Assembly (NCBI RefSeq): GCF_036017915.1 | Contig: NZ_CP107929.1 | Coordinates: 4,902,001 to 4,966,000 of the forward strand | DNA length: 64,000 bases | Source: Micromonospora sp. NBC_00421 | Lineage (GTDB): Bacteria > Actinomycetota > Actinomycetes > Mycobacteriales > Micromonosporaceae | Direction: 5' to 3' | Shown here: in pieces, positions 1 to 64,000 of the stretch | Numbering within the stretch: position 1 is the stretch's first letter | Layout of the letters: the number at the start of each line of letters is the position of its first letter | Translations under genes and position numbers: made by a program | Notes under the pieces: model-generated | Told to the model about the DNA's origin: nothing | What the model saw: only the letters and a program-made list of their open reading frames with translations | Database searches by the model: none

Positions 1-309
1 CAGGGCGGCGACCACCGCCCGCCGTTGCGCGGACAGCTCCCGCAACCGGGCCCCCTTGAGATCCCGCTGGGCGGTGCGCAGCGCTTCGGCCAACGGGCCG
101 AGCTCGGCCACCAGCTCGGGCCGGTCCAGGGCGAGCAGGTTCACCAGCCAGGCCGCCACGGTGGGTCGCTTCCGCCCGGCCAACCGTCGGGCGGTGGCGA
201 CGTCCCCGGCCCGGCGGGCCTCCGCGACGGCGGCGTCCCGGGCGGCGACGAACCGGTCGGGCGGGGTGCGGTGGAGCTGCCGGGTCAGCTCGGACTCGTC
301 GGCGGTCAC
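1..309 (-). CDS. Hypothetical protein, N-terminal part only (runs off the window)
   Basis: Reading the minus strand from a GTG at 309 gives an open frame to the window edge, beginning VTADESELTRQLHRTPPDRF. About 103 residues are visible; the stop lies outside the window. The protein is Ala/Arg-rich and helical, with a segment GRKRPTVAAWLVNLLALDRP that resembles a conserved Micromonosporaceae protein family of unknown function. No signal peptide or membrane segment is seen. The start lies 3 bases past the TGA of the MBL-fold gene, so the two are almost certainly cotranscribed and translationally coupled. Function not recognised. Confidence 0.72.
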   Translation of the reverse strand, partial: MTADESELTRQLHRTPPDRFVAARDAAVAEARRAGDVATARRLAGRKRPTVAAWLVNLLALDRPELVAELGPLAEALRTAQRDLKGARLRELSAQRRAVVAAL

Positions 310-312
310 GGC

Positions 313-942
313 TCAGGCGTCGATCCGGCTGCCCGGCTCCAGCCGTTGGTAGTCGGTGCGGGACAGCGCGGTGTACTGCCTGTCGAGCACGCCGTACCCG
401 TTGTCGTTGAGCAGCGCGTCGTGCAGGGCGTACGCCCGGCGGGGGGCGACCGCCCGGATGAAGTCGACCACCTCGGAGAACTTCGACCAAGGGGCGTGGA
501 TCGGGGCGAAGAGCGTGTCCACCTCGACGTCCTCGGGGACGTACAGCGCGTCACCGGGGTGGTAGACCGTGCCGTCGAGCAGGTAACCGAGGTTGTCCAC
601 CACCGGGATGTCGGGGTGGATGACGGCGTGCCGGCCGCCGACGGCGCGTACCGGGATGCCTGCGGCGGTGAAGGTGTCACCCGGGGTTACCGGGGTCAGT
701 GCCGTCGCCGCGTCGCCGAGCACGGCACCGAGGGCCGCCGGCCCGTACACCGGGAGTGGTTCCCGGTCCAGCCGGCGGTTCAGCGCGGCCACGTCCAGGT
801 GGTCGGGGTGTTCGTGGGTGACCAGCACCGCGTCCGCCCCGTCCAGCGCTGCCGGCTCGCTGAACACGCCCGGATCGACGACCAGCACCGCCCCGTCGCG
901 TTCGACCCGCAGACAGGAGTGCGAGTACTTGGTGAGCCGCAT
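313..942 (-). CDS. MBL-fold metal-dependent hydrolase
   Basis: A 209-residue cytoplasmic protein of the metallo-beta-lactamase superfamily. The first metal-binding motif is H43-x-H45-x-D47-H48 (THEHPDHLD). Further likely metal ligands sit in the GGRHAVIHPD and VYHPGDALYVP segments, the latter supplying the bridging Asp. The short compact form resembles UPF0173/UlaG-like hydrolases rather than true beta-lactamases or RNases, and the substrate cannot be told. ATG at 942 is the natural start because the first beta strand, MRLTKYSHSCLRVE, follows at once. It is followed after 3 bases by the partial gene at the window edge. Confidence 0.88.
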   Translation of the reverse strand: MRLTKYSHSCLRVERDGAVLVVDPGVFSEPAALDGADAVLVTHEHPDHLDVAALNRRLDREPLPVYGPAALGAVLGDAATALTPVTPGDTFTAAGIPVRAVGGRHAVIHPDIPVVDNLGYLLDGTVYHPGDALYVPEDVEVDTLFAPIHAPWSKFSEVVDFIRAVAPRRAYALHDALLNDNGYGVLDRQYTALSRTDYQRLEPGSRIDA

Positions 943-1063
943 CGTGACTCCTCGCTTATCGAATCGTGATGTCCTCAGCGCAGTCTGCCGGAACCGGGGC
1001 GGCTGCGCGCCGCGTCCGAGCTATCGCCCCGCAACCGGGGCGCGGACGACGACGGGAGCGGGG

Positions 1064-2041
1064 ATGACACTGAGGACAGCGGCCGGCGGGGCGCGGGCCC
1101 TGGCGGCGGTCGGTTTGGCGGCGCTGCTGCTGGCCGGGTGCGGGGCGGCCGACCGGAGCAGCGACTCGGGCGGGGCGGCACCGGCCGAGAAGGCACCGGC
1201 GCGGGAAGCACCGGGCGGCGCGGCACCTGACCGCGACGCGGCGGCGGGACAGGCCGGTACGGGCGCTCCCGACCTGCGGGTCGACCAGCGGGCGATCATC
1301 TACACCGGAACGATGCGGGTGCAGGTGGACGACGTGGAGGGTGCCGCCCGGCGGGCGGTGGAGGCGGTCACCGCCACCGGCGGGTTCGTCGGCGGGGACC
1401 AGCGCCGCAGCGTGGACGCCTCCGCCCAGGCGGAACTGGAGCTGCGGGTTCCGGCGGCGAAGTTCACCGCGCTCGTCGATGAGCTGGCCACCTACGGGCG
1501 GCAGCAGCGCCGCGAGATCCGTACCCAGGACGTCACCGAGGAGACGGTCGACCTGGACGCCCGGATCACCACCCAGCGGGCCCGGGTGGACAGCGCCCGC
1601 CGGCTGCTGGCCCGGGCCGACACGGTGGCCGAGCTGGTCTCGTTGGAGAACGAGGTGACCCGCCGGGAGGCCGACCTGGCCTCGCTGGAGGCGAAGAAGC
1701 GCCGGCTGGCCGACCTGACCGCGCTCTCCACGATCACGGTGACCTTCGTCGGCCGGGACGCCTCGACGGCCGACGAGGAGGAGGACCGCACCGGGTTCAT
1801 GGTGGGTCTGCGCGGCGGCTGGACGGTCTTCCTCGCCTCGATGGGCGTGCTGCTGACCGTACTCGGGGCGTTGCTGCCCTGGCTGCTGGTCATCGGGGTG
1901 CCGGTGACGGCGCTGGTGGTGCTGCTGCGCCGGCGGCGTCAGCGCCGGCGGCCCGCGCCGCCGGTGGGACCGGTCGGCGGGGGCCACCCGCCGGCTCCTA
2001 CCGGACCGCCGCCAGTGCCCGCAACGCGGTCTGCACCATGA
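1064..2041 (+). CDS. DUF4349 domain lipoprotein
   Basis: A 325-residue predicted lipoprotein. The signal peptide ends in the lipobox LLAGC with Cys26, followed by a low-complexity Ala/Gly/Pro linker. The core has the DUF4349 arrangement: a beta region (IIYTGTMRVQVDDVEGAARR), a long charged coiled-coil (about residues 160-225, rich in RAR, EVTRREADLASLEAKK) and a C-terminal membrane segment (about 250-290) with a basic tail RRRRQRRR. It is probably anchored at both ends, and its function in cell-envelope biology is unknown. ATG 1064 was chosen because a GGGAG lies upstream and the lipobox is correctly placed. Its 3' end overlaps the convergent amidohydrolase by 44 bases. Confidence 0.88.
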   Translation: MTLRTAAGGARALAAVGLAALLLAGCGAADRSSDSGGAAPAEKAPAREAPGGAAPDRDAAAGQAGTGAPDLRVDQRAIIYTGTMRVQVDDVEGAARRAVEAVTATGGFVGGDQRRSVDASAQAELELRVPAAKFTALVDELATYGRQQRREIRTQDVTEETVDLDARITTQRARVDSARRLLARADTVAELVSLENEVTRREADLASLEAKKRRLADLTALSTITVTFVGRDASTADEEEDRTGFMVGLRGGWTVFLASMGVLLTVLGALLPWLLVIGVPVTALVVLLRRRRQRRRPAPPVGPVGGGHPPAPTGPPPVPATRSAP

Positions 2042-3260
2042 GGCGCACCCCGACCGGGATGGCCCGCTCGTCGACGTCGAAGGACGCCCGGTGCAGGTCC
2101 ACGGTGGGGCCGCCGGCCCGGCCGACGCCGAGCCGGGCCAGTGCGCCGGGGACGTGTTCGAGGTACCAGGAGAAGTCCTCGCCACCCATGCTCTGCGGCG
2201 TCTCCGCGATCCCCTCGGGGCCGAGCGCCGCGGCGGTGGCGGCGGTGAGGATGCCGATGGCACGGGCGTCGTTGCTCACCGGCGGACGACCCCGCAGATA
2301 TTCCAGGTCGACTGTGGCGCCGGTGGGCGCGATCACGTCCCGGACGACCTGAGCGACGATCTCGGGGGCCCGTTCCCAGGTGTCGCGGTCCATCACCCGC
2401 AGGGTGCCGGCCGCGCACGCCTCGGACGGGATGACGTTGTACCGGGTGCCGGCCGAGGCGTGGCCGAACACCAGCAGCAGCCCGCTGTTGGCCGGCACCC
2501 GGCGGTTGACCAGGGCCGGGACCTCGGTGACCAGCCGGCCGAGCGCGTCGACCAGGTCGACGGTCAGGTGCGGGCGGGCGGTGTGCCCGCCCGGCCCGGT
2601 GAGCTTCACGGTGACGTTGTCGGCCGCCGCGGTGATCGGACCGACCCGCAGCCCCACCCGGCCCACCGGCTGGTTGGGATCGCAGTGCAGCGCGAAGATC
2701 TGCACCACGTCCTCCAGGCCACCGGCCTCGATGACCTCAAGCGAGCCGCAGGGCAGGATCTCCTCCGCCGGCTGGAAGATCAGCCGGACCCGGCCGTCGA
2801 GCTGGCCGGCGTCGGCGAGCTGGGCCAGCAGCATGCCGACGCCGAGCAGCACGGTCGTGTGCACGTCGTGGCCGCAGGCGTGGCAGACCCCGTCCACCGT
2901 GGAACGGTAGGAGACGTCCTTGACGTCGGTCAGCGGCAGCGCGTCGATGTCGGCGCGGAGCGCGACGACCGGGCCGTCGGGCCGCCCGTCGATGTCGCAG
3001 ATCACCCCGTTGCCCTTGGGTAGCAGTCGGGGGTGCAGCCCGGCGAGGGTGAGCTCCCGGGCGATGAGCGCCGCCGTCTCGAACTCCTCGCCGGAGAGTT
3101 CCGGGTGGGAGTGGAGGTGGCGGCGGGTGGCGATCAGGCCGGGCACCCGCAGCGCGAGCAGGTGATCCAGATCGTGGGGCAGGGGCTGGGACCCGGACGG
3201 CGCCTCCGGCCAGGACGACGCCAGCTGGCTGCCGTCGGGCAGCGTCAACGCACTCGTCAC
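1998..3260 (-). CDS. M20 family amidohydrolase / metallopeptidase
   Basis: A 420-residue cytoplasmic zinc hydrolase of the M20D amidohydrolase type (IAA-amino-acid hydrolase, hippurate hydrolase, N-acyl-amino-acid deacylase group). Visible are RRHLHSHPELSGEEF (45-59), ALRADIDALPL (100-110), the metal-binding CHACGHDVH (126-134), QPAEE with the catalytic/metal Glu pair (about 166-167) and a late MGGEDFSWYLE segment. Exact substrate unknown. The start is uncertain. GTG 3260 gives the family length, but an in-frame ATG at 3446 has a far better ribosome site (GGAGGT, 9 bases upstream) and would add 62 residues of unusual composition. Convergent overlap with the DUF4349 gene. Confidence 0.87.
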   Translation of the reverse strand: MTSALTLPDGSQLASSWPEAPSGSQPLPHDLDHLLALRVPGLIATRRHLHSHPELSGEEFETAALIARELTLAGLHPRLLPKGNGVICDIDGRPDGPVVALRADIDALPLTDVKDVSYRSTVDGVCHACGHDVHTTVLLGVGMLLAQLADAGQLDGRVRLIFQPAEEILPCGSLEVIEAGGLEDVVQIFALHCDPNQPVGRVGLRVGPITAAADNVTVKLTGPGGHTARPHLTVDLVDALGRLVTEVPALVNRRVPANSGLLLVFGHASAGTRYNVIPSEACAAGTLRVMDRDTWERAPEIVAQVVRDVIAPTGATVDLEYLRGRPPVSNDARAIGILTAATAAALGPEGIAETPQSMGGEDFSWYLEHVPGALARLGVGRAGGPTVDLHRASFDVDERAIPVGVRLMVQTALRALAAVR

Positions 3261-3888
3261 GTCGAATTCTCGATCACTAGAAATGGATGGATCATCGGGG
3301 CGGACAGCAGACAGCCTAGACCTCCGACGGTGACGCTGCGCAACCTCGTTACGGTAGCGATCAGACCGCACAGCGTCACGTAAGCCCTGGTGGAAGGGCT
3401 CGAATATCTGCGGGACAGCAGGTAGATCGCGGTCGGATGCCGTCATCTGCCCCCCACCTCCTACAACGCGTAACCGATTGGGCGGTCGCGAAATCGGCAT
3501 CGATCCGGGGCCGTCGTACCCGAATTGTCGCATTGGTCGCCCGAGTGGACTGCCGCTCGGACAATTACCCGACGACCCCCGGTGAGCGGTCGGTTCCCGA
3601 CGGTGACACGGTGCCCCAGGCTGCGCTCGGACATGCTGTCCGTCCCGTTCACCCGTTCGGGTTACCCAGGGATCCCCGGAGGCACACACCCCGCCGGGAG
3701 CACCGCCGCCCACCCGGGCGGACCGCCCCCACCCGACGCACCGCAGGCTGTCACCGACGGTAGCCCCGCAACCCCCACCTGGCGACCCCTGACGCTCCCG
3801 GCACGACGACGACGGCGACCCCTGCCGACGTCGGTACGCCGGCGGGAGCCGCCGTGGAGTCACGCCCTGCCCGGGGCGTCGACCGGGG
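3261..3888. other. Gene-poor stretch between amidohydrolase start and mutase stop
   Basis: No convincing independent gene is seen. Bases 3261-3446 stay open in the amidohydrolase frame but have a lower third-position GC than the neighbours. They include minus-strand promoter-like hexamers (TTGCGC about 3337-3342 and TAGGCT about 3313-3318, spaced about 19), so they could be 5' leader rather than coding. A strong minus-strand Shine-Dalgarno (GGAGGT) precedes ATG 3446. Bases 3447-3888 contain nothing recognisable except a small hairpin near the mutase stop. Confidence 0.5.
3840..3854 (-). terminator. Small hairpin downstream of the mutase gene
   Basis: CGGCGG-GAG-CCGCCG forms a 6-bp stem with a 3-base loop about 35 bases beyond the mutase stop codon. 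No U-tract follows. It may act as a weak terminator or 3' stabiliser. Assignment is by position only. Confidence 0.3.
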
Positions 3889-5472
<1,584 letters not shown>

Positions 5473-5478
5473 CCACGG

Positions 5479-5484
5479 ATGGTA
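5479..5484 (-). promoter_or_regulatory. -10 hexamer TACCAT for a leaderless mutase transcript
   Basis: On the minus strand TACCAT is followed by 6 bases (CCGTGG) and then the ATG at 5472, with no Shine-Dalgarno. This TAnnnT spacing is the usual signature of leaderless actinobacterial genes, with transcription starting at the A of the start codon. No good -35 is visible. Confidence 0.5.
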
Positions 5485-5701
5485 GGACGCGGAGGGGCAT
5501 CGGTGGGGTGAGGGATGGCGCACATCTCGGTTCGGCATCGGTCGACAGCAGGTGAACGGCCAGGTACACACCGTTCGACATGGCGGTGGGTACCGTCAGG
5601 TAGGACAAAGGTACGCCGCGTCGGGTTTCGCATCGGGCGTCGGAACCAGCAAGATAGAGAGGTTGTGTCCCAGCCCCCTCGACTTTCCCGGTGGCTTTTC
5701 T

Positions 5702-7903
5702 GTGACTCAGATCCCGACGTGGAGCGGCGGACCTGTGAGTCCCCCCAACGGACGCGCGGCACCCGGCACCACCATCGGTGGCCGGTACTCGCTGCGCTCC
5801 TCGGTGGGCAACGGCGGCATGGGCACGGTCTGGCGCGCGACAGACACCCTGCTGCGGCGTGACGTGGCGGTCAAGGAGGTCGTCCTGCCGCCGGGGCTGG
5901 CCCCCAGCGACCGGGACGCGATGTACGAACGCACCCTGCGTGAGGCCCGCGCCGCCGCCGCGATCCAGCACCCGGCAGTGGTCCAGGTCTACGACGTGGT
6001 CACCGAGGGTGGCCGCCCGTGGATCGTGATGGAGCTGCTGGACGCCCGCAGCCTCGCCGACATGGTGATCGAGGACGGTCCGGTGGCCGGTCGCGCGGTC
6101 GCCAAGATCGGCATCGCGCTGCTCGGCGCGCTGGAGGTGGCGCACGCCAACGGGGTGCTGCACCGCGACGTCAAGCCGGCGAACGTGCTGATCTGCACCG
6201 ACGGCCGCTGCGTGCTGACCGACTTCGGGGTGGCCCGGATGCCCACCGACGTCCAGCTCACCACCCCCGGGATGGTGCTCGGCTCGCCGCACTTCATCTC
6301 CCCCGAGCGCGCCATGGGGCAGGATTTCGGCCCACCCAGCGACCTGTTCTCGCTGGGCGTGACGCTCTACACGGCGGTCGAGGGGCGACCCCCGTTCGAC
6401 AAGGGCGACCCGATCGAGACCATGCACGCGGTGGTCGAGGACCCGCCGGCCACCCCGCAGCGCAGCGGCCCGCTGACCCGGGTGCTGATGGGCCTGCTGG
6501 AAAAGGACCCGGCCCGCCGGCTGGACGTGCACACCGCGCGGGCGATGCTGCGCGAACTGCTCGCCGGCCCGCTGACCAGCACGGCGACCGCGGTCAACTC
6601 GATCACCGACCCGTACTCGGTGGTGCCGGTGCAGCGCCCGTCGACGCCGCCGGTCACCGCCACGCCGCCGGCCGAGCCGAAGCCGAGCGGGCAGATCGGC
6701 GGCCGGGCGATGCTGGCCGCCGGCGAGTCGCTCACCGACCGGCTGGCCAAGCTGCGCCGGGGTGAACGCCCCAAGCCGGTGGTGACCTCCGCCGCCGCCC
6801 TCGACGACACCAGCGCCGACGCGCTCGCCGGCCCGCTGCACACCCCGACCGGCGCGATGTCGGCCCCGGGCGGGCCCACCGCCGGCACCCTGCCGGCCCA
6901 CCTGACCGCCGGGACGTACGGCAAGCCGGCGGAGGCCACCCAGCGGATCACCCCGGGCAACGCCCCGGAGGCCACCCAACGCATCGGCGGCGGCAGCGCC
7001 GACGCCACCCAGCGCATCGACGGCGGGCACCCGGAGGCCACCCAGCGGATCGGCGGGCACCCGGACGCCACCCAGCGGATCGGCGCGGGCACCGAGACCA
7101 GCCGGTCCGGCTACGGGGCCGCCGAGCCGACCCAGGCCATCTACGGCGGCGGAAAATCCGAGCAGACCCAGGCGGTGTACGGCGGACAGTGGTCCATCCC
7201 CGGCACCGGGCAGTCGTGGACGTCGCCGCCCCCGCCGCCGCCGGGCGGGGCCGAGGGTGGCGCGCTCGGCCGGGCGAAGGGTGCCGGCGGTCGACTCGTC
7301 GGCACGGTGAAGGACTGGCCGCGCAAGATCCAGCTCGCGGCGGCCGGTGGCCTGGCGGTGGTGCTGCTGATCGGCGCGGTGGCGCTGTTCGGCGGCGGCG
7401 ACCCGGAGCCGACCCCTCCCCCACAGGCCGGCCCGAGCGCGCCCGCAGGTGGTGGGGGAGTCGAGACGCAGGCACACGACGCCAAGGGCATCCGGGTGAA
7501 CGTGCCGAAGGGGTGGGTGCGTAAGAGCGCCGGCGACTGGGTCGACTACGTCGACCCCGAGGACGACACCCGCAAGGTCCGCATCCTGGTCGAGAAGGGC
7601 GGCAGTTCCTCGGTCCGCTGGGCCGAGGTGGCCGGTGACGGCCTGCGCACCCGCTCCCGGTCCTGCGTGAAGCCCTACCAGCAGGTCGGCATCACCGAGA
7701 ACACCCTGGCCGGCAAGCCGGCCGCCGAGCTGGAGTACACCTGCGGCGAGGGCGACACCAAGCGGCACGGAGTGTGGCGGGGTCTGGTGCACCAGGGCCG
7801 GATCTACTCGTTCTATCTGACCGCCAACGACGCCAAGTTCGCCGAGAGCAAGCCGATCTTCGACGAGATGGTCAAGTCCTTCCAGCTCACCGGGGCCAGC
7901 TGA
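5702..7903 (+). CDS. Membrane serine/threonine protein kinase with TQ[RA][IV] repeats and extracytoplasmic C-domain
   Basis: A 733-residue transmembrane Hanks-type kinase. The kinase domain (about 25-285) has the Gly loop GNGGMG, the lysine in VAVKEV, the catalytic loop HRDVKPANVL (about 154), DFG (about 174) and an APE-like SPE. A low-complexity juxtamembrane region follows, with five ATQRI copies plus TQAI and TQAV (about 412-489), then a single membrane span (about 541-562, LAVVLLIGAVALF). An extracytoplasmic alpha/beta domain of about 145 residues (IRVNVPKGWVRK...), PsbP/LpqN-like in look and with two Cys, ends it. No PASTA repeats are seen. GTG 5702 has GGTGG 7 bases upstream; GTG 5735 with GGAG is an alternative. 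Confidence 0.9.
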   Translation: MTQIPTWSGGPVSPPNGRAAPGTTIGGRYSLRSSVGNGGMGTVWRATDTLLRRDVAVKEVVLPPGLAPSDRDAMYERTLREARAAAAIQHPAVVQVYDVVTEGGRPWIVMELLDARSLADMVIEDGPVAGRAVAKIGIALLGALEVAHANGVLHRDVKPANVLICTDGRCVLTDFGVARMPTDVQLTTPGMVLGSPHFISPERAMGQDFGPPSDLFSLGVTLYTAVEGRPPFDKGDPIETMHAVVEDPPATPQRSGPLTRVLMGLLEKDPARRLDVHTARAMLRELLAGPLTSTATAVNSITDPYSVVPVQRPSTPPVTATPPAEPKPSGQIGGRAMLAAGESLTDRLAKLRRGERPKPVVTSAAALDDTSADALAGPLHTPTGAMSAPGGPTAGTLPAHLTAGTYGKPAEATQRITPGNAPEATQRIGGGSADATQRIDGGHPEATQRIGGHPDATQRIGAGTETSRSGYGAAEPTQAIYGGGKSEQTQAVYGGQWSIPGTGQSWTSPPPPPPGGAEGGALGRAKGAGGRLVGTVKDWPRKIQLAAAGGLAVVLLIGAVALFGGGDPEPTPPPQAGPSAPAGGGGVETQAHDAKGIRVNVPKGWVRKSAGDWVDYVDPEDDTRKVRILVEKGGSSSVRWAEVAGDGLRTRSRSCVKPYQQVGITENTLAGKPAAELEYTCGEGDTKRHGVWRGLVHQGRIYSFYLTANDAKFAESKPIFDEMVKSFQLTGAS

Positions 7904-7995
7904 GCCGGATCGCGGGGTGGGCCGGAGCGGTTCACGCGACGGGGTGATCCGGGTCGACCGGACGCGGTGATCCGCCGTCGTGCTATCAAGAGGCA

Positions 7996-9669
7996 ATGGC
8001 GGCGGAAAGCACTGACCTCGACCGGATTCGCGACCAGGCTCGACGCTGGCTCGACGACGACCCCGACCCGGCCAGCCAGGACGAGCTGCGGGCCGTACTC
8101 GACCGGCTGCCGGCCAGCGCGCCGGAGCTGGCCGACCGGTTCGCCGGCCCGCTGACCTTCGGCACGGCCGGTCTGCGCGGCCCGCTGCGCGCCGGCCCGA
8201 ACGGCATGAACCTCGCGGTGGTCACCCGGGCGGCGGCCGGGCTGGTCGGCTGGCTCGCCGCCGAGGGCGGCGAGGGTCCGCTGGTCATCGGGTACGACGC
8301 CCGGCACGGTTCCCGGGAGTTCGCCGAGCGCACCGCCCAGGTCGCCACCGGCGCGGGCCGGCCGGCGCTGCTGCTGCCCCGGCCGCTGCCCACCCCCGTG
8401 CTGGCGTACGCGGTGCGCAGACTCGGCGGGGTGGCCGGGGTGATGGTGACGGCCAGCCACAACCCGCCGCAGGACAACGGCTACAAGGTCTATCTGGGTG
8501 CCCAGCTCGGTGGGGCACTCGGCGCGGGTGCGCAGATCGTCCCGCCCGCCGACGCCGGCATCGAGGCGGCCATCCGGGCGGTCGGCCCGCTGGCCCAGGT
8601 GCCGCTGGGCCCGCCCGGTCAGGTGCTCGGCGACGACCTGGTCGCCGCGTACGTGGAGCGGGCCGTCGCGGTGATCACCCCGGGTGGACCGCGCGACCTG
8701 CGGGTGGCGTACACCCCGCTGCACGGGGTGGGTGCGGCGGTGCTGACCGCGACCTTCGCGCGGGCCGGTTTCCCGACTCCCGGGGTGGTGCCCGACCAGG
8801 CGGAGCCGGACCCGGCGTTCCCCACCGTCAGTTTCCCCAACCCGGAGGAACCCGGCGCGGTGGACCGGTTGGTGGCCCTCGCCGACGCCACCGCCGCCGA
8901 CCTGGCGATCGCCAACGACCCCGACGCCGACCGCTGCGCGGTAGTGGTGCGCGAGTCGTCGGCCGGGGCGGGGTGGCGGATGTTGCGCGGGGACGAGGTG
9001 GGGGTGCTGCTCGCCGACCACCTGATGCGGCGCGGCGTCGACGGCCTGTACGCCACCACGATCGTGTCGTCGTCCCTGCTGCGGGCGATGTGCGCGGCCC
9101 GGGGCCGGGCCTACGACGAGACGTTGACCGGGTTCAAGTGGATCGTCCGGGCCGGGGGCGGGACGCCACCCCTGGCGTACGGCTACGAGGAGGCGCTGGG
9201 CTACTGCGTGGCCCCCGGGCACGTGCGGGACAAGGACGGCATCACCGCCGCGCTGACCGTCGCCGAGCTGGCCGCCGACCTGAAGGCGCAGGGGCGCACC
9301 CTGACCGACCGGCTGGACGAGTTGGCCGCCGAGTTCGGCGTGCACCACACCGACCAGTTGTCGGCCCGGGTGGACGACCTGCGGATCATCGCCGACGCGA
9401 TGGCCCGGATCCGGGCGGCCACCCCGACCACGTTGCTCGGTGCGCCGGTCACCGAGACGCAGGATCTGCTGCCCGCCGCCGACGTGGTGATCCTGCGTAC
9501 CGCCGCCGCCCGGGTGGTGATCCGCCCCTCGGGCACCGAGCCCAAGCTCAAGGCGTACCTGGAGGTGGTGGAGCCGGTCTCGGACGGGGACGTGCCGGCG
9601 GCCCGCACCCGCGCCGCGGCCACGCTCGCCACCCTGCGCACCGAGATCGCCACCGCCCTCGGCATCTGA
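7996..9669 (+). CDS. Phosphohexomutase (phosphomannomutase/phosphoglucomutase family)
   Basis: A 557-residue alpha-D-phosphohexomutase, which interconverts hexose 1- and 6-phosphates through a phosphoserine enzyme. All four domain signatures are present: the active-site loop TASHNPP with Ser154, the metal loop DPDADR (about 309-314), the sugar-binding segment with GFKW and GYEEALGY, and the C-terminal phosphate loop RPSGTEP (about 511-517). Length and the N-terminal FGTAGLRG match the long PMM/PGM group of actinobacteria, often paired with nucleoside salvage as a possible phosphopentomutase. With deoC, upp and deoA nearby, a deoxyribose-1-phosphate role is possible but unproven. Cytoplasmic. 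A bidirectional terminator hairpin follows. Confidence 0.92.
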   Translation: MAAESTDLDRIRDQARRWLDDDPDPASQDELRAVLDRLPASAPELADRFAGPLTFGTAGLRGPLRAGPNGMNLAVVTRAAAGLVGWLAAEGGEGPLVIGYDARHGSREFAERTAQVATGAGRPALLLPRPLPTPVLAYAVRRLGGVAGVMVTASHNPPQDNGYKVYLGAQLGGALGAGAQIVPPADAGIEAAIRAVGPLAQVPLGPPGQVLGDDLVAAYVERAVAVITPGGPRDLRVAYTPLHGVGAAVLTATFARAGFPTPGVVPDQAEPDPAFPTVSFPNPEEPGAVDRLVALADATAADLAIANDPDADRCAVVVRESSAGAGWRMLRGDEVGVLLADHLMRRGVDGLYATTIVSSSLLRAMCAARGRAYDETLTGFKWIVRAGGGTPPLAYGYEEALGYCVAPGHVRDKDGITAALTVAELAADLKAQGRTLTDRLDELAAEFGVHHTDQLSARVDDLRIIADAMARIRAATPTTLLGAPVTETQDLLPAADVVILRTAAARVVIRPSGTEPKLKAYLEVVEPVSDGDVPAARTRAAATLATLRTEIATALGI

Positions 9670-9770
9670 CCCCGCCCCGCCCCACACCCCGCCGCGTGTC
9701 CGGCCGGCGTGTCCCACCACGCGCCCCGCTACATTTCCCTCCGCGCGCCCGCGCTGCGGGATCAACTCAA

Positions 9771-9823
9771 TTTCCTTGTTGTAGTGGCATCCATCCCGCT
9801 CGGATGCCACTACAACAAGGAAA
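9771..9823. terminator. Perfect 22-bp inverted repeat between convergent genes
   Basis: Arms 9771-9792 and 9802-9823 are perfectly complementary over 22 bases around a 9-base loop. The left arm begins TTTCCTTG and the right arm ends CAAGGAAA. It lies between the phosphohexomutase stop and the convergent GPP34 stop, with A/T at the base of the stem on both sides, so it could terminate both transcripts. The inner core GTAGTGGCATCC also resembles the palindrome at 35071-35129, suggesting a repeat family rather than an ordinary terminator. Confidence 0.75.
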
Positions 9824-9877
9824 CTGCGAGGCTCCCGCGCAACCCGTCGGGGCCGCGTGCGGTGGCGGCGGGCCGGG

Positions 9878-10561
9878 TCAGCTCACGGCGCGCTTGCCGA
9901 GTGCGTGGTCGACGGCCTGGCCGAGGGCGGTGACCACCAGGGCGACCGAGGGACGGACCACCGACTCCTCCAGGCTGATCGTGCCGGAAAAGCCCGCCCC
10001 GCCGGCGATCTCCTCCAGCCGACGCCGGGCGTCCTGCGCGGCGGTGCCGGTCAGGCCGAGCGCCGGCTCCATCCGCAGCACCGCCACCAGCGTGGCCAGC
10101 GCCGCGGTCCGCTCGTCGGGGAGCTGCTCGCCGGCCAGCGCCTCGGCCAGTCGCCGCCGGCTGTCCTGCTCCACCGACGGGTCGGTGGTCGGGTAGCGGT
10201 GCACCACGATGAAGCCCAGCTCGGTCTCCTCGACATCACGCACCACACCCCGGTCGACCAGGTCGCCGAGGATGCGGTCACGCAGGCCGTGCCGCAGCCG
10301 CTGCACCCAGGAGGACGGGCTGTGCGGGGTGTCGGCGGCCATCCGGCCCAGCACCCCGTCCAGGATCGGCTCGCCGACCGGCGTCGGGTCGGTCACCGCC
10401 AGGTTCCCATCGACGTACGCGATCCGGCCGGCGAGGGCCAGCTCGACCAGGACGGCGGCGGCCATCCCCAGGTCGAGGCCGATCCGGGGCATGGTCGCCT
10501 TGCCGGATTCATCGTCATACGCGAGGAGCAACAACTCCTCGGCCACAGCAACACCAGTCAT
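9878..10561 (-). CDS. GOLPH3/GPP34 family protein
   Basis: A 227-residue soluble protein of the GPP34 family, related to the eukaryotic Golgi phosphoprotein GOLPH3. The start VAEELLLLAYDDESGK, the helix GLDLGMAAAVLVELALAGRI and the segment VTDPTPVGEPILDGVL are typical of actinobacterial members. GOLPH3 binds phosphoinositides at the membrane; the bacterial role is unknown and usually tied by inference to membrane or secondary-metabolite functions. No membrane span is present. Monocistronic: convergent with the phosphohexomutase, and about 195 bases separate it from upp upstream. Confidence 0.88.
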   Translation of the reverse strand: MTGVAVAEELLLLAYDDESGKATMPRIGLDLGMAAAVLVELALAGRIAYVDGNLAVTDPTPVGEPILDGVLGRMAADTPHSPSSWVQRLRHGLRDRILGDLVDRGVVRDVEETELGFIVVHRYPTTDPSVEQDSRRRLAEALAGEQLPDERTAALATLVAVLRMEPALGLTGTAAQDARRRLEEIAGGAGFSGTISLEESVVRPSVALVVTALGQAVDHALGKRAVS

Positions 10562-10756
10562 GGCCCGAGACGCTAGCGCCTGAACGCACCGCGCGCGCCC
10601 CGACTCGCGTTCCGTGGGAAGGCAACCCCACCGGTCGGTCCAGGCAGCCCAGTGCGACGTGCCTGCTTTGCGCGAATCAGCAGCAGGTCATGCCGGCTGC
10701 GCGCAGGTCGGAGGCCGGGCGGCCAGGCACGGAACCGAGCGGACCGGGCACGCGGG

Positions 10757-11389
10757 TCAGAAGCGGGGCATGCCGCCGAACTGGCGGTCACCGGCGTCAC
10801 CGAGGCCCGGGACGATGAACATGTTGTCGTTCAGCCCCTCGTCGATCGACGCGGTGACCAGCCGCAGCGGCAGCCCGGACCGCTCCAGCCGAGCGATGCC
10901 GACCGGCGCGGCGAGCACGCAGAGCACGGTGATGTCGGTGCAGCCCCGGTCGGCGAGCAGCCGGCAGCAGTGCTCCAGCGAACCGCCGGTGGCCAGCATC
11001 GGGTCGAGCACCAGCACCGGCAGCCCGGCCAGCTCCCGGGGCAGCGACTCCATGTAGGCGCGCGGCTCGTACGTCTCCTCGTCGCGGGCCAGGCCGACGA
11101 AGCCCATCGACGACTCCGGCAGCAGCCCGAGCGCGGCGTCGGCCATCCCGAGGCCGGCCCGCAGCACCGGCACCAGCAGCGGCGGGTTCGCCAACCGGGT
11201 GCCCTCGGCCCCGGTGACCGGGGTCTGCACCGGGTACTTCTCGACCGGGAAGGTGCGCGCGGCCTCGTACACCAGCATGGTGGTGAGTTCGTGCAGCGCG
11301 GCCCGGAACGACGACGAGTCGGTCCGGGCGTCCCGCATGGCGGTCAGCCGCGACTGGGCGAGCGGGTGGTCAATGACGTGTACGTCCAC
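10757..11389 (-). CDS. upp: Uracil phosphoribosyltransferase
   Basis: A 210-residue enzyme converting uracil plus PRPP to UMP in pyrimidine salvage. The PRPP-binding motif is DPMLATGGS (129-137). The uracil-binding C-terminal segment [14 protein letters not shown] and the family N-terminus [16 protein letters not shown] are present, and length matches Upp. Start ATG 11389. It is divergent from deoC across 145 bases, so pyrimidine-base salvage and deoxyribose-phosphate breakdown may share this regulatory region. No 3' terminator was recognised. Confidence 0.96.
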
Positions 11390-11521
11390 GATCGCTCAAC
11401 CTACCGGTCCGGCCCCGCCGGCAGTACGGGTGCGCGGCGGGCCGCGACGCCGCTCACCCACAGTGCCGTTGCGCCGCCCACCCTGAGCACTGTGACCAGG
11501 ATCACCCGACGCGCGGCTGCG

Positions 11522-11527
11522 TAGTAT
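11522..11527 (+). promoter_or_regulatory. -10 hexamer TAGTAT for leaderless deoC
   Basis: TAGTAT is followed by exactly 7 bases (TCGGGGC) and then ATG 11535. There is no Shine-Dalgarno in the gap, so transcription probably starts at the start codon. No strong -35 is apparent. Confidence 0.55.
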
Positions 11528-11534
11528 TCGGGGC

Positions 11535-12524
11535 ATGACGGCGACAACGACGTCGGCCCGGTCGGACCTGTCCGAGCTGGGGCGATCCGAGACCGCGTTG
11601 CGGACCTTCCTGCACGGCCTGCCCGGGGTGGACCAGGTCGGCGCGGAGCAGCGGGCGGCACAGCTCGGCACCCGCTCGATCAAGACCACCGCCAAGGCCC
11701 AGGCGATCGACCTGGCCATCCGGATGGTCGACCTGACCACCCTGGAGGGGGCCGACACCCCGGGCAAGGTACGCGCCCTGGCCGCCAAGGCACTGCGCCC
11801 GGACCCGGCCGACCCGACCTGCCCGCACGTCGGCGCGGTCTGCGTCTACCCGGCGATGGTGCCGTACGTGGCCGAGGTGCTGCGCGGCAGCGCCGTGCAC
11901 CTGGCCAGCGTGGCGACCGCGTTCCCGTCCGGGCAGGCGCCCCTCGACGTCAAGCTCGCCGACACCCGGGCGGCCGTCGCCGCCGGAGCCGACGAGATCG
12001 ACATGGTGATCAACCGGGGTGCGTTCCTGGCCGGGCGCTACACCGAGGTCTACGACGAGATCAAGGCGGTCAAAGAGGCCTGTGGCTCTGCTGATGGCGG
12101 TCGCCAGGGGCGACCGGCAGCCCACCTCAAGGTGATCCTGGAGACCGGCGAGTTGGCCACCTACGACAACGTCCGGCGGGCCTCCTGGCTGGCGATGCTG
12201 GCCGGCGGCGACTTCATCAAGACCTCCACCGGCAAGGTCCCGGTCGCCGCCACCCTGCCGGTGACCCTGGTGATGCTGGAGGCGGTCCGCGACTTCCGGG
12301 CCGCCACCGGGAGGCAGGTCGGCGTGAAGCCGGCCGGCGGGATCAAGAACACCAAGGACGCGATCAAGTACCTGGTCATGGTCAACGAGACCGTCGGCGC
12401 CGACTGGCTGAGCCCGGACTGGTTCCGGTTCGGCGCGTCCAGCCTGCTCAACGACCTGCTCATGCAGCGCACCAAGCTGACGACCGGCATCTACTCCGGT
12501 CCCGACTACTTCACCCTGGACTGA
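11535..12524 (+). CDS. deoC: Deoxyribose-phosphate aldolase
   Basis: A 329-residue class I aldolase cleaving 2-deoxyribose 5-phosphate to glyceraldehyde 3-phosphate and acetaldehyde. The Schiff-base lysine is Lys199 in HLKVILETG, the second conserved lysine is in GVKPAGGIKN (about 274), and the proton-relay Asp is in DEIDMVIN (about 156). It is the long DeoC form. An apparent in-frame insert, SADGGRQGRPA (about 185-196), sits just before the Schiff-base strand and is encoded by a DNA palindrome. Two ALDH-family genes follow directly (2-base gap), which suits oxidation of the acetaldehyde released. The -10 box 7 bases upstream suggests leaderless expression. Confidence 0.95.
   Translation: MTATTTSARSDLSELGRSETALRTFLHGLPGVDQVGAEQRAAQLGTRSIKTTAKAQAIDLAIRMVDLTTLEGADTPGKVRALAAKALRPDPADPTCPHVGAVCVYPAMVPYVAEVLRGSAVHLASVATAFPSGQAPLDVKLADTRAAVAAGADEIDMVINRGAFLAGRYTEVYDEIKAVKEACGSADGGRQGRPAAHLKVILETGELATYDNVRRASWLAMLAGGDFIKTSTGKVPVAATLPVTLVMLEAVRDFRAATGRQVGVKPAGGIKNTKDAIKYLVMVNETVGADWLSPDWFRFGASSLLNDLLMQRTKLTTGIYSGPDYFTLD
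12096..12118 (+). repeat. Short palindrome inserted in the deoC coding sequence
   Basis: GGCGGTCGCC-AGG-GGCGACCGGC: 10-base arms with one mismatch around a 3-base loop. It encodes the GGRQGRP part of a segment absent from the usual DeoC reading into AHLKVILETG. It looks like a small palindromic element that inserted in frame. No second copy was seen in this window. Confidence 0.5.
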
Positions 12525-12526
12525 GC

Positions 12527-13954
12527 ATGATGTTCGAATACGCCCCTGCGCCCGAGTCGCGCGCGATCGTCGACATCAGGTCGTCCTACGGTCTGTTCAT
12601 CGACGGCGAATTCGTCGACGGCGAAAATCTCGACAAGACGGTCAACCCGGCCACCGAGGAGGTGCTCGCCGAGGTCACCTGGGCCGGCACGCAGGACGTC
12701 GACCGGGCGGTCCGCGCCGCCCGCAAGGCGTACGACAAGGTCTGGGGGCCGATGCCGGGCCGGGACCGGGCCAAGTACCTGTACCGGATCGCCCGGATCG
12801 TCCAGGAACGCTCCCGCGAGCTGGCGGTGCTGGAGTCGCTCGACAACGGCAAGCCGATCCGGGAATCCCGGGACGTCGACCTGCCGCTTGTCGCCGCGCA
12901 CTTCTTCTACTACGCCGGCTGGGCCGACAAGCTGCCGCACGCGGGGTTCGGGGCCGACCCGCAGCCGCTCGGGGTGGCCGCCCAGGTCATCCCGTGGAAC
13001 TTCCCGCTGCTCATGCTCGCCTGGAAGGTCGCCCCGGCGCTCGCCGCCGGCAACACCGTGGTGCTCAAGCCCGCCGAGACCACCCCGCTGACCGCGCTGC
13101 TGTTCGCCGAGATCTGCCAGCAGGCCGACCTGCCGGCCGGCGTGGTCAACATCGTCACCGGCGCGGGCGACACCGGCCGGGCGCTGGTGGAGCACCCGGG
13201 CGTGGACAAGGTCGCCTTCACCGGCTCCACCGGGGTCGGCAAGGCCATCGCCCGGTCGGTGGCCGGCACCCGCAAGAAGGTCACCCTGGAGCTGGGCGGC
13301 AAGGCCGCCAACATCGTCTACGACGACGCTCCGGTCGACCAGGCCGTCGAGGGGATCGTCAACGGCATCTTCTTCAACCAGGGTCACGTCTGCTGCGCCG
13401 GCTCCCGGCTGCTGGTCCAGGAGAACGTCGCCGAGCAGGTGCTCGACGCGCTCAAGCGACGGATGGCGCTGCTGCGGGTCGGCGACCCGCTGGACAAGAA
13501 CACCGACGTCGGGGCGATCAACTCGGCCGCCCAGCTCGCCCGGATCCGGGAACTGTCCGACGCCGGGGCCGCCGAGGGCGCGCAGCGCTGGTCACCGCCG
13601 TGCGAGCTGCCCGACCGGGGATTCTGGTTCGCGCCGACGATCTTCACCGGGGTCACCCAGGCGCACCGGGTCGCCCGCGAGGAGATCTTCGGCCCGGTGC
13701 TGTCGGTGCTGACCTTCCGCACCCCGGCCGAGGCGGTGGAGAAGGCCAACAACACGCCCTACGGGCTGTCGGCCGGGATCTGGACCGACAAGGGCTCCCG
13801 CATCCTGTGGACGGCCGACCGGCTGCGCGCCGGGGTGGTCTGGGCCAACACGTTCAACAAGTTCGACCCGACCTCGCCGTTCGGCGGCTACAAGGAGTCG
13901 GGCTACGGCCGCGAGGGTGGCCGGCACGGGCTGGAGGCGTACCTCAATGTCTGA
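12527..13954 (+). CDS. Aldehyde dehydrogenase family protein
   Basis: A 475-residue NAD(P)-dependent aldehyde dehydrogenase. Cofactor and catalytic motifs are complete: VIPWNFPLLMLAWK, KPAETTPLTA, FTGSTGVGK, the general base Glu in LELGGK, the nucleophile in GHVCCAGSR (Cys289 or 290), EEIFGPVLSVL and the C-terminal PFGGYKESGYGRE. It is placed 2 bases after deoC and overlaps the truncated ALDH paralogue by 8 bases, so all three are one operon. Acetaldehyde from DeoC is a plausible substrate by context; specificity is not visible. Two adjacent ATGs (12527 and 12530) could serve. Confidence 0.93.
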   Translation: MMFEYAPAPESRAIVDIRSSYGLFIDGEFVDGENLDKTVNPATEEVLAEVTWAGTQDVDRAVRAARKAYDKVWGPMPGRDRAKYLYRIARIVQERSRELAVLESLDNGKPIRESRDVDLPLVAAHFFYYAGWADKLPHAGFGADPQPLGVAAQVIPWNFPLLMLAWKVAPALAAGNTVVLKPAETTPLTALLFAEICQQADLPAGVVNIVTGAGDTGRALVEHPGVDKVAFTGSTGVGKAIARSVAGTRKKVTLELGGKAANIVYDDAPVDQAVEGIVNGIFFNQGHVCCAGSRLLVQENVAEQVLDALKRRMALLRVGDPLDKNTDVGAINSAAQLARIRELSDAGAAEGAQRWSPPCELPDRGFWFAPTIFTGVTQAHRVAREEIFGPVLSVLTFRTPAEAVEKANNTPYGLSAGIWTDKGSRILWTADRLRAGVVWANTFNKFDPTSPFGGYKESGYGREGGRHGLEAYLNV

Positions 13955-14771
13955 GCGGGTCGCGGTACGCAAGACGTACAAGCTCTTCATCGGCGGGAAG
14001 TTCCCGCGCAGCGAGTCGGGACGGTCGTATCTCGTGCAGTCCTCGAACGTGTCACTGGCCTCTCGCAAGGACGCGCGGGACGCCGTGGTCGCCGCGCGGG
14101 CCGCCGTCAAGGGGTGGGCCGGCGCGACCGCGTACAACAGGGGTCAGATCCTCTACCGGGTGGCCGAGATGCTGGAGGGCCGCCGCGAGCAGTTCGTCGC
14201 GCTCGGCATCCCCGGCGACGAGGTGGACGCGGCGATCGACCGCTGGGTCTGGTATGCCGGCTGGGCCGACAAGCTCCCCCAGGTGTACGGCGGCGCGAAC
14301 CCGGTCGCCGGGCCGTACTTCAACCTCTCCGCGCCCGAGCCGACCGGGGTGGTGGCCGTGGTGGCCCCCGAGACCCCGGCGCTGCTCGGCCTGGTCAGCG
14401 TGATCGCCCCGGCCATCGTCACCGGCAACACGGTGGTGGTGACGGCCTCCCCGTCGGCCCCGCTGGCGGCGGTGACCCTGGCCGAGGTGCTTGCCACCTC
14501 CGACCTGCCCGGCGGGGTGGTCAACCTGCTCACCGGCCGGATCACCGAGACCGCGCCGACGCTTGCCGCGCACCTGGACGTCAACGCGATCGACCTGGCC
14601 GGGGTGACCGACCCCGAGTTGGCGACCGACCTGGAGGCCAGGGCGGCGGAGAACCTCAAGCGGGTCCTCCGGCCGACCTCGGCCGACCACGACTGGACGG
14701 GCGACCCGGGCCTGGCCCGGATGACCGCCCTGCTGGAGACCAAGACGGTCTGGCACCCCAAGGGGGTGTGA
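13947..14771 (+). CDS. Truncated ALDH-like protein lacking the catalytic domain
   Basis: A 274-residue paralogue of the preceding gene that keeps only the N-terminal, cofactor-domain half. YKLFIGGKFPRSESGR, WYAGWADKLPQVYGG, VVAVVAPETPALLGL and GGVVNLLTG align with the full ALDH. The Rossmann-end FTGSTxxG is replaced by LAGVTDPELATD, and there is no ELGGK and no catalytic Cys. It ends with its own helical tail (ALLETKTVWHPKGV), so it looks like a maintained protein rather than a recent truncation. It overlaps the full ALDH start-to-stop (ATG inside the end of the previous gene), suggesting a fixed ratio and perhaps a hetero-oligomer. Enzymatic activity is not expected. Confidence 0.87.
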   Translation: MSERVAVRKTYKLFIGGKFPRSESGRSYLVQSSNVSLASRKDARDAVVAARAAVKGWAGATAYNRGQILYRVAEMLEGRREQFVALGIPGDEVDAAIDRWVWYAGWADKLPQVYGGANPVAGPYFNLSAPEPTGVVAVVAPETPALLGLVSVIAPAIVTGNTVVVTASPSAPLAAVTLAEVLATSDLPGGVVNLLTGRITETAPTLAAHLDVNAIDLAGVTDPELATDLEARAAENLKRVLRPTSADHDWTGDPGLARMTALLETKTVWHPKGV

Positions 14772-14812
14772 TCGCGGGTGTCCTGCCTTGGGAGGGGTTC
14801 TACTACGGGGGG

Positions 14813-14818
14813 TAGGAT
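14813..14818 (+). promoter_or_regulatory. -10 hexamer TAGGAT with CTAC/GTAG dyad, for blaI-like gene
   Basis: TAGGAT is followed by 6 bases and then GTG 14825, a leaderless arrangement. Just upstream, CTAC at about 14800-14803 and GTAG at about 14812-14815 form a dyad overlapping the -10 box, a plausible site for autorepression by the encoded BlaI-type repressor. The operator is inference. Confidence 0.5.
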
Positions 14819-14824
14819 TAGCGG

Positions 14825-15313
14825 GTGACTCGGTTGGGCGATCTTGAGCGGGCGGTGATGGACGTGCTCTGGGACGTGGTCCCGGGCACGTCGGACGGGG
14901 TGACCGTGCGCGAGGTCGCCGAGGCGCTGGACGGGCGCGAGTTGGCGTACACGACGGTGATGACGGTGCTGGACCGGCTCGCCGGCAAGGGCATGGTGCA
15001 GCGGGAACGCGAGGGACGGGCGTGGCGCTACCGGGCCGCCGCCAGCCGTGAGGCGCACATCGCCCGGCTCATGCTCGACGCCCTGGACCTCGGCGGCAGC
15101 CGGGACGCCGCGCTGGTGCGCTTCGCCCGCTCGGTGACCGGCACCGAGGCCGAGGTGCTGCGGGCGGCGCTCGGCGCGGAGGCGGGCCTGACCGGTGCCG
15201 AGCCGACCCGGCACGAGGTACCACCGACCCGGCACGAGGCGGGGCTGACCGACCGTGCCGAGGATCACCGGGTCAGCCGGGCCAGGGTCGCCGACGAGGC
15301 GACGGACCGGTAG
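14825..15313 (+). CDS. BlaI/MecI/CopY family transcriptional repressor
   Basis: A 162-residue regulator. The winged helix-turn-helix fills residues 1-75 (LGDLERAVMDVLW, TVREVAEAL, AYTTVMTVLDRLAGKGMVQRE), followed by the dimerisation helices REAHIARLMLDALD. The C-terminal 30 residues are a low-complexity tail with two THRE-like repeats (EPTRHEV, PPTRHEA). Partnering with the M56 metalloprotease gene 10 bases downstream is the classical BlaI-BlaR1 layout. In actinobacteria such pairs often respond to cell-wall or respiratory stress rather than conferring beta-lactam resistance. Leaderless start at GTG. Confidence 0.92.
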   Translation: MTRLGDLERAVMDVLWDVVPGTSDGVTVREVAEALDGRELAYTTVMTVLDRLAGKGMVQREREGRAWRYRAAASREAHIARLMLDALDLGGSRDAALVRFARSVTGTEAEVLRAALGAEAGLTGAEPTRHEVPPTRHEAGLTDRAEDHRVSRARVADEATDR

Positions 15314-15323
15314 GGCGACCACC

Positions 15324-16229
15324 GTGGCGTACGCCGTGCACTTCGCCGGGGCGGTCCTGGCCTGCTGGCTGACCGCTCAGGTCCTGGCCGGTTCCACCTG
15401 GACATGGCGGGCCCCCCGGGTCGCGATCGTCTGCTGGCAGGCGGTCGGGCTGGCGCTCGGCCTGTCCGCGATGGGCCTGCCGATGGCGCTCGGGCTCGCC
15501 GCGTACGACCGACCGACAGGCGGTGCGCTGCTGGCCCTCGCCGACGACCTCGGCCACGGCACGCTCCCGGTCGGGGTGACCGCCGTCCACCTGGGCCTGG
15601 TGGGGGTCGGCTTCGGCATCGGCGCGGTGCTGCTCGCCACGACCGTACGCAGCGTGCACTCCACCGTCCGGGCCCAGCGTCGCCATCGGGACCTGCTCAC
15701 CCTGGTCGCCCGGCGGGACCCGACGGTTCCCGGCGCGCTGGTGCTCGACCATCCCAGCGCCGCCGCGTACTGCCTGCCCGGGGTGCGACCCCGGGTGGTG
15801 GTCAGCGCCGGCACCCTCAGCCTGCTGGACCGGGCCGAGTTGGCGGCGGTACTCGCCCACGAGCGGGCACACGCCCAGGAGCGGCACGACCTGGTGCTGC
15901 TGCCGTTCACCGCACTCTGCCGGGCACTGCCCTGGTTCCGCTGGGTACGCGCCGCACACGAGCGGGTGGCCCTGCTGGTCGAGATGCGGGCCGACGACAA
16001 GGCCCGTGAGCTGCACGCCGAGGCGCCACTGGCGGGCGCGCTGCGCCGCTTCGCCGCCTGCGGTGACCGGGTCACCCCGGCCGGCGCGCTGGGCATGGGT
16101 GACCGCGATCTCGACGTACGGGTGCAGCGGCTGCTCGCCGCCGACCGGCCGCCCCGGCTGCTGGGTGCCGCCGCGCTGGCGGTGACGACCACCCTGGCCG
16201 CCCTCCCGATCTCCCTCTTCCTGAGCTGA
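15324..16229 (+). CDS. M56 family integral-membrane metallopeptidase
   Basis: A 301-residue membrane protease of the BlaR1/MecR1 peptidase type. Four to five hydrophobic segments (about 5-25, 35-58, 85-110, and one near the C-terminus) surround a cytoplasmic-facing zinc motif HERAH (179-183) in LAHERAHAQERHD, with a downstream Glu in VEMRADDKA. There is no C-terminal penicillin-binding sensor domain. It is expected to cleave the cognate BlaI-like repressor encoded just upstream. GTG 15324 follows the BlaI stop by 10 bases and begins directly with a hydrophobic helix. Confidence 0.9.
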   Translation: MAYAVHFAGAVLACWLTAQVLAGSTWTWRAPRVAIVCWQAVGLALGLSAMGLPMALGLAAYDRPTGGALLALADDLGHGTLPVGVTAVHLGLVGVGFGIGAVLLATTVRSVHSTVRAQRRHRDLLTLVARRDPTVPGALVLDHPSAAAYCLPGVRPRVVVSAGTLSLLDRAELAAVLAHERAHAQERHDLVLLPFTALCRALPWFRWVRAAHERVALLVEMRADDKARELHAEAPLAGALRRFAACGDRVTPAGALGMGDRDLDVRVQRLLAADRPPRLLGAAALAVTTTLAALPISLFLS

Positions 16230-16341
16230 CGCCCCGCACCCACCCGCCCCTCACACTCACCCGCTCCCCGCACCCACCTGCTCCCTTGCACGTCACCACC
16301 CAGGGCCGTGCTGTCCCAAGATCGCACTACATCCAGGTTCT

Positions 16342-16537
16342 CAACACCGTTGCGTTAGGTGGAACGGCTCTTCGTCAACCAGCGCTGCCTCGCCGATCAT
16401 GGAGTTGTGGTGGGCGACAGAACGCCCGTAAAGCCCCCAAGGTCGGCACCACCACTCCATGATCGCCAAGCGGGCCCACCCCGCTCCCCGATCGGGCAGG
16501 TTGACCAGCCGCCCACGGCGTTGACGCAACGGTGTTG
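16342..16537. repeat. MITE-like element with nested inverted repeats
   Basis: The ends are perfect 14-base inverted repeats, CAACACCGTTGCGT (16342-16355) and its complement (16524-16537). Inside, a second inverted repeat pairs 16394-16412 with 16447-16465 over 19 bases with one mismatch (core GATCATGGAGT...). At about 196 bp, with no transposase, it fits a miniature inverted-repeat or intergenic palindromic element. Target-site duplication is not obvious. Confidence 0.5.
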
Positions 16538-16680
16538 GTTTCCTAGTTAGAGCACGATCTTGCGCACGGCGGCGTGGGCGGGTGTGCGTGGGCGGGTGTG
16601 CGTGGGCGGGCGGGCGTGGGCGGCGTGAGGCGGGGTGGTGGGGTGGCGGGGAGGGTTGGGGGTTGGTGCGCGGCTTATAG

Positions 16681-16708
16681 GTAGGCAAGCTACGTGTAGG
16701 GTGGCTAC
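16681..16708. promoter_or_regulatory. Tandem GTAG-N5-CTAC operators over the cydA promoter
   Basis: Two 13-bp dyads, GTAG-GCAAG-CTAC (16681-16693) and GTAG-GGTGG-CTAC (16696-16708), lie 2 bases apart. The second contains a -10-like TAGGGT (16697-16702). The same GTAG-N5-CTAC pattern sits immediately upstream of the padR gene (23835-23847), so PadR is the likely ligand, acting as repressor of cydABCD. This is inferred from sequence identity of the half-sites only. Confidence 0.6.
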
Positions 16709-16739
16709 GACAAGCGAGCCAACCCCTTGGAGAGCGGTC

Positions 16740-17990
16740 ATGGACACCCTGCTCCTCGCGCGCCTGCAGTTCGCCACCACCACCTCGCTGCACTTCCTCT
16801 TCGTCGTGGTCACCCTCGGGCTGGTCACCCTGCTGGTCGGCATGCAGACCACGTGGTTCCTCACCGGGAACCCGAAGTGGGAACGGCTGACCCGCTTCTG
16901 GGGCCAGCTCTACGTGATCAACTACGTGCTCGGCATCGCCAGCGGCATCGTCATGGAGTTCCAGTTCGGGCTGAACTGGAGCGGGCTGTCGCGCTACGTC
17001 GGCAACGTCTTCGGGGCCCCGTTGGCGATCGAGACGCTCGTGGCGTTCTTCCTGGAATCCACATTCCTCGGCATGTGGATCTTCGGCTGGCACCGGTTGC
17101 GTCGGGGGGTGCACCTGGCGCTGCTCTGGGGAGTCGCGCTCACCGCGTACGCCTCCGCTTTCTGGATCATGGTGGCGAACGCCTGGCTCCAGCACCCGGT
17201 CGGCTACCAGGTACGCGACGGCGTCGCCCAGCTCACCGACTTCGGGGCGCTGCTCACCAATCCGACCCTGGGGATGGCCCTCGGCCACGTGCTCGCCGCC
17301 GGCCTGCTCACCGGGGGCATGCTGATGGCCTCGGTCAGCGCCTGGCACCTGCTGCGGCGTACCACCGACTTCGCCCTGCACCGCACCTCGCTGCGGATCG
17401 GGCTGGTGACCGCGGCCCTGGCGGTCAGTCTGGTGCAGGGTTTCGGCTTCGCCCAGTTCGGGCCGGTCGGCGAGTTCCAACCCACCAAGTTCGGCGGCGG
17501 CCCGACCGCCGACGCCGCGGTCGCCGAGTGGACCACCCGGTTCGGCCCGGGTGACTACACCCCACCGGCGCTGTCCAGCGTCGGACTCGGCTTCATGATC
17601 CTGATCGGCTTCACCCTGGGCTGCGTCTGGCTGCTGCTGCCGCTGCTCTGGCGGGACCTGGTGATCCGGCTGCGTTTCCCGCTCTGGCTGACCCTGCTCG
17701 CCCTGCCGCTGCCCTTCGTCGCGGTGATCCTCGGCTGGCTCGCCCGGGAGGTCGGCCGGCAGCCCTGGGCCGCGTACGGGCTGCTCCCCACGGGCCGGGC
17801 CGTCTCCGACGTCGACCCGGGCCTGATGCTCGCCTCGCTGATCGGCTTCAGCCTGCTGCTCGGCGCGCTCACCGTCGCCAACTGGACGCTGCTCGCCCGG
17901 CACGCCGCCCGGGGCGCCACCGATCCGGCGCTCGGTCGTCCGCCCGGCGTCCTCGGGGACGAGCCCCGGCCCACCCCCGCCTTCGCCTGA
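16740..17990 (+). CDS. cydA: Cytochrome bd ubiquinol/menaquinol oxidase subunit I
   Basis: A 416-residue, nine-helix haem-bearing subunit of the bd-type terminal oxidase in the plasma membrane, oxidising quinol and reducing O2. The N-terminal haem-ligand His is His18 in ATTTSLHFLFV. FFLESTFLGMWIFGW (the conserved Glu region), WIMVANAWLQHPVG, and the quinol-site GRQPW (about 339-343) are all present. The Q-loop is short, as in actinobacteria and Bacillus. First gene of cydABCD, 11 bases before cydB. ATG 16740 has GGAGAG upstream. Expression is probably controlled by the GTAG-N5-CTAC dyads. Confidence 0.96.
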   Translation: MDTLLLARLQFATTTSLHFLFVVVTLGLVTLLVGMQTTWFLTGNPKWERLTRFWGQLYVINYVLGIASGIVMEFQFGLNWSGLSRYVGNVFGAPLAIETLVAFFLESTFLGMWIFGWHRLRRGVHLALLWGVALTAYASAFWIMVANAWLQHPVGYQVRDGVAQLTDFGALLTNPTLGMALGHVLAAGLLTGGMLMASVSAWHLLRRTTDFALHRTSLRIGLVTAALAVSLVQGFGFAQFGPVGEFQPTKFGGGPTADAAVAEWTTRFGPGDYTPPALSSVGLGFMILIGFTLGCVWLLLPLLWRDLVIRLRFPLWLTLLALPLPFVAVILGWLAREVGRQPWAAYGLLPTGRAVSDVDPGLMLASLIGFSLLLGALTVANWTLLARHAARGATDPALGRPPGVLGDEPRPTPAFA

Positions 17991-18001
17991 GAGGACCCCC
18001 G

Positions 18002-19009
18002 ATGGCACTCGTCTGGTTCGCCCTGCTCGGCCTCTTCTTCGCCGGCTACCTCGTCCTCGGCGGCCTGGACTACGGGGTGGGCCTGCTGCTCGCCCGGCAC
18101 GACACCCCGGCCGCCCGCCGTGCCGGGCTCACCGCGCTCGGCCCGTTCTTCCTCGGCAACGAGGTCTGGCTGGTGGCCGCCGTCGGCATTCTCTTCGGCG
18201 CCTTCCCCACCCTGGAAGGGGAACTCCTCTCCGGCCACTACCCCGCCGTGGCCGGGGCGTTGGTCGGGGTGATCCTGGTCACCGCCGGGGTGCAGCTGCG
18301 CAGCCGCCCCACCGGACCGGCCGCCCGCCGGGGGTGGGACCGGGTGATCGTGGCCGGCAGCGCGCTGGCCGCGTTCGGCTGGGGCGCGCTGCTCGCCGGG
18401 CTGCTCCAGGGCCTGCCGATCCACACCGACGGTCGCGTCGCCGGGCAGACCCACCTGGCGACCCCGTTCGTCGCCGCCACCGGGCTCGCCCTGCTCACCC
18501 TGGTCGCGGCGCACGGTGCGACCTTCCTCACCCTGCGACTGCCGGCCGCCGACGCGCCGGCCACCGCCCGGCTGGCCCGCCGGTTGGTCGTCGGGGCACT
18601 CGCCGCGGTCGCCACCGCCACCGCGCTCGGCCTGCTCTCCGAGCGGGTACGCGCGGCGACCCGCCAGCCGCTGCCCGCCGTACTGCTTGTGGTGCTGCTG
18701 GTCGGGGCGCTGCTGGCGGCCCGTGCGGCGCTCGGTCGGGGTCGTCCCGGGGTGGCCCTGGCCGCCACCGGCGCGGCGCTCGCGCTACCGGTGGCCCTGG
18801 TCGGCGCGGCGCTCTGGCCGGCCGTGCTGGTCTCCACGGTCGACCCCGCGGCCACGGTGGACGTCGCCGACGCGGCGGCCAGCGGGCCGACGCTGCGGCT
18901 GCTGGGCTGGCTGACGCTGCCCCTGCTGCCGGCCCTACTAGGCTTCCAGGCAATGTGCTGGTGGGTGTTCCGGGGACGGACCGACGGCAGGGGACCGGTG
19001 TACTGGTGA
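18002..19009 (+). CDS. cydB: Cytochrome bd oxidase subunit II
   Basis: A 335-residue multispanning partner of CydA. The N-terminus FALLGLFFAGYLVLGGLDYGVGLLL and the segment GPFFLGNEVWLVAAVGILFGAFP are diagnostic of CydB, with GLLQGLPI and repeated hydrophobic helices to the C-terminal PALLGFQAMCWWVF. It carries no haem of its own but is required for assembly and quinol oxidation. The ATG lies 11 bases after cydA, and the stop overlaps the GTG of cydD (GTGA), giving translational coupling. Confidence 0.95.
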   Translation: MALVWFALLGLFFAGYLVLGGLDYGVGLLLARHDTPAARRAGLTALGPFFLGNEVWLVAAVGILFGAFPTLEGELLSGHYPAVAGALVGVILVTAGVQLRSRPTGPAARRGWDRVIVAGSALAAFGWGALLAGLLQGLPIHTDGRVAGQTHLATPFVAATGLALLTLVAAHGATFLTLRLPAADAPATARLARRLVVGALAAVATATALGLLSERVRAATRQPLPAVLLVVLLVGALLAARAALGRGRPGVALAATGAALALPVALVGAALWPAVLVSTVDPAATVDVADAAASGPTLRLLGWLTLPLLPALLGFQAMCWWVFRGRTDGRGPVYW

Positions 19010-20742
19010 ACCGCCGTCCCTTCGACCCGCGTCTGCTGCGCCGGGTTCCCGCGGCCCGGCGCGACCTCGCCGTGCTCGCCGCCCTCGGCGGACTCACCGC
19101 GCTGCTTGTCGTCGCGCAGGCCACCGCCCTGGCCACGGTGCTCGCCACCGCCATCCACGGCCGGCTGGACACCGTCGCGCTGGCCGGCTTCGTCACCGCC
19201 GTCGGTGCGCGGGCCGTGGTCTCCTGGGGGCAGGGCACCGTCGCCGCGCGGGCCGCCGCCACAGTGAAGGCGACGCTCCGCGCCGATCTGCTCGCCGCCG
19301 TCGGCCGGCACGGGCCCGGCTGGGTCGCCGGTCAGCGGGCCGGGCAGCTCGCCACCCTCACCGGGCGCGGCCTCGACGCGCTGGACGCCTACTTCACCGG
19401 CTACCTCCCCCAACTCGTGCTCAGCGTCACCGTGCCGGCCGCCGTGCTGGCCCGGCTGGTCTTCGCCGACTGGAGCTCGGCCCTGATCATCGTGCTCACC
19501 ATCCCGCTGATCCCGGTCTTCGGCGCGCTGCTCGGCTGGCAGGCCCAGGCCGCCACCGAACGGCAGTGGCGTCGGCTGTCGATGCTCGGCGGGCACTTCC
19601 TCGACATGGTCGCCGGGCTGCCCACCCTGCGCGCGTTCGGTCGGGCCCGGGCGCAGACCGAGGTGGTCCGCCGGATGGCCGACGGGCACCGGGTCGCCAC
19701 CATGAAGACCCTGCGGATCGCCTTCCTCTCCGCGCTGGTGCTGGAGCTGGTCGCCACCCTGTCGGTGGCGCTGGTCGCGGTGCCGGTCGGCATCCGGCTG
19801 CTGGACGGCGGGATCACCCTGGCCACCGCGCTGCTGGTGCTGCTGCTCACCCCGGAGGCGTACCTGCCGTTGCGGGCGGCCGGTAGCCGGTTCCACGCCA
19901 GCATGGAGGGGCTCACCGCGCTGGACGAGGCGCTGACCGTCTCCGCCGTACCCGCCGGTCCGGCCGCCGCCGCCGGTCCGGTGGCCGCTGGTCCGGTGGC
20001 CGCTGGTCCGATGGCCGCTCGTCCGGTGGCCGCGGTCCGTCCGGCACCGTCGGGGGGCGGCGAGATCCGGTTCTACGACGTCACCGTCGCATACGAGCGG
20101 ACCACCGCCCTGCGGGACGTCACGCTCACCGTCCGACCCGGCGAGCGGATCGCCGTCGTCGGGCCGAGCGGCGCCGGCAAGAGCACCCTGCTCGGCCTGC
20201 TGCTCGGCTTCGTCACCCCGACCGCCGGCCGGATCACCGTCGACGGGGTCGACCTGGCCGACGTCGACCTGGACGACTGGCGTCGGCGGATCGCCTGGGT
20301 GCCGCAGCGGGCCCACCTGTTCGCCGCCACGTTGGCCGACAACATCCGGCTCGGTGCCCCCGACACCCCGGACGCCGCCCTGGCCGACGCGGTCGCCGAC
20401 GCCGCGCTGGACGAGGTCGTGACGGCCCTGCCCGACGGGCTGGACACCCTGCTCGGCGAACGCGGCCACGGGCTGTCCAGCGGTCAACGGCAGCGCGTCG
20501 CGCTGGCCCGAGCGTTCCTCCGGGACGCCCCGCTGGTGCTGCTGGACGAGCCGACCGCCCGGCTGGACACGGCGAGCGAGACGACAGTCCTGGACGCCAC
20601 CCGGCGACTGGTGGCCGGCCGTACCGCCCTGCTGGTGGCGCACCGGCCGGCGCTGTTGGCGGACGCCGACCGGGTGCTGCACGTCGCCGCCGGCCGGGTG
20701 ACCGAACTGACCCCGAGCCCGGCCGGGGAGGCCAGTCGATGA
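19006..20742 (+). CDS. cydD: Thiol reductant ABC exporter subunit CydD
   Basis: A 578-residue ABC half-transporter: six membrane helices (to about 320), then an ATPase domain with Walker A GPSGAGKST (about 386), signature LSSGQRQRVALARAF (about 491) and Walker B LVLLDEPTA. CydDC exports glutathione/cysteine-type thiols needed for haem-bd oxidase assembly. The helix-nucleotide domain linker (about 323-345) is a tandem repeat of GPVAA units made by four 15-bp copies. GTG 19006 overlaps cydB by 4 bases, and the stop overlaps cydC (ATGA). Confidence 0.94.
   Translation: MNRRPFDPRLLRRVPAARRDLAVLAALGGLTALLVVAQATALATVLATAIHGRLDTVALAGFVTAVGARAVVSWGQGTVAARAAATVKATLRADLLAAVGRHGPGWVAGQRAGQLATLTGRGLDALDAYFTGYLPQLVLSVTVPAAVLARLVFADWSSALIIVLTIPLIPVFGALLGWQAQAATERQWRRLSMLGGHFLDMVAGLPTLRAFGRARAQTEVVRRMADGHRVATMKTLRIAFLSALVLELVATLSVALVAVPVGIRLLDGGITLATALLVLLLTPEAYLPLRAAGSRFHASMEGLTALDEALTVSAVPAGPAAAAGPVAAGPVAAGPMAARPVAAVRPAPSGGGEIRFYDVTVAYERTTALRDVTLTVRPGERIAVVGPSGAGKSTLLGLLLGFVTPTAGRITVDGVDLADVDLDDWRRRIAWVPQRAHLFAATLADNIRLGAPDTPDAALADAVADAALDEVVTALPDGLDTLLGERGHGLSSGQRQRVALARAFLRDAPLVLLDEPTARLDTASETTVLDATRRLVAGRTALLVAHRPALLADADRVLHVAAGRVTELTPSPAGEASR
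19975..20034 (+). repeat. Four 15-bp tandem copies in the CydD linker
   Basis: Units of GGTCCGGTGGCCGCT repeat four times with few changes, encoding (GPVAA)2-GPMAA-RPVAA between membrane and ATPase domains. In-frame copy-number change would alter linker length without breaking the frame. Confidence 0.75.
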
Positions 20743-22598
20743 CCACCGGTCCCGTTCCCGCCGTTCGACCCGAGCGGGTGGTGCTGCGGCTGGCCCGGCC
20801 GTACCTGGGTCGGCTGCTCGGGGCCGGGCTGCTCGCCTCGGCCACCGAGTTCGCCGGGCTGGCCCTGATGGCCACCGCCACCTGGCTGCTGATGAGCGCC
20901 GCCGGCCAGCCACCGCTGGACCGGCTCACCGTCGCCATCGTCGCCGTCCGGGCACTGGCCATCAGCCGGGGCGTGCTGCGTTACACCGAACGACTCGCCG
21001 GCCACGACGCCGTACTCCGCATGATCACCGACGTCCGGGCCAGAGTCTTCGCCACTCTCGCCACCCGACCCGGTTCCGCCGGCCACCGCACCGGGGACGC
21101 CCTGAGTCGGCTGGTCTCCGACGTGGAGGCGGTACAGGATCTGCTGCTCCGGGTCCTCGTACCCGGGGCGGCGGCTGCGCTGGTCGGGGTGCTGGCCGTC
21201 GGTGGGGCCGCCCTGGTCTCGCCGCCCTCGGCCGGGGTGCTCGCGGTCGGCCTCCTGGTCGCCGGGGTGGCGCTGCCGGTGCTGGCCACCGCACTGACCC
21301 GGCGGGCCGCCGACGAGGTGGCGCCGCTGCGCGGGGCGCTCGCCAGCGACGCCGTCGACCTCACCCACGGTGCCGCCGACCTGGCTGCCTTCGGGGCCAC
21401 CGACCAGGCGCTGCGGGCCGCGACGAGCCGCGCCGACCGGCTGGCCCGACTGGAGCGCCGGCTCGCCGCGACCGGATTCGCGGTGGACGCGGCGGGGGTG
21501 CTGGTGGCCGGGGCGACCGCCGCCGGGGTGGTGCTGACCGCACTGCGCTCCGGGGTGGACGGGGTACTGGTGGGCGTGCTCGCCGTCGGTGCCCTGGCCG
21601 CTGTGGAGATCGCGTTGGCGCTGGTCGGCGCGGCCCGACAGCGCACCCAGCTCCGCGCCGGCCTGGCCCGGGTCGCCAGCCTGCTCGACGGCCCGGCGGT
21701 GCCCGGTGCCGCGGTGTCCGACGGGCCGGTGTCCGACGGGCCGGTGCACGACGGGCCGGTGCACGACGGGCCGGTGCGTGATGGCCCGGTCGTCGGTGGG
21801 GCGGCGGGTGGCACGGTGGGGCGGCCGGGGGCGGCCGCGCACGACGTGCGGTTCGACGGGGTCGTCGTCCGGTACCGGGAAGGTGCCGCGCCCGCCCTGG
21901 ACGGGATCGGCCTCGACCTGCCCGCCGGCCGTCGGATCGCGATCGTCGGGCCGAGCGGCGCCGGCAAGAGCACGCTGGCCGCCGTGCTGACCGGAGCGGT
22001 ACGACCCGACGCCGGCCGGGTCACCCTGGCCGGCCGGGACGTGTCGACGTACCCGGCCGAGGAGCTGCCCCGGCAGATCGGCGGACTGCTCGCCGAGGCG
22101 TACGTCTTCCACGCCTCGGTGCGGGAGAACCTGCTGCTCGGCCGGCCGGACGCGGACGAGGCGGAACTGGCCGACGCGACCCGCACCGCCGGTCTGCTCG
22201 ACTGGGTACGCGCCCAGCCGGACGGTTGGGACACCCTGGTCGGTGAGGAGGGCGGTCAGCTCTCCGGTGGGCAGCGGCAGCGGCTCGCCCTGGCCCGGGC
22301 CCTGCTCGCCGCCCCCGGTGTGCTGGTGCTCGACGAACCGACCGAGGGCCTCGACCCGGTCGCCGCCGACGCGGTGCTCGCCGGGGTGCTGGCGGCCACC
22401 CCTGCCGGGCGCTCGGTGCTGCTGATCAGCCACCGGCTCAGTGGCCTGGCCGGTTTCGACGAGGTCGTGGTGCTGGTCGCCGGCCGGGTGGCCCAGCGCG
22501 GGCGGCACACCGACCTGGTCGCCGCCCCGGGCTGGTACCGGGACCAGTGGCTGCTGCAGGAGGCCGCCGAACGCGGATACCTGGCCCTGACGCCCTGA
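20739..22598 (+). CDS. cydC: Thiol reductant ABC exporter subunit CydC
   Basis: A 619-residue ABC half-transporter, partner of CydD. Membrane domain residues about 20-310 (LRYTERLAGHDAVLRMITDVRARVF is the CydC-type coupling region). The ATPase domain has Walker A GPSGAGKST (about 404), signature LSGGQRQRLALARALL and Walker B VLVLDEPTEGLD. The linker (about 325-352) is a five-fold repeat of (S/H)DGPV units. ATG overlaps the cydD stop by 4 bases. Last gene of the cyd operon; a GC stem lies just downstream. Confidence 0.94.
   Translation: MTTGPVPAVRPERVVLRLARPYLGRLLGAGLLASATEFAGLALMATATWLLMSAAGQPPLDRLTVAIVAVRALAISRGVLRYTERLAGHDAVLRMITDVRARVFATLATRPGSAGHRTGDALSRLVSDVEAVQDLLLRVLVPGAAAALVGVLAVGGAALVSPPSAGVLAVGLLVAGVALPVLATALTRRAADEVAPLRGALASDAVDLTHGAADLAAFGATDQALRAATSRADRLARLERRLAATGFAVDAAGVLVAGATAAGVVLTALRSGVDGVLVGVLAVGALAAVEIALALVGAARQRTQLRAGLARVASLLDGPAVPGAAVSDGPVSDGPVHDGPVHDGPVRDGPVVGGAAGGTVGRPGAAAHDVRFDGVVVRYREGAAPALDGIGLDLPAGRRIAIVGPSGAGKSTLAAVLTGAVRPDAGRVTLAGRDVSTYPAEELPRQIGGLLAEAYVFHASVRENLLLGRPDADEAELADATRTAGLLDWVRAQPDGWDTLVGEEGGQLSGGQRQRLALARALLAAPGVLVLDEPTEGLDPVAADAVLAGVLAATPAGRSVLLISHRLSGLAGFDEVVVLVAGRVAQRGRHTDLVAAPGWYRDQWLLQEAAERGYLALTP
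21714..21788 (+). repeat. Five 15-bp tandem copies in the CydC linker
   Basis: Five units related to GTGTCCGACGGGCCG encode VSDGP-VSDGP-VHDGP-VHDGP-VRDGP at the same structural position as the CydD repeat, but the unit sequence is different. Both halves of the transporter have therefore independently expanded their interdomain linkers. Confidence 0.75.
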
Positions 22599-22609
22599 AT
22601 GAACACCGG

Positions 22610-22632
22610 GGCCCGGCCCGACGTCCCGGGCC
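22610..22632 (+). terminator. GC stem-loop after cydC
   Basis: GGCCCGG (22610-22616) pairs with CCGGGCC (22626-22632) across a 9-base loop, 12 bases after the cydC stop. No T-run follows, so activity is uncertain. Confidence 0.35.
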
Positions 22633-22723
22633 GGTCGGCGTCCCGTACCCGGATCGGCGTCCGGAACGCGGGTCCGGGAATCTCCCCGACGCGCGGCGAC
22701 AGCTGTCGTGGCAGGGTGGTGCC

Positions 22724-23392
22724 ATGCATGCCTGCGACGAGGTGGGAATCGACGAGCGGTTGCGGGATCTGGCGTCCCGGCTGCACGGCCCGGCGCGGCT
22801 GAAGGACGAACTGATCCGTGAGGCACGGGGGGCCCTGGACGACGCCACCGAGGCGTACCGGGACGGTGGACTGCCGGCACCGGAGGCCGAACGTCGGGCG
22901 GTGGCCGACTTCGGCGCACCGGCCGAGCTGGCTCCGGCATACCAGGAGGAGCTGGCGGCCGGGGCGCTGCGCGGGCTGTCCCGGCGGGCGCTGCTGATCG
23001 CCGGGGTGCTGACGGTCGGCGGCGACCTGACCTGGCGGGGATCGAGTTGGAGCGGTGGACCGCCCCCACCGGCCGGCTATCAGCTGCTCGCCGGTTCGAT
23101 GAACGGAATCTGGCTGGCCGTGGCCGGGCTGGCACTGGCGGCCCTGCTGGGCGGTCGCTGGGCGGCCCGGCGGGGGTCGGCCACCACGTCGGCGGGTCGG
23201 CTGCTCGGGTGGGCGCTGGTCGGCACGCTGGCGCTCGGCGCGGTCGCCGGGATGGCGCTCTTCGCCTGGTCGGTCGAGCTGTGGGACGCCGCCCTGACCT
23301 GGCCGCCGATGATCGTCGGTGCGCTGCTGGCCGGCGCCGCCCACTTCGCCCTGTTCCGGGCCGGTCGCTCCTGGCTGGTCGCCGCCCGCTGA
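22724..23392 (+). CDS. HAAS/permease-prefix domain membrane protein
   Basis: A 222-residue protein. The N-terminal helical domain (about 1-85: IDERLRDLASRLHGPARLKDELIREAR, AERRAVADFGAPAELAPAYQEEL) is of the HAAS/permease-prefix type that usually couples a membrane protein to a PadR regulator. Four hydrophobic helices follow (about 90-110, 125-145, 160-185, 195-215). ATG 22724 has AGGGTGG upstream. The convergent PadR gene next to it fits the common padR-HAAS pairing. Probably a membrane signalling or anti-regulator component; function not established. Confidence 0.8.
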   Translation: MHACDEVGIDERLRDLASRLHGPARLKDELIREARGALDDATEAYRDGGLPAPEAERRAVADFGAPAELAPAYQEELAAGALRGLSRRALLIAGVLTVGGDLTWRGSSWSGGPPPPAGYQLLAGSMNGIWLAVAGLALAALLGGRWAARRGSATTSAGRLLGWALVGTLALGAVAGMALFAWSVELWDAALTWPPMIVGALLAGAAHFALFRAGRSWLVAAR

Positions 23393-23490
23393 CGGCGCCA
23401 CTTCACCGACCCCGTGGCCGCCCACGTCCCGGGGCGCGAAAAGCCGGTCCCGACGTGCGGGTGGCCGGCGGAGAACCGGTCCCGGTGGGA

Positions 23491-23832
23491 TCAGGCCGGC
23501 GCGGCGGGTGGGCCGGCGGGGTCGAGGAACCGGCCGACGGTGACACTGAACTCGCGCCAGCCGGCCCGCTCGCCGGCCAGGGACGCCCGACCTGAGTCGG
23601 TGAGCCGGTACGTCCGCCGCTCCCGGCCGTTGACCGTGCTCCAGGAACTGGCCACGTGCCCGGCCCGCTCCAGCCGGCGCAACGCCGGATAGATGGTGCC
23701 GGTCGGCAGATCGAGCTGGCCGTCGCTGCGGGCGCGCAGCGCCTCGATGACGGCGTAGCCGTGCAGTTCGCCCTGCTCCAGCACGGCCAGCAGCAGGGCG
23801 TCGAGGTGGCCGTGCAGCGCCTGAGCCTTCAT
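23491..23832 (-). CDS. PadR family transcriptional regulator
   Basis: A 113-residue winged-helix regulator. The PadR core is clear: LDALLLAVLEQGELHGYAVIEAL, LPTGTIYPALRRLERAGHV and SSWSTVNGRERRTYRLTDSGR, with a short C-terminal helix (subfamily 2 length). A GTAG-N5-CTAC dyad begins 3 bases upstream of its ATG, implying autorepression. The same dyad occurs twice over the cydA promoter. It lies convergent to the HAAS membrane protein gene and follows the cyd operon, so it is the best candidate for the cyd regulator. No Shine-Dalgarno is visible. Confidence 0.92.
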   Translation of the reverse strand: MKAQALHGHLDALLLAVLEQGELHGYAVIEALRARSDGQLDLPTGTIYPALRRLERAGHVASSWSTVNGRERRTYRLTDSGRASLAGERAGWREFSVTVGRFLDPAGPPAAPA

Positions 23833-23834
23833 AC

Positions 23835-23847
23835 GTAGGTACGCTAC
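23835..23847. promoter_or_regulatory. GTAG-N5-CTAC operator at the padR start
   Basis: GTAG-GTACG-CTAC lies 3 bases upstream of the padR ATG and would overlap its core promoter. It matches both cydA-promoter dyads in half-sites and spacing, the basis for proposing PadR autoregulation and cyd control. Confidence 0.6.
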
Positions 23848-23903
23848 TTGTCAACCGCCCGAACCGCCAGCGATCGCAGGGCCCCGACGCCCGCGCGGCT
23901 CCG

Positions 23904-23940
23904 GCCGCCCGGGGCAGCTCCTGCCGCCCGGGGCAGCTCC
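23904..23940. repeat. Two 18-bp direct repeats
   Basis: GCCGCCCGGGGCAGCTCC occurs at 23904-23921 and 23923-23940, separated by one base, in the region between padR and the Asp-rich gene. No further copy or function is seen. Confidence 0.6.
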
Positions 23941-24045
23941 GGTCCCGGAGGTCCGCCGCCGTCGGGGCGCAGACTTCGACCATCTTCGGGGTACGGGTTC
24001 CGAGCGCCGCCGGGGTGCGGGGTCGGCACACGCCGGGACGCCCAT

Positions 24046-24051
24046 TAGGGT
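24046..24051 (+). promoter_or_regulatory. Candidate -10 (TAGGGT) for the Asp-rich gene
   Basis: TAGGGT lies 67 bases before the GTG at 24119. A weak TCGGCA-like -35 is about 17 bases upstream. It would give a leader of about 60 bases with a strong GGAGG site at its end. Confidence 0.35.
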
Positions 24052-24118
24052 ATGTGCCCAGAGTCACTTGGCGGCGGCACGTCGCCGAGTGGGCAACCCG
24101 ACGCACACGGAGGTCAGC

Positions 24119-25087
24119 GTGGCCCGCCAGTCGCCCCAACGGCCCGACGCCGACGAACCCGAGCTCGGCGACACCGACGGGCCGACCGGGCCCGACGTGG
24201 AGCCCGGCCCGGCCGACCGCTCGCTCTGGGAAGAGCTGAGCATCGATCCGGTCGAGATCGCCCTGCCCGCCGGCACCGGTTTCACGCTTCGGGCGTACCG
24301 GGCGGCGCGCGAGCTGACCCCGACGGACGTCGCCGAACGCGACGAGGACGACCCCTTCCTGGCCCGACGTCAGGTCGTCGAGGCCGAGGACGACGAGGAG
24401 GTGGTGATCCTCGACGAGGAGTTCGCCGCCCTGTCGGCCGAGGACGAGGCTGAGGCCGAGGACGACCGGAAGGACGCGGGCGACGGCAAGCGTGCAGGCG
24501 GGAAGGACGGCACCGACACCGACGATGCCGACACCGACGACGACGCGGATGCGGATGCGGATGCGGACGCCGACGGCGACGCCGACGGCGACGGCGACGA
24601 GGAGGAGGTGCCGGTCTTCCTGAGCCACAAGGGCCGGCTGCTGCTGTTCAAGACGCCCGAGTCGCTCGTCAGTTTCATCCGGTCGGGTGCCCCCAACGAC
24701 CTGTCCCAGCTGGACGGTTGGAATGAATTGTCCGAACGGGTCACACCGGCCGACATCGCTCCGCGCGACGAGGACACCTACGAGCTCGACCTGGTCGTGG
24801 AGAACCTGCGCGGCGGGCACGACACGTGGGACCCGACCCTCCTGATCGAGGCTGGCGAGGTGGCCCGTGACCTGTCGTACGCGCTGCGGCTACCAGCCGT
24901 GCTGGACATGCTCTCGGCCGGCTCCAGCCTGGACGACCTCGACGAGGCGCTGCGTGCATCTGTCAACGGCGGAGTCGGTGGTTTTCTCGGCCGTAGGCGG
25001 TTGAAGAAGATCGGGGCCCAGACCGCAAGCTTGGGTTGGCGCACCATTGTCGGCAAGATCTCTGCCGTCGTGGACTGGCGCGACTGA
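24119..25087 (+). CDS. Asp-rich hypothetical protein
   Basis: A 322-residue soluble acidic protein of unknown function. The N-terminal third is disordered, and about residues 97-163 are almost pure Asp/Glu/Ala (DADADADADADGDADG), coded by a GACGCGGATGCG-type microrepeat. The C-terminal half looks folded: VFLSHKGRLLLFKTPESLVSF, YELDLVVENLRGG and DLSYALRLPAVLDMLS, ending in a basic segment (FLGRRRLKKIG). GTG 24119 was chosen for a perfect GGAGG 5 bases upstream; ATG 24068 is open in frame but has no such site. It precedes the IS110-like conservon-associated gene by 65 bases on the same strand. Confidence 0.82.
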   Translation: MARQSPQRPDADEPELGDTDGPTGPDVEPGPADRSLWEELSIDPVEIALPAGTGFTLRAYRAARELTPTDVAERDEDDPFLARRQVVEAEDDEEVVILDEEFAALSAEDEAEAEDDRKDAGDGKRAGGKDGTDTDDADTDDDADADADADADGDADGDGDEEEVPVFLSHKGRLLLFKTPESLVSFIRSGAPNDLSQLDGWNELSERVTPADIAPRDEDTYELDLVVENLRGGHDTWDPTLLIEAGEVARDLSYALRLPAVLDMLSAGSSLDDLDEALRASVNGGVGGFLGRRRLKKIGAQTASLGWRTIVGKISAVVDWRD

Positions 25088-25152
25088 CTCCGAGCGGGGA
25101 CCATCAGTGGCTGGCAGAGAATAGACCTGTGTCCCGGGAGGAGGACGACGCC

Positions 25153-27777
25153 GTGGCGCTCGTGCGCGTGTACTGCGGTCTGGCTTCGGCAGATCCGGCC
25201 GACCGACCGGCCTCGGCCGGATCGACGCTGACGTCCGCCGTGGTCGACGACGCAGGCCGTCTGCTGCATGTCTACGAGATCGGTGACGACGCGGCGGGTT
25301 ATGCCCAGCTGGTCTCGCTGCTCGTGGAGCGGTCGGGCGGGCCGAGTGGTGTGGCGATCGCCGCCGACAGCGACGACCACGCGGTCACCTCGCTGCTGAG
25401 CGCAGCCGGCCGTCCACTGGCGATCGCCGACGACGACTCGGTCGACGACTTCGCCGAGCGGTTCGCCGACGACGACTCCCTGGAGGAGATGCAGTCCGCG
25501 CCGGCCGAACGGCGGGCGGTGGGTCTGGCCCGTGCCCTCCAGGCCGGCGCACTCTCCGCGGTCACCCTGCCGGCTTCCCGGGACCTGGCCGGCTTCAAGC
25601 AGGTCCTCGCGGCACACGCCGCCCTGTCCAGTGGTCGGCACTCCGCCGCCGTGGCACTGCGTGAGGTGCTCCGCGAGCTCTACCCGGCCGCCCTGCGGGC
25701 ATACCCGGATCCGGCCGAGCCGGTGGCCTTGGCCGTCCTCGACGCGCTACCCGAGCCGAACATGCTCGGCGGCACGTCGGCGCGGGGCCGTGACCTGTCG
25801 GTGGCCGCCGAGGCGGTCATCGCGCACCTCACCGCCGACGGGGTCGCCGAGGCCGGGGAGATCGAGGCGGCGGTCACCGCGCTGCGGGTGGCCATCTCCG
25901 AGACTCCGCGCCGGGCCACCGTCAACCGGGCGCTCACCTCCGCCGTCGCCGAGACCGTCCGACAGTCGGTCGCCGCGGTACGCGCCTGCGACGCCGGCTG
26001 CGAGGCGCTGGTGAGTGCACTCAGCACCCGGGTCAGCGCTCCGAGCCCGATGCCGGGCCGTCGGGCTGCCGCCCGCCGGGGCGAGCAGGTCGGCGAGCTG
26101 ACCGGCATCAGCGGCACCGGCACCGGCCTACGTCCGGTTCGGTCCGCCGAGCCGGCGCCGCCGGTCCCGACCGGTCGTCGTAGCCGCCCCGAGCCGGTCC
26201 CCGGTGGGGCGACCCCGGCCGCACCCCGACCGCTCGGCCCGCCGCCGGTGGCCCCCGCCCCGATCACCCCGCCGCCGGTGGCCCCCCAGCCGGTGACCCC
26301 GGCTGCCGTGTCCACCCTGCCGAGCTCGGTGCCGCCGGCGCGTACCGATCCGAGGACGCCGGTCCGGCACGGGTCGGACGCCCCGACGACGATGATCCCA
26401 CCGATCCGGCGCGGGGTGGACGCCCCGACCAACCGGCCGGTCTCGGCCCCGCCACCGCCTCCTCCGGGCATCACCCCGATCGCCCCGGCGCAACGCGGCA
26501 ACGTGCCGCCCGCCGAGGCCGGTGAGCCGTTCCGGCCGACGCTGACCACCGCCGCGATCAACAACGCCCGTGCCGAGCGGCAGCGCACCGTGATCCCGCC
26601 GCGACCGAAGACCACGGGTGCGCTCTCGACGCCCACCGGTGGATTCAGCGCGACCGATCTCAACGTCCCGGTGCCAGTTTCCCGCCCCGAGCCGGAGCCC
26701 GTCGCCCCGCCGGGATCGCGGGCGAACTGGCCGCTGGTCAACAACCCCGAGGACCCAGCCAACAGTTCGGCCAACAACCCGGTGGTCCCGGCCTACGGTG
26801 AGCGGGCCGGTCGAGCGACTGACGCTCCCGCCGACCCGGGTGCCGGGCGTCGGGTCACCCCGCCATGGCTCGCCGACGACCTGCCCCAGGAGCCGCCGAT
26901 GCTGCGGTTGGTGGAGCCGCCGCCGCTTGCCGATCGGGCGTTGCGGGGCGCGCTGGACGCCGCAGTCGATCCGCACCTGGACACCCCGCCGCTGCGGTTG
27001 GTGGACCGGGAGGAAGCCGGCCGTCCCGGCCGATCCACCCGGGCCGACCGTCCGGAACGCCTCGACCGTCCGGAACGCCTCGACCGTCCGGAACATCTGG
27101 ACCGCCCCGCCCGGGCCGACCGTCCCGCGCGCCTCGACCGTCCCGAACGGGCCGAGCGCTCCGAGCGGGCCAGCCGACTCGACCGTCCCGATCGGCTCGA
27201 TCGGGACGAAAGGCCGGAGCTCCTCGACCGTCCCGAACGGGTCGAGCGGTCGACCCGTAGCGAGCGGGCGGGCCTTGACCGTCGGCCGGAACCGGTCGAG
27301 CGCCGTCCCCCGCCGATGGAGCACCGGCCGCCGCCGGTTTCCGACGAGGGCGACGGTGACCTGCTGATCTTCGCGCAGGCCAAGTCGGCGTGGTTCGTCG
27401 GGCACGGCGACGAGAGCGACCTGCAATGGTCGTCCACCGCGGACACCGGTTGGCAGGCCGCCGAGAAGGTCGCCCAGCCTGCCGTCGGTGCGGAGACCTC
27501 GGCCGGGCTACCCAAGCGGGTCCCCAAGGCCAACCTGGTCCCCGGTTCGCCGCTGCGCGAGGAGCGTCCGCTGCGGATCGTCCGGGACGCCGCGAGCCTC
27601 GCCGAGAACACCACCGGCTACTTCCGTGGTTGGCGTCGTGGGCAGGAGATCGGTGGTTTCGCGGTCGGTGGCCGGCCGGGGCGTGAAGCGGCCGGTGGCT
27701 GGGACTTCAGCCGGGATCCGACCGAACGGGAAGACGACCGGGAGTACGAGTTCCGCTCTGCCGGCTACCGGTCCTGA
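25153..27777 (+). CDS. IS110-transposase-like N-domain fused to a conservon-kinase-type C-terminal tail
   Basis: An 874-residue protein. Residues about 1-100 (AVVDDAGRLLHVYEIGDDAAGY, GVAIAADSDDHAVTSLLSAAGRPLA) follow the order of an IS110 DEDD transposase, and 150-270 (ALREVLRELYPAALRAYPDP) match its coiled-coil domain. The first catalytic Asp (GIDxx) reads VYCGLA and the VAIE Glu reads VAIAA, so it should be inactive. A Pro/Arg-rich disordered linker (about 300-730) contains repeated DRPE(R/H)L units. The tail (about 739-850) has IFAQAKSAWF, ADTGWQAA, GLPKRVPKANLVPG and YFRGWRRG, the same four blocks in the same order as the sensor kinase tail at 29463-33125. GTG 25153 has GGGAGGAGG 8 bases upstream; GTG 25129 is the alternative. 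Confidence 0.85.
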   Translation: MALVRVYCGLASADPADRPASAGSTLTSAVVDDAGRLLHVYEIGDDAAGYAQLVSLLVERSGGPSGVAIAADSDDHAVTSLLSAAGRPLAIADDDSVDDFAERFADDDSLEEMQSAPAERRAVGLARALQAGALSAVTLPASRDLAGFKQVLAAHAALSSGRHSAAVALREVLRELYPAALRAYPDPAEPVALAVLDALPEPNMLGGTSARGRDLSVAAEAVIAHLTADGVAEAGEIEAAVTALRVAISETPRRATVNRALTSAVAETVRQSVAAVRACDAGCEALVSALSTRVSAPSPMPGRRAAARRGEQVGELTGISGTGTGLRPVRSAEPAPPVPTGRRSRPEPVPGGATPAAPRPLGPPPVAPAPITPPPVAPQPVTPAAVSTLPSSVPPARTDPRTPVRHGSDAPTTMIPPIRRGVDAPTNRPVSAPPPPPPGITPIAPAQRGNVPPAEAGEPFRPTLTTAAINNARAERQRTVIPPRPKTTGALSTPTGGFSATDLNVPVPVSRPEPEPVAPPGSRANWPLVNNPEDPANSSANNPVVPAYGERAGRATDAPADPGAGRRVTPPWLADDLPQEPPMLRLVEPPPLADRALRGALDAAVDPHLDTPPLRLVDREEAGRPGRSTRADRPERLDRPERLDRPEHLDRPARADRPARLDRPERAERSERASRLDRPDRLDRDERPELLDRPERVERSTRSERAGLDRRPEPVERRPPPMEHRPPPVSDEGDGDLLIFAQAKSAWFVGHGDESDLQWSSTADTGWQAAEKVAQPAVGAETSAGLPKRVPKANLVPGSPLREERPLRIVRDAASLAENTTGYFRGWRRGQEIGGFAVGGRPGREAAGGWDFSRDPTEREDDREYEFRSAGYRS

Positions 27778-27944
27778 CGAACCTGACGGCTGGCCGGGCG
27801 TACCCACGCGGTGCGTCCGGCCTTTCGGCTGACGCGCGCCCACCCGGGCCACCCGCATCCGGTAGCAGACCCGGACAGCTCCGCCGTACTCACTTGTCGA
27901 CGGCGATCTCCGACGCGCCCGGTGGTCCACAGGCCTGACGCGCA

Positions 27945-27984
27945 GACGCGCCCGGTCACGGCCGGAGCCGCCACCGGGCGCGTC
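27945..27984. terminator. Bidirectional terminator hairpin
   Basis: GACGCGCCCGGT (27945-27956) pairs perfectly with ACCGGGCGCGTC (27973-27984) around a 16-base loop. It sits between the convergent IS110-like gene and the GTPase gene. A partial third copy, CGACGCGCCCGGTGG, occurs about 30 bases to the left. Confidence 0.65.
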
Positions 27985-27992
27985 GAAGTCGA

Positions 27993-28607
27993 TCAGGCCG
28001 GGGCGACCGCGCGCGAACGACGCATGGTCAGCACGTACTCGACCAGCGAGATCAGCACATGCTTGGTCGACTCCCGGTTACGGGCGTCACAGGCGACCAC
28101 CGGTACGTCGGTCGAGATCGCCAGCGCGTCCCGGACGTCCTGCGGGTCGTGGTACTGCATCCCGTCGAAGCAGTTGATGGCCACCAGGTACGGCAGCCGC
28201 CGGTGCTCGAAGAAGTCGATCGCCGCGAAGCAGTCGGCCAACCGGCGGGTGTCGACCAGGACCACGGCGCCGATGGCACCCCGGACCAGCTCGTCCCACA
28301 TGAACCAGAACCGTGTCTGACCGGGCGTACCGAACAGGTACAGGATCAGATCCCGATCGATCGAGATACGGCCGAAGTCCATCGCCACCGTGGTCGTCGT
28401 CTTGCCCGGCACCTGCCGGGTGTCGTCGACGCCCACGCCGGCGGAGGTCATGATGGCCTCGGTGGTCAGCGGTGTGATCTCCGAGACCGAGCCGACCAGC
28501 GTCGTCTTGCCGACGCCGAACCCACCGGCGATAACGATCTTCGCCGACGTCACGCGCCCGTTCGGGGCAGGCGGCCGCTGCGACATGTCAGAGCCTGCGA
28601 AGTCCAC
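27993..28607 (-). CDS. cvnD: Conservon GTPase (CvnD type)
   Basis: A 204-residue small Ras/MglA-like ATP/GTP-binding protein. Nucleotide motifs: P-loop GGFGVGKTTLVG, switch II FGTPGQTRFWFMWDE (DxxG replaced by GTPG), base-recognition NCFD in place of NKxD, and CDARN as G5. All these variants are normal in conservon GTPases. It is the last gene of the four-gene conservon, expected to cycle with the roadblock and DUF742 proteins downstream of the sensor kinase. GTG 28607 is chosen because GGAGAGG lies 7 bases upstream; it overlaps the DUF742 3' end by 20 bases. ATG 28586 is an alternative. Confidence 0.92.
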   Translation of the reverse strand: MDFAGSDMSQRPPAPNGRVTSAKIVIAGGFGVGKTTLVGSVSEITPLTTEAIMTSAGVGVDDTRQVPGKTTTTVAMDFGRISIDRDLILYLFGTPGQTRFWFMWDELVRGAIGAVVLVDTRRLADCFAAIDFFEHRRLPYLVAINCFDGMQYHDPQDVRDALAISTDVPVVACDARNRESTKHVLISLVEYVLTMRRSRAVAPA

Positions 28608-28965
28608 TCAGCACCCTCTCCAGCAGTTCAGTGCCCACCGCGTCGTCCGAGTCGTCCAAGATGGTCGGCTCGTGGACCGCGACCAGGCCGTCCGTCGCCA
28701 TGTCGGCGATGAGCACCCGGGCCACACCGAGCGGTAGCTGCATCCGGGCCGCGATCTCGGCCAGCGACTGCACTCGTCCGTCACACAGCGCGGCGATGTA
28801 CTGGTGCTCCCGGCCCTGACCGCCGTTGCCACCGGCAGCAGCGCGACCGCGCACCGTCGTCTCGACGAGCGCCTCCAGGGCGATGTCGAGCCGGGGACGG
28901 GTACGACCGCGGGTCACGGCGTACGGACGGACCAACGCCCCTGTCGGTTCGTCACGATCGATCAT
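28588..28965 (-). CDS. cvnC: DUF742 protein (CvnC type)
   Basis: A 125-residue winged-helix-like DUF742 protein, third member of a conservon. Characteristic segments: GALVRPYAVTRGRTRPRLDIALEALVETT, EHQYIAALCDGRVQSLAEIAARMQLPLGVARVLIADMATDGLVAVH and the terminal LLERVLSGLRRL. It probably links the roadblock/kinase module to the GTPase. ATG 28965 is preceded by GGAGG about 11 bases upstream; a GTG at 28977 in frame is also possible. Its 3' end overlaps the GTPase start. Confidence 0.91.
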   Translation of the reverse strand: MIDRDEPTGALVRPYAVTRGRTRPRLDIALEALVETTVRGRAAAGGNGGQGREHQYIAALCDGRVQSLAEIAARMQLPLGVARVLIADMATDGLVAVHEPTILDDSDDAVGTELLERVLSGLRRL

Positions 28966-29061
28966 GTAGCCGCTCACCTCCCTCGCACCCGGCACCGGCT
29001 CTCACCCGGTGGAACCCGTCGTTGTTGTCCTCGTCCCGTACCGACCAGCTGGCCAGCCCGG

Positions 29062-29466
29062 TCAGCCCATCATCCCGACAGCCGTACGGGCCTGCGGGGT
29101 GAGCGCGTCACCCACCCGGTCCACGAGCAACGCCATCTCGTAGCCGACCTGACCCACGTCACAGCTGCGGGCGGCCAGTACGGCGAACGACGACCCGTCC
29201 GAGATGGACATCAGGAACAGGAAGCCGTTGTCCATCTCGACGACGGTCTGCAGCACCGCACCGCCCTCGAAGCAGCGGGCCGCGCCCTGGGTCAGGCTGA
29301 CCAGGCCGGACGCGATCGCCGCCAACTGGTCGGCCCGATCCCGGGGCAGGTCGCGCGACGAAGCGAGGAGCAGGCCGTCGGCGGAAACGGCTACCGCGTG
29401 TGCGACACCCGGCACCCGGTCGGCGAAGTTGGCCAACAGCCAACCAAGATCCTGCGTACTTGTCAT
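29062..29466 (-). CDS. cvnB: Roadblock/LC7 domain protein (CvnB type)
   Basis: A 134-residue roadblock/dynein-light-chain protein, which dimerises and serves as a partner or activator of MglA-like GTPases. Family segments: [74 protein letters not shown] and [13 protein letters not shown]. The ATG overlaps the sensor-kinase TGA (ATGA), giving coupled translation. About 96 bases separate its stop from the DUF742 gene. Confidence 0.94.
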
Positions 29467-32400
29467 CCTTCTTGCTCCTTCTGCCCGCTCCTACCCGCCC
29501 GGCCGGAGCCGGACGGCGAGGATTGCTGCCCGCCCGGAGTGGCGTCCGGGTTGGCGGGGTTGTCCGAGGTGGTCCGGCCACGTTGCACACCTCGATGGTA
29601 GGCCGACAACAGACCCCGGACCGCCTCCGGCGTACGCCGCTGCACCGACGTGGTCGGCTTCTCGATCGCCCCCGGCACGAGCTGGGCCATCGGCGTCCGC
29701 TTCGGCAGGCCGGTCTGGGTCGTCCCGGCCACCGGTGCCTCGGTCGCGGCCACCGCGGCCCGCCAACCGTCGTCGGCGGCGGTCTGCCAGCTGGCGGGCT
29801 GCGGGGTGGGGCGACGGGTCACCGGGCTGTCGCCCCGACCGGGCAGATCCCCGTTCACTGTCGGCCCGTTGTCACGCGGCACGCCACCGGCCGGCGCGGT
29901 CTCTGCCATCGGTGCGCTACCTGTCGTCCCTGGTGCGGGGTACTGGAGGGCATGACCAGCGGTGTCGACGGTGGACTGCGCGGTCACGGTGCCGTTGGCC
30001 ACCGGCTGCCTGGCAACGGTGGCCTCGTCCGGGCCCGGCTTGCGGGTGCGGAACCAGGCCGACTCGAGCTCCCGGAAGATCGGCAGCTCCATCGTCTCGT
30101 CCGCGTACCGCTGCTGGGGTGCCTGTTGCGGGACCGGAGGTCGCTGGCCCGCCGACGACGCGTGCCCGGCCCGCACCGGCGGTGGTGTGGGCTGTCGAGG
30201 TGCCGGCGCTGCCGTCTCGTTACGCGGCACCCGGGGCAGCTCGGTGGTCATGTCCAGGGCGGCGGCGAGCCGCTCGGGGACCGGCGGGGTGGCCGTGTCC
30301 CGCTCGGGATTGGCCACCGGCGGCCAGGCCGGCGGTGCGGCGGCACCCGGCGCGGCCCCGCCCGAGGTGGGCCGGGACGGCAGCGGAGCGCTGGGCGACC
30401 CGGAGACCGGAGCGGCCGGGCCCGGCTGACCGGCATACGGGGACGCCGACACCGGGTAGCCCGGGGCGGGCTGACCCGACACCGGGTAACCGGAGCCCGG
30501 GTAGCCGGAGACCGGCTGACCCGAGACGGGCTGACCGGAGACCGGTCGGCTGGACAACGGGTAGCCGGAGACCGGCTGACCGGAGACCGGAGCGGCCGGG
30601 TACGAGGGCGGCAGCGGTGGTGCCGACACCGGCGGGACCGGCGGGGAGCTGTACGGCCGGGCCTCCGGGCTGCTCGGCAGCTGACGCGGGATGGTCGGCT
30701 GCTGACCGGTGCTGTCCGGGTCGTCACTGCTCCGCCGCTGGGGCAGCGGGTCGATCGCCTGACCGTTCGTGGTCCGCGGGGTGAAGCCGTCCGCGCCGTT
30801 GACCCCGCCGGCACCGGTGAGGTCCGACCAGGCGGGCATCCCGCGGCCACCGTTGACGGGAGCACCGGAGCCGTTGCGCGGCGCCGGCTCCAGGGGTCGG
30901 CCCCCGAAGGTGACCTGGTTTCCGGACTCACCCTGGCGGGGGGCCGGCGGCTGGCCGTTACCGATCGCGGGAAGTGCACCGAAGGCTTGGGAGGCGCTCG
31001 ATCCACCGAAGGCAGGGGCCGAGCCGGCACCACCGAAGGCGGGGGTCGAGCCGGGGCCACCGAAGGCCGGGGCCGAGCCGGTACCACCGAATTGCGGGCC
31101 GGCGCCAGGCAGGCCGGGGGTGCCCGGGGCCCGGCCGGTGAGGGCGCGGGGGACCAGCACCGAGGTGGGCAGGACGACCTCGGCCACGGTGCCCCGGTCG
31201 GTGCCCGGACGCAGCTCGACCTTGACGCCGTGCCGGGACGCCAACCGGGCGACCACGACCAGGCCCATCATCCGGGAGACCGCCACGTCCACCTGGGGTG
31301 GGGTGGCCAGCCGCTCGTTGAGGTCGGCCAGTTGCTCGGGGCTGATGCCGATGCCCCGGTCCTCGACGTAGAGCGAAGCACGCTCGCCGATCCGGCGGGC
31401 CTCGACCATCACCTGGGAGTCCGGCGGGGAGAACGCGGTCGCGTTGTCGAACAGCTCGGCGACCAGGTGGACCATGTCGTTGACCGCGTGCGCGGAGACC
31501 TCGATGTCCCGGTCGATGATCCCGAACTCGATCCGGGTGTAGTGCTCGACCTCGGACTGCGCGGCGCGCAGCACATCGATCAGGGCGGCCGGCTCACGCT
31601 GCACCCGGGTGGAGTCTGCACCGGCGAGGACCAGCAGGTTCTCGTCGTTACGGCGCATCCGGGTGGCCAGGTGGTCGAGCTGGAACAGCTCGGCCAGCCG
31701 GTCCGGATCCTCCTCGCCGCGCTCCAGCCGGTCGAGGTGGCCGATCAGCCGGTCGACCAGGATCTGCGACCGGCGGGCGAGGTTGACGAACATCGTCGCG
31801 ACCGAGGAGCGGAGCGCGGCCTGCTCGGCGGCGGTACGGACGGCTTCCAGGTGGACGGCGTTGAACGCCTCGGTCACCTGGCCGAACTCGTCCCTGCTGC
31901 GGACCGGCAGCGGCTCGGCGATCTGGTTGGCCAACTGCGCCGGGGACTGTTGGCCGGTGAACTGCGGGTCACGCAGCCGGGCCACCGCCTGCGGCAGGCC
32001 GAACTGGGCGATGGACAGGGCACCCTGGCGCAGGTCACGCAGGGACCGGGCCATCGACCGGGCGACCAGGTAGGCGAAGAGGATCGCCAACAGCAGCATG
32101 CTGAGCAGCAGGCCGGTCTCCAGGAAGACCTGACGCTGGACGTCGGAGCGCAGCTCGTCGGCCTTGGCGACGACGTCGCCGTCGAGGCGCACCTCCACGG
32201 CCCGGTTGAGCTGGGCGTACGCGACCATGGCCGCGTCCCACTGGTCGGTGGTGAAGGTGAGGCCGTCCAACCTGTCGCTGTTCAGCGCGCTGACCTGGCC
32301 GGCGTAGATGTCGGCCTGACGGCGGTCGGAGCCCGAGACGCTCTGGTCCTGGAACTCGCGTTCGGCGCGGGTGGCCACCGCCTGGAAACTCTGCAGGGCC

Positions 32401-33125
32401 TGCTGCTCACCGGTGTTGCTGGAGATGTACAGCTCACGCAGGGCCGGGGTGTACGCCTTCTGGAGCAGCACCTGGTGCACCGCGATCCGGCGGACCGAGG
32501 CGTACTCCTTGGCGCGGGCCATCGCGGCGGCGGCCCGCATCTGGTCGCTGAGGTCGTTGTCACCGGCGAGCTGGGTGGCCGAGTCACGGATGGTGATCAG
32601 GTTGTTGATCAGACCGGTGTACCGGCTGACCGCCTCGCTGAGTCGGAGCTTGCCGTTGTAGACCTGACTCCGGACGCCGGGCATCTCCGTCAGGTCGGTG
32701 TCGATCCGGTCGAGCTGCGTCTCCAGGGTCGCCGGCAGGCCCTCGATCTCGGCGCGCTGCTGCGAGTAGGGCACCTTGGACTGGTCGACCCGCTGGTTGA
32801 CCCGGTTGTAGGCCTCCTGGTACTGCGCGCGGGACTGCCCCTTGGGCGAGCCGAGCAGCAGGACGGCGTTGGTGCGCTCGTCCTGGAGGGTGTTGACGAG
32901 GTCACCCGAGTAACCCACCAGGTTGGCCAGGTCACCGGCCCGGTTGGCGTTGTTGAGCGTCTGCAGGTGGTCCACCAGCCCGCTGGTGCCCACGACGACC
33001 GTGGCGATGGTCGGCACGATCATGATCAGGCCGAGCTTGGACCAGATCGGCATGTCGCGGAGCCGGCCGGCCGGCCGACGCAGACGCGACAGGAAGGAGC
33101 CCGCCGTCGTTGGCCGTTTGCTCAC
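29463..33125 (-). CDS. cvnA: Nitrate/nitrite-sensing-domain sensor histidine kinase (CvnA type)
   Basis: A 1,220-residue membrane sensor. TM1 (about 30-50, [16 protein letters not shown]), an extracytoplasmic NIT domain (about 55-310, with [10 protein letters not shown]), TM2 (about 320-342) and a HAMP-like region come first. The HATPase domain has N-box [12 protein letters not shown] (about 562), G1 DRGIGIS (about 588) and G2 [13 protein letters not shown]. The usual phospho-acceptor box is atypical ([20 protein letters not shown]), as in conservon kinases. The C-terminal half is disordered, with AFGG and VSGxP repeats, then a conserved tail: [44 protein letters not shown] 33125 has GAGGG 7 bases upstream. 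Confidence 0.92.
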
Positions 33126-33154
33126 GTCACCGCCCTCGCGATTACAGCGCCTCC

Positions 33155-33173
33155 GCGTTGCCACGGGCAACGC
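33155..33173 (-). promoter_or_regulatory. Hairpin in the leader of the sensor-kinase gene
   Basis: GCGTTGCC-ACG-GGCAACGC forms a perfect 8-bp stem ending 30 bases before the kinase start. It lies in the divergent region between the kinase and the uridine-kinase-like gene, and could be an operator or a 5' leader structure. Confidence 0.4.
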
Positions 33174-33318
33174 CCAGCAACCGACCCGGCGGGTCGGACC
33201 TCCGAGATTCCATCACGGCTCCCCTGAAAGAGAAAGCCCAGGTTGTCGGTCGCCGGAGGTGTGATGAGATGTTGATGCAATTTGATCGCTATCCGTCTGG
33301 CCGGAGTCACTCAAAGTA

Positions 33319-33921
33319 ATGGAATATCGCCATCGCGTCGTCCTGCTCGCCGGCCCGTCCGGGTCCGGAAAGTCGTACATAGCCCATCGAACCGGCCTTC
33401 CCGTGCTCTGCCTGGACGACTTCTACAAGAACGGTGATGACCCTACGTTGCCGCGACAGAACGGACTGGTCGACTGGGACGCGCCCGAGTCGTGGGACGC
33501 GGGAACGGCCGTGGAGACAATTGCCCGACTGGCCCGGCAGGGCCGGGCCGACGTACCCGTCTATGCGATCGGTGCGGATCGACAAGTGGCCACCCGGCCA
33601 TTCGAGGTGACCGGATCGCCACTCTTCATCGCCGAAGGGATTTTCGCCGCCGAGATCGTCGAGGAATGCCGTCGACGAGGGCTCCTCGCCGGGGCGTACG
33701 CACTGCGTCGACCGCGCGGGGCGACCTTCGTCCGCCGGCTGGCCCGGGACCTGGCCGAGCAGCGCAAGGCCCCGAAGGTGCTGATCCGACGCGGGGTGGC
33801 ACTGCTGCGCGCCGAACCGGCGGTGCTGCGCCGGCAGACCGGCCTCGGTGCCGAGGCGGCCCACGCCCGGGAGATCCTGCGTCGGGTGGCCGACCTGGCC
33901 GCCGGCCACCCGCCCCGGTGA
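33319..33921 (+). CDS. Uridine kinase-like P-loop NTPase
   Basis: A 200-residue kinase of the uridine kinase/phosphoribulokinase-like group. The P-loop is GPSGSGKS (12-19), followed by LPVLCLDDFYKNGDDPTLP with the conserved DDFY, and IAEGIFAAE as the Walker B-like strand. An Arg-rich lid (RRPRGATFVRRLARDL) follows. It probably phosphorylates a nucleoside such as uridine, fitting the salvage genes around it, but specificity is inferred. ATG 33319 has no clear Shine-Dalgarno. Convergent with adenosine deaminase, with a 1-base gap between the two stops. Confidence 0.85.
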   Translation: MEYRHRVVLLAGPSGSGKSYIAHRTGLPVLCLDDFYKNGDDPTLPRQNGLVDWDAPESWDAGTAVETIARLARQGRADVPVYAIGADRQVATRPFEVTGSPLFIAEGIFAAEIVEECRRRGLLAGAYALRRPRGATFVRRLARDLAEQRKAPKVLIRRGVALLRAEPAVLRRQTGLGAEAAHAREILRRVADLAAGHPPR

Positions 33922-33922
33922 T

Positions 33923-34999
33923 TCAGCCGATCAGCTTCGCGTACGCCGGCTTGATCACCTCGTCGATGATCGCCAGCCGCTCGTCGAACGGGATGAAGGC
34001 GCTCTTCATCGCGTTGACGGTGAACCACTGGAGCTCCTGCCAGCCGTAGCCGAAGCTCTCCACCAGCAGCGCCATCTCACGCGACATCGAGGTGCCGCTC
34101 ATCAACCGGTTGTCGGTGTTCACCGTCACCCGGAACCGCAGCTCCCGCAGCAGCCCGATCGGATGCTCGGCGATCGACGCCACCGCCCCGGTCTGCACGT
34201 TCGACGACGGGCACAGCTCCAACGGAATCCGCTTGTCCCGCACGTACGCCGCCAGGCGACCGAGCGTCGGCGTAGGGCCCGGGGTGATGTCGTCCACGAT
34301 CCGCACCCCGTGGCCGAGCCGGTCCGCCCCGCACCACTGGATCGCCTGCCAGATCGACGGCAGCCCGAACGCCTCGCCGGCGTGGATGGTGAAGTGGAAG
34401 TTCTCCCGCTGGAGGTACTCGAAGGCGTCCAGGTGCCGGGTGGGCGGGAAACCCGCCTCGGCGCCGGCGATGTCGAACCCCACCACCCCGGCGTCCCGGT
34501 GCCGGACGGCCAACTCGGCGATCTCCTGCGAGCGGGCGGCGTGCCGCATCGCGGTGAGCAGGGTGCCGACCCGGATCGGGTTGCCCGAGGCGGCGGCCTC
34601 CGCGCTGCCCTCGACGAAACCGGCGACGACCGCCTCGACCACCTCGTCCAGGGTCAGGTTCTGCTCCAGGTGCTGCTCCGGAGCGAACCGGACCTCGGCG
34701 TACACCACGCCGTCGGCGGCCAGGTCGAGCGCGCACTCGCGGGCCACCCGGCGCAGCGCCGGGGCGGTCTGCATGACGGCGACGGTGTGCGCGAACGTCT
34801 CCAGGTAACGCTCCAACGAACCGGAGTGCGCCGCCTCCGCGAACCACCTGCCGAGCGCCTCGGGATCGGTGCTCGGCAACTCGTGGCCCACCTCGGCGGC
34901 CAACTCGACGACCGTCGCCGGCCGCAGGCCGCCGTCGAGGTGATCGTGCAGCAGCGCCTTCGGGACCTTGACGATGTCCTCGTATCGGATTGCGACCAT
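33923..34999 (-). CDS. add: Adenosine deaminase
   Basis: A 358-residue zinc enzyme that deaminates adenosine and deoxyadenosine to inosine forms. Zinc ligands and active site: LHDHLDGG (His18, His20), IHAGEAFG (catalytic Glu, about 207), DRLGHG (His) and VNTDN (Asp, about 295). Length and the SSNVQTG segment match actinobacterial Add. Its minus-strand orientation matches the nucleoside uptake operon upstream, but the divergent methyltransferase gene separates them. Its promoter probably lies near the palindrome at 35071-35129. Confidence 0.96.
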
Positions 35000-35070
35000 C
35001 CCCAGACCCTAGTCAGGTGCCCCGACCACCCGCGATCAGGCTCGCGGCCAGCCCCGCACGACGGCCAGCC

Positions 35071-35129
35071 CCACTACATCGCTCATGTAGTGGTATCAGC
35101 GCGAGTGGATACCACTACATCAGCGATGT
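35071..35129. repeat. Nested CCACTACAT/ATGTAGTGG palindromes between divergent genes
   Basis: CCACTACAT (35071-35079) pairs with ATGTAGTGG (35085-35093). The latter also belongs to a 22-base inverted repeat (35076-35097 with 35108-35129, one mismatch) around a 10-base loop, so two alternative stems compete. It lies between add and the rRNA methyltransferase promoters, not at a 3' end. The core matches the 9771-9823 hairpin (GTAGTGGyATC). Confidence 0.65.
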
Positions 35130-35183
35130 TGAGTTGACCAGGAGTTCTCGGGACACCTCCGAGGCCATGTCTCCCCTGCGCCG

Positions 35184-35189
35184 TAGGCT
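35184..35189 (+). promoter_or_regulatory. -10 hexamer TAGGCT for a leaderless methyltransferase transcript
   Basis: TAGGCT followed by 7 bases and then GTG 35197, without Shine-Dalgarno. This decides the start in favour of GTG over ATG 35305. Confidence 0.5.
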
Positions 35190-35196
35190 GCTGCGG

Positions 35197-36216
35197 GTGA
35201 ACGCGCCGCACTCGACCGGGCAGGCCGACGACACGACGCCCCACGACGACACGACACAGCCCGACGACACGACACACCGCGACGGCACGACGCAGGCTGA
35301 CGACATGACGTCGCCCCTAGACGCGACGTATCCGCTGATCGTCGCCCGGCTGCGCTGTCCGGTCTGCGCCGAGCCGCTGGCCGCCGCCACCGACACCCGG
35401 GCGTTGCGCTGCCCCCGCCGGCACAGCTTCGACCTGGCCCGCCAGGGGTACGTCAACCTGCTCACCGGCCGTGCCCCGCACGTCGGGGACACCGCCGGGA
35501 TGGTCGCCGCCCGCGCCGACTTCCTGGCCGCCGGGCACTACGACCTCATCTCGTCCACCCTGGCCGAGGCGGCGGCATCCACCCTCGCCGAGGCGGCAAC
35601 GGACGGGCCGGGAGCGGACAGGCCGGGAGCGGGCTTCGGGGCGTACCCGCTGGTGGTGGATGCTGGGGCGGGCACCGGGTGGCACCTGGCGGCGGTGCTG
35701 GCGGCGGTGCCGGCCGCCGTCGGGTTGGCCCTGGACGTCGCCAAGCCGGCGCTGCGCCGCGCCGCCCGCGCCCATCCGCGCGCCGCCGCCGCGCTCGCCG
35801 ACACCTGGCAGCGGCTGCCGCTGGCCGACCGGTCGGTCGCCGTGCTGCTCAACGTCTTCGCCCCGCGTAACGGCGTCGAGTTCCACCGGGTGCTCCACCC
35901 GGCCGGGGCGCTGCTGGTGGTCACCCCCACCGACGCCCACCTCGCCGAACTGGTCGACGTGCTCGGGCTGCTGCGGGTCGACCCGGCCAAGGCGGACCGG
36001 GTGGCGGAAAGCCTCGCCGGGAACTTCACGTCGGAGCGCAGCGCCGTGCACACCGCCCGGCTCACCCTCGACCGGGCCGAGGTGGCCACCCTGGTCGGGA
36101 TGGGGCCGAGTGCCTGGCACACCGACCCGCGACGACTCGCCGCCGCGATCGACGCACTGCCCGCGCCGGTCACCGTGACCGCGTCGGTACGGCTCACCGT
36201 CTGGCGCCCCCGCTGA
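35197..36216 (+). CDS. 23S rRNA (guanine-N1)-methyltransferase, RlmA/TlrB/MyrA family
   Basis: A 339-residue SAM-dependent methyltransferase. The zinc site is Cys54-x2-Cys57 and Cys72-x3-His76 (CPVCAEPL, CPRRHSFD), the RlmA N-terminal ribbon. VVDAGAGTGWHLAAVL is the SAM-binding motif I, and NVFAPRNGVEFHRVLHPAGAL is the RlmA-type motif IV region. RlmA(II) enzymes methylate G748 of 23S rRNA, and the TlrB/MyrA members give macrolide resistance. Whether this one targets G745 or G748 cannot be told. With the GTG start, the first 37 residues are a DDTT-rich low-complexity tail from 18-bp-like repeats; starting at ATG 35305 would remove it. Divergent from add. Confidence 0.87.
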   Translation: MNAPHSTGQADDTTPHDDTTQPDDTTHRDGTTQADDMTSPLDATYPLIVARLRCPVCAEPLAAATDTRALRCPRRHSFDLARQGYVNLLTGRAPHVGDTAGMVAARADFLAAGHYDLISSTLAEAAASTLAEAATDGPGADRPGAGFGAYPLVVDAGAGTGWHLAAVLAAVPAAVGLALDVAKPALRRAARAHPRAAAALADTWQRLPLADRSVAVLLNVFAPRNGVEFHRVLHPAGALLVVTPTDAHLAELVDVLGLLRVDPAKADRVAESLAGNFTSERSAVHTARLTLDRAEVATLVGMGPSAWHTDPRRLAAAIDALPAPVTVTASVRLTVWRPR

Positions 36217-36314
36217 CCCCCAGCGCCACGACGCATTGACCCGTCGACCCACGGCACTACGGCGCACCGGCCCGCCGACCCACCCGGTGGTGAGGGACCG
36301 CGCAGCCCGGAAGC

Positions 36315-36995
36315 TCAGGTGGAGAGGTCGACCTCTTCCCAGCCGGGCGGCTCGTCGTGGTACGGCCCGCGCAGCATCACCGCCCACTCCAACGCCCACC
36401 GGCGCTGGCCGATCGCGTTCGCGTCCACCAGGCCGGGTAGCCGGTGACCCGACTTCTCCACCTCCAGGTACGCCCAGTCCAGGCAGTAGTGCAGGTCGAG
36501 CAGCGCGGCGGCGTCCGCCGGGTGCTGGGGAGCGGCCAGGATGCGGGCCCGCCACTGGTCGAAGGTCTCCCCGCCGGCGAGGTACGGCATCCGCTCCACC
36601 AGCCGCTCGTCCACCGGTACGGTCGGGTCGAGTTGCTTGCTCAGGCCGAGCACCCAGGAGAGCGAGAAGAGCGCGTCGTGGTGCAGGACGAACGAGCGGT
36701 GGTCGCCCTTGCCGCCCATCACGAACTGCCACTCGGGCGGGGTGACCATGTCGACCAGGTGGGATTCGAGCAGCCAGCTCATCGCCGTCTGCGCCGGCAT
36801 CCCGAAGCACCTGGCCAGGATCAGGTGCAACACCGCGATACGCGCCTCGATCTCCCCGGTGGGCCGCAGTTCGATCTCGTCGCCCGGCTCCCACACCAGG
36901 GGAAACTGGGCCGGCGGCAGGGGCAGGCCCAGCCGGGACAACTCGTCGAGGCTCGCCTCGCGGACCTCCCGGGGATCGGGGGCGGCTACCAGCAC
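36315..36995 (-). CDS. DUF4272 domain protein
   Basis: A 226-residue soluble protein of unknown function matching the DUF4272 pattern: ELRPTGEIEARIAVLHLILARCFG, AMSWLLES, FSLSWVLGLSKQLDPTVPVDERL and LDLHYCLDWAYLEVEKSG with two His near conserved aromatic residues. No membrane segment. GTG 36995 is the first start that keeps the conserved N-terminal helix. It follows thymidine phosphorylase on the same strand after a 137-base gap, so it could be a distal member of that operon. Confidence 0.82.
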   Translation of the reverse strand: MLVAAPDPREVREASLDELSRLGLPLPPAQFPLVWEPGDEIELRPTGEIEARIAVLHLILARCFGMPAQTAMSWLLESHLVDMVTPPEWQFVMGGKGDHRSFVLHHDALFSLSWVLGLSKQLDPTVPVDERLVERMPYLAGGETFDQWRARILAAPQHPADAAALLDLHYCLDWAYLEVEKSGHRLPGLVDANAIGQRRWALEWAVMLRGPYHDEPPGWEEVDLST

Positions 36996-37132
36996 GGTCG
37001 GATTCCCTGTCTGCTCACGTCGGCGTCACCGCCGTTCGGTCCCCCTGGCCTGGGAGAATAGCGCTCCGTGTCGACCGGCACCATGCCGGCCGCCCGGTTT
37101 CGGCCGCACCAGTCTCCGACCGGCTCGGTCGT

Positions 37133-38413
37133 TCAGCCGATCCGCTCGATGACCAGCGGCGACGTCGACGGTGCGTGGGCGGCGACCCGGACCGCCCGGG
37201 CGGCCTCGGCCCGCGCCGCCGGCAGTCGGGTCGCGTCGTCGGCGCGCAGCTCGTACAGCGGGTCGCCGGCGCGCACCGGGTCGCCGGGGCGCTTGTGCAG
37301 CACCACCCCGGCGGCGGCGCTGACCGGGTCCTCCTTGCGGGCCCGACCGGCGCCGAGTCGCCACGCGGCCACCCCGACGGCGTACGCGTCGACCGACTCG
37401 ACGAACCCGTCGGCCTCGGCGCGGACCACCTCCACCTCGTTGGCGGTCGGCATCGGGGCGTCCGGGTCACCACCCTGGGCACGGATCATCGAGCGCCAGG
37501 CGTCCATCGCCCGCCCGTCGCGCAGTGCGGCGGCCGGGTCGGCGTCGGGCAGCCCGGCCGCCTCGAGCATCTCCCGGGCCAGCGCCAGGGTCAGCTCCAC
37601 CACGTCGGCCGGGCCACCGCCGGCCAGTACCTGCACCGACTCGGTCACCTCGACCGCGTTGCCGACGGTCAGGCCCAGCGGGGTGGACATGTCGGTGAGC
37701 AGGGCGACCGTCCGCACCCCGTGCGCGTCGCCGAGCGCCACCATGGTCCGGGCCAGCTCACGGGCGTCCGCCACGTTCTTCATGAACGCGCCGGAGCCGA
37801 CCTTCACGTCGAGGACCAGCGCCCCGGTGCCCTCGGCGATCTTCTTGCTCATGATCGAACTGGCGATCAGCGGGATCGCCTCCACGGTGCCGGTGACGTC
37901 GCGTAGCGCGTACAGCTTGCGGTCGGCCGGGGCGAGCTGGTCGCCGGCCGCGCAGATGACCGCGCCGACGTCCCGCAGCTGGGTGATGAACTCGGCGTTG
38001 CTCAGCGCCGCCCGCCAGCCGGGGATCGACTCCAGCTTGTCCAGGGTGCCGCCGGTGTGCCCGAGCCCACGGCCGGAGAGCTGCGGCACGGCACCGCCGC
38101 AGGCGGCCACCAGCGGGGTGAGCGGCAGCGTGATCTTGTCACCGACCCCGCCGGTGGAGTGCTTGTCGACTGTCGGCCGGGCCACCGCCGAGAGGTCCAG
38201 CCGCTCCCCGCTGGCGATCATCGCGGCGGTCCACCTGGCGATCTCCGGCACCGTCATGCCGCGCAGCAGGATCGCCATGGCCAGCGCCGACATCTGCTCG
38301 TCGGCCACCGACCCCCGGGTGTACGCGTCGACCACCCAGTCGATCTGGCCGTCGCTCAGGACGCCCCCGTCCCGCTTGGCCCGGATGACGTCGACCGCGG
38401 TAAAAGCACTCAC
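37133..38413 (-). CDS. deoA: Thymidine phosphorylase
   Basis: A 426-residue pyrimidine-nucleoside phosphorylase converting thymidine or deoxyuridine plus phosphate to base and deoxyribose 1-phosphate. The phosphate loop is DKHSTGGVGDK (83-93), and SGRGLGHTGGTLDKLESIPG is the family signature (about 113-132). ALVLDVKVGSGAFMK and the C-terminal barrel-sandwich (HKRPGDPVRAGDPLYEL) follow. GTG 38413 has AGAGGG about 9 bases upstream. Downstream of cytidine deaminase in the nucleoside operon; its product feeds DeoC via phosphopentomutase. Confidence 0.96.
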   Translation of the reverse strand: MSAFTAVDVIRAKRDGGVLSDGQIDWVVDAYTRGSVADEQMSALAMAILLRGMTVPEIARWTAAMIASGERLDLSAVARPTVDKHSTGGVGDKITLPLTPLVAACGGAVPQLSGRGLGHTGGTLDKLESIPGWRAALSNAEFITQLRDVGAVICAAGDQLAPADRKLYALRDVTGTVEAIPLIASSIMSKKIAEGTGALVLDVKVGSGAFMKNVADARELARTMVALGDAHGVRTVALLTDMSTPLGLTVGNAVEVTESVQVLAGGGPADVVELTLALAREMLEAAGLPDADPAAALRDGRAMDAWRSMIRAQGGDPDAPMPTANEVEVVRAEADGFVESVDAYAVGVAAWRLGAGRARKEDPVSAAAGVVLHKRPGDPVRAGDPLYELRADDATRLPAARAEAARAVRVAAHAPSTSPLVIERIG

Positions 38414-38468
38414 CGTTGAGTTCCCTCTGAAGTCGTTGCAGAAATCGGCGTGACCACCTGCCGGTCCC

Positions 38469-38594
38469 GGAGGCGGCCCCGCAGGTTCGGGAGGCGGCCC
38501 CGCAGGTTCGGGAGGCGGCCCCGCAGGTTCGGGAGGCGGCCCGGCGGGTTGGGGAGGCGGCCCGGCGGGTTCAGGAGGCGGCCCAGCGGGCCGG
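38469..38594. repeat. 21-bp tandem repeat spanning the cdd stop codon
   Basis: Five complete 21-bp units (38469, 38490, 38511, 38532, 38553), the first three identical (GGAGGCGGCCCCGCAGGTTC + G), and a degenerate sixth that is the 3' end of the cytidine deaminase coding region. The fifth unit contains the TGA stop. The array fills most of the gap to deoA. Read on the minus strand it would encode Pro-Ala-Gly units, so loss of the stop would extend the protein in phase. Confidence 0.85.
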
Positions 38595-39281
38595 GATCTC
38601 CAGCGGCGGCTCGCCCTCGCCGGCCCAGAAGATGGTGCCCTCCGCGTCCACCACCACCACCCTGGGCGTACGGGCCAGCCCCCAGGTGATCGCCTCCGCC
38701 GGGTCACCCCAGCTCGGCCCCTCCTCCAGCACCCCGGGCCCGGTCTCGTCGGTGTCCCCCGCCGACCGCTCCCAGTACGCCGTCCAGACCTGCTGACCGG
38801 CGGAGAGGTCCGGGTGCACGAAGACGGTCCCCCGCCCCCGCCAGGCGGCCAACCGGTCCGGCACCACAGGTACCGGGGTCTCGCCGACGACCGCCTCGAT
38901 GTCGGCCACGTCGAAGGCGTGCGGCAGCAGCTCCGCCATCCGCAGCGGGCCGGTCCTCGACTCGACAAGGCACTCCGGGCCGCCGTTCTCCCAGAGCAGT
39001 TGCCGGCACCGGCCGCACGGCATCAGTGGCTCGCCTGTCGCGTCGACGCAGGACATGGCGACCAGCCGCCCGCCACCGGTGGCGTGCAGGGCGGAGACGA
39101 CCCCGCACTCGGCGCAGAGGGTCACCCCGTACCCGGCGTTCTCCACGTTGCAGCCGACCACCACCCGGCCGTCGTCGACCAGGGCCGCCGCGCCGACCGG
39201 GAACTTCGAGTACGGCACATAGGCGTGCCGCATCACCTCGGTGGCGGCGGCCCGCAGCCGCTCCCAGTCGATCTCGCTCAT
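38571..39281 (-). CDS. cdd: Cytidine deaminase with C-terminal extension
   Basis: A 236-residue protein. Residues 1-130 are a complete cytidine/deoxycytidine deaminase: GAAALVDDGRVVVGCNVENAGYG, the CAE zinc/catalytic motif (Cys56, Glu58) and PCGRCRQ (Cys89, Cys92). Residues about 145-236 form an extra domain absent from ordinary Cdd (about 130 residues): GTVFVHPDLSAGQQVWTAYWERSAG and TPRVVVVDAEGTIFWAGEG. Its function is unknown. Start ATG 39281 (MSEIDWERLR); ATG 39290 is in frame. It lies 130 bases downstream of the second permease and upstream of deoA. Confidence 0.9.
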   Translation of the reverse strand: MSEIDWERLRAAATEVMRHAYVPYSKFPVGAAALVDDGRVVVGCNVENAGYGVTLCAECGVVSALHATGGGRLVAMSCVDATGEPLMPCGRCRQLLWENGGPECLVESRTGPLRMAELLPHAFDVADIEAVVGETPVPVVPDRLAAWRGRGTVFVHPDLSAGQQVWTAYWERSAGDTDETGPGVLEEGPSWGDPAEAITWGLARTPRVVVVDAEGTIFWAGEGEPPLEIPARWAAS

Positions 39282-39365
39282 AGCCCTCATTCTGCCCAGG
39301 TCACCGGCTCGGATGCGCGAATGGTGCCGGCCGACGCGCGCCGCCCCCGCGCTGTTTCACCAGAC

Positions 39366-39408
39366 CCGGCCCGGCTCGGCGAGGTCTCCCCCCACCGGAC
39401 CGGGCCGG
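39366..39408 (-). terminator. GC stem in the gap between permease and cdd
   Basis: CCGGCCCGG (39366-39374) and CCGGGCCGG (39400-39408) can pair over 9 bases with a 25-base loop, just after the permease stop. It may partly terminate or process the operon mRNA. No T-run. Confidence 0.35.
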
Positions 39409-39411
39409 ATC

Positions 39412-40692
39412 TCAGCCCTTGACGTACGGCTTGCCGTCGGCGGCGGGTGCCCGGACCCGGCCGACCAGCCCGGCCACCGCCAGGATGGTCGCCAGGTAGG
39501 GCAGCATCGCCAGGAACTGGTTGGGGATGCTGCTGCCGATCGCGCCGAGGTAGGTGGCGAGCTGGTCGGCGAAGCCGAAGAAGAGCGCGGCGAGCAGCGC
39601 GCCGGTCGGGCTCCACCGGCCGAAGATCAGCGCCGCCAGGGCGATGAAGCCCTTGCCGCCGATCATGTTCTTGGTGAAGCTGTAGAGCGCCAGGGTGTAG
39701 GACGCGCCACCGATGCCCGCCACCACCCCGGCCAGCAGCACGTTGCGGTAGCGCAGGCCCAGCACCTTGACCCCGAGGGTGTCGGCGGCGGTCGGGTGCT
39801 CGCCCACCGACCGGGTCCGCAGCCCCCACCGGGTACGGAACAGCGCGAGGTGGATGACGAGCACCAGCAGCAGGCCGAGGTAGAGGAAGATGTTGCCCCG
39901 GAACAGCGCCGGGCCGAGCAGCGGGATGTCTTTCAGCAACGGGATCTCCCAGTTGCCGAAGCGCGGCGCGCTGTTGTACTTCTCCGCGTCGGTCTGCATC
40001 AGCCGCTCGTAGAGGAAGCCGGTGACGCCGACCGCCAGCAGGTTGAGCACCACCCCCATGACGACCTGGTCGACGAGGTAGCGGATGGCGAAGACCGCCA
40101 GCAGCAGCGAGACGAGCGCGCCGCCGATCGCCGCCGCCACCAGGCCCACCCAGACGCTGCCGGAGAGGCTGCCGAAGAGCGCGCCGCTGAACGCACCCAT
40201 CAGCAACTGCCCCTCGATGGCGACGTTGACCACACCGGACCGTTCGCAGAGCACCCCGGCCAGCGCGCCGAAGACCAGCGGCAGGGCCAGCACGAAGGTG
40301 CCCCGGACGATGTTGACCATCGGCATGAAGTTGCGGCCCTCGGGGGCGGCGGAGACCTGCCAGCACAGGAAGCTCAGCACGAAGCCGACCAGCCCGACGC
40401 CGAGGACCACTGTGAACCAGCGCTTCGGCACCCCGGCCAGCAGCGCGCCGCCGGCCGCGGCGGCGACGATCCCGAACAGGATCGCGCCGACCGTGCCGTG
40501 GATCTCCAACGCCGCGCCGCCCTCGGTCTCACTGAGGGTAAACCGGGCCTGCTGACCGGTGGCCAGCGCCCCGAACAGCACGGCGGCGAGCACGCCCAGC
40601 GCCAGCAGGACCGCGCCGGTCTTGCGTTGCCGGGTCCAGAAACCCTCGTCGACCGCGGCCACGGCGACGTCGGGAACAGCTGTGGTGGACAT
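39412..40692 (-). CDS. Nucleoside ABC transporter permease (YufQ/RnsD type)
   Basis: A 426-residue inner-membrane permease of the BPD_transp_2 family used by BMP-type nucleoside importers. About ten hydrophobic helices are visible, with the conserved loops PLVFGALAGVLCERSGVVNVAIEGQLLMGAF and AADTLGVKVLGLRYRNVLLAGVVAGIGGA. The N-terminal 30 residues are cytoplasmic. It starts 3 bases after the stop of the first permease gene. Together they form the heterodimeric channel for the ATPase encoded at 42018-43721. Confidence 0.93.
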   Translation of the reverse strand: MSTTAVPDVAVAAVDEGFWTRQRKTGAVLLALGVLAAVLFGALATGQQARFTLSETEGGAALEIHGTVGAILFGIVAAAAGGALLAGVPKRWFTVVLGVGLVGFVLSFLCWQVSAAPEGRNFMPMVNIVRGTFVLALPLVFGALAGVLCERSGVVNVAIEGQLLMGAFSGALFGSLSGSVWVGLVAAAIGGALVSLLLAVFAIRYLVDQVVMGVVLNLLAVGVTGFLYERLMQTDAEKYNSAPRFGNWEIPLLKDIPLLGPALFRGNIFLYLGLLLVLVIHLALFRTRWGLRTRSVGEHPTAADTLGVKVLGLRYRNVLLAGVVAGIGGASYTLALYSFTKNMIGGKGFIALAALIFGRWSPTGALLAALFFGFADQLATYLGAIGSSIPNQFLAMLPYLATILAVAGLVGRVRAPAADGKPYVKG

Positions 40693-40695
40693 GCC

Positions 40696-42021
40696 TCACC
40701 AGCCCTTCGCGAGGCTCGTCTGCAACCGGGCGGCGCGGGCGGCCCGGAGCTGGAAGATCGCCTTCACCAGGGCCGGCGCGGCGATGAAGATGACGATTAG
40801 CGCCTGGAGCACGGTGACCAGCTCCAACGAGATCCCGGAGTACGACTGCATCCGGTTGCCGCCGGCCTGGAGCGCGCCGAACAGCAGCGCCGCCAGCAGC
40901 ACCCCCCACGGCTTCACCCGGCCGAGCAGCGCCACCAGGATGCCGTCGAAGCCGATCTGCGCGATCACCAACGGGGTCAGCGCGTTCGCGGTGGAGCCGA
41001 GCACCATCTGACTGCCGCCGAGCCCGGCGAGCATGCCGGCGATCACCATCACCAGCACGTACGTCTTGGTGACGCTGATGCCGGCGGTCCGGGCCGCGTC
41101 CGGGTTGGCACCGACGGCCCGCAGCTCGAAGCCGAGCGTCGACCGGTTGAGCAGCCAGGCGATGGCCCAGGTGGCAAGCACCGCGAGCAGGATGCCGGCG
41201 TGCACCCGCAGGTTGTCGCCGAGCAGCCGGGGCAGCGCGGCAGAGGAGTCGACCGGCCGGCTGATCGCGTCCGCCCGGTCCGGGTTCTGCACCCCGTTCT
41301 GCACGATGACCCAGGACAGGAAGTAGACCGCGACGTAGTTGAGCATGATCGTGTTGATCACCTCGTGCGCGCCGGTGCGGGCCTTGAGGATGCCCGGGAC
41401 GAAACCCCAGACCGCGCCACCGACCGCCCCGGCGATCAACGCGACGACCAGGTGCACCACCGGCGGCAGCGGCAACGCGAAGCCGGCCACGGCGGCCAGG
41501 ATCACGCCCATCGTCGCCTGCCCCTGGGCACCGATGTTGAACAGGCCGCCCCGGAAGGCGAGCGCCACCGACAACCCGGTGAAGACCAACGGCGCGGTGT
41601 AGGTCAGGGTTTCCGAGATCGGGCTCAACGCGGCGGTGAAGCCGGACGCCTCCGGATCGAAGACCGCCCCCTTGAACAGGTTGGCGTACGCCTCGCTGAC
41701 CACCGTCCAGCTCGCGTTCAGCGCGTCGGCCGGACGGGCCGTGATGTAGCCGTAGGTGGCCAGCACCTCCGGGTCCGACACGATGATCAGGACCGCGCCG
41801 ACCAGCATCGCCAGCACCAGCGCGAGGACCGTGACGGTCACCGTGTTGGCGGCCCAGAGGTTGTCCAGGAAGAGCCGACCCAGCGAGGGCCGGGGCCCCG
41901 GGCCGGGCTGCTTGGGTGAGGTCATCGTGGCGCCCCGGTCGGCCTTGCCGGTCGCGGTCAGTTCCGCCTCGGTCGCCGGTTCCTTGTCCGGGGAGCCGGA
42001 CACCGGGTTGGGGTTGCTCAT
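40696..42021 (-). CDS. Nucleoside ABC transporter permease (YufP/RnsC type)
   Basis: A 441-residue permease of the same family. A hydrophilic N-terminal tail (about 50 residues) is followed by some nine membrane helices. Marker segments are [56 protein letters not shown] and [19 protein letters not shown]. The ATG overlaps the ATPase stop (ATGA). Imports nucleosides together with the second permease and the BMP lipoprotein. Confidence 0.93.
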
Positions 42022-43721
42022 GCCTCGTCCTCGTTACCAGGGCTCTCGGATGCCGGTGCCACGCCGCCGCCCGTACCGCCGGTCGCCTCGGCCGGGGCGG
42101 CAGCGCCACCCGCCGGAGCCGTTCCGGGCGCGGACGGAGTGGCCGCGTCACCGGTCGGGGCGGTCCCGGGCGCTGCCGAGGAGGCCGCGCCACCGGTCGG
42201 GGCGGCCCCGGGCGGGTCCGGGGTGATGCCGGCCATCAGCAGGCCGATCTCCTCGCGCGGGGTGTCCGGGCCGACGATGCCGATGATCCGGCCCCGGTAC
42301 ATCACCGCGATCCGGTCGGCGAGGCCGATCACCTCGTCCAACTCGCTGGAGACGACCAGGACCGCGGTGCCGACGTCCCGCTCGCGGATGACCCGGCTGT
42401 GGATGAACTCGATCGAACCGACGTCCACGCCCCGGGTGGGCTGGGCGGCGATGAAGAGCTTCAGCGGCCGGGACAGCTCCCGGGCCACGATGACCTTCTG
42501 CTGGTTGCCGCCGGAGAGGGTGCCCACCGCCGCGTCCGCCGAGGGGGTACGCACGTCGAACTGGGCGATCCGCTCCCGTGCGGAGGAGGCGATCGCGTCC
42601 GGCCGCAGCGCCAGGCCCTTGCCGAACGGCGGCCGGTCGTAGATGTCGAGGACCAGGTTCTCCGCGACGCTGAACTCCTTGACCAGGCCGTCGACGCTAC
42701 GGTCCTCGGGCACGTAGCCGACCCCGGCACGGAGCACCTTCTTGGTGGACCAGCCGTGGATCGGCTCGCCGTCGAGGGTCACCGTGCCGGCGAGCGTCGG
42801 GCGCAGCCCCATGATCGCCTCGATCAGCTCGGTCTGCCCGTTGCCCTGCACACCCGCCACGCCCAACACCTCACCGGCGCGTACGGTCAGGTCGATGCCG
42901 TCCACCGCGCGGATCTGCCGGTCGTCGTCGACGACCAGGCCGGCGACCTCCAGGATCGGCCGGCCCGGGGTGGCGGGCTGCTTGTCCACGGTGAGCCGGA
43001 CGTTGCGGCCGACCATCAGCGCGGCCAACTCGTCCCGGCTCGCCTCGGGGGAGGCGGTGCCGACGGTCCGGCCGCGCCGGATCACGGTGATCCGGTCGGC
43101 GATGGCCTTGACCTCGCCGAGCTTGTGGGTGATGAAGACGATCGACTTGCCGGCCGCCTTGAGCGACCGCATGACCGTGAGCAACTCCTCGGTCTCCTGC
43201 GGGGTGAGCACCGCGGTCGGCTCGTCCAGGATCAGCAGGTCGACGTCGCGGGTCAGCGCCTTGACGATCTCGACCCGCTGCTGGATGCCGACCGGCAGGT
43301 CCTCGATCACCGCATCCGGGTCGACCCGCAGGTTGTAGCGCGCGGAGACCTCGGCCACCTCGCGGCGGGCCCGCCGCCGGTCCAGGAAGCCGACGATGCC
43401 GCCCCGGACCTGCTCGGCACCGAGCATGATGTTCTCGGTCACGGTGAAGACCGGCACCAGCATGAAGTGCTGGTGCACCATGCCGATCCCGGCGGCGATC
43501 GCGTCGGAGGGGCCCTTCAGCTTCAGCGGCTGGCCGTCGACCAGGATCTCGCCCTCGTCGGGCTGGTAGAGCCCGTAGAGCACGTTCATCAGGGTCGACT
43601 TGCCGGCACCGTTCTCGCCGAGCAGGGCATGGATCTCTCCAGGCTCCACCGTCAGGTCGATGTGATCGTTGGCGACCAGATCACCGAACCGCTTGGTGAT
43701 GCCGCGCAGTTCGAGTCTCAG
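42018..43721 (-). CDS. Nucleoside ABC transporter ATP-binding protein, apparent CTG start
   Basis: A 567-residue double ATPase. Domain 1: Walker [10 protein letters not shown] (about 35-43), signature [14 protein letters not shown], Walker [12 protein letters not shown]. Domain 2: degenerate Walker [12 protein letters not shown], signature [15 protein letters not shown], and [11 protein letters not shown]. The C-terminal 70 residues are an Ala/Gly/Pro-rich tail. The frame is homologous upstream of the first ATG (43649) through [20 protein letters not shown], and no ATG, GTG or TTG in frame can start it. A CTG at 43721 lies 5 bases after a perfect AGGAGG. It follows the BMP lipoprotein gene. 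Confidence 0.92.
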
Positions 43722-43874
43722 CGCAACCTCCTGGAGTGCGAGCGATGGTGCAGCCTAGCTGCCGGTCGACCGGCCACCGGGGTGCCGGCCGACCGGTGCG
43801 CGGACCGGCCGCCCCGACGCCCGTGGGTTCCCCCACGTACGCCGGGACGGCCGGTCGTCATGCCTGGTGCCCGC

Positions 43875-43910
43875 CGGCCGCCGCTGCCGATGATCCCATC
43901 GCGGCGGCCG
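43875..43910 (-). terminator. Intercistronic hairpin between BMP lipoprotein and ATPase genes
   Basis: CGGCCGCCGC (43875-43884) pairs perfectly with GCGGCGGCCG (43901-43910) across a 16-base loop, 10 bases beyond the lipoprotein stop. In binding-protein operons such a stem usually attenuates or protects, so that the solute-binding protein is made in excess of the transporter. Confidence 0.55.
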
Positions 43911-43919
43911 ACGCGGCGG

Positions 43920-45008
43920 TCACTTGGTCGGCTGGGCCTTCGAGGTGACAGTGATGGTGCCGGCGGCGATGTCCGCCTTGAGCTTGTCGACCTCGGCCTT
44001 GAGGTCCGCCGGGACCTTGCTGTCGAAGTCGTGGTACGGGGCGATCGAGACACCGTTGTTGGCCAGGTTGCCGACGAAGCCCGGGGTGGCGGCGAGCTTC
44101 TCGCCACCGGCGGCCTTGAGCACGGCGTCCTTGACGGCGTCGGGGATGTTCTTGACCACGGTGGTCAGCAGCGCCGCGCAGTCCGGGGTGCTCTCGCAGC
44201 CGTCGACGTCGACCCAGACGACCGAGTACTTGCCGCCCGAGGCCTTCGCCGCGGCGGTGGTGCCGAGGCCCGCGCCACCGGCGACCGGCATGACGATGTC
44301 GGCGCCCTGGGCGACCAGCGCGTCGGAGACCTTCTTGCCCTCGTCCTGCTTGGCGAAGTCGTTGGTGAAGGAACCCTTCTGGGTCGCCTTGTCCCAGCCC
44401 AGCACCTGGACGTTCTTGCTCTTGGCCTTGTTGTAGTACGCCACGCCGTCGGCGAAGCCGTCCATGAAGATGGTCACCGGCGGGATCGGCAGGCCACCGT
44501 AGGTGCCGACCTTGCCGCTCTTGCTCATCCCGGCGGCAAGGTAGCCGGCCTGGAAGGCGGCCTGGGCGGTGTCGAACTGCATCGGGTAGACGTTCGCCGT
44601 GGCCGGGTTCGCGTCCACGATGCCGAACTGCTGGTTCGGGTTGGCGGCGGCGATCTTCTTGGTGGCGTCCGACATCAGGCCACCGACGGCCAGGATGAAG
44701 TCGCACTTCTGGTTGACGTACCCGGTCAGGTTGACCTCGTAGTCCGCCTCGGCCTTCGACGCGACGTACTTGATGTCGATCTTGTCGTTGGCCTTCTTGG
44801 CCTCCTCCAGGCCCTTCCAGGCGGAGGTGTTGAACGACTTGTCGTCGATGCCACCGACGTCGGTCACCATGCAGGCGCTGTACTTCTTGTCGCCGCTGCC
44901 ACCGGCGTTGTTGTCGTCGTCCGGCGCCTCACCACACGCGGCGGCACCCAGCACGAGCCCACCCGCCGCGATGGCAGAGGCGATCCGCATCCCACGCACA
45001 GAGCGCAA
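43920..45008 (-). CDS. BMP family nucleoside-binding lipoprotein
   Basis: A 362-residue lipidated solute-binding protein (PnrA/Med family) capturing purine or pyrimidine nucleosides outside the membrane. The signal peptide ends GAAAC with Cys25. The mature protein has ACMVTDVGGIDDKSFNTSAWKGLEEA, FILAVGGLMSDATKKIAAANP, KVGTYGGLPIPPVTIFMDGFADGV and VWVDVDG, all typical BMP segments. Start: TTG 45008 is preceded by AAGGAG at 5 bases; the upstream ATG 45023 would put this ribosome site inside the coding sequence. First gene of the uptake-salvage operon. An inter-gene hairpin follows. Confidence 0.93.
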   Translation of the reverse strand: MRSVRGMRIASAIAAGGLVLGAAACGEAPDDDNNAGGSGDKKYSACMVTDVGGIDDKSFNTSAWKGLEEAKKANDKIDIKYVASKAEADYEVNLTGYVNQKCDFILAVGGLMSDATKKIAAANPNQQFGIVDANPATANVYPMQFDTAQAAFQAGYLAAGMSKSGKVGTYGGLPIPPVTIFMDGFADGVAYYNKAKSKNVQVLGWDKATQKGSFTNDFAKQDEGKKVSDALVAQGADIVMPVAGGAGLGTTAAAKASGGKYSVVWVDVDGCESTPDCAALLTTVVKNIPDAVKDAVLKAAGGEKLAATPGFVGNLANNGVSIAPYHDFDSKVPADLKAEVDKLKADIAAGTITVTSKAQPTK

Positions 45009-45263
45009 GACGTCTCCTTCCATTGCACACCGCCTCGTGCGGTGGCAGCCCTTGAACCGACAGGCGTTGTGCCGCCGGCATCCCACGTTACGGACGGGAG
45101 CGTAGCCCCACGCCCACCCACCGGCCGCCAATCGTGCACGACTGTTGAACGCTCGTTATCCCGGCGTAACCCGGGGGTGGGGCACATCACTCAGCGTGCC
45201 AGCGCTGACCGGCCCGGTGTCGCGAACGCCCGTTTCCCGGTGCCCCCCGCCGGCCTCGGCCGA

Positions 45264-45605
45264 CTACCGCCAGAACACCGCCACTGCGGCCGTGACCAGG
45301 GTCAACCCGATGATCGCCAGGAAGTGGCCACGGGCCACCTGCGCCCGCTTACGGGAGAAGAAGACCATGACGAAGATGAGCAGTGCCAGCACCAACTTGG
45401 TAACAAGCTTGGCGGGTGCCGGCTCGTCGCCGTCGCGCAGCGGCGCGGAGAGGCCCAGGCCGGTCAGCAACTGGATCACCGAGCCCCAGAGCATGGCCTG
45501 GTTGACCCGCAGCCGACCGCTGACGTACTGGGCGACCGCACCGCCGAGCAGCAGCGCGAACCCGATCAGATGGACATAGAGAAGGATCAGTCGAAGAGCT
45601 TCCAC
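45264..45605 (-). CDS. Small four-helix integral membrane protein
   Basis: A 113-residue hydrophobic protein with four predicted helices: ILLYVHLIGFALLLGGAVAQYV, AMLWGSVIQLLTGLGLS, LVTKLVLALLIFVMVFF and LAIIGLTLVTAAVAVFW. The His in HLIG on helix 1 recalls CopD/DUF2269-like membrane proteins, but no function is assigned. GTG 45605 has GGAGG 9 bases upstream, while ATG 45614 would abut it directly, so GTG is preferred. Apparently monocistronic. Confidence 0.78.
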   Translation of the reverse strand: MEALRLILLYVHLIGFALLLGGAVAQYVSGRLRVNQAMLWGSVIQLLTGLGLSAPLRDGDEPAPAKLVTKLVLALLIFVMVFFSRKRAQVARGHFLAIIGLTLVTAAVAVFWR

Positions 45606-45815
45606 GCCGGCCATCCTCCCCCATCAACGACACTTTGTAGTAGGTGGCCCACCGGCTGAGTTCAATCCGTGATCTCCCCCGTTCACCGCACACCCCTGCC
45701 CCCAGGACCGCACTCGCCACCCCGCCAGGACCGCACTCCCGGTCCGGCCCAAGCCCCTACCCCAGTACTCCTCGGCAAAGGACCGGGCGGGCCGGAACCC
45801 TCCAGACCGCACCGG

Positions 45816-45871
45816 TGATCAAGAGGTTTCCGTCATGTCGGACCGCTCTCATGACGCAAAGCTCTTGATCA
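45816..45871 (-). repeat. GATCAAGAG palindrome, copy A
   Basis: Arms 45816-45837 and 45850-45871 (22 bases, two mismatches) begin TGATCAAGAG and end CTCTTGATCA, with a 12-base loop. It lies downstream of the GH13 gene, after the C-rich tract. Seen from that gene the order is stop, C-rich tract, then TGATCAAGAGCTTTGCGTCA. Copies at 62096-62154 and 62197-62262. Confidence 0.8.
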
Positions 45872-45882
45872 ACCCCGACGGC

Positions 45883-45955
45883 GGGGTGGGGGGTGGGGGG
45901 TGGGGGGGGGGGGGTGGGGGGTGGGGGGTGGGGGGTGGGGGGTGGGGGGTGGGGG
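45883..45955 (-). promoter_or_regulatory. C-rich (minus strand) tract directly after the GH13 stop
   Basis: About 70 bases of near-pure (GGGGGGT)n on the plus strand, including a run of 13 G, begin at the TAA of the GH13 gene. On that gene's mRNA this is CCCCCACCCCCCACC, C-rich with almost no G, like a Rho loading site. On the other strand it could fold as G-quadruplexes. Nothing else is seen in 45606-45815. Confidence 0.5.
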
Positions 45956-47869
45956 TTAGAGGTGCCAGGTCTGGAAGGTGGGGCCGTCGGCGGGGAGGGT
46001 GATCAGGCCGTCGACGGTGGGGCGCAGGGCCGGAGCGCCACCGTAGGCGTTCTCCCCGGCCGGACGGGACGCGGCGCTTCCCCCGAACGGCAGGCCGGCC
46101 AGCCGGACCGGCGATCCGGCAGCCCTGCGCGCCAGCACCAGCACCGCGCCGCTCGTCGCCTCGCGTAGGAAGACGAGCGTGTCGGCGTCCGCGTACACCC
46201 ACCGCAGCCCGCCGTGCCGCAGCGCCGGGGTGTCCCGACGCAGCGCCAGCAGCGCCCGGTACGCGGCGAACGTGCCGGCGTCGCGCCGCTCAGGCCTGTC
46301 CCACGGCATCGGGGTACGCGAACCCTCACCGTTGCTGCCGGTCAGCCCCCACTCGTCCCCGGCGAAGACCACCGGCGTGCCGGGCATGGTGGCGAGCAGC
46401 CCGGCGGCCACCTCCTGCCGGGCGGCGTCCCCGACCACTGTGCGGATCCGGGCCGAGTCGTGCGAGCCGAGCAACTGCCACGAGTGGATGTACGACCGCC
46501 AGGAGACCAGCGACCGGAAGCTGTTCATGGTGGCGAGCACCGCGTGGGCGTCCCGCCGTCGCACGCCGCCCGGCGTCCCGAGGAAGTTAGGCACCGTGTC
46601 GCCACCGCGCGCCGGCCGGGGTGCGGAGACGTCCCGGGGCGCGGCGGCCGGCAGGTGCATGGGGTTCTCGTGGCGGAGCCAGGACCAGACCGGATCGGTG
46701 AAGCCGACGTAGTTCATCGTGCCGTGCCAGCCGTCGGAGTCCAGGTCGCCGGTGTGGTCGTGGCCGTGCTCGGCGAGCAGCAGCCCGTCGGCCCGGGACT
46801 GCGCGACCACCTCCCGCAGCAGCCGCGCCACCTCGTGGGTGTACGCGTCAGCGCCGCGCCGGCCGGTCATGTTGGCCACGTCGACCCGCCAGCCGTCCAG
46901 CCCGTACGGCGGACGCAGCCAGCGGCGCAGCAGCGAGTCCGGATCGGTGGCGAACCGGCGCCGCAGTTCGGCGCTGCCCCAGTTGAGCTTGGGCAGCGAC
47001 CGCACCCCGTTCCACGACTCGTACGTCACCTCTCCGTCGCCGGCGGCCGCGTCGAAGTAGTACAGCTCCCGCTCGGGGGCGTGGACGTCGGCCAGGGCCC
47101 GGGTGAACCACTCGTGCGCGTCGCCGGTGTGGTTGCTGGTGATGTCGCCGAGCAGCCGCCAGCCCCTGGCGCGTACGGCGTCGGCGAGCCGGACCAGCGC
47201 CGCGTCCCCGCCGAGCAGCGGGTCCACCGTGTCGAAGCTGGCCGCGTCGTACCGGTGGTTGGAGCGGCCCGGGAAGATCGGCGTCAGGTAGACGGTGTTG
47301 ACGCCGAGCCGGTCCAGGTGGTCCAGCCGTTCGGTGATGCCGTCCAGGTCGCCCCCGTAGAACTGGCGTGGGGTCTGCGGGCCGCGCCCGATCACCGGGG
47401 TGTCCCAGTCGCACGGGATCGCCCAGTCGGGCGGGGTACGGCCGGCGGCGGCGGCGGACCGGGCGAACCGGTCGGGGAAGATCTGGTAGACCAGCGCGTC
47501 CCGTGCCCAGGCGGGTGGCGGGGCGTGGCTGACCAGCTTGAAGTCGCCGTGGTCGGGCACGTCGTGGTCGACCAGGCCGGCGGCGTTGAGCCAGCGGTAA
47601 CCGGTAGTCCCGGTGAGCATGAACCGGTAGTTGCTGACCGGGTTGCGGACCTCGACGTCGGCCCGCCACCACACGTCGTGGCCGTCCCGGCGGTCGACGG
47701 TGGCCTCGACGAAGCGCGGTTCACCGTCCCCGGTGGTCCGGACGTGCACCTGCCGGACGTCGGTGCCCTCGGGCGCCCTGACGAAGACCGGCACCCGCTG
47801 CCCGAGGGTGGGTTCCTGCTCGGGCACGTACAGCGCCGAGCCGTCGTGGTGCGGCGACAGGGACATCAT
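45956..47869 (-). CDS. GH13 glycosidase, neopullulanase/cyclomaltodextrinase type
   Basis: A 637-residue alpha-glucan hydrolase without a signal peptide, acting on imported maltodextrins. An N-terminal beta domain (about 10-110, CBM34-like) precedes the barrel: DALVYQIFPDRFA, GVNTVYLTPIFPGRSNHRYD, LLGDITSNHTGD, nucleophile Asp in LDGWRVDVANMTG (about 330), acid Glu in LLLAEHG (about 365) and LGSHDSAR. TPMPWDRPE is the late conserved block. ATG 47869 follows the malG stop by 12 bases with GGAAGG upstream. Last gene of malEFG-GH13; its stop opens straight into a C-rich tract. Confidence 0.92.
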   Translation of the reverse strand: MMSLSPHHDGSALYVPEQEPTLGQRVPVFVRAPEGTDVRQVHVRTTGDGEPRFVEATVDRRDGHDVWWRADVEVRNPVSNYRFMLTGTTGYRWLNAAGLVDHDVPDHGDFKLVSHAPPPAWARDALVYQIFPDRFARSAAAAGRTPPDWAIPCDWDTPVIGRGPQTPRQFYGGDLDGITERLDHLDRLGVNTVYLTPIFPGRSNHRYDAASFDTVDPLLGGDAALVRLADAVRARGWRLLGDITSNHTGDAHEWFTRALADVHAPERELYYFDAAAGDGEVTYESWNGVRSLPKLNWGSAELRRRFATDPDSLLRRWLRPPYGLDGWRVDVANMTGRRGADAYTHEVARLLREVVAQSRADGLLLAEHGHDHTGDLDSDGWHGTMNYVGFTDPVWSWLRHENPMHLPAAAPRDVSAPRPARGGDTVPNFLGTPGGVRRRDAHAVLATMNSFRSLVSWRSYIHSWQLLGSHDSARIRTVVGDAARQEVAAGLLATMPGTPVVFAGDEWGLTGSNGEGSRTPMPWDRPERRDAGTFAAYRALLALRRDTPALRHGGLRWVYADADTLVFLREATSGAVLVLARRAAGSPVRLAGLPFGGSAASRPAGENAYGGAPALRPTVDGLITLPADGPTFQTWHL

Positions 47870-47881
47870 GCGACCTTCCGC

Positions 47882-48760
47882 TTATCCCTTGACGGCGCCG
47901 GCGGTGAGGCCGGAGACGATGTATCGCTGGAGTAGCTGGAAGACCAGCACGGTGGGGATCGCGGTGAGCAGGGTGCCCGCCGCGAAGATGCCGAAGTTGT
48001 TGTTCCGCTCCCCCGCCACCAGGCCGAACATGCCGACCGCGAGGGTCTTGGATCCGGTGTCGGTGAGGAACACGTTGGCGATCATGAACTCGTTGATCGT
48101 GCCGATGAACGACAGCAGCGCGGTCACCGCCAGGATCGGTGCCACCAGCGGCAGCATGATCCGGAAGAAGACCTGGGCGTGGCTGGCACCGTCCATGGTG
48201 GCCGACTCGTCCAGTTCCCGGGGCAGGGTGTCGAAGAACCCCTTCATCAGCCAGGTGTTCATGCCCAGCGCGCCGCCCATGTAGAGCAGGAGCAGGCCCC
48301 ACGGGGTGTTGAAGCCGATCGCCGGCCACAGGTCGGTGACCCGGGTGAAGATCAGGAAGATCGCCACGATCGCCAGGAACTGCGGGAACATCTGGATCAG
48401 CAGCAGGGTCAGCAGCCCGAACCGCCGGCCGCTGAAGCGCATCCGGGAGAACGCGTACGCCGCCAGCGAGGACAGGAAGATCGACACGAGGCTCGCCCCG
48501 CCCGCGATGAGCAGCGAGTTGAGGAACCAGTGGCCGAACTCGGTCCGCGCGAACAGGTTGCCGAAGTTCGTAAGCGACGCCCCGGTCGGCAGCAGTTGGG
48601 TCGACGAGAGGGTGCCGAGCGGGTTGAGCGCGGCGGAGAGCACGAACAGGATCGGGAAGAGGCTGAACGCCACCGCCAGCACGCCGACGAGGTGCCGCCA
48701 ACCGACCTGGGTGAACCACCGGCTCCCGCGCCGGCCGGCGGCGTTCGGGTGGGTCGTCAC
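47882..48760 (-). CDS. malG: Maltodextrin ABC transporter permease MalG
   Basis: A 292-residue, six-helix sugar permease (MalFG family). The EAA-type loop is LPRELDESATMDGASHAQVFFRIMLPLVAP. The ends AVAFSLFPILFVLSAALNPLG and LLQRYIVSGLTAGAVKG are typical of MalG. GTG 48760 overlaps the malF stop (GTGA). It pairs with MalF in the membrane to import maltose or maltodextrin captured by MalE; an ATPase (MsiK-like) must be supplied from elsewhere, as none is encoded here. Confidence 0.93.
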   Translation of the reverse strand: MTTHPNAAGRRGSRWFTQVGWRHLVGVLAVAFSLFPILFVLSAALNPLGTLSSTQLLPTGASLTNFGNLFARTEFGHWFLNSLLIAGGASLVSIFLSSLAAYAFSRMRFSGRRFGLLTLLLIQMFPQFLAIVAIFLIFTRVTDLWPAIGFNTPWGLLLLYMGGALGMNTWLMKGFFDTLPRELDESATMDGASHAQVFFRIMLPLVAPILAVTALLSFIGTINEFMIANVFLTDTGSKTLAVGMFGLVAGERNNNFGIFAAGTLLTAIPTVLVFQLLQRYIVSGLTAGAVKG

Positions 48761-50262
48761 GAGTAGACCTCCTCCTGCTGGCGGGTACGCCGGAAGCTGA
48801 TCGCCGAGACCGTGGCCACGATCGCGAAGATGAAGATCGACACTGCGGCGGCCAGGCCGAACTCGGCGCCCTGCGCGCCGAAGGCCAGCCGGTAGGTGTA
48901 CGTGATCAGCAGGTCGGTGGCCCCGTTGGTCGGGTTGTCCGGCGCGAACGGGCCGCCCTCGGTGGTGAACCAGATCGCGTTGATGTTGTTGAAGTTGAAC
49001 GCGAACGACGCGATCAGCAGCGGCGAGAGCGCCACCAGCAGCAGCGGCAGGGTGACCGCCCGGAACGACTGGAACGGCGACGCGCCGTCGACCGAGGTGG
49101 CCTCGGTCAGCTCCCTCGGGATGGCCTGGAGCGCACCGGTGGCCACCAGGAACATGTACGGGTACCCCAGCCAGAGCTGCACCAGCAGCACCGCGAGCCG
49201 GGCCGACCAGGCCTCGCCGAACCAGTCGACGCCGAGGCCGAACAGGTTGTTGATCAGGCCGAAGTCGGTGTTGAACATGTCCCGCCAGACCAGCAGCATC
49301 GCGAACGACGGCATGGCGTACGGCAGGATCAGGAAGACCCGGTAGAGGTTGGTACCCCGCATCCGGGGCGAGTGCAGGGCCAGCGCGATCGCCATGCCGA
49401 GTCCGAAGGTGAACCCGGTGGAGCCGATCGCGAAGGCGAAGTTCCACAGCAGGGTGCCGAAGAACGGGCCGGAGATGTTCGGGTCGGTGAGCACCCGGGC
49501 GAAGTTCTTCAGCCCGACGCCGACCTGCCAACCCTGGGCGAGCCGCTCGCCGTCGGCGGCGACGAAGGCGCCGGCCGTCCCGTCGGCGGTCCAGGTCCGG
49601 CCGGTCTCGCTGTCGGTGATGCAGTCACACCTCTTGTCGTACGCCCGGATGGCCTTGCCCTCGTAGGCGCGGGACAGGCCGGTGGAGCGCAGCGCGCCCC
49701 CCGGGGTCGGCACGACCAGGTCGGTGATCTCCTGGCTGCGGACGCTGGCCTGGCCGACGTTCAGCACGGTGTAACCCTCGGCGGCGGTGACCTTGCCGCC
49801 CGGGGTGACTGTCACGTCGGTGGCGGCGAGCGGGCGCAGCCCGTCGGCGTCCCCGGCGGAGACCGTGCCGGTCGAGGGGTCGGTGACCAGGAAGACCAAC
49901 GGCCCGGTGGCCGGGTCGCCCGTGGTGGCGATGGTGAGGGCGTACTCGGTGGAGCCGGGCACCTGCTTGACCGAGGAGCTCTGGATGGCGACGATCGCGT
50001 CGTCCTTGGAGCCCCGGTGGCCGTCGCCGAAGTTGGTGAATGCGGTGCTCGCGGTGTAGAGCACCGGGAAGACCTGGAAGGCGATCAGGAAGATCGTGCC
50101 TGGCACCAGGTACTTGGCCGGGATGTGCCGGCGGGTGAGGTAGAGGTAACCCAGGCCGACGGTGGTGACCACCAGGACGGCCAGTCCGACCCAGAGCCTG
50201 GCGGCGATGAGCGGGAACGCCGCCCAGATCGCGATCCCGGCCACCAGGCCGAGCAGGACCAC
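48757..50262 (-). CDS. malF: Maltodextrin ABC transporter permease MalF (5' end probably frameshifted)
   Basis: The in-frame piece is 501 residues: N-terminal helices, a large extracytoplasmic P2-like domain (about 75-235, with STAFTNFGDGHRG before it) and the core helices with EAA loop IPRELTEATSVDGASPFQSFRAVTLPLLL. The frame stays homologous upstream of GTG 50262 (TRTARSHAPITATGLVVK), without ATG or GTG. An ATG at 50395 overlaps the malE stop (TAATG), the expected coupled start, but is out of frame by one base. Removing one G from the G6 run at 50344-50349 joins them. So either a real frameshift, a sequence error, or a cryptic start. Confidence 0.87.
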   Translation of the reverse strand: MVLLGLVAGIAIWAAFPLIAARLWVGLAVLVVTTVGLGYLYLTRRHIPAKYLVPGTIFLIAFQVFPVLYTASTAFTNFGDGHRGSKDDAIVAIQSSSVKQVPGSTEYALTIATTGDPATGPLVFLVTDPSTGTVSAGDADGLRPLAATDVTVTPGGKVTAAEGYTVLNVGQASVRSQEITDLVVPTPGGALRSTGLSRAYEGKAIRAYDKRCDCITDSETGRTWTADGTAGAFVAADGERLAQGWQVGVGLKNFARVLTDPNISGPFFGTLLWNFAFAIGSTGFTFGLGMAIALALHSPRMRGTNLYRVFLILPYAMPSFAMLLVWRDMFNTDFGLINNLFGLGVDWFGEAWSARLAVLLVQLWLGYPYMFLVATGALQAIPRELTEATSVDGASPFQSFRAVTLPLLLVALSPLLIASFAFNFNNINAIWFTTEGGPFAPDNPTNGATDLLITYTYRLAFGAQGAEFGLAAAVSIFIFAIVATVSAISFRRTRQQEEVYS

Positions 50263-50394
50263 CTTGACGACGAGGCCGGTCGCGGTGATCGGCGCGTGGC
50301 TACGCGCGGTACGGGTCGTGTCCGGGGGCCCGCCGGGGACGGGCCCCCCGGCCCGGGGCCTGCTGGGCAGACCCCGGGCCGGACGGCATGCTCA

Positions 50395-51648
50395 TTACTT
50401 GATCTGACCCGAGATCGTCTTGCCGGCGGCGGTGACGGTCTTCGCCGGGTCGGCACCACCGATGACGGCGGCCTCCGCCTTGCCGAACGGGTCCCAGATC
50501 GCGGCCATCGCCGGGATCGCCGGGAGCACCTGGCCGTCCTTACCCGCCTCGGAGAACTTGGCCAGGTCCGGGTCGGTGCCCTTGACCTGGTCGAACGCGG
50601 CGGTCAGCGCCGGCGGGCGCGGTTCGGCCTGGTAGAGCGCCACCGCCAACTCCGGCGTGGTGACGTAGTTGGTGACGAACTCCTGGGCCAGCGCCTTGTT
50701 CTTGCCCTTGGCGGCGACGTAGAACGCCTGGACGCCCACGAACGGCTGGGCCTGCTTGCCACCGGCGAAGCCGGGGACCGGGGAGATGTCGTACGCGATG
50801 TTGGCCTTCTTGGCGTCGGCCACGGCCCACGGGCCGGAGACCAGGAAGGCGCACTTCTTGCCGGTGAAGGTGGAGATGGCGTTCTCCGGGGTGATGGAGC
50901 GCTTCAGCGCGCCGTCGCCCTTCTCCCCGAGCTTGCCGATCTTCTTGAACGCCTCGATCGACTCCGGCTTGCCCACGCCGAGGTCCTTCGGGTCGTAGTC
51001 ACCGTTGGCGGCGGTGCCGAACAGGTAACCGCCGGCCGAGGTGTACAGCGGGTAGATGTGGTACGCGTCGCCGTTCTGGCCGGACTGGAGGCAGAGGATC
51101 TCGCTGGCCTTCTTCTCGGCCTTGAGCTTCCTGCCGGTGGCGACCAGGTCCTCGATCGTCTTCGGCGCCTCGGGGGCCAGCGCGGTGTTGCGGATCAGCG
51201 CGATGTTCTCGGTGGCGTAGGGGACGCCGTAGAGCTGACCGTTGAAGGTAACCGCCTTGATCGCGGTCTCGTTGAAGCTGGACTTCTGCGCGGCGGCGAG
51301 CTGCACCGGGTCGATGGCGCCGTTCTGGACCAGGTTGCCGATCCAGTCGTGCGCGCCGACCACGACGTCCGGGCCACTGCCCTGCTGGGAGGCGGTGACG
51401 AAGTTCGTCTGGAGGTCCTTGGAGACGGCCTGCACCTCGACGGTGATCCCGTTCTCCTGGCCGAACTTCTCGGCGAACGGCTTGAGCGCCGCGGTCCGCT
51501 TGTCGTCCGCCCAGATGACGAGCTTGCCGCCCGCGGCCTGGGAGGTCGCCTTGGCGGCCGGTTCGTCGTTGCTGTTGTCGCCGCCGCAGCCCGACGCGGC
51601 GAGCGCCAGGCCGAGAACGGTGACCACACCCGCGGTACGGATGCGCAT
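50395..51648 (-). CDS. malE: Maltodextrin-binding lipoprotein MalE
   Basis: A 417-residue extracellular solute-binding lipoprotein. The signal peptide has lipobox LAASGC (Cys21), then a short linker. The mature domain starts GKLVIWADDKRTAALKPFAEKFGQENGI, with GSGPDVVVGAHDWIGNL, GVPYATENIALIRNT and FVGVQAFYVAAKGKN, all characteristic of MalE-type proteins. ATG 51648 has AGGAG 5 bases upstream. First gene of malEFG-GH13, divergent from the LacI regulator across 199 bases with GCAAG/CTTGC operators. Its TAA overlaps the ATG proposed for malF. Confidence 0.95.
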   Translation of the reverse strand: MRIRTAGVVTVLGLALAASGCGGDNSNDEPAAKATSQAAGGKLVIWADDKRTAALKPFAEKFGQENGITVEVQAVSKDLQTNFVTASQQGSGPDVVVGAHDWIGNLVQNGAIDPVQLAAAQKSSFNETAIKAVTFNGQLYGVPYATENIALIRNTALAPEAPKTIEDLVATGRKLKAEKKASEILCLQSGQNGDAYHIYPLYTSAGGYLFGTAANGDYDPKDLGVGKPESIEAFKKIGKLGEKGDGALKRSITPENAISTFTGKKCAFLVSGPWAVADAKKANIAYDISPVPGFAGGKQAQPFVGVQAFYVAAKGKNKALAQEFVTNYVTTPELAVALYQAEPRPPALTAAFDQVKGTDPDLAKFSEAGKDGQVLPAIPAMAAIWDPFGKAEAAVIGGADPAKTVTAAGKTISGQIK

Positions 51649-51774
51649 CGGTACTCCTGTCGTCATGGCGAACCGCCGGGGGAGGGGCGATTCGCCGTGG
51701 GAAACCCTGAAAAGTTCTTGCCAACGGGCGCCGGAACGGCCGCGCCCCTGCTCTCGTGTGTTGCCGGGACGTTA

Positions 51775-51786
51775 GCAAGAGGTTGC
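51775..51786. promoter_or_regulatory. MalR-type operator, site 1
   Basis: GCAAGAGGTTGC, an imperfect dyad in the malE/lacI divergent region. It shares GCAA/TTGC half-sites with 51816-51827 and 53071-53080. Confidence 0.5.
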
Positions 51787-51815
51787 AGGATATGGAAGGC
51801 CTTGCAGAAACGTAC

Positions 51816-51827
51816 GCAAGAACTTGC
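51816..51827. promoter_or_regulatory. MalR-type operator, site 2
   Basis: GCAAG-AA-CTTGC, a perfect 5-bp dyad with a 2-base centre, 20 bases before the LacI-family start. A half-site (CTTGC) lies 15 bases to its left, and another CTTGCC is near 51718. It is placed for autorepression and malE control. Confidence 0.6.
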
Positions 51828-51847
51828 CCTTGGGCTAAAGTTCCGCC

Positions 51848-52912
51848 ATGCGCGCTCGACTGTCCGACATCGCCCAACAGGCCGAAGTCAGCGAGGCCAC
51901 GGTGTCGCGGGTGCTCAACGACCGCCCCGGCGTGGCCCCCGAGACCCGGCAGGCCGTCCTGACCGCCCTCGACGTGCTCGGCTACGAGCGCCCCGCCCGG
52001 CTGCGCAAGCGCAGCGCCGGGCTGGTCGGCCTGGTGGTGCCGGAGCTGGACAATCCGATCTTCCCGGCGTTCGCCCAGGTGATCGAGTCGACCCTGGCGC
52101 AGAGCGGGTTCACCCCGGTGCTGTGCACCCAGACCCCGGGCGGGGTCACCGAGGACGAGTACGTGGAGATGCTGCTCGACAGGCAGGTCTCCGGCATCGT
52201 CTTCGTCTCCGGCCTGCACGCCGACACGGCGGCCAACCACGACCGGTACCGCGCGCTGATCGCCCGGCCGCTGCCGGTCGTCATGATCAACGGGTACGCC
52301 CCGGGTATCGCCGCGCCCTTCGTCTCCTGCGACGACGGAGAGGCCACCGAACTGGCCGTGGCGCACCTGGTCGCGCTCGGGCACCGGCAGATCGGCCTGA
52401 TCACGGGGCCGGACCGGTTCGTGCCGGTGCAGCGCCGGGTGGCCGGCTTCCGGGCCGCGATGACCCGGCTCGGCGCCACCGGAAGCGAGCTGGACGCACT
52501 CGCCGAGCTCTCCCTGTTCGGCGTCGAGGGCGGCGAGGCAGCCGCCGGCCGCCTGATCGAGCGCGGGGTCACCGGGATCGTCTGCGGCTCCGACCTGATG
52601 GCGCTGGGCGCGGTCCGGGCCGCCCGCCAGCGTGGTCTGTCAGTCCCCGGCGAGCTGTCGGTGGTCGGCTACGACGACTCCCCGCTGATGGCCTTCACCG
52701 ACCCACCGTTGACCACCATGCGGCAGCCGGTGGCCGCGATGGCGGTGGCCGCGGTCCGGGCCCTGGTCGACGAGATCAACGGGCACGCCGCCCCGCACTC
52801 GGAATACCTGTTCCGCCCCGAGCTGGTGGTCCGCGGGTCGACCGCGGTGGTGCGGCAGGCGACCCCCGCCCGGCAACGCCCGGTGCCTCCCGCGCTCGCC
52901 GTCCCCGCCTGA
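51848..52912 (+). CDS. LacI family transcriptional regulator (MalR-like)
   Basis: A 354-residue repressor. The N-terminal helix-turn-helix is RLSDIAQQAEVSEATVSRVLNDRPGV with the hinge LDVLGYERPARLRKR. The sugar-binding core has GLVGLVVPELDNPIFP, ISGIVFVSGLH-like strand, TGPDRFVPVQRRVAGF and VVGYDDSPLMAFTDPPLTTMRQP. It is flanked by malE on one side and an alpha-glucosidase gene on the other. Palindromes of GCAAG/CTTGC lie before all three. Maltodextrin is the expected inducer by context. Confidence 0.92.
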   Translation: MRARLSDIAQQAEVSEATVSRVLNDRPGVAPETRQAVLTALDVLGYERPARLRKRSAGLVGLVVPELDNPIFPAFAQVIESTLAQSGFTPVLCTQTPGGVTEDEYVEMLLDRQVSGIVFVSGLHADTAANHDRYRALIARPLPVVMINGYAPGIAAPFVSCDDGEATELAVAHLVALGHRQIGLITGPDRFVPVQRRVAGFRAAMTRLGATGSELDALAELSLFGVEGGEAAAGRLIERGVTGIVCGSDLMALGAVRAARQRGLSVPGELSVVGYDDSPLMAFTDPPLTTMRQPVAAMAVAAVRALVDEINGHAAPHSEYLFRPELVVRGSTAVVRQATPARQRPVPPALAVPA

Positions 52913-53070
52913 CAGCGGGGACGTGGGAGCGGGGTCGCCCGGGTCCGGCCGCACCGGTTTCTCGACCCGGCAGCGGCCGACCCAGCGGGGGGCAGGACAG
53001 GTCGACCTCCCGGCTGCTGGGACAGCCAGGAACTCCGTCCCTGCCCGGCGGCAGGTGACGGACGTCATTT

Positions 53071-53080
53071 CTTGCGCAAG
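53071..53080. promoter_or_regulatory. MalR-type operator before the alpha-glucosidase gene
   Basis: CTTGCGCAAG, a perfect 10-bp palindrome, with further half-sites CTTGA and CTTGCAG at 53086-53099. A possible -35, TTGACT (53087-53092), lies next to it, so a bound regulator would block the promoter of the gene starting at 53188. Confidence 0.55.
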
Positions 53081-53187
53081 CGATGCTTGACTCTTGCAGC
53101 ATTCGGCCGGCATTCTCTCAGCACCCGCGTCCGTCATCACCGCCGTGCGGGTACCACCGTCCCGCCACAGAACGGGGATCCGCACCG

Positions 53188-54825
53188 ATGACCGCCGCCA
53201 CCCACCCCACGCCGCTGACCTCCGACGACGACTGGTGGCGTGCCGCGGTCGTCTACCAGGTGTACGTCCGCAGCTTCGCGGACTCCGACGGCGACGGCGT
53301 CGGTGACCTCGGGGGCATCCGGCATCGGCTGCCCTACCTGCGTGATCTCGGCGTGGACGCGCTCTGGCTGACCCCGTTCTACACCTCGCCGCAGGTCGAC
53401 GCCGGCTACGACGTGGCCGACTACCGGGACGTCGACCCGCTCTTCGGCGACCTGGCCGACTTCGACGCCATGATCACCGACGCGCACGCGCTCGGCCTGC
53501 GGATCATCGTGGACCTGGTGCCGAACCACACCTCCAGCGCGCACCCGTGGTTCACCGCCGCCCTCGCCGCCGCCCCCGGCTCCCCGGAGCGGGCGCGTTA
53601 CCTCTTCGCCGACGGCCAGGGCGCACACGGCGAGCTGCCGCCGAACGACTGGGAGAGTATCTTCGGCGGCCCCGCCTGGACCCGGCTGCCCGACGGCCAG
53701 TGGTACCTGCACCTGTTCGACCCGGCGCAGCCGGACCTGAACTGGCGGCACCCCGAGGTGCGCGCCGAGTTCATCGACGTGCTCCGCTTCTGGCTCGACC
53801 GGGGCGTCGACGGGTTCCGGATCGACGTCGCGCACGGCATGATCAAGGCCGAGGGGCTGCCGGACGTCGGCTTCAGCTCGATGACCACCGGCCGGCGTCA
53901 GTCGGAGCTGCTCGGCAAGGGTCGGCTGCCCTACTTCGACCAGGACGAGGTGCACGACATCTACCGCGCCTGGCGGCCGATCCTGGACAGCTACCCCGGC
54001 GGTCGGATGGCGGTCGCCGAGGCGTGGGCGGAGACCCCGCAGCGGCTGGCCCGCTACATCGGCCCGGACGAGCTGCACCAGGCGTTCAGCTTCGACTTCC
54101 TCGACGCCACCTGGTCGGCCGACTCGTTCCGCAAGGTGATCGACACCGCGCTGGCCGAGTCGACGATCGTCGGCGCGCCGACCACCTGGGTGCTGTCCAA
54201 CCACGACCGGCAGCGGCACGTCACCCGGTACGGCGACGGCGAGGTCGGCCTGCGCCGGGCCCGCGCCGCCGCCCTGCTGATGCTGGCGCTGCCCGGCTCC
54301 ACCTACCTCTACCAGGGCGAGGAGCTGGGCCTGCCGGAGGTGCTGGACCTGCCCGACGCGCTCCGCCAGGACCCGGCGTTCCTGCGGACCGGGGAGAGCC
54401 GTGACGGGTGCCGGGTGCCGATCCCGTGGAGCGGCGAGCTGGCCCCGTACGGCTTCGGTCCGGAGGGCGGCGCGCTGAGCTGGCTGCCGGCCCCGACGAC
54501 CTGGCGGGCCCTCTCGGTGGCCGCCCAGACCGGGACGCCCGGCTCGACGCTGGAGCTGTACCGGGCCGCCCTGCGGATCCGGCACGAGCACCCCGCGCTG
54601 GCCGCCAGCGCCGGCCCGGTGGTCTGGCGGGAGACCGGGCCCGGCGTGCTGGCGTTCAGCCGCTCCGCCGACGACGCCGTGCTGACCTGCGTGGTCAACC
54701 TCAGCGGCGCCCCTGTTCGGATCGACGGGTACGGCCAGCCGGTGGTGGCCAGCGCAGACCTCACCGCGCAGGACGCCGGACACGTCCTGCCGGTCGACGC
54801 CGCCGCGTGGTTCACCTGGCGTTGA
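53188..54825 (+). CDS. GH13 alpha-glucosidase (oligo-1,6-glucosidase/maltase type)
   Basis: A 545-residue intracellular alpha-glucosidase of the GH13 oligosaccharide subfamily. WWRAAVVYQVYVRSFADSDGDGVGDL is diagnostic, followed by VDLVPNHTS, nucleophile Asp213 in DGFRIDVAHG, acid Glu278 in AVAEAWAE and SNHDRQRH (about 339). The calcium-type DSDGDGVGD site is intact. It hydrolyses maltose or short maltodextrins delivered by the MalEFG importer. ATG 53188 is preceded by GGGGA. It sits beside the LacI gene with its own operator palindrome and ends before a strong terminator. Confidence 0.94.
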   Translation: MTAATHPTPLTSDDDWWRAAVVYQVYVRSFADSDGDGVGDLGGIRHRLPYLRDLGVDALWLTPFYTSPQVDAGYDVADYRDVDPLFGDLADFDAMITDAHALGLRIIVDLVPNHTSSAHPWFTAALAAAPGSPERARYLFADGQGAHGELPPNDWESIFGGPAWTRLPDGQWYLHLFDPAQPDLNWRHPEVRAEFIDVLRFWLDRGVDGFRIDVAHGMIKAEGLPDVGFSSMTTGRRQSELLGKGRLPYFDQDEVHDIYRAWRPILDSYPGGRMAVAEAWAETPQRLARYIGPDELHQAFSFDFLDATWSADSFRKVIDTALAESTIVGAPTTWVLSNHDRQRHVTRYGDGEVGLRRARAAALLMLALPGSTYLYQGEELGLPEVLDLPDALRQDPAFLRTGESRDGCRVPIPWSGELAPYGFGPEGGALSWLPAPTTWRALSVAAQTGTPGSTLELYRAALRIRHEHPALAASAGPVVWRETGPGVLAFSRSADDAVLTCVVNLSGAPVRIDGYGQPVVASADLTAQDAGHVLPVDAAAWFTWR

Positions 54826-54918
54826 GCCGGGTAACCCGCCATTGACCTGGTCGTCCGTTGTGCCCCGCGCCGACGGGCGGCTGGGCTGCCGGCCCCTTGT
54901 GGTGGGGGGTGAGGTGGC

Positions 54919-54954
54919 ACCGGCGTCCCGGGGAGTCCGCTCCCCGGGACGCCG
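54919..54954. terminator. Strong bidirectional terminator
   Basis: CCGGCGTCCCGGGGA (54919-54933) and TCCCCGGGACGCCGG (54940-54954) form a perfect 15-bp stem with a 6-base loop between the convergent alpha-glucosidase and the 55084 gene. The rest of the gap (54826-55083) shows nothing else. Confidence 0.8.
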
Positions 54955-55083
54955 GAGCTCCATCGCGTACCGGCACGGCCCCTGGTTCTGCGCCGACGCC
55001 GCAGGCCGGCGTCCGACCGGTCGTCGGGTGGTGCGGGTGCCCGGCCCCGGTCGGCGAGGGTCGGGGCTCAGCAGGTGGAGGCG

Positions 55084-55575
55084 TCACCGCTCGCGCAGCA
55101 GCCGGGCGATCCGCCCGAAGCCCGCCCGCACCTGCGCCTCGGTCGGCACGGGCGGCGGTTCCGGCCGGTCCGCCCCGGCGTCCGCTGCCTCCTCCTGCGC
55201 GTCGAGGACGTCGTCGAAGTCGCCGTAGAGGTCGGCCGCCTCGATCCGGGCCGCCTCGTCGTCGGCGGCGAGCTGTGCGGCGGCGACCTCGCCCCGGATC
55301 TCCTCCGCCGACAGCGCCGGCAGCAGCGGCTCGACCACCGCCATCAACTGTTCGTCGGCCACCACCGCCTCGGCCAGCGCCAGCGCGTGCGGACGCTCGT
55401 AGGGGCCGCAGACCACCGGCTCCCACTCCGCCGGGTCGCCGAGAGGGCCGACCGTGATGATCCACGGCAGGCCGAGCAGCGGCGAGTCGTCCGGCAGGTC
55501 CAGCGTCACGAGTGCGCCCACCGGCTCATCATGGTCGGTCCGGCCGGCACCCAGGGTGGCATTTGCACCATTCAT
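55084..55575 (-). CDS. Acidic hypothetical protein
   Basis: A 163-residue soluble acidic protein of unknown function. The first half looks folded: VGALVTLDLPDDSPLLGLPWIITVGPLGDPAEWEPVVCGPYERPHALALAEAVV. The second half is a charged helix (LSAEEIRGEVAAAQLAADDEAARIEAADLYGDFDDVLDA) and a Pro-rich stretch before a basic end. No membrane segment. ATG 55575 has only a weak GGA upstream. Convergent with the alpha-glucosidase gene, and 42 bases downstream of the GntR gene on the same strand. Confidence 0.75.
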   Translation of the reverse strand: MNGANATLGAGRTDHDEPVGALVTLDLPDDSPLLGLPWIITVGPLGDPAEWEPVVCGPYERPHALALAEAVVADEQLMAVVEPLLPALSAEEIRGEVAAAQLAADDEAARIEAADLYGDFDDVLDAQEEAADAGADRPEPPPVPTEAQVRAGFGRIARLLRER

Positions 55576-55617
55576 CTTTTTCCGCGGCTGTCGGTCTCCC
55601 GCTACCTGATGTCGTGG

Positions 55618-55974
55618 TCAGCCGCCCAGGGCGGCGCGGACCACGGCCAGCGCACGGTCGGGCGGCACACCGAGCCGGGCCGCCTCCTCGGCGTACCGGG
55701 TCGCCGCCCGCTGCAACCGGTCCGCCGCGTCGTCCCGCCCCGGGGCGACGAAGCTGCCGTGCCGGCCCCGGGTCTGCACCAGCCCGGCCGACTCCAGCTC
55801 CCGGTAGGCGCGGGCCACCGTGTTCACCGCCAGCCCCAACTCGGCGGCGAACTGCCGGACCGGGGCGAGCCGGGTGCCCACCGCCAGCCGGCCGTCCCCG
55901 ATCATCGCGGCGAGCTGGCCGCGCACCTGCTCGTACGGGGGCACCGGTGAGTCCGGGTCGAGCTCTATCGGCAT
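55618..55974 (-). CDS. GntR family regulator (YtrA-type)
   Basis: A 118-residue short GntR regulator: the winged helix PPYEQVRGQLAAMIGDGRLAVGTRLAPVRQFAAELGLAVNTVARAYRELESAGLVQTR fills the N-terminal 75 residues, followed by a single helical tail and no effector domain, as in YtrA-type members. The ATG overlaps the YihY stop (TGATG), so the two are cotranslated. Target unknown. Confidence 0.9.
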   Translation of the reverse strand: MPIELDPDSPVPPYEQVRGQLAAMIGDGRLAVGTRLAPVRQFAAELGLAVNTVARAYRELESAGLVQTRGRHGSFVAPGRDDAADRLQRAATRYAEEAARLGVPPDRALAVVRAALGG

Positions 55975-56918
55975 CAGCCCGCTCCTCCCGGCGTACCCGG
56001 ATCGGTCTCGGTGTCGACGTCGGCCTCGACGTTGACCTGCCGCATCACCGCCCCCTCGGAGAGGTCGACGACCCGGCCGTGCCGGCTGGTCGCGGCGAGC
56101 GCCGCACCGAAGAGCACCAGCTGGTTGAGCAGGTAGAGGTAGAGCAGCACGGCCACCGCGCCGGTCACCACCGCGTATGCCGGGTTCCGCTCGGTCCGCA
56201 CGATGTAGAACCGCCCCACCGTGTTGAGCAGGGTGATCCCGACCGCGACCAGCAGCACCACCGGTCGCAGCCGACGCCGGCTCATCCGCAGCCGGGGCAC
56301 CACCACCAGCAGCGCCGTGGCCAGCACCGCGTTGACCAGCACGCTGAGCACGGCGCTGACGGTGGTCAACCCCACCGAGCCGGTGGCCCGCAGCAGGAAC
56401 CGCAGCACCGACTCCAGCGCGTCCACGGCCGCCACCGAGACGCCGAGCATGACGAAGACCAGCAGCAGCACGCCCAGGTCCACCAGCGGGCGGACCACCA
56501 GGTTGCCCGGCTGCTGGTTGAAGCCGTACATCAGCCGCTGCGACGACCGGATCGCCTCCACCCAGCCGATCCCGGTGAAGACCAGGATGACCAGGCCCAC
56601 CACGCCGACGGCGTTGCTGCTCTCGGCGATCTGCCGGGGGTCGAGGAAGGGCAGGTTGTCCCGCAGGAACTCCGCCGCCGCGGCGGAGACGTCGTCGTTG
56701 TCCTCCAGGATCGCCCCGAAGACCGAGTACGCGACCAGGGCGAGGGCGAAGACCGCGAAGAAGCCGTAGTAGGCGATGGCGGCGGCCAACCGAGCGCCGA
56801 GCACCTCGCCGTAGAGGTCCACCGCCCGCCAGACGTGGTCGAGCCGGGGCCACCGGTGCCGGGCCACGGTGAACCGGCGCTCGATGCCGGCCGTCCACCG
56901 GCCCCACGCGTTCACCAC
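55974..56918 (-). CDS. YihY/BrkB family membrane protein
   Basis: A 314-residue inner-membrane protein with six hydrophobic helices. Family marks: LAAAIAYYGFFAVFALALVAYSVFG near the N-terminus, GIGWVEAIRSSQRLMYG in the middle and LYLYLLNQLVLFGAALAA near the end. The C-terminal 40 residues are cytoplasmic and acidic. Function unsettled in the family (proposed transporter or envelope protein, not an RNase). GTG 56918 has GAGG 5 bases upstream. Cotranscribed with the GntR gene. Confidence 0.9.
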   Translation of the reverse strand: MVNAWGRWTAGIERRFTVARHRWPRLDHVWRAVDLYGEVLGARLAAAIAYYGFFAVFALALVAYSVFGAILEDNDDVSAAAAEFLRDNLPFLDPRQIAESSNAVGVVGLVILVFTGIGWVEAIRSSQRLMYGFNQQPGNLVVRPLVDLGVLLLVFVMLGVSVAAVDALESVLRFLLRATGSVGLTTVSAVLSVLVNAVLATALLVVVPRLRMSRRRLRPVVLLVAVGITLLNTVGRFYIVRTERNPAYAVVTGAVAVLLYLYLLNQLVLFGAALAATSRHGRVVDLSEGAVMRQVNVEADVDTETDPGTPGGAG

Positions 56919-56975
56919 GTCATCCTCGCCGATCTGTCGTCACCGGTGCCGGCCAACCGGTCACCGGTGGGAGGT

Positions 56976-57497
56976 TCAGCCGCCGAGCCGGAAGTCGCGG
57001 CGTGGCTGCCACCGGGTCTGACCGCTGTGCGAGAAGAGGGTGAACGCCTCCACCTCGAACATCGCCGAGAAGTCGGCAAGGTCCTCGTACGCCCGGTCCA
57101 GCGCCTCGGGGGCGACGTCCTGGGCCACAGTGACGTGCGGGTGGTACGGGAAGCGCAGCTCCCGGTGCAGGTGGGGCGCGGCGTTGATGGCGGCGGCGAG
57201 CAGCTCGCACTCGCTGATCCCGGCCGCCACCGCGACGAAGACCACCTGGGTCACCGGCCGGAACGTGCCCGTGCCCCGCAGGTGCAGGGTGAACGGCAGG
57301 TGCGCGGCGGCGACCTGGGCCAGGTGCGCCTCGACCGCGCCCAGCGCGGCCACCGGGATCTCGGTCGGGCCGAGCAGGGTCACGTGCGCCGGGACGACCT
57401 GCGGGTCGCCTGTCTGCACCCGGCGTCGGGTGAGCAGCTCACCCCAGGGCGGCGGGATGTCCACCGCGATCCCGATCTGGATGGTGTCGCCGGTCAC
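56976..57497 (-). CDS. 2'-5' RNA ligase/2H phosphoesterase family protein
   Basis: A 173-residue 2H phosphoesterase. The two catalytic HxT motifs are AHVTLLGP and HPHVTVAQ, separated by the usual beta-rich lobe (LRGTGTFRPVTQVVFVAV). Members act on 2'-5' linkages or cyclic phosphates in RNA or nucleotides; the substrate here is unknown. GTG 57497 begins directly at the family N-terminus (GDTIQIGIAVDIP); an upstream ATG at 57575 is open in frame but adds non-conserved residues. It follows trpS on the same strand. Confidence 0.85.
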   Translation of the reverse strand: MTGDTIQIGIAVDIPPPWGELLTRRRVQTGDPQVVPAHVTLLGPTEIPVAALGAVEAHLAQVAAAHLPFTLHLRGTGTFRPVTQVVFVAVAAGISECELLAAAINAAPHLHRELRFPYHPHVTVAQDVAPEALDRAYEDLADFSAMFEVEAFTLFSHSGQTRWQPRRDFRLGG

Positions 57498-57577
57498 CGG
57501 AACCCCGTCCCTGCGATCCACGCTCCGCGCCACCCCTCCGGCCATCGTCCCGACCCGTACCGCCGTACCGCCCACCG

Positions 57578-58636
<1,059 letters not shown>

Positions 58637-59683
58637 TCATGACGGGCCGGCGGGTCGACTCGCCGCCGCTCCCGTCGGGGCGGTGACCTCGCGTCCCGAC
58701 GCTCCCGTCGGGGCGGTGACCTCGCGGCGCGGCTCCGGTAGGCGGGCGACGGAGACCGCGACCCGGGACACCCGACGCCCGTCGAGGGCGAGCACCCGCA
58801 GCAACCACCCTTCGGCCGACCCCGTCGGCAGCGGGGCGGCCGACGACGTGACCGGGACCTCGTCCCCGGCCACCGGGAGCCGACCGAGCGCCGCCATCAC
58901 GAACCCGCCGACCGTCTCGTACGGGCCGGCGGGCAGTGGCACCCCGGTCCGCTCGGCGAAGTCGGCCAGGTTGAGCCGACCGTCCACCACGGCCGGCAGG
59001 CCGGCGGAGGCCGGTTCGGGTGGGCCGGTGTGCTCGTCGTAGATCTCCCCGACCAGCTCCTCGATCAGGTCCTCGCAGGTGACGATGCCTGCGGTGCCGC
59101 CGTACTCGTCGACCACCACGGCGAGGTGGTGGCCCTCCCGGCGCATCTCGGTCAGCGCGGCGAGCACCCGCTTGCTGCCGGGCAGCCGCTTCACCTCCCG
59201 GCTCAGCCGCCCCACCGTGGTGTCCGGATCCAGGTCGGGGCGGAGCAGCACGTCGCGCAGGTGGACGAAGCCGACCACGTCGTCCTGGGTGCCGTCGACC
59301 ACCGGGTAGCGGGTGTGCGGCTCCACCCGGACCAGCCGTCCGGCCTCGGCGAGGGTCAGGCCGGCGGCGAGGAAGACCACCTCGGTACGGGGCATCATCA
59401 CCTCGCGGACCAGACTGGCCCCGGCGACCAGCACCTCGTCGATGATCCGCCGTTCGTCCGGATCGAGGACGGTGTTGGCGGCGACCAGGTCGCGCAGCTC
59501 GTGCTCGCTGATCCGTTCCCGACCGGCGGCGGGGCTCGCGCCGAGCAGGCCGGTGACCAGCCGGGTGGCCCCGTCGGCGGCCCGTACGACCAGCCGGGCG
59601 ACGCCACGGGCCACCGGTCCGGGTACGCGTCGGGTCCGCCCCGGCGCGCGTCTCCGGAGCCCGGGACCGCCCGCTTCCCGCAT
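58637..59683 (-). CDS. CBS/CorC-domain protein lacking the DUF21 membrane domain
   Basis: A 348-residue protein of the CNNM/CorC-HlyC group. A short basic N-terminus with VARLVVRAADGATRLVTGLLG precedes ISEHELRDLV and EVMMPRTEVVFLAA. The CBS pair (about 85-210, VVDEYGGTAGIVTCEDLIEELVG) and a C-terminal CorC domain (about 235-310, YETVGGFVMAALGRLP) follow. There are no membrane helices of the DUF21 type, so it is the soluble form. The last 20 residues contain a REVTAPTGA repeat. ATG 59683 follows a TACCAT -10 by 7 bases (leaderless). Confidence 0.9.
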   Translation of the reverse strand: MREAGGPGLRRRAPGRTRRVPGPVARGVARLVVRAADGATRLVTGLLGASPAAGRERISEHELRDLVAANTVLDPDERRIIDEVLVAGASLVREVMMPRTEVVFLAAGLTLAEAGRLVRVEPHTRYPVVDGTQDDVVGFVHLRDVLLRPDLDPDTTVGRLSREVKRLPGSKRVLAALTEMRREGHHLAVVVDEYGGTAGIVTCEDLIEELVGEIYDEHTGPPEPASAGLPAVVDGRLNLADFAERTGVPLPAGPYETVGGFVMAALGRLPVAGDEVPVTSSAAPLPTGSAEGWLLRVLALDGRRVSRVAVSVARLPEPRREVTAPTGASGREVTAPTGAAASRPAGPS

Positions 59684-59690
59684 GGAAGTG

Positions 59691-59696
59691 ATGGTA
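59691..59696 (-). promoter_or_regulatory. -10 hexamer TACCAT for leaderless CBS-domain gene
   Basis: On the minus strand, TACCAT is followed by CACTTCC (7 bases) and then the ATG at 59683, with no Shine-Dalgarno. This favours 59683 over an upstream ATG at 59740. Confidence 0.55.
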
Positions 59697-59805
59697 GGGC
59701 CGCCGGTCACCAGGCGTGGGTGATGTGCGGATCTGTTCAATCATGAAGGTTCATGGTGGAATAGGGGCGACCCGCGACGCACAGCGCGACGACAGCGCCC
59801 GGCCG

Positions 59806-59811
59806 TAGGGT
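59806..59811 (+). promoter_or_regulatory. Candidate -10 (TAGGGT) for galE-galK
   Basis: TAGGGT lies about 45 bases before the galE GTG and is followed by a short leader ending in GCAGGAGG. The -35 is not clear. Confidence 0.45.
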
Positions 59812-59856
59812 GATCACGAACGGCCGCACCGCGCGCGGCCAGGCAGGAGGACCGAC

Positions 59857-60836
59857 GTGAAACTGCTCGTCACCGGCGGTGCCGGGTTCATCGGCAGCGT
59901 GGTGACCCGGATGCTGCTCGACGCCGGCCACCGGGTGACCGTCCTGGACGACCTGCGCACCGGTCACCGGGCGGCGCTGGCCCCCGACGCCACCCACGTC
60001 GACCTGCCGGTGCACGAGGCCGCCCAGGTGCTCACCCCGGACGCCGGCTACGACGCGGTGCTGCACTTCGCCGCGCTGATCGCCGCCGGTGAGTCGATGG
60101 TCCGCCCCGAGCTGTACTGGCACGCCAACACGGTCAGCTCGATCGCGCTGATCGACGCCGTCCGGGCCGCCCGGGTCCCGCGCCTGGTCTTCTCCTCCAC
60201 CGCCGCCGTCTACGGCGACCCGGTCGAGCTGCCCATCCCGGAGACCGCCGCCAAGGCACCCACCAACACGTACGGCGCCACCAAGCTCGCCGTCGACCTG
60301 GCCCTCACCTCCGAGGCGACCGCGCACGACCTGGCCGCCGTCTCGCTGCGCTACTTCAACGTCGCCGGGGCGTACCTGCGCGACGGCCTCGCCATCGGCG
60401 AACGGCACGACCCGGAGACCCACCTCATCCCCATCGCCCTGGACGTCGCCGCCGGCCGGCGGGAGAAGCTCCGGCTCTTCGGTGACGACTACCCCACCGT
60501 CGACGGCACCTGCGTCCGCGACTACATCCACGTCGAGGACCTGGCCCGCGCCCACCTGCTGGCGCTCACCGCCGCCGTGCCCGGCCGGCACCGCATCTAC
60601 AACCTCGGCAACGGCAGCGGCTTCACCAACCGCCAGGTCGTCGACGTGGTCCGTGAGGTCACCGGTCACCCGCTGCCGGTCGAGATCGCGCCCCGCCGCG
60701 AGGGCGACCCGGCCGAACTCGTCGCCTCCTCCGCCCTGGCCCGCGAGGAACTCGGCTGGGTGCCCGAGAAGCCGACCCTGACCGACATGGTGGGCGACGC
60801 CTGGGCCTTCTACCGCGCACACGTCCTGGAGCAGTC

Positions 60837-60840
<4 letters not shown>
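59857..60840 (+). CDS. galE: UDP-glucose 4-epimerase
   Basis: A 327-residue short-chain dehydrogenase-type epimerase converting UDP-galactose and UDP-glucose. The NAD-binding GGAGFIG (7-13), DDLRTGHR, HFAALIAAGESMVRPELYW, the catalytic Tyr139-x3-Lys143 (YGATK), FSSTAAVYGDP and YFNVAGA are all present. GTG 59857 has GGAGG 6 bases upstream. The stop overlaps galK (GTGA), forming the galEK operon of the Leloir pathway; galT is not in the window. Confidence 0.95.
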
Positions 60841-62027
<1,187 letters not shown>

Positions 62028-62095
62028 CCCACCCGCCCCACCCCACCCCTGGTCCCGCCCCACCCCGGTCCCGGTCCCGGTCCCGGTCCCGCCCC

Positions 62096-62154
62096 GGTGA
62101 TCAAGAGGTTTACGTCAACCCGCCAGCGAAATCTGACCCGAACCTCTTGATCAC
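62096..62154. repeat. GATCAAGAG palindrome, copy B
   Basis: GGTGATCAAGAGGTT (62096-62110) and its exact complement (62140-62154) form a 15-bp stem with partial pairing further in. It lies about 70 bases after galK, and both arms carry the GAGGTT variant. Followed 43 bases later by copy C. Confidence 0.8.
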
Positions 62155-62196
62155 CAAGCCACAGCCGGGCCTGGGGCGCGGTAGGGGCCGCTGGGG

Positions 62197-62262
62197 CGCG
62201 GTGATCAAGAGGTTTGCGGCATCTGCCGGGCGGAATTTGACGCAAAGCTCTTGATCACCGCG
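62197..62262 (-). repeat. GATCAAGAG palindrome, copy C
   Basis: Arms 62197-62218 and 62241-62262 pair over 22 bases with one mismatch (CGCGGTGATCAAGAG... / ...CTCTTGATCACCGCG). It lies downstream of cysN, after a C-rich tract, in the same relative orientation as copy A downstream of the GH13 gene. Confidence 0.8.
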
Positions 62263-62280
62263 AGCCGACGGGGCGGGGCT

Positions 62281-62323
62281 GGGGCGGCGGGGAGGCGGGG
62301 AGGGGAGGGGGAGGGGGAGGGGG
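62281..62323 (-). promoter_or_regulatory. C-rich (minus strand) tract directly after the cysN stop
   Basis: On the cysN mRNA the stop codon is followed at once by CCCCCTCCCCCTCCCCCTCC and more of the same for about 40 bases. It corresponds in position to the tract after the GH13 gene. Candidate Rho loading site; the plus strand is G-quadruplex-prone. Confidence 0.5.
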
Positions 62324-63619
62324 TTAGGCGGTGTCGACGATCATGCCGGCGGCTACTGTGCGGTTGGTGGCCTCGTCGATGACGATGAAGCCGCCGGTGG
62401 TGCGGTTACGGCGGTACTCGTCGGCGAGGAGCGGGATGGTGGTGCGCAGCCGGACCCGGCCGATCTCGTTGAGGCGCAGCTCGCTGGCGGTCTCGTCGCG
62501 GTGCAGGGTGTTGACGTCGAGGCGGTAGTACAGGCCACGCACGATCGCCCGCGCCGTCCGGGTGGTGTGCTTGATGGTGTATTTGCCGCCGACCTGGAGG
62601 GGGCGGGTCTCGTCCATCCAGCAGACCATCGCCTCGATGTCCTGGGAGACGGTGGGGGCGTTGTTGGGTCGGCAGATCATGTCGCCGCGGGAGATGTCGA
62701 TCTCGTCGGCGAGGCGGACGGTGACCGACATCGGGGGGAACGCCTCGTCGACCGGCCCGTCGGCGGTCTCGACCGCGCTGATCCGGCTGGTGAAGCCGGA
62801 CGGCAGCACCATCACCTCGTCGCCGGGCTTGAGCACCCCGGAGGCGACCTGACCGGCGTAGCCCCGGTAGTCGGTCACTGTGGTCGACTGCGGCCGGATC
62901 ACGTACTGCACCGGGAACCGCACGTCGACCAGGTTCCGGTCCGAGGCGATGTGCACGTGCTCCAGGTGGTGCAGCAGCGACGGCCCCTCGTACCAGGGCA
63001 TGTTCTCCGACCGGGTGGCGATGTTGTCCCCGCGGAGCGCCGAGATCGGCACCACCGTCAGGTCCGGCGCGTCGAGTTTCGCCGCGAAGGCGGTGAACTC
63101 GTCGGCGATCCGCTCGAACACCTCCTGGGAGAAGTCCACCAGGTCCATCTTGTTGACGCACAGCACCAGGTGCGGCACCCGCAGCAGCGAACACAGGAAC
63201 GCGTGCCGCCGCGACTGCTCCACCAGCCCCTTGCGCGCGTCCACCAGGATCAACGCCAGATCCGCCGTCGACGCCCCGGTGACCATGTTCCTGGTGTACT
63301 GGGTGTGCCCGGGGGTGTCGGCGATGATGAACTTCCGCCGGGGGGTGGCGAAGTACCGGTACGCCACGTCGATGGTGATGCCCTGCTCCCGCTCGGCCCG
63401 CAGACCGTCGGTGAGCAACGCCAGGTTGGTGTACTCGTCACCCCGCGCCGCGCTGACCGCCTCCACCGCGGCCAACTGGTCGGTGAACAACGACTTCGTG
63501 TCGTAGAGCAACCGGCCGATCAACGTCGACTTGCCGTCGTCGACACTCCCGGCCGTGGCGAACCGAAGCAGGTCCATCGGCCGGGCCTCGACCTCGGGCG
63601 ACACCGTCTCGGTGCTCAT
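62324..63619 (-). CDS. cysN: Sulfate adenylyltransferase subunit 1 (GTPase)
   Basis: A 431-residue EF-Tu-like GTPase that drives ATP sulfurylase. G-motifs: GSVDDGKST (24-32), DTPGHTQYTRNM, and NKMDLVDF. FRFPVQYVIRPQ-type domain II follows (here VRFPVQYVIRPQSTTVTDYRGYAG). There is no C-terminal APS kinase domain, so it is CysN rather than CysNC. ATG 63619 overlaps the cysD stop (ATGA). It forms the assimilatory sulfate-activation enzyme with CysD. Confidence 0.95.
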   Translation of the reverse strand: MSTETVSPEVEARPMDLLRFATAGSVDDGKSTLIGRLLYDTKSLFTDQLAAVEAVSAARGDEYTNLALLTDGLRAEREQGITIDVAYRYFATPRRKFIIADTPGHTQYTRNMVTGASTADLALILVDARKGLVEQSRRHAFLCSLLRVPHLVLCVNKMDLVDFSQEVFERIADEFTAFAAKLDAPDLTVVPISALRGDNIATRSENMPWYEGPSLLHHLEHVHIASDRNLVDVRFPVQYVIRPQSTTVTDYRGYAGQVASGVLKPGDEVMVLPSGFTSRISAVETADGPVDEAFPPMSVTVRLADEIDISRGDMICRPNNAPTVSQDIEAMVCWMDETRPLQVGGKYTIKHTTRTARAIVRGLYYRLDVNTLHRDETASELRLNEIGRVRLRTTIPLLADEYRRNRTTGGFIVIDEATNRTVAAGMIVDTA

Positions 63620-64000
63620 CAGAAGTACCCCTCCCGCTTACGGTCCTCCATGGCGGCCTCGCTGACCCGGTCGTCACCCCGGGTCGCGCCCCGCTCGGTG
63701 ATCCGCGTCGCGGCCACCTCCTCGATCACCCGCTCCACCGTGTCCGCGTCCGACCGCACCGCCGCCGTACAGGAGGCGTCTCCCACCGTGCGGTACCGCA
63801 CCCGGGCGGTGAACGGCTCCTCACCCGCGCGGGGCGAGAAGAACTCGTTCACCGCGTAGAACATGCCGTCACGCTCCACCACCTCGCGGTCGTGCGCGTA
63901 GTAGATCGACGGCAACGGCACCCGCTCCCGCGCGATGTAGTGCCAAATGTCCAACTCGGTCCAGTTCGACAACGGGAACACCCGGATCGACTCACCCGGA
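63619..64000 (-). CDS. cysD: Sulfate adenylyltransferase subunit 2 (partial, C-terminal part)
   Basis: The C-terminal 126 or so residues of CysD; the start lies beyond the window. Visible family segments: RVFPLSNWTELDIWHYIARERVPLPSIYYAH, VRYRTVGDASCTAAVRSDADTVERVIEEV, ITERGATRGDDR and the terminal MEDRKREGYF. It is the PP-loop ATP pyrophosphatase-type catalytic subunit that makes APS from ATP and sulfate. Its stop overlaps the cysN ATG. Confidence 0.95.
   Translation of the reverse strand, partial: PGESIRVFPLSNWTELDIWHYIARERVPLPSIYYAHDREVVERDGMFYAVNEFFSPRAGEEPFTARVRYRTVGDASCTAAVRSDADTVERVIEEVAATRITERGATRGDDRVSEAAMEDRKREGYF

Follow-up and report, generated by a model that had tools for sequence, protein, structure and literature searches.

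A former IS110 transposase with a conservon kinase tail, a suggested part of a Ras-like signalling system in Micromonospora and its relatives

A gene of Micromonospora sp. NBC_00421 encodes a chimera in which the N-terminal part of an IS110 transposase, very probably dead as an enzyme, is joined by a long linker to the C-terminal tail of the conservon sensor kinase CvnA, and our analysis suggests that, in Micromonospora and related genera, this ex-transposase now works within a bacterial signalling system of the Ras-like kind. The initial annotation of the DNA had read the gene as a dead transposase fold recruited as a signalling scaffold or adaptor in a conservon, a reading supported by the dead centre, the fixation of the gene and the linkage of its tail to roadblock genes. 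Conservons and domesticated transposases are already known and the novelty lies in a dead transposase that stands where the sensor kinase would be; a literature search in which subscription papers were thinly covered returned no description of the chimera or of any conservon-transposase fusion. The features of the analysed stretch of 64,000 nucleotides (the window) that concern us here are the following.

24068..25087, + strand: SatS-like gene upstream of the chimera, start codon uncertain (NCBIfam NF050072, far below its cut-off)
25153..27777, + strand: chimeric gene, 874 aa (very probably dead IS110 RuvC plus coiled coil, proline-rich linker, CvnA-type tail)
25153..25572, + strand: RuvC/RNase H-like domain (residues 1-140), with Ala11 where the first catalytic Asp would be
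25576..26052, + strand: residues 142-300, helical, a homologue of the coiled coil of IS110 that stops before Tnp (Transposase_20)
26053..27336, + strand: proline-rich linker, residues 301-728, long and poorly conserved
27337..27774, + strand: CvnA-type C-terminal tail, residues 729-874
27993..28607, - strand: cvnD, small GTPase (Pfam)
28588..28995, - strand: cvnC, DUF742 (Pfam)
29062..29466, - strand: cvnB, roadblock/LC7, proposed docking partner of both tails
29463..33170, - strand: cvnA of the convergent conservon, NIT-HAMP-HATPase kinase, start codon uncertain (Pfam)
29574..30086, - strand: C-terminal tail of CvnA, with motifs common to the chimera

The coordinates of the open reading frame were verified (874 codons, GTG at 25153, stop at 27775-27777), and GGGAGGAGG is found 5' of this GTG, ending 8 nt ahead of the start codon. 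The deposited relatives start at an upstream GTG, equivalent to 25129 in the window, so that the start at 25153 is provisional. No promoter-like site was found in a sigma-70 scan, and the single terminator-like site that a scan placed within the gene is about the chance expectation. The linker of the window protein also contains, at about 27025-27260, a locally expanded R/D/P-rich repeat (LDRPERLDRPE...) that is nearly absent from the other aligned relatives (occupancy 0.03-0.09).

Over residues ~1-300 the chimera shares homology with IS110 recombinases such as IS621, ISCro4 and IS117, in their RuvC and coiled-coil part. The match of the window protein to PF01548 is below threshold, with an E value of 0.017 for the whole protein that improves to 0.00092 when the query is cut to its first 306 aa, and nine of the 54 aligned members reach E<=0.01, the best at 2.3e-7. 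A tblastn search of plasmids with the chimera matched 61 records; among the 20 of these 61 that were listed, 14 are annotated as IS110 and one as IS117-type, three lie in unannotated records and two have no feature beneath the match, with the best E value (3e-7) belonging to an unannotated record and the best annotated IS110 at 1e-6. Profile-profile comparison with IS110 gave 99.4% over residues 5-232, and the AlphaFold model (pLDDT 88) has IS621 and ISCro4 as its best solved matches; similarity to the RuvC/DEDD fold, for which an HHpred and structure comparison had been proposed with the initial annotation, is seen in these results. When the entire two-domain model was compared with IS110 chains by Foldseek, the superposition was poor (TM about 0.33, rmsd about 20 Å), and the good structural fit is confined to the RuvC domain alone; the VIA list re-examined Foldseek hits only and bears on no family beyond those it names, and a direct sequence search of the PDB with the N-domain gave nothing useful. 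By sequence and fold the N-domain passes as a PF01548 RuvC/RNase H-like domain. The first ~270 residues had been described as IS110-like, and the homology holds but its extent does not, since in a global hhalign alignment it reaches about residue 300.

The catalytic residues of IS621 are D11, E60, D102 and D105, together with Ser241 in the Tnp domain (PMC11208158). When the window protein is aligned with the IS110 pattern 'CGIDWAE ... VAIET ... KSDPGD', Asp11 is replaced by Ala, the catalytic Glu by Asp or Ala depending on the alignment, the third acid by Ala and the fourth by Glu, as the initial annotation had noted for the first Asp and the Glu of VAIE. In 54/54 homologues position 11 holds A, T, V or S, and thus the first catalytic Asp is lost throughout; the count leaves out the 55th row of the alignment, L109, a true IS110 that keeps the Asp and has no tail. 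A consistent loss of the DEDD acids across relatives applies to the first Asp but not to the second position, which is Asp in 46/54, Glu in 2/54 and another residue in 6/54 and could, judging from these residues, retain some metal binding. The third and fourth positions are not conserved, in a part of the alignment that has gaps. The chimera lacks an intact DEDD motif, and PF02371, the Tnp domain with the catalytic Ser, had no match anywhere in the 874 aa, whereas an IS117-type protein used as a positive comparison matched it at E 5e-15; the alignment of the chimera with IS110s stops ahead of SFPGLG. On these sequence grounds the chimera is very probably catalytically dead.

Unlike IS110 recombinases, which share its RuvC-like domain and coiled coil over ~300 homologous residues, the chimera is thus without the first Asp of DEDD, the third and fourth acids and the Tnp domain with its Ser, is mostly acidic, is fused to a linker and a CvnA tail, and is immobile. 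For the N-domain a net charge of -16 was computed in the window and a median of -14 (range -19 to 0) over 55 members, compared to -1 to +4 in six IS110s. These differences bear on the proposal that the dead RuvC domain and coiled coil have retained nucleic-acid binding, the chimera being a DNA/RNA sensor or nucleoid tether for the G-protein system. IS110 does use RuvC and coiled coil on bridge RNA and DNA, but the acidic character of the N-domain and the absence of the Tnp-equivalent part, the site of the nucleophilic Ser, make this quite unlikely in our judgement.

The C-terminal tail of the chimera and that of the neighbouring CvnA are 39% identical over 74 aa (E 1e-8), with an alignment score of 122 where the highest of 2000 shuffles reached 76. 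The conserved motifs of the chimera tail are LLIF..A.SAWF, W..(A)D.GWRAA, T.AGLPKRVPQANLVPGS and GYFRGW.RG, and by eye the L.IF....SAWF motif further upstream is also common to chimera and CvnA. The resemblance to the adjacent conservon kinase, and the replacement of Tnp20 by a linker and this tail, had both been claimed from the DNA alone and are borne out. Against CvnA tails of other families, identity rises to 66-70% over ~40 aa. Three places in the source genome carry the tail, namely the adjacent CvnA, a CvnA-like gene at 6645251 that is followed by cvnB-cvnC-cvnD, and the chimera. A search with the CvnA tail in 59 genomes of the class (E<=1e-4) returned 24 places in 15 genomes; at the 23 that are not the chimera, cvnB follows directly behind in 22 and kinase sequence lies ahead in the same locus in 22. 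From these alignments the chimera's tail is identified as the one that ends the CvnA kinases of conservons across the class. CvnA kinases carry the same tail motifs behind a low-complexity linker, but the chimera, in which Pfam matches to HATPase, HAMP and NIT were not found, has an ex-transposase in the place of the kinase. In four pairs dN/dS was 0.11-0.17 for the tail, 0.13-0.28 for the N-domain and 0.24-0.57 for the linker, the tail being the lowest of the three parts in each pair; the N-domain and the tail are under purifying selection, the linker less so.

Among the sampled Micromonospora, 10/11 genomes match the chimera, the source genome included, and in the family Micromonosporaceae, which is known for antibiotic producers, 100/101 genomes in 41/42 genera do so, 94 of these 100 with a single match. 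The twelve weakest family matches (E 1.6e-6 to 2e-14) all have an in-frame tail. Up to 22 candidates were scored per genome in the family survey and up to 9 in the survey of the class, where 14 of 246 genomes matched; three of these belong to the window's own genus (the source genome and two more), and the remaining 11 have E values of 3e-15 or weaker. Seven of these 11 were examined as possible homologues of the chimera and rejected, being true IS110s (PF01548 E<=8e-31) without the tail, five of which also match PF02371; with seven of the 11 outside matches inspected, the chimera was not recognised outside the family in the 246 sampled class genomes. A conservon adjoins the chimera in 45/57 loci and the SatS-like gene lies directly upstream in 56/59. 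The survey of conservon loci that had been suggested with the initial annotation thus places the chimera family-wide and mostly convergent with a conservon, and the chimera is a fixed family gene at a fixed locus, not a mobile one. Second, diverged copies were seen in two genomes (L106, 10094-11524, and L108), with no matched SatS-like gene or conservon alongside.

A search with the protein gave 855 matches at E<=0.001, and among the best 120 of these, from which names were taken, most source-named relatives are labelled 'transposase'. Many Micromonospora strains have homologues with 87-98% identity across the first 320 residues, and remoter relatives come from Actinoplanes, Dactylosporangium, Planosporangium, Krasilnikovia, Glycomyces (mostly annotated 'hypothetical protein'), Natronoglycomyces and Salininema. 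The label borne by most of the named Micromonospora relatives among the best 120 speaks for an ordinary IS110 transposase or a decaying IS copy, yet the family-wide fixed locus, the single match in 94/100 matching genomes, the purifying selection, the loss of Asp11 everywhere, the missing Tnp domain and the fused tail leave that explanation practically no chance, and the synteny across the family rules it out. The gene offers a clearly resolved example of exaptation, a bacterial transposase turned to signalling and masked by its database name.

To place the tail in its genetic context, 60 loci were compared, with the tail in frame in 54/60. The second copies L106 and L108 and the true IS110 L109 were set aside for locus counts, leaving 57 loci, of which 54 have readable downstream DNA and 53 of those 54 an in-frame tail. 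The rows of L074, L083 and L101 (contig ends) and of L009 (a cut locus) were dropped, L106 still figures in the counts for residues, charge and tree, and L091, where the frame ends at 384 aa and the tail is in another frame, is in the locus counts and off the alignment. A dedicated roadblock gene follows the chimera directly downstream on the same strand in 21/54 loci from 11 genera; its product is 37-45% identical to CvnB, the one that was scanned matches Pfam Robl_LC7 at E 6.5e-17, and in 10/21 the start codon picked by script overlaps with the chimera's stop. The other 33/54 loci, from 27 genera including that of the window, are without this gene, and a roadblock profile search of their chimera-cvnD gaps found none at E<=1. 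All 33 face a complete convergent cvnA, cvnB, cvnC and cvnD, and in the 32 that were measured (L091 left out) cvnB is 1.1-3.2 kb from the chimera stop. The nine loci without a conservon within 4.3-6.1 kb downstream all have their own dedicated roadblock. Since either a dedicated roadblock (21) or a convergent conservon (33) is present, there is a roadblock gene near the chimera in 54/54 readable loci; a position directly behind it holds in 21/54, and in the window and the other loci of the 33 the only cvnB is that of the convergent conservon.

The linkage pattern is phylogenetically nested, and the 54 loci are therefore not 54 independent cases. Presence and absence of the dedicated roadblock require two changes on a quick N-domain tree with long branches, so that the pattern is best read as loss of an ancestral roadblock towards the core genera. 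In a tree of 140 columns with long branches, whose bootstrap is not settled, the 21 dedicated roadblocks group in a single clade (100/100) and the CvnBs fall outside it. When a dedicated roadblock was used as the query in 118 genomes of the class, the strongest matches were CvnB-type (57 genomes at E<=1e-12), and in 15/15 genomes with a tail match the best match was the CvnB beside the tail-bearing gene; 14 of these were read by eye, and in the 15th (G160) the tail fell below the first cut-off and was found at E 1e-9 (L145). The source genome has no orthologue of the dedicated roadblock, its best match being the CvnB of the adjacent conservon (39%). These similarities would fit tail and roadblock having come down together from a conservon that was duplicated. 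Their adjacency could also be merely inherited operon order, and the tail, still conserved where the roadblock was lost in 27 genera, may bind something else.

We propose that the chimera is an exapted IS110 transposase acting as a kinase-less surrogate of CvnA, in which the dead part dimerises and the tail docks a roadblock GAP, and we consider this account somewhat more probable than its denial. As we infer the order of events, a truncated IS110 gene (RuvC and coiled coil, no Tnp) would have been joined in the family ancestor to a linker and tail that came from the duplicate of a conservon kinase, beside the roadblock gene of that conservon; that the fusion was an IS110 insertion in the kinase gene is a guess. 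The catalytic centre would then have decayed and the N-domain turned acidic. The coiled coil would dimerise the chimera in the cytosol (the coiled coil of IS621 dimerises, PMC11208158), the dead RuvC domain would bind some partner or ligand, and the flexible linker would present the tail for docking to a roadblock GAP, which would be the dedicated one in early lineages and, in Micromonospora and related genera, the convergent conservon's CvnB. The tail would be the kinase's own roadblock dock, offered on a dimeric, cytosolic, kinase-free platform, and the effect would be either a cytosolic input to the CvnD G protein or competition with CvnA for its control. MfpD, a CvnB homologue, is the GAP of the GTPase of the mycobacterial system, CvnC is probably a GEF, and kinase action in conservons, including the route to roadblock and GTPase, is described as largely unexplored (PMC13343842). 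An unrelated protein with only the CvnA tail near roadblock genes singles out the tail as the probable connector, and the question can therefore be tested directly with short peptides. A broader version, held tentatively and with rather more doubt than belief, is that of a kinase-less conservon, in which a dead RNA-guided transposase replaces the entire sensor kinase, retains its dimerising coiled coil and commands the roadblock GAP through its borrowed tail; in early lineages this would be a separate branch of SatS-like protein, ex-transposase and roadblock, merged into the neighbouring conservon in Micromonospora after the loss of the roadblock.

The tail could instead be a membrane or kinase contact, with the chimera binding CvnA, CvnC or CvnD and modulating the kinase like CvnF8. 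Accessories that bind CvnA exist, as CvnF8 stimulates CvnA8, but the CvnE and CvnF accessories are reported to occur overwhelmingly with NIT-less CvnAs (PMC13343842), and the CvnA here has a NIT domain. The conservation of the tail even where the dedicated roadblock was lost is in keeping with such a contact, while the nine loci that keep their own roadblock without a conservon in 4.3-6.1 kb downstream argue against it, and we regard it as unlikely. CvnE (a P450) and CvnF (GAF) are likewise non-core proteins beside a conservon and are thought to act at its input (PMC13343842). Unlike them the chimera has no GAF or P450 domain, its gene is convergent and not downstream of cvnD in the operon, a roadblock gene of its own accompanies it in early lineages, and the CvnA next to it has retained the NIT sensor. 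For the proposed scaffold, a functional analogy is offered by Nop5/Nop56/58 of box C/D snoRNPs, where an inactive RuvC-like domain and coiled coil serve as a protein platform; recruitment of fibrillarin by the inactive RuvC of Nop5 indicates that such a fold can be a platform (PMC12045711). The chimera lacks the RNA-binding end of Nop and belongs to a bacterial signalling setting. The DNA invertase Piv is IS110-related and has a role outside transposition, but it is a working recombinase, which the chimera is expected not to be.

The SatS-like gene upstream and the chimera likely share one transcription unit, and the SatS-like protein is a possible functional partner. SatS is an export chaperone (SecA2) in mycobacteria (PMC6333443). 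A further explanation takes tail and roadblock as relics, the chimera working mainly with the SatS-like protein, e.g. in protein export, and its tie to the conservon being historical. The SatS-like gene is about as constant as the tail, but a dN/dS that is lowest in the tail does not fit a relic and the roadblock start overlaps the chimera stop in 10 loci, and we hold this explanation to be very unlikely. A few kb upstream, window 18002-22598 contains what we take to be cytochrome bd-like genes, cydB followed by cydD/cydC-type ABC transporters, and several relatives likewise have cydC-like sequence ahead of their SatS-like gene. On the other side, the gap between chimera and cvnD is ~0.2 kb in the window and 1.4-2 kb in some genera, and a homologous ORF of ~430 aa occupies the wide gap in 9/13 loci compared, the window not being one of them. 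The only one that was scanned (L104, 5562-6857) is periplasmic-binding-protein/ANF-receptor-like (PF13458, E 8e-34), and this gap gene could serve the NIT-type CvnA as a sensory partner.
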